A DNA stretch of 38,801 nucleotides. It comes from Bacteroidota bacterium (GTDB taxonomy: Bacteria; Bacteroidota; Ignavibacteria; UBA10030; BY39). The number at the start of each line of letters is the position of its first letter. The first letter of the stretch is position 1. The stretch lies in contig JASEGV010000024.1 of NCBI GenBank assembly GCA_030017895.1, positions 1 through 38,801 of the forward strand. The letters are read 5' to 3'. Below, piece by piece: positions 1-38,801 of this stretch. The translations under genes and the position numbers were made by a program. The notes below the pieces were generated by a model that was not told where the DNA came from, searched no databases, and saw nothing but the letters and a program-made list of their open reading frames with translations.

Positions 1-56
1 TCCGCACCGAGGAATCGAACCTCATTGCTCTTGCTCACCGACTGAGCGTGTGCGGA
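1..56 (-). other. tRNA-like element lacking the anticodon arm
   Basis: Read on the minus strand, this piece has a perfect 7-bp acceptor stem (TCCGCAC at 56-50 with GTGCGGA at 7-1), a D-arm (GCTC, loop AGTCGGT, GAGC) and a T-arm with the canonical loop TTCGATT closed by GAGG/CCTC. Between the D- and T-arms there are only about 8-9 bases, so the whole anticodon arm is missing. A bacterial tRNA of this shape could not decode, so I read it as a tRNA gene with an internal deletion or a tRNA remnant. Whether CCA follows cannot be seen because the window starts here. It abuts a broken beta-propeller fragment, which fits a rearranged locus. Confidence 0.6.
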
Positions 57-264
57 TTTATTTTCATCTCTCCAACATCCGTCCAAGTATCGCCGTTGTT
101 GGTTGATTTGTAGGTTGAGTTGGCTGTACCGATGATGATTGTGTTGCTCGAAGGTCTAATTGACAACGAGAGTACATTGATATCAGTTCCAAGTCCGTTG
201 TTGGCTGCCGACCAGTTTGCACCTTCGTCAAGCGAGCGATAGATACCGCCGCTTGTTGCAAGGG
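57..264 (-). pseudogene. Fragment of a BNR/Ycf48-like beta-propeller protein
   Basis: The minus strand encodes about 65 residues of repeat-protein character, with SGGIYRSLDEGANW and later TANSTYKSTNNGDTWTDVG. These are the paired 'G-x-x-Y-R/K-S-x-(D/N)-x-G-x-x-W' strands of BNR/sialidase-like or Ycf48-like propeller blades. No credible start, signal peptide or C-terminal domain surrounds it: upstream the frame runs into unrelated sequence, and downstream it runs straight into the tRNA-like element. It is therefore a gene fragment, probably from a secreted protein of the same general class as the intact 13147-15288 gene. The 5' boundary is approximate. Confidence 0.5.
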
Positions 265-412
265 AAAAAAAATTATCAAACAAAAAATCACAAATATAAT
301 GATTAAAAGATTGAATGATTGTTATATGTGAAAATTGTATGAAGCATCCAGCCGATGACTGCCTTCTGCCAAGTGCCAACTGCGCGCTGCATACTGGGAA
401 AAATTTTTATTA

Positions 413-547
413 TTAGAAAAGCGACCCTGCTTGAATAGGAAATGGGATGAGATAAAACAGGGAGTGTTCAAACTTAATCGTTCATTGGTACTAACTGGGA
501 ATAAACGCTACGAGAATATAGACAGAATTATTAATAAAGTCAACTGA
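413..547 (+). pseudogene. Possible 3' coding remnant, unrecognised
   Basis: An open frame of 44 codons without its own start ends at TGA. It reads LEKRPCLNRKWDEIKQG and continues into a Lys/Asn-rich, helix-like tail ending in RIINKVN. The composition looks protein-like, but no start codon with a ribosome-binding site precedes it and I recognise no family. It may be the truncated 3' end of a lost gene, or chance. Confidence 0.2.
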
Positions 548-725
548 AAAAATTACGAATTGATAAAATTAAATTTTACCTTAAATAATCAACGGTATTG
601 AAGAATTTTTGGTGTATAATCTGCTAAGTTAGTGTAGACAAGACATCGTTTGAAAATATACATTTTAAACGTGAGGTGGTTTTTCATTCCGAAAATCTGA
701 TTTATTTTTATGTTCGGTATAAACA

Positions 726-755
726 CCAAGTCCGAAGGTATCCTTCGGTCCTTGG
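726..755. repeat. Imperfect palindrome (hairpin)
   Basis: CCAAG-t-CCGAAGG-tat-CCTTCGG-tc-CTTGG forms a 12-bp stem with a 3-base loop and a small internal bulge. It lies in a stretch (about 550-1030) where I see no convincing gene. A short open frame at 676-924 overlaps it but lacks a ribosome-binding site and protein-like composition. It could be a dispersed palindromic repeat or part of a structured RNA. Confidence 0.45.
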
Positions 756-817
756 GGCTTTGAAAATTAAACTGCTAAAAGACTATTTGGACATTTGTCG
801 TTACCGCACCAGCATTC

Positions 818-876
818 ATCCTCCGAAGCTCTATCCTGCACGAAGCGTTTTGGTGAGTAGGTTATCGCAGGAGGAT
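818..876. repeat. Inverted repeat in a gene-poor stretch
   Basis: ATCCTCC (818-824) pairs with GGAGGAT (870-876). A second, competing pairing ATCCTGC (833-839) with GCAGGA (867-872) shares the right arm. Together with the hairpins at 726-755 and 913-935 this makes 720-940 rich in inverted repeats. I see no gene here. Confidence 0.3.
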
Positions 877-912
877 CATCTTCTTGGCACTCTTAAAATT
901 GCCTGCTGCAAG

Positions 913-935
913 TCGTTCATTTAAATTATGAACGA
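913..935. terminator. Perfect 8-bp hairpin, possible terminator
   Basis: TCGTTCAT (913-920), loop TTAAATT, ATGAACGA (928-935). The stem is perfect but no clear T-run follows, so a rho-independent terminator is only one option. It sits upstream of the FKBP gene promoter region. Confidence 0.35.
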
Positions 936-964
936 TATACTGTTGATTTGCAAGAATATTAAAT

Positions 965-994
965 TTGGAAAATATCTCGAAAAATTGTATTATA
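965..994 (+). promoter_or_regulatory. Candidate promoter of the FKBP gene
   Basis: TTGGAA (965-970), an 18-base spacer and TATTAT (989-994) resemble a vegetative promoter. The predicted start near 1001 would leave a leader of about 38 bases. This is slightly off the TTG-N20-TATATTT pattern seen at the other promoters in this window, so confidence is modest. Confidence 0.35.
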
Positions 995-1038
995 ACGGGT
1001 TATTAATTCATAAACTTAAATTATTGAAAGGATTTTAA

Positions 1039-1731
1039 ATGAAATATCTATTAACCGTTCTAACTTCGTTCGGATTTTTAGCCTGTCAAAGTAATACTCA
1101 GGATAATGTAAAGATGAATAGTCAAACCGACAGCGTGAGTTACGCAATCGGATTAGACATAGGCAAAAATCTGAAAAGCCAGAAAATCGAGGTTACCGCT
1201 GAAGTACTTGCACAAGGGATAAAGGATATAATAGACAGTAACAAAACACTCCTCACCGAAACTGAAGCACAAGAAGTACTGATGGCGTTTCAAAAACGAC
1301 TAATGGCAAAACACGAGGAAATGATGAAAGGTCAAGGGGATAAAAATAAATTAGCAGGCGAGGAATTTCTTGCGGCTAATAAAGCCAAAGACGGTGTGGT
1401 AACATTACCTAACGGCTTACAATACAAAGTTATTAAAATGGGAACAGGCAAAAAACCTAAAGCAACAGATAACGTAACCGTACACTATCGCGGAACTTTG
1501 ATTGACGGGACCGAATTCGACAGTTCTATTGGACGCGGCGAGCCGGCAACATTTCAACTTGACCAGGTTATTAAAGGTTGGACAGAAGGAGTTCAATTAA
1601 TGCCTGTTGGCTCAAAGTTCGAATTTTATATTCCTTCGGACCTTGGTTACGGCGACCGTAATGCGGGACAAATTATTCAACCTAATTCGACATTGATTTT
1701 TGAAGTGGAACTTATTTCAATAAATAAATAA
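1039..1731 (+). CDS. FKBP-type peptidyl-prolyl cis-trans isomerase lipoprotein
   Basis: This 230-residue protein is predicted to catalyse cis-trans isomerisation of prolyl bonds in envelope proteins as a folding helper. The N-terminus is a short signal peptide ending in a lipobox (FLAC, Cys16), so it should be lipid-anchored outside the inner membrane. Residues ~28-110 look like the helical FKBP N-terminal dimerisation domain (VSYAIGLDIGKNLK). Residues ~130-228 form the FKBP catalytic domain, with DNVTVHYRGTLIDGTEFDSS, the G-W-T-E-G-V-Q-L-M segment and the G-Y-G-D-R loop. Length and domain order match FkpA/Mip-type proteins. The start is set by AAAGGA just upstream. It stands alone between a promoter-like sequence and a hairpin. 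Confidence 0.93.
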   Translation: MKYLLTVLTSFGFLACQSNTQDNVKMNSQTDSVSYAIGLDIGKNLKSQKIEVTAEVLAQGIKDIIDSNKTLLTETEAQEVLMAFQKRLMAKHEEMMKGQGDKNKLAGEEFLAANKAKDGVVTLPNGLQYKVIKMGTGKKPKATDNVTVHYRGTLIDGTEFDSSIGRGEPATFQLDQVIKGWTEGVQLMPVGSKFEFYIPSDLGYGDRNAGQIIQPNSTLIFEVELISINK

Positions 1732-1766
1732 AAATTTTTTTCTCTCCCAATCTATCTACAAACGAA

Positions 1767-1803
1767 AACTCAGATTTCTTAATACATCTAAGAAATCTGA
1801 GTT
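1767..1803. terminator. Perfect 15-bp inverted repeat downstream of the FKBP gene
   Basis: AACTCAGATTTCTTA (1767-1781), loop ATACATC, TAAGAAATCTGAGTT (1789-1803). The stem is perfect and begins 35 bases after the FKBP stop codon. There is no strong T-run after the stem, so it may be a terminator-like structure or a dispersed palindromic repeat. It lies between the FKBP gene and the IS relic, which face each other. Confidence 0.5.
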
Positions 1804-1836
1804 ATGCTTTAAATAAACTACTTCCTTACTACAAAG

Positions 1837-2908
1837 GGTAATATCCAAATCTTAGTTGAAAATATAAGAGAGAAAAAGCAGGTCACGCAGCCTTACGTTT
1901 GATAATTTTTCTTTTTAATACTTCTTCTCTCAATGCTGTTTCCAGTAAGGGAAGCTTTTTGTAGTTTTTCACTTTCTTCATCCGCGGTTCAATCTCCAGT
2001 AATGCAACGGCAACCCACCAATGTCGTTGTCCCGATGTTTTCCAATGCTTGACTTTGTTGAGATTCCGCTCAATTAACATATTTACATTCTCAATGCACT
2101 TTGTTGTTGAAAAGCTCTTGCCCAACAACATATTCATCAGATTCTTTAATACCTGACCGATGGCTTTGGCATTTTCTGTTGTTGTTTGAACTAAATCAAG
2201 CGGAATTTTATCGCCTTCACGGGTTACTCCTAACCCGATCACTATCTGTTCCTTCGCTAAGTATTTCCCATCCACAAACAAGGCAACAAACTTACGCCCC
2301 TTCAGGTCACGGTTTTGAAATGACTTCAACTGCTTGGCACTTTCTTCGATGAACTTACTACTCACCGAGGAACGACTCAATCCAAAACTCTCCGCTACTT
2401 CTTTCACTACACTCCGATAATCTTACATACTCAATCCTCGCAAAACGCCTTTGACCACCTGTTCCTTCGGTGCTTCCAGTGTTCGCATCTGCCGGTAACT
2501 TTTCAACGAATGATGAACACCGTCGCTCCGATTGTACACACGAGGAACTCTCACTCGGACTTTTTCCTTTCCTATCCGCACACTTCCCGGATTTTCTCCC
2601 CACCGATAGTATACTCCATCGTGAGGTTTCTTCCGACTGTATCGTTCTCCGGTGAACCTTCGCACTTCGTCTTCTAACATCTCCCGAATAATCATTTTAC
2701 ACAACTCGATATGGTGCTTGAGCATTTCGACTTTCATTTCCAGTGTTGAGGTCTCTATCCATGTGCTGATATTGTTTTTTTTTGTTGTTCTGGTATATTC
2801 ATTTCGGGTTCCTTCTTATGTTTAGTTTTTCTTGTTTATTTGTACCAAAATATAAGACTGGAACCTGTTTTTTACTACTCGTATTTCAACTAAGAATAAG
2901 ATAATACC
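1837..2908 (-). mobile_element. IS256-family insertion sequence relic
   Basis: Imperfect terminal inverted repeats bound the element. The left end (1837 onward, GGTAATATCCAAATCTTAGT) matches the reverse complement of the right end (2908 inward, GGTATTATCTTATTCTTAGT) at about 16 of the first 20 positions, and the match continues through TTGAAA. Between them lies a broken transposase gene on the minus strand. I see no target duplication in the flanking 8-9 bases (left ...ACAAAG, right GCAATC...), which suggests an old insertion with eroded or rearranged flanks. Confidence 0.75.
1883..2802 (-). pseudogene. IS256-family (Mutator) transposase, inactivated
   Basis: The protein is recognisable as an IS256 DDE transposase (RFTGERYSRKKP, the first-Asp region FVALFVDGKYLAKEQ, and the tail VKHWKTSGQRHWWVAVALLE). 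It is broken. A TAA stop at 2423-2425 interrupts one continuous frame (2737 to 1883) after GLSM. Residues that normally follow KAIGQVLKNLM jump to a late segment (KCIENVNMLIERN), so roughly 100 or more residues carrying the second catalytic Asp are missing in frame. The natural start appears to be ATG at 2802 behind AAGGA, but a run of nine A puts it out of frame with the rest by one base. It cannot make an active transposase. Confidence 0.85.
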
Positions 2909-2949
2909 GCAATCTATGTATGAAAAGTTAAATGGTTTTTAAATATATG

Positions 2950-2980
2950 TTGTTAGTGTAATTTGGAAATGTTATATTTA
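2950..2980 (+). promoter_or_regulatory. Candidate promoter of the type II R-M operon
   Basis: TTG (2950-2952), exactly 20 bases, then TATATTTA (2973-2980). In sigma-70 terms this is TTGTTA-N17-TATATT; in Bacteroidota terms it is TTG-N20-TAnnTTT(G). The predicted start near 2987 leaves a leader of about 38 bases before the methyltransferase ATG. Confidence 0.5.
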
Positions 2981-3024
2981 TTTAAGTACTGAATATTAAC
3001 ACCGTGAAATGAGAAATAAATGTA

Positions 3025-3891
3025 ATGACTCCAAAGTTCGTATTTGAAAATCTCGTGAAATACATAGCTAAAGATAGCGTTACCGATGGTATAAAGCCCG
3101 TTTTCAAGTCGGATGACTTCTGTCTTTATCAAGAAGACTGTTTAAAAGTGATGGCAAAATTCCCTGATAATTATGTAGATATGATTTTTGCAGATCCACC
3201 TTATAATTTGTCTAATGATGGGGTTACTTGTTACGCCGGCAAAATGGTGAGTGTGAATAAAGGAAAATGGGATAAGAGCAAAGGATTTGAAGCAGATCTA
3301 GAATTTCACGAAACTTGGATTTCTGAGTGTAGAAGAATTTTAAAACCTGAAGGGACAATTTGGATTACGGGAACACAACACAATATTTATCAATGCGGTT
3401 TTATTCTGCAAAAATTAAATTTCCACATACTTAATGATATTGCTTGGTTTAAACCAAACGCTGCACCGAATTTAGCTTGCACAACTTTCGCTCACAGCCA
3501 CGAAACATTATTGTGGGCACGCAAAGACAAAAAAACACGGAATACTTTCAACTATAAATTAATGAAGGGCGGGAAATTTCCAGAGGACAAAATGAAAGTT
3601 CCCGATAAACAAATGCGTTCTGTTTGGTCAATTCCGACACCGACACAAGAAGAAAAGGAATTTGGGAAACATCCGACACAAAAACCAATTGCACTGCTGA
3701 AAAGAATCATCTTTGCTTCCACAAAAGAAAATGACATTGTACTCGATCCATTCAATGGTGGCGGAACAACCGGCATTGCTTGTAAAGTTATAGGTAATAG
3801 AAAATACATTGGCATTGACATCAGCGAAGAATATATCAATCAAACAATTAAGCGATTTAAAAAACTTAGTAATCAGCTTTCTTTGTTATAA
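3025..3891 (+). CDS. Adenine-specific DNA methyltransferase, beta class (type II R-M)
   Basis: Predicted to transfer a methyl group from S-adenosylmethionine to adenine N6 (or cytosine N4) in a specific site, protecting host DNA from the linked nuclease. The catalytic motif DPPY (57-60, in FADPPYNLSNDG) comes first. The AdoMet-binding motif DPFNGGGTTG (241-250) and GIDISEEY come last, with a recognition region between them; this order defines the beta class. HPTQKP before motif I is also typical. The length of 288 residues is normal. An upstream ATG at 3018 is followed at once by a stop, so 3025 is the start. The next gene begins 2 bases after the stop. Target sequence unknown; MboII- or DpnII-type enzymes are the relatives I have in mind. 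Confidence 0.92.
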   Translation: MTPKFVFENLVKYIAKDSVTDGIKPVFKSDDFCLYQEDCLKVMAKFPDNYVDMIFADPPYNLSNDGVTCYAGKMVSVNKGKWDKSKGFEADLEFHETWISECRRILKPEGTIWITGTQHNIYQCGFILQKLNFHILNDIAWFKPNAAPNLACTTFAHSHETLLWARKDKKTRNTFNYKLMKGGKFPEDKMKVPDKQMRSVWSIPTPTQEEKEFGKHPTQKPIALLKRIIFASTKENDIVLDPFNGGGTTGIACKVIGNRKYIGIDISEEYINQTIKRFKKLSNQLSLL

Positions 3892-3893
3892 TT

Positions 3894-4466
3894 ATGAAAA
3901 ATATGCTTTTATCAAATAACGATTTACCTTCTATGGTATTCAATAAAGGAGGGAAAACTCATAATCCTCTTTTTATTGAACAAGTAAATGGAAAATTCAT
4001 TATTGCCGTTTACCAAGGTTCATTAAGTAAGTATGACATTCTGATCAAGTATCGCCAAAGGGAAAACAGGAAATGGTCATACATAAGAACTCCAAAGCAT
4101 ATTCATTGGGCTGTGGATATCCTTATTAAAATGCACTCTAATAAAGAAAGTACAAAACGATTTTTAAAATTTCTGCTCAAAACTTGGGGAAAAATAAAAC
4201 CACTTAAAAGCCGTAAAGTAAGAAAAAAAATTTTGAGCATTGAAAATCTGTTAGGTAAAAACGTGAAAGAAATTTCAAAATACAAAGAATTAGGAAAGAA
4301 AGGTGAATATAGTATCAAGTTTCTGATTTTGCTAGCAAAACTGTTGATGATACAAGAAAAAACTAATATGGAAAGGGCATACTTCTTCAACGATTTACTT
4401 ACAGCACTTTACGAGGGTAAAGACATTTTCAAAATAGTTTCAATTGCAACTCACAATCGAATATAA
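3894..4466 (+). CDS. Unrecognised basic protein in the type II R-M operon
   Basis: This 190-residue protein is very rich in Lys, Ile and Asn. It begins 2 bases after the methyltransferase stop and ends 15 bases before the nuclease, so the three are almost certainly one transcript. I do not recognise the family. The first ~70 residues look like a small beta-rich domain (FIEQVNGKFIIAVYQGSLSKYDILIKYRQ). The rest is helical and strongly basic (LKSRKVRKKILSIENLLGK). Position and charge suggest DNA binding: a recognition subunit of a split nuclease, a nicking or repair helper, or a controller. These are inferences from context only. Confidence 0.8.
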   Translation: MKNMLLSNNDLPSMVFNKGGKTHNPLFIEQVNGKFIIAVYQGSLSKYDILIKYRQRENRKWSYIRTPKHIHWAVDILIKMHSNKESTKRFLKFLLKTWGKIKPLKSRKVRKKILSIENLLGKNVKEISKYKELGKKGEYSIKFLILLAKLLMIQEKTNMERAYFFNDLLTALYEGKDIFKIVSIATHNRI

Positions 4467-4481
4467 AAAGAAGGTTGTAAT

Positions 4482-5243
4482 ATGAACAATAACTCTTGGA
4501 AAACAATATTTGATAAGTATAAAATTCACAAACATAATTTCGGTAAGGAACCATTTCCGATTTCTGCAGAACAAATAAAGCAAGCAACAGCCCATTTCAA
4601 AAAGATAAACGAAAAAGAAGTCCGCATTCTCTGTAAGCAAGATTCTAGAGAAGACAGACCTCAAGTTTTCATTGACAACAATATTTTTCTTTTACCAACC
4701 AAAAACGGAGAATATGCAATTGTAAAAGGTGAAGGTTACATCGATATTCCACCCATCGACACTACTGCAAAAATTTATACATCCAAACTTGAATTTAACT
4801 TAGACACATCGCTCATAGGTAATTCTGAGATGCAACACCTCGATTTTGCTTATGCTTCAAGTTTAATACGAACATTTTTAGAAGATGAAACGCTTGTCTT
4901 AACAATACGCGGAAGAAAATATACGCCACAATTTTCATTTAAAGTTGGCAATCAGCATTTAACAATCGAAAGTGTTCAAACGGAGGTAGACGCTGGATAT
5001 GAAGGTAAAAAACAAGTTGCACTAATTGAGGCCAAAAATAGTAAAACTAATAATACAATTATTCGTCAATTATTTTATCCTTTTCAGCAGTGGTCTCATC
5101 ATACAAAGAAAACTGTAAAGACATTATTTTTTGAAAAACGCAAGAACTTTTATTCTCTATGGCAATTTGATTTTGGGGACATCAACGATTACAATAGCAT
5201 TCATTTAACCAAATGTAATCGCTACGAAATAATTGGAAAATAA
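4482..5243 (+). CDS. Type II restriction endonuclease, PD-(D/E)XK fold
   Basis: This 253-residue protein is predicted to cut DNA at the site the operon's methyltransferase protects. The active-site pattern is visible as VDAGYEG (Asp170) followed by LIEAKNSK (Glu183-Ala-Lys185), with an upstream Glu in TIES (Glu163) as a further metal ligand. After it comes RQLFYPFQQW, which often follows the catalytic core in a group of nucleases of this type. The N-terminal ~110 residues (FIDNNIFLLPTKNGEYAIVKGEGYIDIP) form a separate domain, possibly for target recognition. An AGAAGG ribosome-binding site lies before the ATG. A PD-(D/E)XK nuclease next to a beta-class methyltransferase makes the role strong; the specificity is not deducible. 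Confidence 0.82.
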   Translation: MNNNSWKTIFDKYKIHKHNFGKEPFPISAEQIKQATAHFKKINEKEVRILCKQDSREDRPQVFIDNNIFLLPTKNGEYAIVKGEGYIDIPPIDTTAKIYTSKLEFNLDTSLIGNSEMQHLDFAYASSLIRTFLEDETLVLTIRGRKYTPQFSFKVGNQHLTIESVQTEVDAGYEGKKQVALIEAKNSKTNNTIIRQLFYPFQQWSHHTKKTVKTLFFEKRKNFYSLWQFDFGDINDYNSIHLTKCNRYEIIGK

Positions 5244-5288
5244 TTTAATATCACAGCAAACATATTATTTAAAAGCCCAAAAAAGCAA

Positions 5289-5316
5289 AAAACCCACAGC
5301 ACTTGCCGTGGGTTTT
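5289..5316. terminator. Bidirectional rho-independent terminator
   Basis: AAAACCCAC (5289-5297), a 10-base loop, GTGGGTTTT (5308-5316), then AATTTTT on the plus side and an A-rich run on the other. It separates the converging R-M operon (plus) and the dehydrogenase gene (minus) and should serve both. Confidence 0.85.
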
Positions 5317-5354
5317 AATTTTTGAATAATTGATATCAGTAAACCCACATCAGG

Positions 5355-6914
5355 TTACTTTATTTTTTTCTCTGCGATAGATTTGCCCTGCATGAATAAC
5401 AATAAATAATCTCTGCCACCGGCTTTTGAATCGGTGCCGCTCATATTAAAGCCGCCGAACGGATGAACACCGACGAGCGCCCCCGTGCATTTGCGGTTCA
5501 GATACAAGTTGCCGCAGAAAAATTCTTCTTTTGCTTTTTCTAACCGCTTTCTGTTTTTTGAATATACTGCCCCTGTTAAACCATATTCGGTATTGTTAGC
5601 AATCTCAAGGGCATGGTCGTAGTCTTTTGCTTTGATCACTGCGAGAACAGGTCCAAAAATTTCTTCCTGTGAAATCGTTCCCATCGGATCTACGTCGGCA
5701 ATTATGGTTGGACGCAAGAAGAAGCCGTCGCCAGAAGCAACATCGCCGCCAATAATTAATCTGCCGCCTTCTTTTATTGAAGTTTGTATATACTCTAACA
5801 TCTTCTCCATCGAACCTTTGTTGATAACCGGTCCCATAAAGTTGGATTGAACTTTTGCTTGTCCGACTGTAATTGTTGAAGCACGTGTTTTTAATAATTC
5901 GACCATCTTGTCGTAAACTTTTTCTACGATGATAGCGCGTGAACATGCCGAACATTTCTGTCCTTGAAAACCAAAAGCTGCTAAAGTAATTCCTGCTGCT
6001 GCTTCGTCCAGGTTTGTAGTCTCGTCCACGATGATGGAATCTTTGCCGCCCATTTCAGCTACAACTCGCTTGAGCCAGATTTGTCCGGGACGAACTTTAG
6101 CTGCTTCCACGTTAATATGAATGCCTACTTCTTTTGAACCAGTGAATGCGATGAATCGTGTTTTCGGATGTGTAACGAGAGTATCGCCAACCGCGCCACC
6201 GGGTCCTGAAACAAAATTTATAATACCGGCCGGAAGGCCAGCTTCTTCCATTACTTCCATAAACTTGTATGCAATAAGTGGGGAGTCGCTGGACGGTTTT
6301 AAAATAATAGTGTTTCCGCAAACGACTGCAGCAGTCGTCATTCCTGTGAGAATTGCGAGGGGAAAATTCCACGGGGGTATTACAACACCAACGCCAAGTG
6401 GTATATAAACGAGTTCATCTTTTTCGCCCTTGTATTGAACAACGGGTTGCCTGCCTGCATAACGAAGCATCTCGCGGGCATAAAATTCTAAGAAGTCTAT
6501 TGCTTCGGCAGTGTCGCCATCGGCTTCTGACCAAGTTTTACCGACTTCGAGAATCATAGTTGCATTTAGTTCGAATCGGCGTTTTCGCATAATCTTTGCT
6601 GCCCGGAATAAATAATCGGCACGCTTCTTTGCCGGAACGCGCTTCCATTCTTCAAATTTTGCAAGTGCAACTTCCATCGCCTTGTTAGCGTCGTCGGTTG
6701 TTCCTTTTTGAAATACTCCAACGATTTGCGAAGGATTGGATGGATTAATTGAGTTGAGCTTATTCTCCGTGTAGATTTTCTCACTGCCAATAATTATTGG
6801 ATATTCTTTACCGAGCTCGGCTTCAATTATTTCGATTGCCAATTGTTGTTTGCGACGGGCTTCGGGTTTTGAAAAATCAGTGAATTTTTCGTTTTTAAAA
6901 GGTTTAATTGCCAT
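5355..6914 (-). CDS. pruA: L-glutamate gamma-semialdehyde (1-pyrroline-5-carboxylate) dehydrogenase
   Basis: Predicted to oxidise glutamate semialdehyde, formed from proline or ornithine/arginine breakdown, to glutamate with NAD+. This 519-residue protein covers a full aldehyde dehydrogenase domain: PPWNFPLAILTGMT (180-193), the cofactor segment FIAFTGSKEVG (254-264), the general-base region VAEMGGKD with Glu287, and GFQGQKCSACSR with catalytic Cys321. IPPWNFP and GQKCSA are the P5CDH forms rather than those of generic aldehyde dehydrogenases. AAGGAAAAG lies before the ATG. No proline dehydrogenase gene is seen nearby, so this is the separate-enzyme type (rocA/pruA) and not a PutA fusion. Confidence 0.93.
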   Translation of the reverse strand: MAIKPFKNEKFTDFSKPEARRKQQLAIEIIEAELGKEYPIIIGSEKIYTENKLNSINPSNPSQIVGVFQKGTTDDANKAMEVALAKFEEWKRVPAKKRADYLFRAAKIMRKRRFELNATMILEVGKTWSEADGDTAEAIDFLEFYAREMLRYAGRQPVVQYKGEKDELVYIPLGVGVVIPPWNFPLAILTGMTTAAVVCGNTIILKPSSDSPLIAYKFMEVMEEAGLPAGIINFVSGPGGAVGDTLVTHPKTRFIAFTGSKEVGIHINVEAAKVRPGQIWLKRVVAEMGGKDSIIVDETTNLDEAAAGITLAAFGFQGQKCSACSRAIIVEKVYDKMVELLKTRASTITVGQAKVQSNFMGPVINKGSMEKMLEYIQTSIKEGGRLIIGGDVASGDGFFLRPTIIADVDPMGTISQEEIFGPVLAVIKAKDYDHALEIANNTEYGLTGAVYSKNRKRLEKAKEEFFCGNLYLNRKCTGALVGVHPFGGFNMSGTDSKAGGRDYLLLFMQGKSIAEKKIK

Positions 6915-6982
6915 AACTTTTCCTTGTTTTAGGTTGGTTTTTTAATTTCAGATACAATTGTTTTTCTTTTTTATAACTTACG

Positions 6983-7013
6983 CAAATATAAGAAATTATT
7001 GGATTTGTTGCCA
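6983..7013 (-). promoter_or_regulatory. Candidate promoter of the dehydrogenase gene
   Basis: On the minus strand TATATTTG (6990-6983) lies 20 bases after TGG (7013-7011), equivalent to TGGCAA-N17-TATATT. The -10 element is identical to that of the tpiA promoter; the -35 element is weak. The leader would be about 60 bases. Confidence 0.4.
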
Positions 7014-7129
7014 TTATAATCATCGCATCACCGTAAACGATTCTGCCGCTGATTTTAAGAAATCCGCATTTCGACTCGCTTGCTGAACGGGCAGGAATCG
7101 ACAATCCAAAATTGCCCGACTGCCATACT

Positions 7130-10069
7130 TCACCTCACCGTTTCAATCACTGCGTCGTGTAACTCGGATCGAATTTTAATAATCTTATTATTCGCACGAG
7201 TTGGATGAACGCGGTTAGTTAAAAATATTACAATCAAATTTTTATCTGGGTCAATCCATAGCGATGTTCCGGTAAATCCGGTGTGCCCGAAAGATTTTGG
7301 ACTAAAAAGATTTCCCGCCGAACTGTATCCGTTCAAAGTTTTAAAATCCCAGCCGAGTCCGCGTTTGGTTCTCAAATCAATTCGTTCAGTAAATAATTTA
7401 ACAGTTTCCGATTTAATGTATTGAACTCCTCCGTAGCTTCCTCCGCTTAAAACCATCTGAGCGAATTTTGCTAAATCGGAAGCAGTCGAAAATATACCTG
7501 AGTGTCCCGAAATTCCTCCGAGCAGCGCCGCCGTCTCATCGTGGACAGTTCCGTGCACAAGTTTCTTCCGCCAGATTGTGTCGATCTCTGTTGGTGCAAT
7601 TCTATATAGCAAATCTGCAGGTGGATTGTAAAATGTATTTTCCATTCCTAACGGATTAAAAAATTCGTTTTTCAAATAAACATCTAAACTTAAACCGGTT
7701 ACTTGTTCAATAATTTTTCCTAATACAATGAAACCGAAATCGCTGTAAATAATCGAATCGCCCGTTCTATAGATTAACTTTGAGTTGTAAATAGAATCCA
7801 AAACTTCATCGGCAGACTTGCAAGTGAGATAAAATTGTTGCCAAGCCGGTAAACCGCTGTTGTGAAGAAGAAGATTTCGAATGGTGATGATCTCTTTTCC
7901 GTTAGAAGAAAAAATCGGAATGTGTTTAATTATCTTATCATCCAAATTTATTTTTCCCTCATCGTACAATTTCATTATTGCCGTTGTGGTGCCCACTACT
8001 TTCGTGAGCGATGCAATGTCGTATAAAGTTGAATCGGTAATTTCAGGTGAATCGGATGCGTAATCCTGTCTTCCGTAATTTTGATGATGTAAAACTTCAC
8101 CATTTTTAATCACCATTACTTGGGCGCCGGGAAATGCTTTATCGGTAATTGCTGATTTTATTGTTCTGTCAACATTCTCAAATTTCTTCAAGTCGGTTGT
8201 TGCTTTATCTTCATACAAAGTGGTTTTAGAAATTTTTAACCCGCTTCCAAACGCATACATCGTAACGCCCGAAGTTGCATCGGGAATTGTAACAGGAAGT
8301 TCGCCTTTCGCTTTGATTTCGCCAAACAAAATTTCGGCTACAGCTTCAGTAGTTAGCTCTGTATCCGAATATGCGAAAACTACAGCGTCAGAATTTTTTA
8401 ACACTCCAACTGTGTACGGATTTCCGAATGTAATCAAAATATGTTTGGCAGTTCGCCCGTTTCCTTTTGTGCTCGAGATAGAATTTATAAAATCAATCAG
8501 ATTCTGAGATAGTCCGTAAGGGTTTGTTCTGGTTCGAATCTTCACGAATAAGGCACAAATAACAACATCGGAAGCACGGGCTTGTGATAAAGCTGCATCG
8601 AAATCCATTTGATTACTGCGCGGAGATAAACGGATTGATTTTATTTTGTTGCTGCGTGCGCGTAGTTCTCCTATAAAATAATCGCCGGCTCTCTCGTTCG
8701 GGTTTGCGTTTCCGGAGCGATTGATATCGGTTCGATAATCATCAGTGTCGCTGATTATCAAGGCGAGTGTGTTCTTGCGCGGGTTAATTGGTATTGCGCT
8801 TTCGTTCTTTACAACAGTAATCGAAACTTGCGAAATTTCTTTTGCAATCTTCCAATGTTCAGGAGAGCTGACAACTTCTGAAATTTTGTTCACATCCACT
8901 AATTTGTTTTCGTCTAACTTCAGCCATTGTTTAACTGCTAAAATTTTTCTAACTGATGAATCGATTCGGGCTTGTGAAATTTTTCCTTTTTTAATCGCAT
9001 TCAAAATTGCATCAATTGCGGCATCTTCATCGGGGGGCAAAAGTAAAATATCGGCGCCCGATTCCACAGATCGAATTGCGGCATCGGATACATTGTAAGC
9101 TTTTGTAACACCTTTCATTTCGAGTGCGTCAGTAATTATCAAACCTTTAAATCCTAATTCGTTCTGAAGCAGATCAGTAGTTATGTTTTTAGAAAGCGAT
9201 GCCGGAATACGTTTCTTCCCATCGAAGGCAGAAACTGCAAGGTGAGCAGTCATTACCCCCATAACACCTTTATCTATCAATTTTTTGAAAGGGTATAGTT
9301 CAACTTGATTTAAGCGGTCGCGGCTTACATTCAAAACTGGTAAATCGTAGTGCGAATCAACATCGGTATCGCCGTGTCCCGGAAAATGTTTTGCTGTTGC
9401 TACAAGTCCGTTTGCTTGCATCCCCGCCGCATAAGCCGATGCTATATCGGCGACGAGTTGTGGCGATTCGCCGTAAGAACGTGTATTGATAACCGGGTTG
9501 AGCGGATTGTTGTTTACATCTGCTACCGGAGCGAAGTTGATATGAACGCCGATAGCACGACTTTCGGCTGCGACGATCTTGCCCATTTGAAAAGCGAGTT
9601 CAGAATTTCGGGTTGCGCCGACAGCCATCGCCTCGGGAAAAGGAGTCATTCGCCGGATACGCATCGGACCGCCTCGCTCGAAATCAGCGCTGATTAAGAG
9701 CGGAACGTCCGATATTTCCTGAAGTTTATTTATCGTTACTGCCGTTGCGTAAACATCCCCCTGAAAAAAACAGAAGCCGCCAACTTTTCGGTTCTTCGCA
9801 AGATGTAACATCTTGTTATATTCATCGCTTTCGGTATTTACAAAATATCCTGTTGAGCGAGGCATAATCATTTGCCCGACTTTTTCTTCAATCGTTAGTC
9901 GGTTCAGTATTTCTTCTACCCAATCGGTTTTGGCTTCGATAATTTCTTCGACGTCTTCTTTGTCGATCGGAGTTGGTTCTTCGTGTGTTTTTTGAATTTC
10001 AACCGGTGCGCGACAGCCGAAGAAATAAGTAAAAAGTAAAAAGTAAAAAGTAAAAAGTAAATGTTTCAT
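7130..10069 (-). CDS. Lipoprotein fusing GH3 beta-N-acetylhexosaminidase (NagZ-like) to a serine beta-lactamase-like domain
   Basis: This 979-residue envelope protein has a lipobox ending at Cys19 (YFFGC). Residues ~48-390 are a GH3 domain with KHFPGHGDTDVDSH (227-240), the His/Asp dyad of bacterial NagZ-type enzymes, and the nucleophile Asp314 in IITDALEM. This should remove GlcNAc from peptidoglycan fragments. Residues ~400-610 resemble the second GH3 domain. Residues ~625-979 are a class C beta-lactamase/esterase-like domain with S-L-T-K (Ser687, Lys690), a Y-S-D motif and an H-T-G motif near the end. This arrangement is known in Bacteroidota. It follows the GlcNAc-kinase-like gene by 23 bases on the same strand, suggesting joint cell-wall recycling. 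The signal peptide is encoded by a heptanucleotide repeat. Confidence 0.93.
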   Translation of the reverse strand: MKHLLFTFYFLLFTYFFGCRAPVEIQKTHEEPTPIDKEDVEEIIEAKTDWVEEILNRLTIEEKVGQMIMPRSTGYFVNTESDEYNKMLHLAKNRKVGGFCFFQGDVYATAVTINKLQEISDVPLLISADFERGGPMRIRRMTPFPEAMAVGATRNSELAFQMGKIVAAESRAIGVHINFAPVADVNNNPLNPVINTRSYGESPQLVADIASAYAAGMQANGLVATAKHFPGHGDTDVDSHYDLPVLNVSRDRLNQVELYPFKKLIDKGVMGVMTAHLAVSAFDGKKRIPASLSKNITTDLLQNELGFKGLIITDALEMKGVTKAYNVSDAAIRSVESGADILLLPPDEDAAIDAILNAIKKGKISQARIDSSVRKILAVKQWLKLDENKLVDVNKISEVVSSPEHWKIAKEISQVSITVVKNESAIPINPRKNTLALIISDTDDYRTDINRSGNANPNERAGDYFIGELRARSNKIKSIRLSPRSNQMDFDAALSQARASDVVICALFVKIRTRTNPYGLSQNLIDFINSISSTKGNGRTAKHILITFGNPYTVGVLKNSDAVVFAYSDTELTTEAVAEILFGEIKAKGELPVTIPDATSGVTMYAFGSGLKISKTTLYEDKATTDLKKFENVDRTIKSAITDKAFPGAQVMVIKNGEVLHHQNYGRQDYASDSPEITDSTLYDIASLTKVVGTTTAIMKLYDEGKINLDDKIIKHIPIFSSNGKEIITIRNLLLHNSGLPAWQQFYLTCKSADEVLDSIYNSKLIYRTGDSIIYSDFGFIVLGKIIEQVTGLSLDVYLKNEFFNPLGMENTFYNPPADLLYRIAPTEIDTIWRKKLVHGTVHDETAALLGGISGHSGIFSTASDLAKFAQMVLSGGSYGGVQYIKSETVKLFTERIDLRTKRGLGWDFKTLNGYSSAGNLFSPKSFGHTGFTGTSLWIDPDKNLIVIFLTNRVHPTRANNKIIKIRSELHDAVIETVR
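10029..10063. repeat. Heptanucleotide tandem repeat inside the signal-peptide codons
   Basis: Four perfect copies of GTAAAAA on the plus strand (10029-10056) are followed by a partial copy. In the minus-strand gene they encode the hydrophobic core of the signal peptide (residues ~3-14, LLFTFYFLLFTY). Because 7 is not a multiple of 3, gain or loss of one unit would shift the frame. Confidence 0.9.
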
Positions 10070-10092
10070 ATAAATTGGAAATCTGATTAATT

Positions 10093-11028
10093 TTAAAACT
10101 CGAATGCTTTCAGTCCCATTATTGCAGCGCCAAAAGCGGCTGGGAATTTTGGTTTCTGAATTATTATTTGTGGAAGCGAGCGAGATATTCTTTCTTTAAC
10201 CATCTTCGAGTAAACATTTTCGGTTTCGAGAAGTCCACCCATTAGAGCTACAGGCATTTTTCTTTTCGGATGCATCTGCGGAATCAGCGTAAGCACTAAC
10301 TCGGCAAGTTCATTTGCCTGATTGAAAAGAATATTGTGAGCCACGTGATCGAATTCGGCAGACGCCTTAATAACTTTGGAAGCAAACGCAGCTATATCCG
10401 TTGAACCGCTGTAAATTTTTGAAACGACATCGTCCAACGTTTTACATTCGAAGTGTTCAAGAGCAAAGTTTATCAAAATAGTTTTGTCGCCTCTTCCTTC
10501 GTAAGCGCGGATTGCGGCGTTGAGAGCTTTTAATCCGATTGAATAACCGCTCCCCTCGTCGCCTAATATCCTTCCCCAGCCGCCGAGGCGAAAAAATTTT
10601 CCGTTTTCGTCTTTACTTACCGCTATTGAACCTGTTCCGGCGATAAGCACAATACCGTAGCTGCTTGCGAATGCGGCTTCGAGCGCGATTCGAGCGTCGG
10701 TTTCCACTGTTACTGCGGGCAGCATTATTTGGCTTTTCTTCAGTCCTTCAAGTAAAACTTTTTTATCGCTTACCCGTCCGGCGCCGGCTAATCCCAACAC
10801 AATAGATTTAATCGAATTAATATCGCAACCGGTTTTTTTGCAGCAAGCAAAAATTAATTTGATAATTGTTTTGGTTGCCTTCTCAACTCCTACTACCTGG
10901 ATATTTGTTGAAACTGATTTTTCTTCAGCGACGACAGCCCCATCGAGACCGACCAAGATAGCCGTAGTTTGAGTGCCGCCGCCATCAACTCCCAGAACAT
11001 ATTTTTTTTTTCCATATCGAACGTTCAC
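10093..11028 (-). CDS. N-acetylglucosamine kinase-like protein (BadF/BadG/BcrA/BcrD ATPase family)
   Basis: Predicted to phosphorylate an amino sugar such as GlcNAc with ATP. This 311-residue protein has the ASKHA fold: phosphate-1 loop GVDGGGTQTTA near the N-terminus, LAGAGR, phosphate-2 loop IAGTGSIAV, the kinase signature GRILGDEGSGYSIG, and MGGLL near the end. The frame requires a GTG start at 11028; an ATG 11 bases further in is out of frame because of a run of ten A. It is read before the NagZ-like lipoprotein on the same strand, so it may phosphorylate GlcNAc released from cell-wall fragments. The exact substrate is inference; a kinase for another amino sugar is possible. Confidence 0.85.
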   Translation of the reverse strand: MNVRYGKKKYVLGVDGGGTQTTAILVGLDGAVVAEEKSVSTNIQVVGVEKATKTIIKLIFACCKKTGCDINSIKSIVLGLAGAGRVSDKKVLLEGLKKSQIMLPAVTVETDARIALEAAFASSYGIVLIAGTGSIAVSKDENGKFFRLGGWGRILGDEGSGYSIGLKALNAAIRAYEGRGDKTILINFALEHFECKTLDDVVSKIYSGSTDIAAFASKVIKASAEFDHVAHNILFNQANELAELVLTLIPQMHPKRKMPVALMGGLLETENVYSKMVKERISRSLPQIIIQKPKFPAAFGAAIMGLKAFEF

Positions 11029-11070
11029 TTTTGCTCAAAAAATATCAAATAATAACGTGATATGCAAAAA

Positions 11071-11102
11071 TTTGTTAAATATGCTAAATGAGTTTATATT
11101 TG
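11071..11102 (+). promoter_or_regulatory. Promoter of tpiA
   Basis: TTTG (11071-11074), 20 bases, TATATTTG (11095-11102). This is an exact match to the Bacteroidota form TTTG-N20-TAnnTTTG and also reads as TTGTTA-N17-TATATT. The expected start is near 11109. The leader contains a small hairpin (GAACG-tttta-CGTTC, 11131-11145) directly before the AGAAGG ribosome-binding site (11146-11151). Confidence 0.65.
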
Positions 11103-11160
11103 AACACGTTTTATAGAAGAAAAAAATAAAGAACGTTTTACGTTCAGAAGGAAAAACAAT

Positions 11161-11928
11161 ATGCGCCGTAAAGTAATTGCAGGTAACTGGAAAATGAATA
11201 AAGATATACAAGAGACAGTAACTCTTGTGAATGAAATAAAAGAACGTTTGAACGGGTTCAACAAAAATGTGGAAGTTGTAATTTGCCCGCCGTTCGTATC
11301 GCTTGTAGTGGCAAGTGGATTAATAAAGGGCTCGAACATAAAATTAGGCGCTCAGAATATGTATCATCAAAACGACGGAGCTTTTACAGGCGAAGTATCA
11401 GCCAGGATGTTGAAAGCAATAGGTTGCGAGTATGTAATTTTAGGACACTCGGAACGCCGCCAATATTTTAAAGAAACAAACGAGTTTATAAATTTAAAAG
11501 TTAGACACGCATTGACTAATAACTTAACGCCAATAATTTGTGTCGGTGAAACGTTGGAAGAGCGTGAGTCGGGAGTAACCGATCAAATCGTTTCAACACA
11601 AGTGAAGGGAGTTCTCGCTGGATTAACGCAAAATGATATTGAAAAAATTGTGATAGCTTATGAACCGGTTTGGGCAATCGGGACAGGGAAAACTGCAACA
11701 ACCGAACAAGCTAATCAAGTTCACAAACTAATCCGAAAATTAGTAGCACAATTATACTCGTGGGCGTTGGCTGAAAAGCTGATAATCCAATACGGCGGTA
11801 GTGTGAATCAGCAAAACGCATTCGAGTTGCTTTCGCAGTCCGATATAGATGGGGCATTAGTAGGAGGTGCTTGTTTGAAAGCTGATTCGTTTGTTTCAAT
11901 AATTGGAGCGGCAGGGGAAGTAAGCTAA
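11161..11928 (+). CDS. tpiA: Triosephosphate isomerase
   Basis: Interconverts dihydroxyacetone phosphate and glyceraldehyde 3-phosphate in glycolysis and gluconeogenesis. The 255 residues are standard length. The catalytic set is complete: Asn9 and Lys11 in GNWKMNK, His96 in LGHSERR, Glu168 in AYEPVWAIGTG, with the phosphate-binding loops GGSVN and GALVGGA. The start is fixed by AGAAGG nine bases before the ATG. It is preceded by a good promoter and divergent from the kinase gene. It is likely monocistronic because the next pair has its own promoter-like sequence. Confidence 0.98.
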   Translation: MRRKVIAGNWKMNKDIQETVTLVNEIKERLNGFNKNVEVVICPPFVSLVVASGLIKGSNIKLGAQNMYHQNDGAFTGEVSARMLKAIGCEYVILGHSERRQYFKETNEFINLKVRHALTNNLTPIICVGETLEERESGVTDQIVSTQVKGVLAGLTQNDIEKIVIAYEPVWAIGTGKTATTEQANQVHKLIRKLVAQLYSWALAEKLIIQYGGSVNQQNAFELLSQSDIDGALVGGACLKADSFVSIIGAAGEVS

Positions 11929-11937
11929 AAATTCGAA

Positions 11938-11966
11938 TTGACTAAACAGATAGAAAAACTTAAATT
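11938..11966 (+). promoter_or_regulatory. Candidate promoter of the nucleotidyltransferase pair
   Basis: TTGACT (11938-11943), 17 bases, TAAATT (11961-11966), just after the tpiA stop. It fits the TTG-N20-TAnnTT layout seen elsewhere in the window. The leader would be about 20 bases. Confidence 0.4.
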
Positions 11967-11992
11967 AAAAGCGGAAAGTTTAGTGAATAACA

Positions 11993-12292
11993 ATGCAAAC
12001 AAATAAAACAAAACGAGAGAAAAAAAATTATCACCCGCCAAGAATAAAATGGACATATTCTCAGCAAGTGAGTTTTCCAGACAGGTATAAGAAATTAGTA
12101 TGGGAACATGTCAATTGCAAAGCCCCATTAGAGAAACTCATCCATCGCATTTTCACTTATGGAAGGTTTGAGGACCTTCAATGGCTGTACCATAAATATC
12201 CTGGCCAGTCGTTCGAACTCTCGAAAAAGTACAATGATATAAAACGGGGCGTTAAATTCTGGATGGAGTACTGGCATGATCAAAGAATATAA
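11993..12292 (+). CDS. Small partner of the AbiEii-like nucleotidyltransferase (putative antitoxin)
   Basis: This 99-residue protein is basic at its N-terminus (TKREKKNYHPPRIKW). It then has a helical, Trp-rich body with LEKLIHRIFTYGRFEDLQWL and ends in an R-G-V-K-F-W-M-E-Y-W segment. Short proteins of this style (IL.YG...ED...L, then a C-terminal Arg and aromatic patch) commonly lie just before small AbiEii-type nucleotidyltransferases. The match is to a general pattern, not an exact family I can name with certainty (DUF6922-like is a possibility). Its 3' end overlaps the next gene by 17 bases, the tight coupling usual for toxin-antitoxin pairs. An antitoxin role is inference from context. 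Confidence 0.75.
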   Translation: MQTNKTKREKKNYHPPRIKWTYSQQVSFPDRYKKLVWEHVNCKAPLEKLIHRIFTYGRFEDLQWLYHKYPGQSFELSKKYNDIKRGVKFWMEYWHDQRI

Positions 12293-12836
12293 TTCATTAC
12301 TCAAACTTGCAAAGGAAATTCAGGAACACTTCCATGGGTTTTACTTAGCCGGTGGAACCGCTCTCATGTTGAGGCATAAGCATCGTGTAAGCATCGATTT
12401 AGATTTTTTCAATCATCGCTCATTTTCCTTTGCACATCTCGCAGCGAAAACGAGGAAGCTATTTCACGTCGAAGCAGAAGAGCGGTTAGACGACAATATC
12501 GATTTCTTTATTGAGGGCAAGAAGGTTTCATTTGTCTTCTTTCCTTTTGAGAACAGCACCCTATTAGTGAAATATAGAGGCATTAAAATGGCCTCCGATT
12601 ACGATATATTTCTTAACAAAATTTATGTCGCGGGAAGACGGGTTGACCCGAAAGATTCCTATGATGCAGCATTCTTATACAAGATGTACAAATGGAAACC
12701 CGATGCGATTAAGAAAGATTTTGAGAAAAAGTTTCAAGGACAAAGTTATGAGATTTTTCTTGGAGCGCTTCTACACTTTGAAGATTATCCTAAACTCCCT
12801 AAATGGGTTAAATCAACTTTAATAGAGTTAATATAA
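12276..12836 (+). CDS. AbiEii-type nucleotidyltransferase (putative toxin)
   Basis: This 186-residue protein carries the polymerase-beta-like nucleotidyltransferase signature of the AbiEii/AbiGii toxin group: FYLAGGTALMLRHKHRVSID followed by LDFF. The Gly-Gly-Thr loop and the Asp-x-Asp pair would bind nucleotide and metal. Later Asp/Lys-containing segments (SDYDIFLNKIYVAGRRVDPKDSYD) match the region that follows in this family. Relatives transfer nucleotides to tRNA or other targets and act as type IV-like or nucleotidylating toxins, often in phage defence. It is shorter than classical AbiEii (~300 residues). It overlaps the upstream small gene. Actual toxicity and target are not deducible from sequence. 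Confidence 0.82.
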   Translation: MIKEYNSLLKLAKEIQEHFHGFYLAGGTALMLRHKHRVSIDLDFFNHRSFSFAHLAAKTRKLFHVEAEERLDDNIDFFIEGKKVSFVFFPFENSTLLVKYRGIKMASDYDIFLNKIYVAGRRVDPKDSYDAAFLYKMYKWKPDAIKKDFEKKFQGQSYEIFLGALLHFEDYPKLPKWVKSTLIELI

Positions 12837-12850
12837 GAGGTTGACCAAAA

Positions 12851-12894
12851 AGTCGTTTTTCTCGATACGTTCGCTTCGCGAACACTCGAAAATC
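12851..12894. repeat. Palindromic intergenic element
   Basis: The core GTTCGC-ttc-GCGAAC (12869-12883) is flanked by a near-symmetrical frame, TTTTCTCGATAC on the left and ACTCGAAAA on the right. This CTCGATAC...ACTCGAA frame around a variable stem resembles dispersed REP-like elements I associate with Bacteroidota-type genomes. The element follows the nucleotidyltransferase stop by 14 bases and could also act as a terminator. The rest of the 310-base gap holds only the promoter and leader of the next gene. Confidence 0.55.
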
Positions 12895-13000
12895 GGCTAA
12901 ATAAGCAGGTTCTCGAGTTCGATTTCGACTGGATTGATAGAATTTGGGAGTTATTAGATATAACAGCGAATAGAGTTCTTCATCTTCCCGCCACAAGTTC

Positions 13001-13030
13001 TTGACAATAGATTAAGATTTTTATATATTA
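13001..13030 (+). promoter_or_regulatory. Promoter of the beta-propeller gene
   Basis: TTGACA (13001-13006), a 17-base spacer and TATATT (13024-13029) form a near-consensus vegetative promoter. It leaves a long leader of about 110 bases. Confidence 0.6.
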
Positions 13031-13061
13031 ACCGCATCACGATTTGTTGTTGTGTTTGTTA

Positions 13062-13085
13062 AGTCTGGAATTATATGTCCAGATT
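13062..13085 (+). promoter_or_regulatory. Hairpin in the leader of the beta-propeller gene
   Basis: TCTGGA (13064-13069), loop ATTATATG, TCCAGA (13078-13083), extended by one G-T and one A-T pair. It lies in the middle of the predicted leader and may affect mRNA stability. No known riboswitch is recognised. Confidence 0.35.
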
Positions 13086-13146
13086 CGAGAGCTTTGAGAA
13101 AAAGTGGATTTAGTTGAGAATTAATAATTAAAATCAGGAGAATTCT

Positions 13147-15288
13147 ATGAAAAATTTTTTAAGATTTTCAGCTTTTCTGTTCGTTACAGTGTTGATGTGC
13201 CTAAGCCAATCCTACACTCAATCGGGTTGGTTCTGGCAAAATCCGTTGCCACAGGGAAACAGTTTATATTCCGTTCATTTTGTAAATGCAAACACCGGAT
13301 GGGCAGCGGGAGTAAACGGAACCATTCTTAAAACTAATGATGGAGGAGAAAAATGGACAATCCAAACAAGCAATTCTCCATCATACGTTTTACGTTCCAT
13401 TTATTTTACCGATCTTGATACCGGTTGGGCTGTCGGAATGGTCGGAGCTGGGGAGCTAATACTAATAACTACAAACGGAGGTAACGATTGGTTTGTCCAA
13501 ACCGGACCATCTTCATTCTATAGCTTGCTTTCCGTATATTTTATTGATTCTCAAATCGGATGGGTTGCAGGACAAACTGGAAAAATATGGAAAACCACAA
13601 ATGGAGGTGATGACTGGATCGTTCAAACCACTCCGCTCGGAAATGATTTGAATTCTATTCAATTCGCAGACAGCAGTACCGGCTGGGCGGTTGGAGGTTC
13701 CGGTGTAATTCTAAAGACTACAAACGGAGGCGATAATTGGTTAGAGCAATCAAGCGGCACAAATCGCGATCTGAATTCCGTTCGATTTGTAGATAAAAAT
13801 AACGGCTGGGCAGTAGGCAACAACGGAACAATACGAAGAACCACAAACGGCGGTAGTAACTGGTCTAGCCAAATGAGCAACACAACTCTACATCTGTATT
13901 CTGTTAATTTTGTTGATATCAATAATGGTTGGGCAGTTGGTTCGGTTGGCACAATTCTAAAAACCACAAACGGAGGTAATGACTGGATATCGCAAACCAG
14001 TAATACAAATAAAGAATTAAGATCAATTCATTTCACAAATACCACAACCGGCTGGGCAGTTGGAGTAAATGGTGTAATAGCTAAAACTACTGATGGCGGT
14101 ACTAATTGGTTTCTCCAATCAAAAGGTTTATTGAATCATTTATTTTCTGTTCATTTTGCAGATACGCTTACCGGCTGGGCGGTTGGAGAGAACGGTGCTG
14201 TTTTAAAAACTACAAACAGTGGTAACAACTGGTTTACTCAATCAAGTGGTACAATAGAATGGTTGCAGTCAGTTCATTTTATAGATGCCGATACCGGCTG
14301 GGCAGTAGGAATCAATGGCACGATAATAAAAACATCAAACGGCGGTGATAATTGGTCCAATCAGACAAGCGGGACTGTGAACATTCTGAAATCCGTTCAT
14401 TTTTCGGACACTAATACAGGCTGGGCAGTCGGATTTTATGGTCTGATTTTGAAAACGACAAACAGCGGCAATGATTGGTTTGCGCAAACCAGCGGAACGG
14501 GGAATAATTTATATTCCGTTCAATTCAGGGATACGAGCACCGGATGGGCGGTTGGAAATGGAGGTACGATTTTAAAAACTACAGACGGTGGAAACAATTG
14601 GACTGCTCAGTCAAGCGGGACAACAGACCTTCTTAGTTCTGTTTGTTTTCCGGATGATAATACCGGTTGGGTGATTGGATCTATAGATGGATTTAATACA
14701 AAAATACTCAAAACTACAAACGGAGGAACAAACTGGTTCATCCAAACTTCGAGTGGAATGCCAAATAATTGGTGGTCCGTCCAATTCACGGATACGAATA
14801 CCGGTTGGGCAGTTGGAGGCAATGGCCTTATTATTAAAACTACCGATGGCGGAAATAATTGGTTTGATCAATCAAGCGGAACAACGAATGCTTTTTATTC
14901 AGTATGTTTTGTTTCGCAAGGAAGCGCCAAAGTCGGATGGATAGTTGGAGTAAATGGTACGATATTAAAAACTACAACTGGCGGTGCTGTAGTAACGGGT
15001 ATGGGAAATGAAAATCAAACGGCTTCTGCATATAAGCTAAGACAAAACTATCCCAATCCATTCAACCCGTCAACAGATATAACATTTTATCTTCCTTCAC
15101 GATCGCAAGTTTCGTTGAAAGTATTTGACCTGCTCGGAAGAGAAGTTGCGACACTCGTCTCCGGAGAATTACCGGCAGGCGATCACACGCAACAATGGAA
15201 TGCGGTAGGCATGCCGAGCGGCGTATATTTTTACCGTTTGAATACCGGTTCGTTTTCTGAAACCAAGAAACTTATTTTGCTGAGGTAA
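13147..15288 (+). CDS. Secreted Ycf48/BNR-like beta-propeller protein with T9SS type A sorting domain
   Basis: This 713-residue exported protein has a signal peptide at 1-~25. Residues ~30-620 hold 14 repeats of about 42 residues. Each reads like 'L-x-S-V-x-F-x-D-x-x-T-G-W-A-V-G-x-x-G-x-I-L-K-T-T-N-G-G-x-N-W-x-x-Q-(T/S)-S-G', the Ycf48-like/BNR blade. Fourteen blades would make two seven-bladed propellers. The last ~75 residues are a type IX secretion sorting domain (NYPNPFNPSTDITFYLP, then LKVFDLLGREVATLV and PSGVYFYRL), which directs export and attachment at the cell surface. The function is probably binding or structure; no enzyme motif is seen. A strong promoter and AGGAG precede it. The type IIG gene starts one base after its stop. 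Confidence 0.92.
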   Translation: MKNFLRFSAFLFVTVLMCLSQSYTQSGWFWQNPLPQGNSLYSVHFVNANTGWAAGVNGTILKTNDGGEKWTIQTSNSPSYVLRSIYFTDLDTGWAVGMVGAGELILITTNGGNDWFVQTGPSSFYSLLSVYFIDSQIGWVAGQTGKIWKTTNGGDDWIVQTTPLGNDLNSIQFADSSTGWAVGGSGVILKTTNGGDNWLEQSSGTNRDLNSVRFVDKNNGWAVGNNGTIRRTTNGGSNWSSQMSNTTLHLYSVNFVDINNGWAVGSVGTILKTTNGGNDWISQTSNTNKELRSIHFTNTTTGWAVGVNGVIAKTTDGGTNWFLQSKGLLNHLFSVHFADTLTGWAVGENGAVLKTTNSGNNWFTQSSGTIEWLQSVHFIDADTGWAVGINGTIIKTSNGGDNWSNQTSGTVNILKSVHFSDTNTGWAVGFYGLILKTTNSGNDWFAQTSGTGNNLYSVQFRDTSTGWAVGNGGTILKTTDGGNNWTAQSSGTTDLLSSVCFPDDNTGWVIGSIDGFNTKILKTTNGGTNWFIQTSSGMPNNWWSVQFTDTNTGWAVGGNGLIIKTTDGGNNWFDQSSGTTNAFYSVCFVSQGSAKVGWIVGVNGTILKTTTGGAVVTGMGNENQTASAYKLRQNYPNPFNPSTDITFYLPSRSQVSLKVFDLLGREVATLVSGELPAGDHTQQWNAVGMPSGVYFYRLNTGSFSETKKLILLR

Positions 15289-15289
15289 A

Positions 15290-18118
15290 TTGGTTAACAA
15301 AGATACAGCATACAAGAAAATTTCGGAATTAGTAGAGCGATTTACCGACCAATACGAATCCTACAAAAAATCCGATTACAACGAAACGATGACACGACGT
15401 GATTTCATCGACCCGTTTTTCAAAGCGTTGGGCTGGGACATCGACAATGAACATGGTTACGCTGAATCTTATCGCGAAGTAATTCACGAAGACAGAGTAA
15501 AAGTTAGCGGAGCCACAAAAGCGCCCGACTACTCTTTCCGTTTGGTTGGCGGCAAGCGACTGTTTTTTGTTGAAGCCAAAAAACCAAGCCTATCGGTAAA
15601 AGAAGAAATTCCGTCAGCATATCAAATTCGCAGATATGGCTGGAGTGCGAAACTTCCCGTTTCCATCATCACGGACTTTGAGGAGTTCTCTGTTTATGAC
15701 TGCACCAAAAAACCCAAACCCACCGACAAAGCATCGACAGCAAGGATAAAGTTCATCACTTTTCAAGATTACCTGAAAGATTTTGATTTCATCTGGGAAA
15801 CTTTTAGCAAGGAGCGAGTGCTGAAAGGCAGTTTCGATAAGTTCGTGCAAAGCGACACTTACAAAAAAGGAACGGCTACCGTTGATAAAGATTTTCTCCA
15901 ATCGCTCGACAGGTGGCGGACATATCTTGCAACGAGTATTGCATTAAACAACCAAAAATTAGACGAGGATGAAATAAATTTTGCCGTTCAGCAGACGATC
16001 GACAGAATTATTTTCCTGCGCATTGCAGAGGACAGAAGCGTTGAGCCATACGGAAATTTGAAAGACGCCATCAAGCAGGGCGACTTTTACAAAAACCTTT
16101 TTGAGCAGTTCTGCAGAGCAGACGAAAAATACAATTCAGGTCTTTTCGATTTCAACAAAGACCAAATCAGCAAGCATCTGAAAATTGACAACAAAGTAAC
16201 GAAGACGATTATCAATGAATTGTATTATCCCGAATCGCCTTACGAATTTTCTGTTTTATCGGTCGAAATTTTAGGAAGCGCCTACGAGCAGTTTCTCGGA
16301 AAAGTAATCCGCATTACCCCTGCATACCACGCCAAAATTGAGGAAAAGCCAGAAGTCAGAAAAGCGGGAGGTGTTTATTACACGCCTCAATACATTGTGG
16401 AATACATTGTAAAAAACACAGTCGGAAAACTCATAAATTCCCCCTTTGAAGGGGGCGGGGGGATGTCACCCAAAGAAATCAGCAAAATAAAAATAGTTGA
16501 TCCGGCTTGCGGAAGCGGTAGTTTTTTGTTAGGGGCTTATCAATATCTACTGGACTATCACAAACATTATTACATTACTAATTCCCCTCTTGAGTCTGTC
16601 CCGCGTGCGGGGAGGGGAAAAAGGGGTGTGTCCAAACCGAGCAAAGAACAACTAAAGTTTCTAACCCCCGATGGCAACCTTACCACGAACGAGAAGAAGA
16701 GAATTTTGCTCAATAACATTTTCGGAGTGGACATCGATGTAAACGCGGTGGAAGTTACCAAGTTGAGTTTACTTTTGAAATGTATGGAGGGCGAAACAGA
16801 GGCGAGCATTAATCACCAGTTAAAAATGTTTCACGAAAGAATTTTGCCCGATCTTGAAAATAATATTAAGTGCGGGAACAGTTTAATTGATACCGATTTT
16901 TATGCCTCGCAATTGGATTTTGGGGAAGAGAACCTGTCTGCCGGTAAAGCTGGAAAAATAAAACCTTTCAATTGGCAGCGAGCATTTCCTGAAGTGTTTA
17001 AACAAGGTGGATTTGATGTTGTGATTGGAAATCCGCCGTATGTGAGAATACACGAATTAGAAAATAATTCAAAAGATTATTATAGAAAGAATTATTCATC
17101 GGCAAATAATCAATTTGATTTATATCAACTCTTTTATGAGAAAGGGTTAACGCTTCTTAATGAAAATGGAAAACTTGGTTTTATTACTTCAAATAAGTTT
17201 TGTATTACCAACTATGGAAAAGCATTAAGAGAGATAATCTTTAAAAAGTCGCTGATAGAACAAGTAGTTGATTGTTCATCATCCAATGTGTTTGGCAATG
17301 TATCAACTTATCCATTCATTTTTATTCTTAAAGTAAAACAACAAAAAAATAATACAGTAGAACTATACAAAGATTATAATGGGAAAATAGAATCTTTAGA
17401 TAAAGTTAGGCAAGACAAATTACTCAAAGGAGAAGAAGAAATATTTTCATTTCAATCTTTATCACCTTCATATAAAATAATTGAAAGATTAGAAAAAAAA
17501 TGTAAAACACAATTTGTTTCAGTTTACAGAGGCAGAGGAACTTCAAAAGATTTAATCAAAACTGGGACAAAAAAAAGCGTCACAAACAAAGAGGTTCTTA
17601 GATATAAACCATTTTCAGAAATATTATTTAGAGCTAAATCAAAATATCAAAATGATTATGAGCCAAAAATATTGATGAAAAAAATATGTTACAATATTGA
17701 ATGCAACATAGATGAGTCAGGAGAAATAAATCCAATTAATACAGTATATGTAGTAAAGCCAATAAATAAATCAATCAGCATTAAATATTTAATTGGTATT
17801 TTAAATTCAAAGTTGTTATCATTTTATACAAGAAAAAAATATGAAACCACGGGAATGAGAGGTGGTTATATTGAACTTAGGGTCTTTGAAGTTGAGAAAC
17901 TGCCAATCATTGAAGCCACAAATAATGAACAAATAGAAACCATAAAGTTCGTTGACCAGTTGCTAAAACTGAATGAAGAAAAAGCAGAAGCAAAACTGCA
18001 AACAAAAATAAACCAACTACAAAGCAAGATTGATTATTGCGAAAGCAGAATAAACGAAATCGTGTATCAACTTTACGGTTTAACAGCAGACGAAATAAAA
18101 ATTGTTGAAAAATCTTGA
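15290..18118 (+). CDS. Type IIG restriction-modification enzyme (fused nuclease, methyltransferase, specificity domain)
   Basis: One 942-residue chain should both cut and methylate DNA. The N-terminal nuclease carries a PD-(D/E)XK pattern: APDYSF (Asp80) and FFVEAKKP (Glu95, Lys97). A helical connector (~170-370) leads to an adenine methyltransferase with AdoMet motif DPACGSGSF (~405) and catalytic NPPYVR (~581). The C-terminal ~320 residues are the target recognition domain, with a coiled-coil end (LNEEKAEAKLQTKINQL). The start is TTG at 15290 behind GAGG, one base after the previous stop; the first ATG would cut into conserved sequence. Two in-frame palindromic insertions sit at ~382-392 and ~430-447. 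The recognition half is visibly more AT-rich than the rest, suggesting exchange of this module. Confidence 0.9.
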   Translation: MVNKDTAYKKISELVERFTDQYESYKKSDYNETMTRRDFIDPFFKALGWDIDNEHGYAESYREVIHEDRVKVSGATKAPDYSFRLVGGKRLFFVEAKKPSLSVKEEIPSAYQIRRYGWSAKLPVSIITDFEEFSVYDCTKKPKPTDKASTARIKFITFQDYLKDFDFIWETFSKERVLKGSFDKFVQSDTYKKGTATVDKDFLQSLDRWRTYLATSIALNNQKLDEDEINFAVQQTIDRIIFLRIAEDRSVEPYGNLKDAIKQGDFYKNLFEQFCRADEKYNSGLFDFNKDQISKHLKIDNKVTKTIINELYYPESPYEFSVLSVEILGSAYEQFLGKVIRITPAYHAKIEEKPEVRKAGGVYYTPQYIVEYIVKNTVGKLINSPFEGGGGMSPKEISKIKIVDPACGSGSFLLGAYQYLLDYHKHYYITNSPLESVPRAGRGKRGVSKPSKEQLKFLTPDGNLTTNEKKRILLNNIFGVDIDVNAVEVTKLSLLLKCMEGETEASINHQLKMFHERILPDLENNIKCGNSLIDTDFYASQLDFGEENLSAGKAGKIKPFNWQRAFPEVFKQGGFDVVIGNPPYVRIHELENNSKDYYRKNYSSANNQFDLYQLFYEKGLTLLNENGKLGFITSNKFCITNYGKALREIIFKKSLIEQVVDCSSSNVFGNVSTYPFIFILKVKQQKNNTVELYKDYNGKIESLDKVRQDKLLKGEEEIFSFQSLSPSYKIIERLEKKCKTQFVSVYRGRGTSKDLIKTGTKKSVTNKEVLRYKPFSEILFRAKSKYQNDYEPKILMKKICYNIECNIDESGEINPINTVYVVKPINKSISIKYLIGILNSKLLSFYTRKKYETTGMRGGYIELRVFEVEKLPIIEATNNEQIETIKFVDQLLKLNEEKAEAKLQTKINQLQSKIDYCESRINEIVYQLYGLTADEIKIVEKS
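16435..16470. repeat. In-frame palindromic insertion 1 within the type IIG gene
   Basis: CCCCCTT-tg-AAGGGGG (16440-16455) is followed by C and a run of six G. It adds residues N-S-P-F-E-G-G-G-G-M-S-P between VGKLI and KEISKIKIVDPACGSG. Its C/G-run composition is foreign to the surrounding AT-rich gene, and it falls in a linker just before the AdoMet-binding motif. Confidence 0.75.
16579..16632. repeat. In-frame palindromic insertion 2 within the type IIG gene
   Basis: A nested palindrome: TTCCCCTC (16582-16589) pairs with GAGGGGAA (16612-16619) around an inner CCCGC-gt-GCGGG (16600-16611). It encodes N-S-P-L-E-S-V-P-R-A-G-R-G-K-R-G-V between HKHYYIT and SKPSKEQLKFLTP. Like insertion 1 it begins with the codons for Asn-Ser-Pro, so the two appear to be related elements. 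Confidence 0.75.
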
Positions 18119-18120
18119 TT

Positions 18121-18171
18121 GTAAGTCGGGTAAGTCGGAATTCTATTCCGACCTACTGCTACTGCTACTGC
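18121..18171. repeat. Palindromic element with direct repeats after the type IIG gene
   Basis: Two direct copies of GTAAGTCGG (18121-18129, 18130-18138), the second overlapping a perfect hairpin GTCGGAAT-tct-ATTCCGAC (18134-18152), are followed by three copies of TACTGC (18154-18171). The element starts 3 bases after the stop codon and may serve as a terminator, but it has the look of a dispersed repeat. Confidence 0.55.
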
Positions 18172-18237
18172 TTGGCGTCGTGGGAGGTATTAAAATAGGC
18201 AAAATAGGGCGATTTTCACTAACTCCTTAAAAATCAA

Positions 18238-18268
18238 TTGCTTTCGCACCTTTTTTTTATTATATTTC
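18238..18268 (+). promoter_or_regulatory. Promoter of the GH2-like gene
   Basis: TTG (18238-18240), 20 bases, TATATTTC (18261-18268), which also reads as TTGCTT-N17-TATATT. It leads a long same-strand gene run, so it may drive smc and genes beyond. Confidence 0.5.
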
Positions 18269-18339
18269 AACCGAAAAATCTCATTTTGAAATGATTTTAA
18301 CGATTACCTCCATATTTATTCATACCAGAAGGATATAAT

Positions 18340-20976
18340 TTGGGCAAGTTTTTTGTTGCATTAGTAACATACTCACTTTTATTTTTAGGGAACATCAGTT
18401 TCTCGCAATTTCAAAACTCAAAATTAAACGAAAAATTTTTTGAGAATGGTCAACCGACTCTGACGGGTGTTGATGTCGGGATGTTTGCAAATACACCAAC
18501 CCGCACAAAAATTGATTTAGCCGGTTATTGGCAATATACAATTGATGGCAAGGTATGGGTAAACATTCAAATCCCATCTGCTTACAATTTTGAAAGCTGG
18601 GTTACATTTCAGCGGAAGTTTGAAATCACAAGCGAAATGATTGATAAATTTAACTTCACGCTGGTTGCCTACGGAATTAATAATCAAAGCGAAATTCAGA
18701 TTAATGGAAATTTTGTTGGACGACATATCGGTGGCTACAGTTCGTTTGTGCTTCCGATTCGTGAAAATATTTTACAGATTGGAAAAGAAAATGCAATTCG
18801 TATTACAACCGACAACGAACTGACTGCAACTTCAACTCTTCCGCTGCGCCATCAGGTAAGTGGATGGCGGAATTACGGAGGCATTTTTCGCGATATTTAC
18901 ATCCTTGCAACTCCGAAATTGTTCATCAGCGAAACAATAGTAACTTCCGAGTTAACTCCCGATTATAAAAATGCCAAATTAAAAATCAGCAGCACTATTG
19001 AAAACACCAGCTTTGATTTTTCCGCTGAGGAAAAAGCGAAAGGTGTTTTTGCGGCTCTCTCAGTGGAAGTTTATGATAAACTCAATGAAGCATTGGTCGG
19101 GCGGAGCGCTTTAGTTCCGCTTGATGTCCAAAAACGGAAAGCCAAAGACTTTAAAGTCGAATTGCAAATTGCTAATCCCAAACTTTGGTCGCCCGACGTA
19201 CCGGACCTTTATCTAATCAAAATTTCCGTTGTTCGCGTTGCAGGAAAAGAAACATTTCCGCTTGATGAATATATTCTCAACTATGGATTACGGAATCTGC
19301 AGCTAAAAAATTCTTCGATAGTTTTGAATGGAAATCCCTTTTACATAAAAGGTGTAGTTTATTTTGAAGAACATCCGTTTTTCGGTTCGGCGCTTACTTA
19401 CGGCGATATGGAAAAAGATATTGCAAAAATAAAAAGCGGCGGCGTTAATCTTATAAGATTTCTTTATCCTCCTCATCCTTATTTTTTAAATCTTTGCGAC
19501 AGGTATGGCATTTTTGTTATCGAAGAAATTCCACTCACGAATGTTCCAGCAGCAATATTGGAAAAAGAGTTTTATACCGATTTGGCTTCAACTTACATCA
19601 GAGAAATGATTTGGCGTGATAGAAACAACACTTCCGTTTTGGCGTGGGGTATCGGTAACGAATTTGAAATTTCAAAAAAGAATCCCTCTGTCGCTGTTAA
19701 TTATATCGAGTCGATGAAGAAAATTATCGCTTCATTGGACAGCCGTCCTGTTTATATCTCAGTTCAGGTAAATTGGGACATAAGTGAAATTATCGACAAA
19801 GTTGATATAGTTTCAATAAATACCTACCCAGGCTTTGAAAGCTCCGTCAATCAACTTCGCGACGACTTAACAACTTGGCGGCAGAATTATACTGATAAAC
19901 CAATCATTATCGGGAAATACGGAAAAGAAATTTTACCCAACAACAGAAGCGGTTACAGCGACCCGACATCAATCGAGTCGCAAGCATGGTATGCCTGGCA
20001 GGCAAATAATGTAATCCGTGAATTGAAATTCGCAGGGAGTGTATTCTGGTCGTATAACGATTGGTTGAGCGACCGTCCCTCGATGTCAACACCATCCGGA
20101 AATCAATATCTACGTTCGACGGGGATGGTGAATATGGCGCGGGACAGGCGTGTAGTTTACGATGTATTACGAAGTGTTTTTAACAACGAGAAAGTTACCG
20201 CTTTACCGGTTGGTAATTATTCTTCGAGCGCCCCAATAATTTTTGTAATCGCCGGGTTAGTTGTTTTAATTTCTTTAGCTTTTTTCTACAACAGCAACAG
20301 GCGTTTCCGGGAAAATATGAACCGCTCGATGTTGAGAACTTATAATTTTTTTGCAGATGTCAGAGACCAACGGATTATTCCCGTAAGCCATAGTGTATTC
20401 TTATCTGCTGTGCTGTCGATTGCATTAGCTATAATTTTATCAAGCATCCTTACACATTATCGTTACAATCTTTTAGTCGACAATCTGTTGAGCCAAATTT
20501 TATCCGACACGATGAAAACCTGGCTAGTTCAACTGGTATGGCAGCCGGTGTTATTTATTGCCTATTTTTCGGTTATCATCTTTTTTAAAATTTTACTTTT
20601 AACTTTAATTGTAAAATTCTTCTCACTCTTTATCCGTGTCAGGGTTTATCTGTATCATGCTTTCTCGGTTTTGGTTTGGTCGTTGACTCCTATGATAATT
20701 TTCATTCCCCTGAGTATGGTGCTCTTCAGAATTATGGAAGATCCTATTTATATTTTGCCATCATTAGGAATGATTATATTAATTCTAATTATATCTACCT
20801 TCCGCTTATTCAAAGGTGTATCAATTATATTCGATATTGCACCGTCGAAAATTTATGTCGCCGGTGTTTTTGCTATTCTCGTAGTCGCCGGTTTATTATA
20901 CGGCTATATGGATTACGCTCACTCAACAACTATCTATCTAAAATTTTTGTTAGAAACACAGAACTGTATCTTGTAA
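18340..20976 (+). CDS. GH2-like glycoside hydrolase fused to a C-terminal multi-pass membrane domain, nucleophile site changed
   Basis: This 878-residue protein has a signal peptide at 1-~22. Residues ~55-190 form the sugar-binding jelly roll of GH2 (beta-galactosidase/beta-glucuronidase), ~195-320 the Ig-like domain, and ~325-615 the TIM barrel. The acid/base Glu441 is present in AWGIGNEFE. Where GH2 enzymes have the nucleophile Glu in a 'P-I-I-I-x-E-Y/F-G' strand, this protein has PIIIGKYGKE, with Lys526. Residues ~632-870 contain six or so hydrophobic helices with a Yip1-like look. The start is TTG with AGAAGGA upstream. The smc start codon follows the stop with no gap. It may be a non-hydrolytic carbohydrate sensor or binder, or use another nucleophile. 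Substrate unknown. Confidence 0.85.
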   Translation: MGKFFVALVTYSLLFLGNISFSQFQNSKLNEKFFENGQPTLTGVDVGMFANTPTRTKIDLAGYWQYTIDGKVWVNIQIPSAYNFESWVTFQRKFEITSEMIDKFNFTLVAYGINNQSEIQINGNFVGRHIGGYSSFVLPIRENILQIGKENAIRITTDNELTATSTLPLRHQVSGWRNYGGIFRDIYILATPKLFISETIVTSELTPDYKNAKLKISSTIENTSFDFSAEEKAKGVFAALSVEVYDKLNEALVGRSALVPLDVQKRKAKDFKVELQIANPKLWSPDVPDLYLIKISVVRVAGKETFPLDEYILNYGLRNLQLKNSSIVLNGNPFYIKGVVYFEEHPFFGSALTYGDMEKDIAKIKSGGVNLIRFLYPPHPYFLNLCDRYGIFVIEEIPLTNVPAAILEKEFYTDLASTYIREMIWRDRNNTSVLAWGIGNEFEISKKNPSVAVNYIESMKKIIASLDSRPVYISVQVNWDISEIIDKVDIVSINTYPGFESSVNQLRDDLTTWRQNYTDKPIIIGKYGKEILPNNRSGYSDPTSIESQAWYAWQANNVIRELKFAGSVFWSYNDWLSDRPSMSTPSGNQYLRSTGMVNMARDRRVVYDVLRSVFNNEKVTALPVGNYSSSAPIIFVIAGLVVLISLAFFYNSNRRFRENMNRSMLRTYNFFADVRDQRIIPVSHSVFLSAVLSIALAIILSSILTHYRYNLLVDNLLSQILSDTMKTWLVQLVWQPVLFIAYFSVIIFFKILLLTLIVKFFSLFIRVRVYLYHAFSVLVWSLTPMIIFIPLSMVLFRIMEDPIYILPSLGMIILILIISTFRLFKGVSIIFDIAPSKIYVAGVFAILVVAGLLYGYMDYAHSTTIYLKFLLETQNCIL

Positions 20977-23900
20977 ATGTATTTATCTAAAATAGAAATA
21001 TTTGGTTTTAAGTCGTTTGCACAAAATGTAAATTTGAATTTTGATGCTGGCATTACAGCTATCGTTGGGCCAAACGGTTGTGGCAAAACGAATATCGTAG
21101 ATGCGATACGATGGGCTTTGGGCGAACAGCGTTACAGCACGTTGCGTTCCGATAAGATGGAAGATGTTATTTTTAACGGAACACGAAACCGCAAACCGCT
21201 TGGTATGGCTGAAGTTTCGCTCATTATCGAAAACACACGCGGCATTTTGCCTACTGAATATTCACAGGTTACAATCTCACGAAGAGTTTATCGTTCAGGC
21301 GAAAGCGAATATCTGCTTAACAGAGTTCAGTGCCGGTTAAAAGATATAGTCGATTTATTTATGGATACCGGCATGGGCGCCGATGCTTATTCGGTGATTG
21401 AATTGAAAATGGTTGAGACGATTTTAAGCGACAGGACAGACGAACGGCGTCGTTTGTTTGAAGAAGCTGCCGGCGTTACAAAATACAAGCATCGTCGAAA
21501 AGCTGCATACCACAAATTAGAAAGTGTTCAGCAGGACCTGATTCGTGTGAACGATATTGTTAAAGAAGTTCAGAAAACAGTTAACGCACTCGAACGACAA
21601 TCGAAACGAGCCGAACAATTCAATGAGATTTCGAAAAACCTGCGGGCAACCGAGATTGATTTACTAGAGCACGAATACGCTTATCTGTTCGGAAAACTGA
21701 ATCCATTAAAAGAGCGTTTTGGTGAAACAGAGATTGCCAAAAATAATATTGATGCTGAATTAAATGGACAGGAAGAGTTACTCGATAAAATGCGCATCGA
21801 AATCAGCGAAGTCGAGAAACAGTTAATAGATTTTCAAAGGCAGGCAGCCAAACTTGTTTCGCAGATTCATAAATATGATGAAGGCACTATAAAAGGTAAC
21901 GAACAAATTAATTCACTGCAATCGAACATCGAAAGATATGAAAAAGAAAAGATTGATTTGTTCAATCAAAAAGAGTGGTTAGAAGGTAAACAGGTAACAC
22001 TCCGGGAAAACATCGAAAAATTTGCGGAAGCAGTAATTGCAGACCAGGGAGTTTTTGAAAAACTTAACATCGATTTTCAATTTTTTGGAAAACAACTTGA
22101 TGAGAAAAAAGAGCTTCTGAAGGGTTTAAATAACGAAATCATCTCGCTGATACACGAAATAGTTCAGAAGAACGGCGACCGGCAGTTATTAGATGAGAGA
22201 ATAGAAAACCTGAACAGATTAATCGAACGGATAACTGAAGACGCAGCATATTTTGAAAACGAGATTTCAGAAAGCGAAAATAAAGTTTCGGAGCTGACAG
22301 TTAAGGATAGAGAACTGCACCGCGATTTCATCCAGGCTGAAATGGAGCTTATGGAAGTCAACACTTTGGTGCAGCAAAACCGGAGTGAACTTGAAGCTTT
22401 GCAACAAAAAGAATTAGAATTAAAAAACGAGATACACAGGATAACGGCTAAAATAGATTTCTCCGTTTCTTTGATTGAAGGCAGCGAGGGACGAAGCAGC
22501 AGTATAAAGTATTTATTGAACGAAACTGAATTTAAAAAGAAAAACTATCTTACAGTTGCCGAAATAGTTAATACAGATGAAAAATACAGGTCGGCGATCC
22601 AAACGGCATTAGGCGAAACTGCAAACTACATCATTGTCGAAAAAGAGAGCGAAGCTTTCGAAGCAGCAAGTCTTCTCGAAAAGAATGAAAAAGGAAAAGC
22701 GGTTTTTATTTGTCTCGAACGCATTCCCAAAATCAAACGTATTCGCACGTCGAATCACTCGCCGATACTTTGGGCAGATCAGGTTGTAAAGGTAAAAGAA
22801 CCGTATCGTAATTTAGTTTCGTACTTACTTGACAGCATCGCGATTGTTGAAGATTTAAAATCTGTACCTGACTCGTTAATAGGGATAAAATTTGTATCAC
22901 TCAACGGTAATGTGAGAACAAGCGGCGGAGTTGTTCGCGGCGGCAGTCGTCGGCAGGACGAAGGCAGCTTGATAGGCAAGCGCGACCAGATAGCCGAGTT
23001 GGAATTAGATAAAGCAAAGTTTATAGCCGAGCTTGAATTGTTGCAACAACTGCAAAACGAGAAGCAAAAGATACTCGAAACTCTGGATATTAAAGCAGCT
23101 GCCGAAAAGGTTAAGAAAATTGAAAAAGAAATGGCATCGGTTGAGATGCGCATCGCACAGATTGTATTCGAAAAAAAACGTGCAAACGATTCCATTGAAA
23201 GAAGTAAATCCGAGATTAAACGCATAGAAACCGAAATTTCAGAGTTGAGTGCCGAGAAAGAAAAGTTAATCCCAGAAATAAATCAGATCGAACAAGCGAA
23301 AGCTGTAGCCGAAACGAATGCTGCCCAACTCAACAAAGAATTAGAACAAATTACTCAACAATGGAATGATTTGTCGAAAGTCGTGAACGATGCGGAAATC
23401 AAGATGGTTACCTTACAAGGCAACAAGCGGAATGCTGAAGCTGAATTAGAAAGGGTTATTGCAACAGTCCAGAACACCGAGACTACTTTGCAAAAGCGAG
23501 ATTCTGAAATTTCGCAGGCAAAAGAAGACATCGAACGAATTACCAGCGAACTGGAGTCGGCCGGTGTGCAATTACAGGAACTGAGATTGCAGTTGAATGA
23601 AGTTGAAAAAGGGAAGACCGAAGTCGAAACTGTTTACACACAAAAGCGGAACGCAATTCACAGTGTCGAATTAAAAATTAAAGACGACCGCCGCCTGCAC
23701 GACGATACACTAAAATTGTTCCACGAATATGATATGAAGATATCTGAAATTAATCAGAATATCGAACACGTTCGCGAACGAGCACGAAACGAATTTGAAA
23801 TCAGTATTGAATTAAAAACTTACCCCGAAGATGAATGGATCGATTTTGCTGCCAAACGCGAAGAAGTGAGGCAGATGAAAGACCGTATCAGAATGTTAGG

Positions 23901-24537
23901 CGCCATTAACTTTGCTGCTTTCGATGAGTATAACACTGAGAGCGAACGGTTTAACTTTATGATGCAGCAACGTGACGATTTGATTGAAGCCGAGCGGACA
24001 TTATTAAACACAATCGAAGAAATTAATAACACGGCACAGAGAAAGTTTTTAACTACTTTCGAATTAATACGTGAAAACTTTATCAAGACTTTCAAAAGTT
24101 TGTTCGATGAAGGCGACGAGTGCGACTTACGGCTTGAAGAAAACGAAGACCCGCTTGAAGCCGGTATCGAAATTATTGCAAAACCACGCGGCAAGCGCCC
24201 CACTTCCATCGATTTACTTTCAGGAGGCGAAAAAACTTTAACTGCCATTGCACTTTTGTTTGCGATTTATTTAGTAAAGCCAAGCCCGTTCTGTATTCTT
24301 GATGAAGTTGATGCACCGTTGGATGATTCGAATATCGACCGCTATACACGGATTATCAAAAAGTTTTCCGACAACACTCAATTTATAGTTGTAACTCACA
24401 ACAAGCGAACGATGGAAGCTGCAAATGCACTTTACGGTGTTACGATGGAAGAAGAAGGAGTTTCAAAAATTGTAACAGTTCGTTTCAACGATGAAGACCG
24501 TGTACAATCGGCTGCGGTTGCTTCGGGAGTCATATAG
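20977..24537 (+). CDS. smc: Chromosome segregation protein SMC
   Basis: The core of bacterial condensin, an ATPase that loops and compacts DNA with ScpA/ScpB. The 1186 residues are full length. The N-terminal head carries Walker A GPNGCGKTN (31-39) and the Q-loop region. Two long coiled-coil arms (~165-500 and ~670-1020) flank a hinge (~510-660, with a Gly-rich SGGVVRGGSRR). The C-terminal head has the ABC signature LLSGGEKTLTA (~1088) and Walker B CILDEVDAPLDD (~1116). The ATG directly abuts the previous stop and no ribosome-binding site is obvious, so translation may be coupled. scpA and scpB are not in the window. Confidence 0.98.
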   Translation: MYLSKIEIFGFKSFAQNVNLNFDAGITAIVGPNGCGKTNIVDAIRWALGEQRYSTLRSDKMEDVIFNGTRNRKPLGMAEVSLIIENTRGILPTEYSQVTISRRVYRSGESEYLLNRVQCRLKDIVDLFMDTGMGADAYSVIELKMVETILSDRTDERRRLFEEAAGVTKYKHRRKAAYHKLESVQQDLIRVNDIVKEVQKTVNALERQSKRAEQFNEISKNLRATEIDLLEHEYAYLFGKLNPLKERFGETEIAKNNIDAELNGQEELLDKMRIEISEVEKQLIDFQRQAAKLVSQIHKYDEGTIKGNEQINSLQSNIERYEKEKIDLFNQKEWLEGKQVTLRENIEKFAEAVIADQGVFEKLNIDFQFFGKQLDEKKELLKGLNNEIISLIHEIVQKNGDRQLLDERIENLNRLIERITEDAAYFENEISESENKVSELTVKDRELHRDFIQAEMELMEVNTLVQQNRSELEALQQKELELKNEIHRITAKIDFSVSLIEGSEGRSSSIKYLLNETEFKKKNYLTVAEIVNTDEKYRSAIQTALGETANYIIVEKESEAFEAASLLEKNEKGKAVFICLERIPKIKRIRTSNHSPILWADQVVKVKEPYRNLVSYLLDSIAIVEDLKSVPDSLIGIKFVSLNGNVRTSGGVVRGGSRRQDEGSLIGKRDQIAELELDKAKFIAELELLQQLQNEKQKILETLDIKAAAEKVKKIEKEMASVEMRIAQIVFEKKRANDSIERSKSEIKRIETEISELSAEKEKLIPEINQIEQAKAVAETNAAQLNKELEQITQQWNDLSKVVNDAEIKMVTLQGNKRNAEAELERVIATVQNTETTLQKRDSEISQAKEDIERITSELESAGVQLQELRLQLNEVEKGKTEVETVYTQKRNAIHSVELKIKDDRRLHDDTLKLFHEYDMKISEINQNIEHVRERARNEFEISIELKTYPEDEWIDFAAKREEVRQMKDRIRMLGAINFAAFDEYNTESERFNFMMQQRDDLIEAERTLLNTIEEINNTAQRKFLTTFELIRENFIKTFKSLFDEGDECDLRLEENEDPLEAGIEIIAKPRGKRPTSIDLLSGGEKTLTAIALLFAIYLVKPSPFCILDEVDAPLDDSNIDRYTRIIKKFSDNTQFIVVTHNKRTMEAANALYGVTMEEEGVSKIVTVRFNDEDRVQSAAVASGVI

Positions 24538-24543
24538 TTTTTG

Positions 24544-25266
24544 ATGATGATAAAAATATTTATAGATTTCGACGGAACAATTACTAAAGGCGATTTGGGT
24601 GATAATCTTTTTTTTAATTTTGGCGGTCCTATTTGCACAAAAATAATTGAAGATTATAGAGGCGGATTAATAAGTGCCGCTGAATGTTTTACCCGCGAAG
24701 CCGAAGCTTGCGGAAATGTTTCGCAGAAAGATGTATCCGACTTTATCGACAAACATGAAATCGATATCAGTTTTGGCAATTTTATTAAGTTCTGCCGTAA
24801 AAAAAGTACTGATGATCGTCAGATAAAATTTTATATCCTATCGGACGGACTTGATTATTATATAGAACGGGTTTTACGCAAATATGATCTTTCCGATATT
24901 CCTTTTTTTGCAAACAAGTTGGAGTTTGTAGAGGCAGGAATGAAAATAACGTTCCCATATTCCGAAGAAGAATGCGATCGCTGCGCCAACTGCAAACGCA
25001 ACCATATTCTTACTTTATCGGGCGATGATGATATTATCGTTTACATCGGCGATGGATACTCCGACAAGTGCGCAGTGAAATACGCCGATATTGTTTTTGC
25101 TCGCGGTGAGCTACAAACTTTTTGCCAAAACGAGAATATCACCTACTATCTTTTTAATTCATTCGAGGATACGATAACCCGGATGGAAGAAATTCTAAAT
25201 AAAAAACGAATACGCAAACGACAACAAGCTGAATTCAATCGGAAAGAAATTTACCTTGCTGGTTAA
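24544..25266 (+). CDS. HAD-family phosphatase, MtnX/SerB-like
   Basis: A cytoplasmic phosphatase of about 240 residues from the HAD superfamily. The nucleophile motif is DFDGTITKGD near the N-terminus, the Ser/Thr motif is YILSDGLD, and the acidic motif is YIGDGYSDKCAV. A short Cys cluster (CDRCANC) precedes the last motif, as in MtnX-like and PHOSPHO-like phosphatases. Likely substrates are small phosphomonoesters such as a methylthiopentenyl phosphate, phosphoserine or a lipid headgroup phosphate; the sequence does not decide. I place the start at ATG 24544; an in-frame TTG at 24541 is possible. It is 6 bases after smc and 6 bases before the methyltransferase, so it is co-transcribed. Confidence 0.85.
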   Translation: MMIKIFIDFDGTITKGDLGDNLFFNFGGPICTKIIEDYRGGLISAAECFTREAEACGNVSQKDVSDFIDKHEIDISFGNFIKFCRKKSTDDRQIKFYILSDGLDYYIERVLRKYDLSDIPFFANKLEFVEAGMKITFPYSEEECDRCANCKRNHILTLSGDDDIIVYIGDGYSDKCAVKYADIVFARGELQTFCQNENITYYLFNSFEDTITRMEEILNKKRIRKRQQAEFNRKEIYLAG

Positions 25267-25272
25267 AATTTT

Positions 25273-25905
25273 ATGAAAACACAAATGGATCTACGAAAAA
25301 TATTATTTAAATACCGAAGCTACACACCTATTCCGTTCATCATTCTTATGGTTGTATTTGCAAAGCCAACAATTTACAGCATAGCCGGCGGATTGTTAGT
25401 TATTCTTTTCGGCGAGTTTATACGATTGTGGGGCGTTTCGATAGCAGGCAGCGAAACCCGCACAACAAACTCGGTTGGCAGCTCGCAACTTGTTACAAGC
25501 GGGCCCTTTTCATACTTACGTAATCCCCTCTACTTCGGTAATATCTGTATTTATTTCGGTGTTGGAATTATGTCGTGGGCGGGGTTTCCTCTCTTACCGA
25601 TTGTTACACTTTCGTATTTTCTTTTTCAATATACTCTTATAGTAAGTTTAGAAGAAGAACACTTGACTAAAACTTATGGAACGGAATTTCAGCGATATTT
25701 AAAATCGGTTCCCAAATTTTTTCCAGCATTCAAAAAATATAAATACAGCGGGAACGAGCAACCGCAGTTAGACTGGAAGCGCGGAATAAAATCAGAGCAA
25801 AGAACTTTTCAAGCAATCTTAATTATTGTTTTTATAATAGTTGTAATTTGGATGCTGCGATTTTTTTACGATTGGAAGATAACAAAACTTTTCGGAGACG
25901 CGTAA
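25273..25905 (+). CDS. Membrane methyltransferase, isoprenylcysteine carboxyl methyltransferase-like
   Basis: This 210-residue integral membrane protein has about four to five hydrophobic helices. The diagnostic segment GPFSYLRNPLYFGNICIYFG is the AdoMet-binding signature of ICMT/phospholipid-methyltransferase-like proteins. It is followed by EEEHLTKTYGTEFQRYLKSV, the conserved Glu-x-x-L...Y-G-x-x-F-x-x-Y motif of the same group. Bacterial members methylate lipids or unknown small molecules, since they lack prenylated proteins. Its place between a phosphatase and lpxB suggests a lipid or envelope substrate, which is inference. lpxB starts one base after its stop. Confidence 0.85.
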   Translation: MKTQMDLRKILFKYRSYTPIPFIILMVVFAKPTIYSIAGGLLVILFGEFIRLWGVSIAGSETRTTNSVGSSQLVTSGPFSYLRNPLYFGNICIYFGVGIMSWAGFPLLPIVTLSYFLFQYTLIVSLEEEHLTKTYGTEFQRYLKSVPKFFPAFKKYKYSGNEQPQLDWKRGIKSEQRTFQAILIIVFIIVVIWMLRFFYDWKITKLFGDA

Positions 25906-25906
25906 G

Positions 25907-27034
25907 ATGCGTTTGATGATAATCGCCGGCGAAGCCTCAGGCGATTTGCACGGCGCCGGCGTAGTTAAAGAATTAAAATCCCGGTTTAAAGATATCGAGA
26001 TTTTCGGAATCGGCGGCAACAAGATGCAGCGCGAAGGTATGCAGCTAGTCTATCACATTAACGAGTTGGCGGTGATGGGATTATTGGAAGTGGTAAAGAA
26101 ACTCCCGACAATCAGGTCGGTTAGCCGGACTCTCGAATCGTTGCTTACTAACCGCCGCCCCGATGCTGTGCTTTTAATTGATTATCCCGGCTTTAATTTG
26201 CGGTTCGCTGAAAAAGTCAGAAAAGCGGGAATCAAAATTTTCTATTATATCAGTCCGCAACTTTGGGCTTGGCATCCAAGCAGGATAAAAAAAATGAAAG
26301 GAATAATTGATAAGATGTTTGTTGTCTTTCCTTTCGAAGAAGAAATTTATAAACGAGAAGGAATCGAAGTAGAATTTGTCGGACATCCTTTGCTTGATGT
26401 TATTGAAGAACCTCAACCTAAAGCCGATTTTTGTAAGCGTTACAGCTTCGATAAATCGAAACCGATTATCGGGCTTTTCCCCGGCAGCCGGAAGCAGGAG
26501 TTGGAGAAAATTTTTCCGCCAATGCTTCATGCAGCAAAAATTTTGGAAACCCTGTATGATGCACAAATAGCCGTTGGCGTGGCATCTGTTTTTGAAGGCG
26601 ACTATATAAAATCTTTTTTGTATGAAGATTCATCAGTACGGCTTCTGCAAAATGCAACATACGATCTTATGAAAAATTCTGACGTTGCAATAGTTACATC
26701 AGGAACAGCAACACTTGAAACGGCTTGTTTCCAAACGCCGATGGTTATCGTTTATAAAACATCGTGGCTTACATATTTAGCAGCCCGGCTAATGATTAAC
26801 ATAAAAAATATCGGCTTGGCTAATATAGTTGCCGGTAAAACTATCGTTCCTGAATTAATACAGCATCGGGCGAACGCAGAAAAAATTGCTGCCGCAGCTG
26901 GAAAGTTTTTAACAGATAAAACTTTATCCGACAAAACCCGTATTGATTTGAAATCTGTTTACGAGAAATTAGGCGAACGCGGCGCAGCTAAACGTGTGGC
27001 TGAAAATATTTTAAAATTAATCGCTCCAAAATAA
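25907..27034 (+). CDS. lpxB: Lipid-A-disaccharide synthase
   Basis: Joins UDP-2,3-diacylglucosamine and lipid X to form the lipid A disaccharide at the inner membrane. The 375 residues fit GT19 enzymes: AGEASGDLHGA at 6-16, GIGGNKMQ, the P-x-x-W-A-W segment PQLWAWHPSRIKKM, VGHPLLD, the nucleotide-binding GLFPGSRKQELEK, and TSGTATLETA. The start has GGAG 9 bases upstream. It is followed by lpxK after one base, so consecutive lipid A steps are encoded together. Confidence 0.97.
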   Translation: MRLMIIAGEASGDLHGAGVVKELKSRFKDIEIFGIGGNKMQREGMQLVYHINELAVMGLLEVVKKLPTIRSVSRTLESLLTNRRPDAVLLIDYPGFNLRFAEKVRKAGIKIFYYISPQLWAWHPSRIKKMKGIIDKMFVVFPFEEEIYKREGIEVEFVGHPLLDVIEEPQPKADFCKRYSFDKSKPIIGLFPGSRKQELEKIFPPMLHAAKILETLYDAQIAVGVASVFEGDYIKSFLYEDSSVRLLQNATYDLMKNSDVAIVTSGTATLETACFQTPMVIVYKTSWLTYLAARLMINIKNIGLANIVAGKTIVPELIQHRANAEKIAAAAGKFLTDKTLSDKTRIDLKSVYEKLGERGAAKRVAENILKLIAPK

Positions 27035-27035
27035 A

Positions 27036-28064
27036 GTGGTCATTTTAAAGATAGCGCTATTTCCATTCTCATTGTTGTATGGATTGGTGATATCTTTTAG
27101 AAACTTGTTATTTGATATTGGAATATTCAAAACCGTAAAAGTGAATGTTCCCGTAATTTCGGTCGGTAATATAACCGCCGGCGGCACAGGAAAAACTCCG
27201 CTTGTCGAGTATATTCTTGAATTTCTACTAAAGCAAAAAAAACGTGTTGCTGTAGTAAGCCGGGGTTATAAACGCACCACCAGAGGAACACTTGTAGTTT
27301 CGGACGGCGAACGACTGTTGTGCAGCGCCGATGCGTGCGGCGATGAACCGTTTCAAATTGCTTCGAAATTTCCAAATTCAATCGTTATTGTAGATGAGCA
27401 AAAGTCGCGCGCTGCTCAGTTGGCTGTTCAAAAATTTAATTGCGATTACATAATTGTTGACGATGGATTCCAGCACAGACAATTACACCGAAACTTGGAT
27501 ATCGTAGTGGTAGATGCTTCGAAACCATTGAGCAGAGAACTGATGCTGCCTGCAGGATTAAGAAGAGAACCAATGTGGAACCTTAAACGTGCCGATATTA
27601 TTATCTACTCGAATTGGAAACAGAAGTCGGATACTTTAAAAAATACCGGTGTGGAATTAACAGGACGCACTCAGTTGGATCCGCAAAAATTAGTAGGTAT
27701 CCAAGCAGATGATATACTTGAATTGGAAGTTTTAAAAAATAAAACTTGTGTTGCATTTTGCGGTCTTGGAAATCCCGATTCGTTTGAAAGAAAGCTGAAC
27801 GAGTTAGGTTTGGAAGTAAAGGTTTTTAAAAAATATTCCGACCATTACCAATACAATGCTGAAGATATAGAAATATTAAAGAAAGAATTTGAAGAGCAAA
27901 AAACCGATTTCGTTATAACAACGGAAAAAGATTTTGTGCGGTTAATAAATATGAAAACTCTAATAACCGAATTGCCTCTATACTATTTAGAAGTTGCAGT
28001 CCGGTTTATAAGCGGTGAAGAAAATTTTCAAAAAAAGATAACTAATATAAGAATGAACAATTAA
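27036..28064 (+). CDS. lpxK: Tetraacyldisaccharide 4'-kinase
   Basis: Phosphorylates the 4' position of the lipid A disaccharide, the step after LpxB. The 342 residues are typical. The P-loop is GNITAGGTGKTPLVEY (~45-59), followed by VSRGYKRTTRG, GDEPFQIA, IIVDDGFQHRQL and TTEKDFVRL, all LpxK hallmarks. The start is GTG, one base after the lpxB stop with no clear ribosome-binding site, so coupled translation is likely. A hydrophobic N-terminal helix (IALFPFSLLYGLVISF) would place it at the membrane. Confidence 0.96.
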   Translation: MVILKIALFPFSLLYGLVISFRNLLFDIGIFKTVKVNVPVISVGNITAGGTGKTPLVEYILEFLLKQKKRVAVVSRGYKRTTRGTLVVSDGERLLCSADACGDEPFQIASKFPNSIVIVDEQKSRAAQLAVQKFNCDYIIVDDGFQHRQLHRNLDIVVVDASKPLSRELMLPAGLRREPMWNLKRADIIIYSNWKQKSDTLKNTGVELTGRTQLDPQKLVGIQADDILELEVLKNKTCVAFCGLGNPDSFERKLNELGLEVKVFKKYSDHYQYNAEDIEILKKEFEEQKTDFVITTEKDFVRLINMKTLITELPLYYLEVAVRFISGEENFQKKITNIRMNN

Positions 28065-28085
28065 TCAATATGGAGAAATAAAATT

Positions 28086-30839
28086 ATGACAAAGAAATTC
28101 GTCTATTATTTTGGTGGAAAGAAAGCTGAAGGTCGAGCCGATATGAAATCGCTGCTTGGTGGCAAAGGAGCCAACCTCGCTGAGATGGTCAACCTGAAGC
28201 TTCCCGTACCGCCGGGATTGACAATCACAACCGAAGTTTGCACACACTATTACGCAAATAAAAGAAAATATCCGAAAGAACTTAAAGCGCAAATTCTTGC
28301 AGCTCTTAAAAAGATGGAGCGAGAATTAGGTGCTAAATTCGGTGATTCAAAAAATCCACTTTTAGTTTCTGTCCGATCAGGCGCCCGTGCATCTATGCCA
28401 GGTATGATGGATACAATTTTAAACCTGGGCTTAAACGACAAAACAGTTCAAGCTATTATTGCAAAAACAAACAACCCGCGATTTGCCTATGATTCGTATC
28501 GCCGCTTTGTAGCGATGTATGGCGATGTTGTTTTAGGTTTAAAACCGGAAAACAAAGACGAACACGATCCGTTTGAAGTAATTTTAGACAAGAAGAAACA
28601 CGAGAAAGGCGTAACACTCGACACCGAACTTACAGCCGATGATTTGTTAGATATAGTCGAAAGATCTAAACAGGCAATCAAAGAAAAAACCGGTCACGAT
28701 TTTCCAGAAAATCCGATGGACCAACTTTGGGGCGCAGTCGGCGCAGTGTTTAACTCGTGGATGAATGAACGCGCAATTGCCTATCGCAAGATGTACGATA
28801 TTCCCGCATTGTGGGGAACTGCGGTAACTATCCAAGCTATGGTTTTCGGAAATATGGGCGAAGATTCAGGAACCGGCGTGGCTTTCACTCGCGATGCCGC
28901 AACAGGCGAAAATTATTACTACGGCGAATTCCTTATGAACGCTCAAGGCGAAGACGTTGTTGCCGGCACTCGCACACCACTTCTGATTGCAAAACTTGCT
29001 GAAGCTAATCCGAAAATTTACAAAGAGCTTGATAAGTATCGCAAGGTTTTGGAAAAGCATTACAAAGATATGCTGGATCTCGAGTTCACAATTCAACAAG
29101 ATAAACTTTATATCCTACAATGCCGCGTTGGAAAACGGACTGCTTTTGCAGCTCTTAAAATTGCTGTGGATATGGTTGACGAAAAACTTATCGACGAAAA
29201 AGAAGCCCTGATGAGAATCGAACCGGATCAGCTTAATCAATTATTACGACCGATTTTTGACCGTCAAGAAAAGGACCAAACCATAAAAGAAGGTAAATTA
29301 TTAACTGTCGGTTTGAATGCAGGTCCTGGCGCTGCAAGCGGAAAAGTTGTTTTCAACGCACCCGATGCCGAAGAATGGAAAGCCCGCGGTGAAAAAGTAA
29401 TTTTAGTTCGTATCGAAACTTCTCCCGAAGATATCAAAGGTATGGATGCTTCCGAAGGAATACTTACAGCACGAGGCGGAATGACCTCGCACGCAGCTCT
29501 CGTTGCCCGGCAGATGGGCAAAGTTTGTATAGTCGGCTGTTCCGATTTACACATCGATTATGTTTCGCGAACGATGACTGTAAAAGGAAAAATCGTGAAC
29601 GAAGGAGATTATATTTCTATCGATGGATCAACGGGCGAAGTGTTGCTTGGTGAAGTTCACACCAAACCTTCCGAAGTTTTGCAAGTGTTAATCGAAAAAA
29701 CGCTCGCTCCGAAAGACGCACCTGTTTATCAACTCTACGAAAAAATTATGAAGTGGGCTGATAAATACCGGACGCTTGGAATCAGAACAAACGCCGACCA
29801 GCCCGATCAAGCTGCCGCAGCAATTGCTTTCGGAGCTCAAGGTATAGGGCTTTGCCGAACCGAGCACATGTTCTTCGGTGAAGGAAAAATCGGACCGATG
29901 CGTGAGATGATTTTAGCCGACACGCTTGAAGACCGCAAAGCTGCGTTGGGAAAATTACTGCCGCTGCAACGTGAAGATTTCGAAGGAATATTTGAGGCGA
30001 TGGCCGGTTATCCTGTTACAATTCGCACAATCGACCCGCCGCTTCACGAGTTCGTACCACATGAAGAAAAACAACAGCGTGAACTTGCCGAAAAAATGGG
30101 AATCAGTTATGAAAAAGTTCACAGGCGTGTAAGCTCGCTTCACGAATTCAACCCGATGCTTGGTTTCCGCGGATGTCGTTTGGGCATAATCTATCCGGAA
30201 ATTACCGAGATGCAAGCCCGCGCAATCTTTGAAGCAGCAGTGAATGTGAAGAAACGTGGATTTTCTGTTAAACCTGAAATTATGATTCCACTTGTCGGGC
30301 ACGTAAAAGAACTCAAGCTTCAAGAAGAAATTGTTAGACGGGTTGCTGCTGAAGTGATGGCTGAGAACAAAATTAAAATTGATTACCTTTGCGGAACGAT
30401 GATCGAAATTCCACGAGGCGCTTTAACAGCCGACGAAATTGCCGGAGTTGCCGAATTCTTCAGTTTCGGAACAAACGACTTAACACAAACTACGTTAGGT
30501 GTCAGCCGCGACGATGCGGGCAGATTTTTGATTCCGTATGTGGAAAAAGATATTTATGCAGTTGATCCTTTCGAAGCAATCGATCGTGGCGGCGTTGGTC
30601 AATTGATGAAAATAGCAGTCGAAAAAGGAACGCAAGCACGTCCGAACATAAAGTTAGGAATTTGCGGCGAACACGGCGGCGAGCCTTCTTCAATCGAATT
30701 CTGTCATCAAATCGGTCTCGATTACGTAAGCTGCTCGCCATATCGAGTAGCCATTGCCCGGTTAGCAGCAGCACGTTCGGCGTTAAAATATGGTGTTCGA
30801 ACATCCAAACAAAACAAACTCAAGAAATCAAAAAAATGA
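28086..30839 (+). CDS. ppdK: Pyruvate, phosphate dikinase
   Basis: Converts pyruvate, ATP and phosphate to phosphoenolpyruvate, AMP and pyrophosphate, reversibly. The 917 residues contain the ATP-grasp N-terminal domain ([28 protein letters not shown]), the swivelling phosphohistidine domain with [16 protein letters not shown] (catalytic His ~467) and the PEP-binding barrel ([44 protein letters not shown]). It is slightly longer than usual because of a Lys-rich tail. GGAG lies 11 bases before the ATG. It is 21 bases after lpxK, so it is probably read with the upstream run. It allows gluconeogenic or PPi-linked glycolytic flux together with tpiA. Confidence 0.98.
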
Positions 30840-30884
30840 TTTGTTCAAATAAACTTCAAATAAATAATTAAGGAACAGGATAAA

Positions 30885-31922
30885 ATGAAACTTTCAGATT
30901 TTAAGTATCCGCTTCCGCGTAATCTTATAGCCAAATATCCTATGCCGAATCGCGATTCATCGAAATTGATGGTGGTGAATCGCAAGGATGAAAGCATCGA
31001 ATCAAAAAAATTTACAGATATAGTTGACTATTTCAACAAGGGCGACATATTAGTAATGAACGATACTAAAGTCTTTCCGGCACGGTTGTTCGGTCGCAAG
31101 GAAAAAACCAATGCAAAAATTGAAGTTATACTTTTGCGCGAGTTAAATAAGGAAGATAACATTTGGGATGTTATTGTTGAACCCGCACGGAAAGTTCGCA
31201 TCGGAAATAAGGTATATTTTGACGACGGAAAATTGATGTGCGAGATTGTGGATAACACGACTTCGCGCGGACGGACAATCCGTTTCGTAACCAACGACGA
31301 TGTGTACAAAATCTTCGAACGGATTGGCTATATGCCGTTGCCGCATTATATCAAACGTGAGTCGGAAGAATTAGATAAAGAACGCTATCAAACTGTTTAT
31401 GCAAAAAATGTCGGCTCGGTAGCGGCTCCAACTGCCGGACTTCACTTTACGAAAAAAGTACTTTCCGCCATCGAGAAAAAAGGTGTGAAAATAGGTTTCG
31501 TTACCTTGCACATCGGGCTTGGAACCTTCCGCAAGGTTGAAGTCGAAGATTTATCAAAACATAAGATGGATTCAGAATATTTCGAGATTAACGAAAGCCT
31601 TGTAAACTCGGTAAATAAAGTTATCGAGGGCAAAGGAAATGTCTTTGTGGTCGGTACAAGTACTGCAAGGGCGTTGGAGTCGTCGGTTACTACCGAAGGA
31701 TTTCTGAAACCGAATAAGGGATGGACAGACAAATTTATCTTCCCACCTTATAATCTGAAGATTGTAGATAAATTGATTACAAATTTTCATATGCCCGAAT
31801 CTACACTGCTGATGATGATCTGTGCTTTTTCCGATTATGATTTGATAATGCGTGCATATAAAAAAGCTATAAAAGAAAACTTCCGCTTTTATAGCTATGG
31901 CGATGCAATGTTAATTTTGTAA
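30885..31922 (+). CDS. queA: S-adenosylmethionine:tRNA ribosyltransferase-isomerase
   Basis: Transfers and isomerises the ribose of AdoMet to 7-aminomethyl-7-deazaguanine in tRNA, giving epoxyqueuosine. The 345 residues match QueA: FKYPLPRNLIAKYP at the N-terminus, MNDTKVFPARLFG, GYMPLPHYIKR, YQTVYAKNVGSVAAPTAGLHFT and TNFHMPESTLLMM. AAGGAACAGGA precedes the ATG. Its stop abuts the ispD frame. Other queuosine genes are not in the window. Confidence 0.98.
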   Translation: MKLSDFKYPLPRNLIAKYPMPNRDSSKLMVVNRKDESIESKKFTDIVDYFNKGDILVMNDTKVFPARLFGRKEKTNAKIEVILLRELNKEDNIWDVIVEPARKVRIGNKVYFDDGKLMCEIVDNTTSRGRTIRFVTNDDVYKIFERIGYMPLPHYIKRESEELDKERYQTVYAKNVGSVAAPTAGLHFTKKVLSAIEKKGVKIGFVTLHIGLGTFRKVEVEDLSKHKMDSEYFEINESLVNSVNKVIEGKGNVFVVGTSTARALESSVTTEGFLKPNKGWTDKFIFPPYNLKIVDKLITNFHMPESTLLMMICAFSDYDLIMRAYKKAIKENFRFYSYGDAMLIL

Positions 31923-31931
31923 TTGGTGGAT

Positions 31932-32600
31932 ATGCAAAAGTGTAAAGTTGGTGTTGTAATTCCGGCAGCAGGAATCGGGAAACGCCTGGGTAGCAATAAG
32001 CCGAAGCAGTTTCTCGAAATTGATGGAATTCCGATTCTTCAAATTACACTTCAAAAATTTCAGGCGTGCGATGCGGTCGACTGTATTGTGGTCGTATCCC
32101 ACGCCGATTTTATTAATGAAGTTACTGGTTTAGTAACGAAGAACGACTTCACTAAAATAACATCAATCGTTAATGGCGGTGAACACCGGCAGGATTCTGT
32201 TTGGAATGGTGTGAAAGAAATTATTAAAAATGACGTTGAGATAATTTTAATTCACGATGCTGTCCGTCCGTTTGTTACAGATGAGATAATTAAAAATGTC
32301 ATTGCAACTTCCGAAAAGTTTGGAGCAGCAGTTCCGGCTGTTCCGTTGAAAGACACTATAAAAGTTTCGGATGAGAAGGGATTCCTTATTGAAACTCTTG
32401 ACCGCGATAAACTTTTTGCAGTTCAAACACCGCAGGGTTTCCAGAAAGATTTAATTGTTAAAGCCTTCGAAAAAGCTTACACCGATAACTACTACGCCAC
32501 CGACGATGCAAATTTAGTTGAACGTTTAGGTGAAAAAATCAGACTTGTAGAGGGAGATTATAAGAATATCAAGATTACAACGAAGGAGGATTTGGAGTGA
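31932..32600 (+). CDS. ispD: 2-C-methyl-D-erythritol 4-phosphate cytidylyltransferase
   Basis: Activates methylerythritol phosphate with CTP in the non-mevalonate isoprenoid pathway. The nucleotide-binding loop is PAAGIGKRLGSNKPKQF near the N-terminus, followed by VNGGEHRQDSVWNG, IHDAVRPFV, PLKDTIK and AVQTPQGF; this set is diagnostic. The C-terminus (GDYKNIKITTKEDL) is the normal end, giving about 222 residues. The frame is open from TTG 31923 and GTG 31926, right at the queA stop; I prefer ATG 31932, which starts the conserved core at the usual distance. It is probably coupled to queA. Confidence 0.96.
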   Translation: MQKCKVGVVIPAAGIGKRLGSNKPKQFLEIDGIPILQITLQKFQACDAVDCIVVVSHADFINEVTGLVTKNDFTKITSIVNGGEHRQDSVWNGVKEIIKNDVEIILIHDAVRPFVTDEIIKNVIATSEKFGAAVPAVPLKDTIKVSDEKGFLIETLDRDKLFAVQTPQGFQKDLIVKAFEKAYTDNYYATDDANLVERLGEKIRLVEGDYKNIKITTKEDLE

Positions 32601-32614
32601 AGGGGAGTTTTATC

Positions 32615-32643
32615 TTGCATATTCATCTTTTTTTCAATATCTT
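32615..32643 (+). promoter_or_regulatory. Candidate promoter of plsY
   Basis: TTGCAT (32615-32620), a 17-base spacer and TATCTT (32638-32643) lie in the 70-base gap after ispD, the widest break in this gene run. The layout (TTG-N20-TATCTTTA) matches the other promoters in the window. Confidence 0.45.
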
Positions 32644-32670
32644 TAAACATCAAAATTCAAGGTTTTTTAA

Positions 32671-33354
32671 ATGTTATCGCTTTTATATGTAATTATTTTA
32701 AGCTATTTGGTCGGCTCGATACCTACGAGTATAATAGTAAGTAAGCTTGTTAAAGGAATCGATATCCGGAACCACGGCAGTGGCAATGCCGGTGGCACCA
32801 ATGTTATGCGTGTATTAGGCTTAAAAGCCGGATTAATTGTAATACTCTTCGATATCTTTAAAGGATTTGCTGCAACGGTTTTTGTAGCTAAGTTAATGTA
32901 CTCCCAGTTTCCTTTTGTAAATCATACACCTCTTGAAGATTTTACCTTAGTTCAGATTTTAACCGGGTCAGCCGCAACAGTTGGACATATCTGGACTGTG
33001 TTCGGCGGATTTAAAGGGGGTAAAGGTATGGCAACAGCAGCCGGAATGCTGATTGGATTAGCACCACTCGATATTTCAATCGCTATTGCAGTATTCGCAA
33101 TTGTAATGTTTGTTTCAAAATACGTTTCGCTCGGCTCAATCAGTGCCGCGGTTGCATTTCCGTTAACTTTATTTTTCAGGGAAAATATTCTCCATGCGGA
33201 AGTGGAAGGATACGGAACTCTGATATTTTTTAGCATCGGCATAGCGATTCTTTTAATATTTACACATCGCGCGAATATAAAACGTCTGATAGAAGGCAGA
33301 GAAAATAAAATAACAAGTTTTAGTTTTTTCAAAAAGAAAACTTCACAAAATTAA
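32671..33354 (+). CDS. plsY: Glycerol-3-phosphate acyltransferase PlsY
   Basis: Integral membrane enzyme that acylates glycerol 3-phosphate from acyl phosphate, the first step of phospholipid synthesis. The 227 residues hold the three PlsY motifs: GSIPTS near residue 16, NHGSGNAGGTNVMRVLG, and GHIWTVFGGFKGGKGMATAAG, plus several transmembrane helices. It is followed one base later by gpsA, which makes its substrate. This pairing of supply and use is common. Confidence 0.97.
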   Translation: MLSLLYVIILSYLVGSIPTSIIVSKLVKGIDIRNHGSGNAGGTNVMRVLGLKAGLIVILFDIFKGFAATVFVAKLMYSQFPFVNHTPLEDFTLVQILTGSAATVGHIWTVFGGFKGGKGMATAAGMLIGLAPLDISIAIAVFAIVMFVSKYVSLGSISAAVAFPLTLFFRENILHAEVEGYGTLIFFSIGIAILLIFTHRANIKRLIEGRENKITSFSFFKKKTSQN

Positions 33355-33355
33355 A

Positions 33356-34357
33356 ATGAAAATTTCCGTAATTGGCGCGGGAAGTTGGGGAACAACTCTC
33401 GCTCTGTTGCTATTTTCGAACAAGCATGATGTAACCGTCTGGTCGTTTCGCAATCAGGATGCTGAAAATATATTAACTAAACGCGAAAACACGGTTTTCC
33501 TCCCGGGCATAATCATACCGAATGAAATTCAAATCACAACCGACATCGAAAAAGCAATACTGAAAAGCGAACTGATAGTTACTGCTGTTCCGTCGCAGCA
33601 TTTGCGTTCCGTGTTAAAACAAATCTCACATACCTCTTTTAAACAATCTATCATCGTAAATCTTGCCAAGGGAATCGAGGTTGGAACGCTTCAAACAATG
33701 TCGGAAGTAATCGCCGAGTCGTTACCCGACCATCCGCTTTCAATGACTGCGATGCTTTCCGGACCCAGCTTTGCCGATGAAGTCAGCCGCAAAATACCGA
33801 CTGCTGTTGTTGCAGCATCGAGCAGTCCGGAAACTGCAAAGTTAGTGCAGCAAGTTTTTAAAAATTCCTATTTCAGGGTTTACACATCCGACGATGTCAG
33901 GGGTGTGGAGTTTGGTGGGGCGTTGAAAAATGTGATTGCTGTGGGTGCCGGCTTGTGCGATGGCGCCGGCTATGGCGATAATACAAAAGCCGCAATTATG
34001 ACACGCGGGATAGTCGAGATTGCACGGCTTGGAACAGCGTTAGGTGCAAATCAGAAAACTTTCTCGGGGCTGTCGGGCATCGGCGATTTGATTGTGACAT
34101 GTATGAGCAAGCACAGCCGTAACCGTCATGTTGGCGAAGAGGTTGGAAAGGGAAGGAAGCTGCAGGATGTTTTAAGCGAAATGCAAATGGTCGCCGAAGG
34201 AGTTGCTACTACAAAGTCGGCTTGCGAGTTAGCAAGAAAAGTAAATGTCGAGGTGCCGATTATGCAGGAAGTTCATAACGTCCTTTTCAGCGGCAAAGAC
34301 CCGCATGATGCAACGTTAGATTTAATGATGCGCGACCCGAAGAACGAAGCGGGTTGA
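33356..34357 (+). CDS. gpsA: Glycerol-3-phosphate dehydrogenase [NAD(P)+]
   Basis: Reduces dihydroxyacetone phosphate to sn-glycerol 3-phosphate for phospholipid synthesis. The 333 residues are standard. The dinucleotide-binding loop is GAGSWGTTLA (7-16), followed by VPSQHLR, NLAKGIEVGT, MLSGPSFADEV and the catalytic-Lys region GGALKNVIAVGAGLCDG, then SGIGDLIVTC and EGVATT. The ATG lies one base after the plsY stop. It ends the long same-strand run; no terminator hairpin is seen after it. Confidence 0.98.
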   Translation: MKISVIGAGSWGTTLALLLFSNKHDVTVWSFRNQDAENILTKRENTVFLPGIIIPNEIQITTDIEKAILKSELIVTAVPSQHLRSVLKQISHTSFKQSIIVNLAKGIEVGTLQTMSEVIAESLPDHPLSMTAMLSGPSFADEVSRKIPTAVVAASSSPETAKLVQQVFKNSYFRVYTSDDVRGVEFGGALKNVIAVGAGLCDGAGYGDNTKAAIMTRGIVEIARLGTALGANQKTFSGLSGIGDLIVTCMSKHSRNRHVGEEVGKGRKLQDVLSEMQMVAEGVATTKSACELARKVNVEVPIMQEVHNVLFSGKDPHDATLDLMMRDPKNEAG

Positions 34358-34497
34358 TTAATTTGCTGAAACAAGTTTAGCAATATGAAATTATCCGTTG
34401 ATGCATTACAACGTGATGTTTTTAAATCTTTATGCTTTTTACAAGTAGGATTCGGACTAATAAGATTTAAAGGCACCATCACTTACGCCTTACAGAT

Positions 34498-34526
34498 TTG
34501 CAACTTACAATATTGTAAGTTACATT
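34498..34526 (+). promoter_or_regulatory. Promoter with a perfect palindrome filling its spacer
   Basis: TTGCAA (34498-34503), 17 bases, TACATT (34521-34526). The perfect 20-bp palindrome AACTTACAATATTGTAAGTT (34502-34521) spans the spacer exactly from the end of the -35 to the start of the -10 element. Extra half-sites CTTAC (upstream, twice) and GTAAG (downstream) surround it. This is the expected position of a dimeric repressor site. It would control the ATPase remnant and the type IIG gene. No candidate regulator gene lies beside it. Confidence 0.6.
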
Positions 34527-34548
34527 AGTGTAAGAAATTTGAGAAACT

Positions 34549-35588
34549 ATGCGAAATCCTTTCATATATGGCAAGATTGCAGTTGGTGAAACATTCACTA
34601 ATCGCGAATCGGAACAAAAACGGCTTTTCGATAACATAGGTTCACATATCAACAGCATTCTGATCTCTTTAATGTGCGAAGCGAACAGGAGTTCTATGCT
34701 CAACTCACGAGAGAAATTCTTCGCGTCTCCTTCTCAAAGTGGGAGGAGCGGATAGAAAGCGCAAAACGCTTGTTCAAGCGTATCACACCAAAATTCAGCG
34801 TTGGCATCGATCCCGGAAATGACTTTTCGGTTTCATTTGATTGGCAAGAAGTAGAAAAATCCGCAGATGAAATTCTCGATCTACCAGAAACGGTGAGCAA
34901 AAAAAGAAACATCCAGCTTGTGATTTGTCTTGATGAGTTCCAAAATGTAGGCTACTTCAACAATCCTCTTATGTTCCAGAAAAAACTGCGTGCGCACTGG
35001 CAGCATCACACACATGCTACATATTGTTTGTACGGAAGCAAGCGCCAAATGATGACTGAACTGTTTGAGGAAAAGTCTATGCCGTTTTACAAGTTCGGCG
35101 ACGTGATGTTCCTGGAAAAGATCCCAGAAACGTATTGGGTCCCGTTTATCAGGTCAGGGTTTAAAAAGACAGGAAAGCGCATAGACGAAAACCTTGCCGC
35201 CTGCATTGCGCAAGAGATGGAGAATCATCCGTACTTTGTGCAACAATTCTCTCACACCATCTGGAGCAACACCGATAAGAATTGCACCGAAGGTGATTAC
35301 CGCTCCTCCCTCAACGCACTTCTTACCCAACACGGAATTCTGTTCCAGCGCGAAGTTGACGGGTTAACAAATCCACAGCTCAACTTCCTGAAGGCGCTAT
35401 GCAACAACATTACACATTTCAGCGCGGCAGAAACCCTGCAGACATACAAGCTTGGAACATCAGGCAACGTAAATCGCATCAAACAATCATTGGTAAGTAA
35501 AGAGGTGCTCGATATAACACCACAGCGTATTGAGTTCATCGACCCTCTATTCAAAGTATGGTTCTCCACTGTGTACATGAAACAGTAG
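34549..35588 (+). pseudogene. AAA ATPase (ATPase_2-like) with deleted P-loop and frameshift
   Basis: The 5' part (34549 to about 34667) encodes a typical family start, MRNPFIYGKIAVGETFTNRE and then QKRLFDNIGSHINSILIS, where the Walker A (P-R-R-x-G-K-S-S) should follow. Instead the sequence jumps at about 34668, in another frame, to F-N-V-R-SEQEFYAQLTREILR, which in relatives lies some 25-35 residues further on. The rest is intact to the stop: Walker B-like QLVICLDEFQNVGYF, the sensor region YGSKRQMM and a C-terminal winged-helix-like part ending FIDPLFKVWFSTVYM. The lesion removes the ATP-binding loop, so function is very likely lost. A GTG at 34674 could still start the 3' fragment. Such ATPases often accompany defence genes. 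Confidence 0.8.
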
Positions 35589-35613
35589 GTGCTGATTTCT
35601 ATTATTTGATAAA

Positions 35614-38600
35614 ATGCTTTTTAATAAAATAAATACAATTAAGAAAATTATCGAAATTCTAGACTCTGTCGATTATTCAAAGTATAGTCGCGCACAGAAT
35701 TATGAAAGATATGATATAGAAGCGCATGCTGATGAACGAAAACTAATTCAACCTATTCTATTCACAAAATTCCTTGAACAGGTTCTTGGTTTTAAGTTAG
35801 GCGAAACAGTCTGGGCTGAACAAAGTGAAGAAGGAAACGTTCCAGATTTTCTTCCTGTTGATACTTACACTCACTCATTCCTTTTCGACACGAAATCGAC
35901 CGCTGCCACAGAGCAGACGATTAAGAAGCACATCCCTCAAATTAGACGATACATCCGTTTCTACAAAGTCCGATATGGTGTTTTGACGAACATGAGAGAA
36001 GTAGATGTCTATACCGAGGATTCGCATGATGAGTTACCCGAATTCAATTTTAATTTTTTGACACTTTACAAAGACTTCAAGCATAACAAAAAGACCATTC
36101 TTGAGAAAGAAAATACTAAAAAATTTATTCACTTTGTAGAGACCTTCTCGTTCTGTCCATTAGATGTGGAAAAGAAAATCCAGCGAATTTGCAAAAGTTC
36201 CGCTTGGATTGGTAATGAAACTCTAAAGGTAGATCACCTCACACGAAAATTAAAACAAATCGTAGAATGGTTTGAACAAGATGCATTAAACCAAAAAACA
36301 AACGTTGAGCTTTTCGTGGAACATAACCCTGATTTAGCAAAAGATATAGTGCGGGAGCTTGATTTCATCAGCAAAGAGATTAACAGGTCACTCGCAGATG
36401 CGCAACTATCTGCTACTCCAACGCGCTTGCATGAATATCTAAATGCTTCGCCTAAAACAACTCAGGCAAGATCGATGAAAATTTATTTTTATCGTGTGGC
36501 TTATTTCTCGATGGCACGCATTCTTCTTGCACGCATGTGGGAAGATATCGGCTTCATTGAATCTACTCTCACAGATGGAGGATTCGAGAAATGGTATAAG
36601 AATCTTGGAAAGGAAATCCGTCGCGTACTGAGCCAATCATTCCAATTTGCCGGAGAGAAATACCAATGGTTGTACCGCACGCCAAATAACTACACATGGT
36701 ATGAGCCGAACGAAACGATACTTGTTGATTCACTTTATGAGCTTGCCAACTTTTATCTCGGTGCGTTGAAAGATGATGCGCTGGGAATGATATACGAGCA
36801 AGAGCTTGATATTATAGACAAACAAAATAAAGGACAGTACTACACAGATCGCACTGTTATACGTTTCATGTGGGACCGGGTTGGATTCACGAATAACGAT
36901 GCTTTCTTCCGTGAAGATAAGAAAAAACGAGAACCGAAGAAAATTTTAGATGTTGCCACCGGATCTGGCGGATTTCTAGTTGAAGCAGCACGACGAATAA
37001 GGGAGTTTACAACGCCAAAGGAAAAAATGTTTGAGGATGTGTTAGCAATTCGTACTGCAATACTGTCTGGGATATTTGGAATGGAAATATCTCCCTTCCC
37101 TTATTACATAACAGAAATCAATCTTCTTATTCAACTAACTCCAGTAATTAGAGAAATGTCGATTCGAAAGCAAGCGATAATTAAGGAAGGGACTCCAATA
37201 GCTGTTGTTCAGGGAGATTCACTTACTCTTTACAACGATGCTAAGGAGTTGTTTGTAAAAGAAGAAACAGGAACTTACAACGTCGGAAATCATCTTATCC
37301 GGTTCGGGCGCGACATAGCGAAACAGAAAATCTTTGATAAAATCTACTCATCGAACGATTTTGATTACTGTCTTGCCAATCCTCCTTACATTCGTGAAGA
37401 TGACCACAAAGAATTATTCAGGAGAACAAAGAATCTGCCGATTGGGCGAGAATTGTACCAAGGCAAGATGGACTATTACCATTTCTTCGTCGAGCTTGGA
37501 CTCTCAAAGCTTCGGGATGGTGGAAAACTCTGTTTCATTACTACATCCTACTGGCTGCAGGCAGTTGGGGCAAGCAACTTACGCCAATATATTCTCGATA
37601 ATGCTATCGTCAAAGAAGTTATTGATTTTGGACCGACAAAGCTTTTTGAAAGCGCTAAAGGTCAATTTAACGTTATCTTTTTGATGGAAAAGAAAAACGG
37701 CAAACATAATCTTGATGGAAGAAAGAAAAATACAATCAAAGTTGTACGAGTGAAGGAGCTGTTCTCTCCGAATCTTCAGGACAACATTCCCAAACTTTTC
37801 AAACATCTTTCCGAACATGTTGACAGGAAGGAATATTCTGATAAATACATTGAGGTGTACGACAGCGCAACACAGCAAGGCGATTTAACTGAAAAAGAGT
37901 GGCATTTATTCGTTAATAAAAAACACAAGAAAACGTTGAATGCAATTGAGGAAGCGGGAAAACCGTTGGAAGAATTTTGCACTATCAATCAAGGATTGTT
38001 AAGTGGTGCCGATGTTGTTACGAACAATAACATTGAATTGATTCATCAGAAAAATATTGAAGAATTTAATATTAAAGTTGGTCAGGGTATTTTTTATCTG
38101 GAAGAAAAGGAAGTTGCCGCTTTGCTTTTAGAAGATAAAGAAAAAGAATTTATCAAACCAATCTACAAAGCCTCTGAAATTACGAATTATCTACCTTCTT
38201 CACAATACATGATAGACCTTTTTTGTTTGTATATAAACAAGGACACTGTTGTGAAGAATTATCCTCGAGTTTTCAAACATCTACAAAAATATAAAACGGT
38301 CTTAGAAAATAAGCGCGAGGCACAAGAAGGGAAGTTACCGTGGTACTCAATGCATTGGGCAAGAACCAACGATTTATTTGCTGGAGAAAAGATTATTGTA
38401 TCCAAGTGGCCAGCTTCAAATGATTTTGGTTACAGTGATCAGGATTACTATTCCGATGCAAATACATACCTCATCAAACTCAAGAACCATCCAAAGGAGT
38501 CTCTCAAATACATACTTGGTGTTCTTAATTCCAAAGTTATTGCTTACTACTTTGAGCAGAAGGGTAGCAAGCGCGGCGATAAATATTTCTTCCCCAAAGA

Positions 38601-38790
38601 ATTTTGTAAGACGCTGCCTATAAAACCGATAAAGACAAAAGAAGAACAAAAACTCCATGATAAGATTGTCGAGTTGGTGGATGAGATGATCGAAGAACGG
38701 AAGAAACTTCTGGAGCATACACGTTATATCTCCGATCCCCAGTTTATTAAGGGCAGTTCCAAAAATTCAAATATAAGTTTAGTGTTATAG
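35614..38790 (+). CDS. Type IIG restriction-modification enzyme, second system
   Basis: A 1058-residue single-chain nuclease-methyltransferase. The N-terminal PD-(D/E)XK pattern is VPDFLP (Asp78) and FLFDTKST (Asp92, Lys94). A long helical connector (~150-420) ends in NKGQYYTDRTVIRFMWDRV, the segment before type I/IIG methyltransferase domains. The AdoMet motif is LDVATGSGGFLVEAA (~444) and the catalytic motif NPPYIRED (~589). Residues ~640-1058 hold the target recognition part, with WHLFVNKKHKK, ILGVLNSKVIAYYFEQKGSK and a C-terminal helix. It is unrelated at sequence level to the 15290 enzyme beyond the shared plan. It starts 25 bases after the broken ATPase gene and is complete. Target site unknown. 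Confidence 0.9.
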   Translation: MLFNKINTIKKIIEILDSVDYSKYSRAQNYERYDIEAHADERKLIQPILFTKFLEQVLGFKLGETVWAEQSEEGNVPDFLPVDTYTHSFLFDTKSTAATEQTIKKHIPQIRRYIRFYKVRYGVLTNMREVDVYTEDSHDELPEFNFNFLTLYKDFKHNKKTILEKENTKKFIHFVETFSFCPLDVEKKIQRICKSSAWIGNETLKVDHLTRKLKQIVEWFEQDALNQKTNVELFVEHNPDLAKDIVRELDFISKEINRSLADAQLSATPTRLHEYLNASPKTTQARSMKIYFYRVAYFSMARILLARMWEDIGFIESTLTDGGFEKWYKNLGKEIRRVLSQSFQFAGEKYQWLYRTPNNYTWYEPNETILVDSLYELANFYLGALKDDALGMIYEQELDIIDKQNKGQYYTDRTVIRFMWDRVGFTNNDAFFREDKKKREPKKILDVATGSGGFLVEAARRIREFTTPKEKMFEDVLAIRTAILSGIFGMEISPFPYYITEINLLIQLTPVIREMSIRKQAIIKEGTPIAVVQGDSLTLYNDAKELFVKEETGTYNVGNHLIRFGRDIAKQKIFDKIYSSNDFDYCLANPPYIREDDHKELFRRTKNLPIGRELYQGKMDYYHFFVELGLSKLRDGGKLCFITTSYWLQAVGASNLRQYILDNAIVKEVIDFGPTKLFESAKGQFNVIFLMEKKNGKHNLDGRKKNTIKVVRVKELFSPNLQDNIPKLFKHLSEHVDRKEYSDKYIEVYDSATQQGDLTEKEWHLFVNKKHKKTLNAIEEAGKPLEEFCTINQGLLSGADVVTNNNIELIHQKNIEEFNIKVGQGIFYLEEKEVAALLLEDKEKEFIKPIYKASEITNYLPSSQYMIDLFCLYINKDTVVKNYPRVFKHLQKYKTVLENKREAQEGKLPWYSMHWARTNDLFAGEKIIVSKWPASNDFGYSDQDYYSDANTYLIKLKNHPKESLKYILGVLNSKVIAYYFEQKGSKRGDKYFFPKEFCKTLPIKPIKTKEEQKLHDKIVELVDEMIEERKKLLEHTRYISDPQFIKGSSKNSNISLVL

Positions 38791-38801
38791 ATTTTATCGT
38801 C

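What the first reader, a model, noticed from the sequence alone, without database searches (positions are those of the whole stretch)
16435..16632. Two in-frame palindromic elements inserted in a type IIG methyltransferase
Both elements are C/G-run palindromes in an AT-rich gene, both begin by encoding Asn-Ser-Pro, and both keep the frame. They sit in linkers flanking the AdoMet-binding motif. This resembles the Rickettsia palindromic elements that spread inside genes, but with a different sequence. If related elements lie elsewhere in the genome, this is a mobile or amplifying repeat able to create new protein segments.
Basis: partly seen in the sequence, partly recalled or inferred. Interest (0 to 1): 0.65.

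Follow-up and report, generated by a model that had tools for sequence, protein, structure and literature searches.

The report
In-frame palindromic insertions in a methyltransferase
Two short hairpin-forming repeats sit inside a working-looking DNA restriction gene without breaking it; the same repeats form the matched ends of small mobile-looking units that carry a homing-type nuclease (DUF559), and whole units of that kind are found fused in frame inside essential genes of other bacteria.

Summary
Window 16436-16466 (E1) and 16580-16631 (E2) are in-frame C-run/G-run palindromes in a type IIG restriction-modification gene; a 64%-identical relative lacks both. They are not private. The E2 core 20-mer occurs in more than 119 stretches across many phyla. 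This genome holds only three strict copies, and all three lie in frame in type IIG genes.

Both element cores also occur as inverted pairs around DUF559 (PF04480) nuclease genes. In Pontibacter, BLAST copies of the element-DUF559-element unit end at the outer element ends. Hairpins on both sides are common at DUF559 genes (15/29, 8/30 and 10/27 in three samples) and rare elsewhere (2/763 random, 0/48 other small ORFs). Whole DUF559 units, mostly with palindromic ends, sit in frame in MetH, LeuRS, methylmalonyl-CoA mutase, UvrD, HsdR, HsdM, DNA methyltransferases and a GH2 gene. The DUF559 model matches homing endonuclease I-Bth0305I.

Best reading: E1 and E2 are nuclease-less solo ends of such units, held in tolerant linkers. 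That DUF559 moves them is inferred. The usual REP partner, a Y1 transposase, was not found linked. In-frame REPs are known; I found no open-access paper on the DUF559 link.

The parts
15290..18118 (+). Host gene: 942-aa type IIG restriction enzyme/methyltransferase, open and with motifs X, I and IV intact
   Evidence: Frame; Pfam HSDR_N, Eco57I, N6_Mtase, TaqI_C; PADLOC REase_MTase_IIG; alignment with 14 relatives
16436..16466 (+). E1: solo palindromic element, hairpin CCCCCTTTGAAGGGGG plus foot GGGGGGATGT; encodes NSPFEGGGGM; between motifs X and I
   Evidence: Sequence; 21-nt net insertion against L126; exact core TCCCCCTTTGAAGGGGG flanks DUF559 genes as inverted pairs in L077 and L267
16580..16631 (+). 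E2: solo palindromic element with an extra inner hairpin (CCCGCGTGCGGG) and foot GGGGTGTGT; encodes NSPLESVPRAGRGKRGV; just after motif I
   Evidence: Sequence; fold z -2.6; 46-nt gap plus 8 nt against L126; same family as the 20-mer hits

Best explanation
E1 and E2 are two solo copies of a REP-like palindromic element (hairpin plus a GGGGTGTGT or GGGGGATGT foot) inserted in frame into tolerant linkers of a type IIG gene. The same element sequences are the inverted ends of small units carrying a DUF559 (PF04480) nuclease of the Vsr/EDxHD homing-endonuclease fold. Shown: in-frame insertion against an empty relative; family membership; elements as inverted ends of DUF559 units; unit copies with sharp ends; whole DUF559 units in frame inside other genes. 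Inferred: the nuclease (in cis or trans) cuts element or target DNA, repair copies the element or unit to new places, and only in-frame insertions in linkers survive in conserved genes. Unlike an intein, most units show no splicing domain, so the host protein keeps the extra peptide. E1 and E2 would be end-only derivatives, comparable to a MITE or solo LTR. The insertion may have happened here or in an earlier host of the mobile restriction gene.
For: Clean in-frame gaps in a relative. Family in many phyla with a constant foot. E2-type elements as inverted pairs around DUF559 in L077, L123, L025, L054, L041; E1 core likewise in L077 and L267. Pontibacter unit copies at other loci end at the outer element ends. 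Bimodal gaps of inverted pairs, 15-45 bp and 373-480 bp. Hairpins on both sides of DUF559 15/29, 8/30, 10/27 against 2/763 random and 0/48 other ORFs. In-frame DUF559 units in many host genes, with empty congeners for GH2. Foot type and in-frame state follow the DUF559 tree better than shuffles. DUF559 model matches I-Bth0305I.
Against: No movement was observed and no target-site duplication was found. The GH2 comparison shows replacement of about 30-40 bp, not a simple insertion. Many solo copies lie in genomes far from any DUF559 unit, and one element-bearing Mucilaginibacter genome (G150) has no PF04480 match. About half or more of DUF559 genes fail the strict two-sided hairpin test. DUF559 loci were best-scoring hits, not a random sample. 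E1 alone does not fold better than shuffles.
Confidence: 0.6

Rival explanations
1. The palindromes are moved by something else, and DUF559 nucleases home into or shelter between existing palindromes as passengers. E1 and E2 would be REP-like repeats without a causal link to DUF559.
For: Solo copies far outnumber DUF559 units; G150 has the element but no PF04480 match; homing nucleases are known to invade repeats and conserved genes in general.
Against: Insertion into one palindrome should leave half-palindromes, but complete hairpins lie on both sides; unit copies have sharp ends at the outer element ends; foot type tracks the nuclease tree.
Confidence: 0.22
2. Ordinary REPs mobilised by a Y1 (RAYT) transposase, inserted in frame as already described for some RAYT subclasses.
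For: Hairpin-plus-foot form, inverted pairs and in-frame insertions match published REPs; most element-bearing genomes tested do have Y1_Tnp genes.
Against: None of 30 Y1_Tnp loci has the element within the fetched flanks (up to 1.5 kb); two Lutibacter genomes with the element have no Y1_Tnp match; no GTAG/GTGG or CGTC tag in E1 or E2.
Confidence: 0.12
3. Local expansion or chance GC-rich sequence, a terminator or another RNA element, or an assembly artefact within the gene.
For: E1 folding is not better than shuffles.
Against: Near-identical sequence with a constant foot in many phyla; no Rfam match; a third copy sits in frame in a second type IIG gene on another contig; clean gaps in the empty relative.
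Confidence: 0.02

Closest known systems
REP/REPIN elements and RAYT transposases (PMC6006769, PMC3733652)
   Same: Short hairpin plus conserved foot, inverted pairs, mostly intergenic, some in-frame insertions in genes
   Different: No GT[AG]G or CGTC tag; no linked Y1 transposase found; linked gene is DUF559
Rickettsia palindromic elements (RPE; Ogata, Claverie, from memory and via PMC3733652)
   Same: Palindromic repeats inserted in frame in unrelated genes, adding peptides
   Different: Different sequence, shorter, spread over many phyla, and tied to a nuclease gene; few copies in this genome
EDxHD/Vsr-like homing endonucleases (I-Bth0305I; PMC3943268) and inteins
   Same: Same nuclease fold (3r3p); in-frame residence in conserved genes; one DUF559 found as the nuclease of an intein-like frame in a DNA MTase (L252)
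   Different: No intron or intein splicing domain in the other in-frame units examined; palindromic ends; solo end-only copies; many different host genes
MITEs (non-autonomous derivatives of DNA transposons)
   Same: End-only inverted pairs (gaps 15-45 bp) beside full-length units (gaps 373-480 bp) with the same ends
   Different: Presumed enzyme is a nuclease, not a transposase; no target-site duplication seen

Membership tests
REP/RAYT system | Short palindrome repeated in the genome, with a constant sequence at its foot | tested here: met
   Family with constant GGGGTGTGT foot in many genomes; only three strict copies in this genome
REP/RAYT system | GT[AG]G or CGTC tag at the foot | tested here: not met
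   E1 and E2 carry ATGT and GTGTGT feet; tag absent from both sequences
REP/RAYT system | Linked Y1 (RAYT) transposase gene flanked by the repeat | tested here: not met
   0 of 30 Y1_Tnp loci have the element in the fetched flanks; two element-bearing genomes lack Y1_Tnp
Rickettsia palindromic element | Palindromic insertion that keeps the reading frame of an unrelated gene | tested here: met
   third in-frame copy in C38
Rickettsia palindromic element | Sequence of a known RPE family | not tested
Homing endonuclease (EDxHD/Vsr-like) | Nuclease fold and conserved catalytic residues in the associated gene | tested here: met
   Invariant E24, D53, E64, H70 in 11 DUF559 proteins; model matches 3r3p, E 8e-4, and 3hrl
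Homing endonuclease (EDxHD/Vsr-like) | Cuts a cognate empty site and is copied into it | not testable with these tools
   Needs biochemistry or a mobility assay
Intein | Protein-splicing domain around the nuclease | tested here: not met
   Pfam listed an intein splicing domain only in L252, and below its curated cut-off; none in the other 19 in-frame proteins scanned; E1 and E2 are far too short

The most novel reading that the evidence does not exclude
A class of mobile element not described in the literature I could search: a DUF559 (Vsr/EDxHD-fold) nuclease gene between inverted palindromes that spreads across phyla as autonomous units, MITE-like pairs and solo ends. Some of its lineages are specialised to live as permanent, unspliced in-frame fusions inside essential genes or restriction-modification genes, so that host proteins gain new peptides or a whole nuclease domain.
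Probability: 0.42. Interest if true: 0.87.

Novelty: new variant of a known kind. Interest (0 to 1): 0.68.

Why it matters
DUF559 is a common nuclease family of unknown function; only 14 open-access papers held here name it. A partner repeat and a mobile life style would give it a likely role, and would offer a non-transposase route by which REP-like palindromes spread and by which bacterial proteins gain new segments. It also makes testable why restriction-modification genes, MetH and LeuRS carry extra peptides in some lineages: each fused gene is a natural experiment with empty relatives.

Tried and rejected
First pattern TCCCCYYYTTGA found nothing because it had one pyrimidine too many; corrected. 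RAYT/REPtron link tested and not met. A direct inverted-repeat score on DUF559 flanks was uninformative because elements of different loci resemble each other, which spoils the null; replaced by hairpin presence against control genes. Rfam gave no match. Searching papers for the core sequences gave none. Dassa et al. (10.1093/nar/gkp095) was not held. The AF2 model of the 942-aa host is weak (mean pLDDT 67), so it is used only to note that both elements fall in coil. An idea that the large insert at the E1 site of the paralogues is a DUF559 was checked and rejected: it is a low-complexity stretch. My own-genome and relatives patterns find only near-consensus copies; more diverged ones are not counted.

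Full report
What is there. The window is contig C24 of a 3.2-Mb, 176-contig genome. Gene 15290-18118 (+) encodes a 942-aa type IIG restriction enzyme/methyltransferase. Inside it lie E1, 16436-16466, AATTCCCCCTTTGAAGGGGGCGGGGGGATGT, and E2, 16580-16631, AATTCCCCTCTTGAGTCTGTCCCGCGTGCGGGGAGGGGAAAAAGGGGTGTGT. Both are read as N-S-P and keep the frame. Aligned with a relative at 64% protein identity (G025, L126), E1 is a 21-nt net insertion and E2 a 46-nt gap plus 8 nt, with both flanks continuous. Among 15 aligned proteins, E1 falls between motifs X and I and E2 just after the motif I helix; motifs I and IV are intact. A low-confidence AF2 model places both in coil.

The sites are hot. In the type IIG homologues, GC hairpins of seven or more paired bases concentrate between motifs X and I and just before motif IV (NPPY), with few elsewhere. 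Relatives carry other palindrome-type peptides there (SPPSQGGDKEA, SPPYKGGDVRRT, SSPQRGEVSRRDRG), while G025, G008 and others have a short clean linker.

The repeat in this genome and beyond. A strict pattern finds three copies in the whole genome: E1, E2, and one on contig C38. The third is also in frame in a type IIG paralogue (FPHIF-SPLERGRRGVS-DCGFDAVVGNPPY), just before motif IV. Nearly all copies share the foot GGGGTGTGT after a short spacer or a variable second hairpin. Of 194 copies scanned in the fetched loci, 19 lie inside long ORFs by a mechanical test, some of which may not be real genes. Pfam-confirmed hosts of solo copies include an Eco57I-type MTase (L098), a PrmC-like MTase (L108), a class-V aminotransferase (L170) and sorting-domain proteins (L037, L090, L113).

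Partner gene. REPs are usually tied to RAYT transposases. None of 30 Y1_Tnp loci, taken mainly from element-bearing genomes, has the element within the fetched flanks (up to 1.5 kb), and two Lutibacter genomes with the element lack Y1_Tnp. Instead, many copies sit beside DUF559 (PF04480) genes. In L077, L123, L025, L054 and L041 the gene lies between inverted copies of E2-type elements, and the nuclease reading frame can run into the right-hand element. The exact E1 core flanks DUF559 genes in L077:1142-1581 and L267:1419-1865. Inverted pairs with feet inside have gaps of 15-45 bp (15 pairs) or 373-480 bp (5 pairs), plus one at 673 bp. With the L077 region as query against 50 Pontibacter genomes, the long matches at other loci run from about base 634-657 to 1079-1082 of the query, that is, from the outer end of the left element to the outer end of the right one. 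That is how a mobile unit with defined ends would look.

Controls. GC hairpins (arm of 7 or more, loop 3-10) on both sides within 150 bp: DUF559 15/29; Y1_Tnp 2/24, with unrelated hairpins; other small ORFs 0/48; random positions 2/763; random window positions 0/600. Fisher p = 5e-22 against random and 1e-3 against Y1_Tnp. Two further samples gave 8/30 and 10/27. These loci were the best-scoring DUF559 hits, not a random draw.

Whole units in frame. Many DUF559 domains lie inside long open frames, mostly bounded by palindrome-encoded peptides. Pfam names the hosts: MetH (L288, L293, L245, L251), LeuRS (L277, L279, L299), methylmalonyl-CoA mutase (L250), UvrD (L256), HsdR (L280, L281), HsdM (L285), Type ISP (L275), N6_N4 MTases (L276, L303, L234) and GH2 (L226, L227). 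L278 has a unit just before motif IV of an MmeI-like MTase, but the frame seems lost after it. L252 is different: an intein-like frame in a DNA MTase with DUF559 as the nuclease and no palindromes. For GH2, six congeners without the unit show that it replaced roughly 30-40 bp of a linker. Under the strict hairpin rule 12 of 22 in-frame cases have hairpins on both sides; many of the others show imperfect or short-loop hairpins by eye.

Tree. In a 99-row DUF559 tree (short alignment, many open forks), 12 in-frame proteins form one clade (100/98) spread over LeuRS, MetH, MCM, UvrD, GH2 and M23 genes. A second small clade (91/90) holds only restriction-modification hosts (Type ISP, HsdM, Mod, MmeI). 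In-frame against free needs 6 changes where shuffles need about 20 (minimum 16), and foot type needs 13 where shuffles need about 23 (minimum 16). The DUF559 model (pLDDT 90) matches 3hrl and the I-Bth0305I homing endonuclease domain.

This genome. Its one assembled DUF559 gene (C18) ends in a hairpin of the same form, and the contig stops there. Two other contigs, C69 and C86, share the same last 55 bases and continue differently, so the unit's right end exists at least twice; both contigs carry hsdM genes near the junction. The frame upstream of the C18 unit begins like an HsdM N-terminus (MLTDPQLKSKVDALWDKFWSGG; my reading). All element loci found in this genome are therefore at or near DNA methyltransferase genes. 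Restriction loci also move between genomes, so this may reflect co-transfer and not targeting.

Mechanism, shown and inferred. Shown: in-frame insertion, family identity, association with DUF559, sharp unit ends, in-frame units in many host genes. Inferred: that DUF559 cuts and repair copies the element; that solo ends such as E1 and E2 derive from, or are moved in trans by, such units; that selection keeps only in-frame insertions in flexible linkers. The enzyme's activity with E1 and E2 is untested.

Known and new. In-frame REPs are published, including inside RAYT genes themselves and in DNA repair genes (PMC6006769, PMC3733652). A DUF559 protein in Caulobacter is linked to DNA damage (PMC12907096). 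I found no open-access paper joining DUF559 to palindromic repeats, but most subscription papers and preprints are not in the library, so novelty is provisional.

Noticed in passing
IMGVR_UViG_3300025736_006128 (L345, L346, L348): A 37.9-kb viral-collection contig holds 13 copies of the E1-type core in the fetched stretches, all in one orientation, each with a different central hairpin before GGGGGATGT; one lies in a predicted ORF and reads EEHPPPPLRGGTPFKGGIRDM.
   Followed up: partly
L252 (G162:C58): Intein-like frame inside an N6_N4 DNA methyltransferase with a DUF559 domain in the place of the homing nuclease; no palindromes at its ends.
   Followed up: partly
G000 contigs C18, C69, C86 (L243, L355, L356): The assembly breaks at a repeated DUF559 unit: C69 and C86 both overlap the end of C18 by exactly 55 bp, and hsdM genes lie beside the junctions.
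   Followed up: partly
L005 (C38 paralogue), L147, L308: Type IIG paralogues carry a large Gly/Ser/Asn-rich low-complexity insert at the E1 site that is neither DUF559 nor an obvious palindrome. Unexplained.
   Followed up: no
DUF559 in-frame clade (L226, L227, L245, L288, L293, L277, L279, L256): In-frame DUF559 proteins share an extra conserved N-terminal stretch, (Y/W)(Q/E)TADPxLY or GYMTGGN, just before the nuclease domain although they sit in different host genes.
   Followed up: no
L085, L064, L038, L107 (Nitrospinota MAG): Many copies of the E2-type element with an inner hairpin GGCCGAAGGCC, GGCCGGAGGCC or GGCCTTTAGGCC, that is, the stem is kept while the loop varies.
   Followed up: no
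window 35614-38790 (+): A second large restriction-modification-type methyltransferase gene (PADLOC MTase_II / REase_MTase_IIG) in the same window, without E1/E2-type cores.
   Followed up: no
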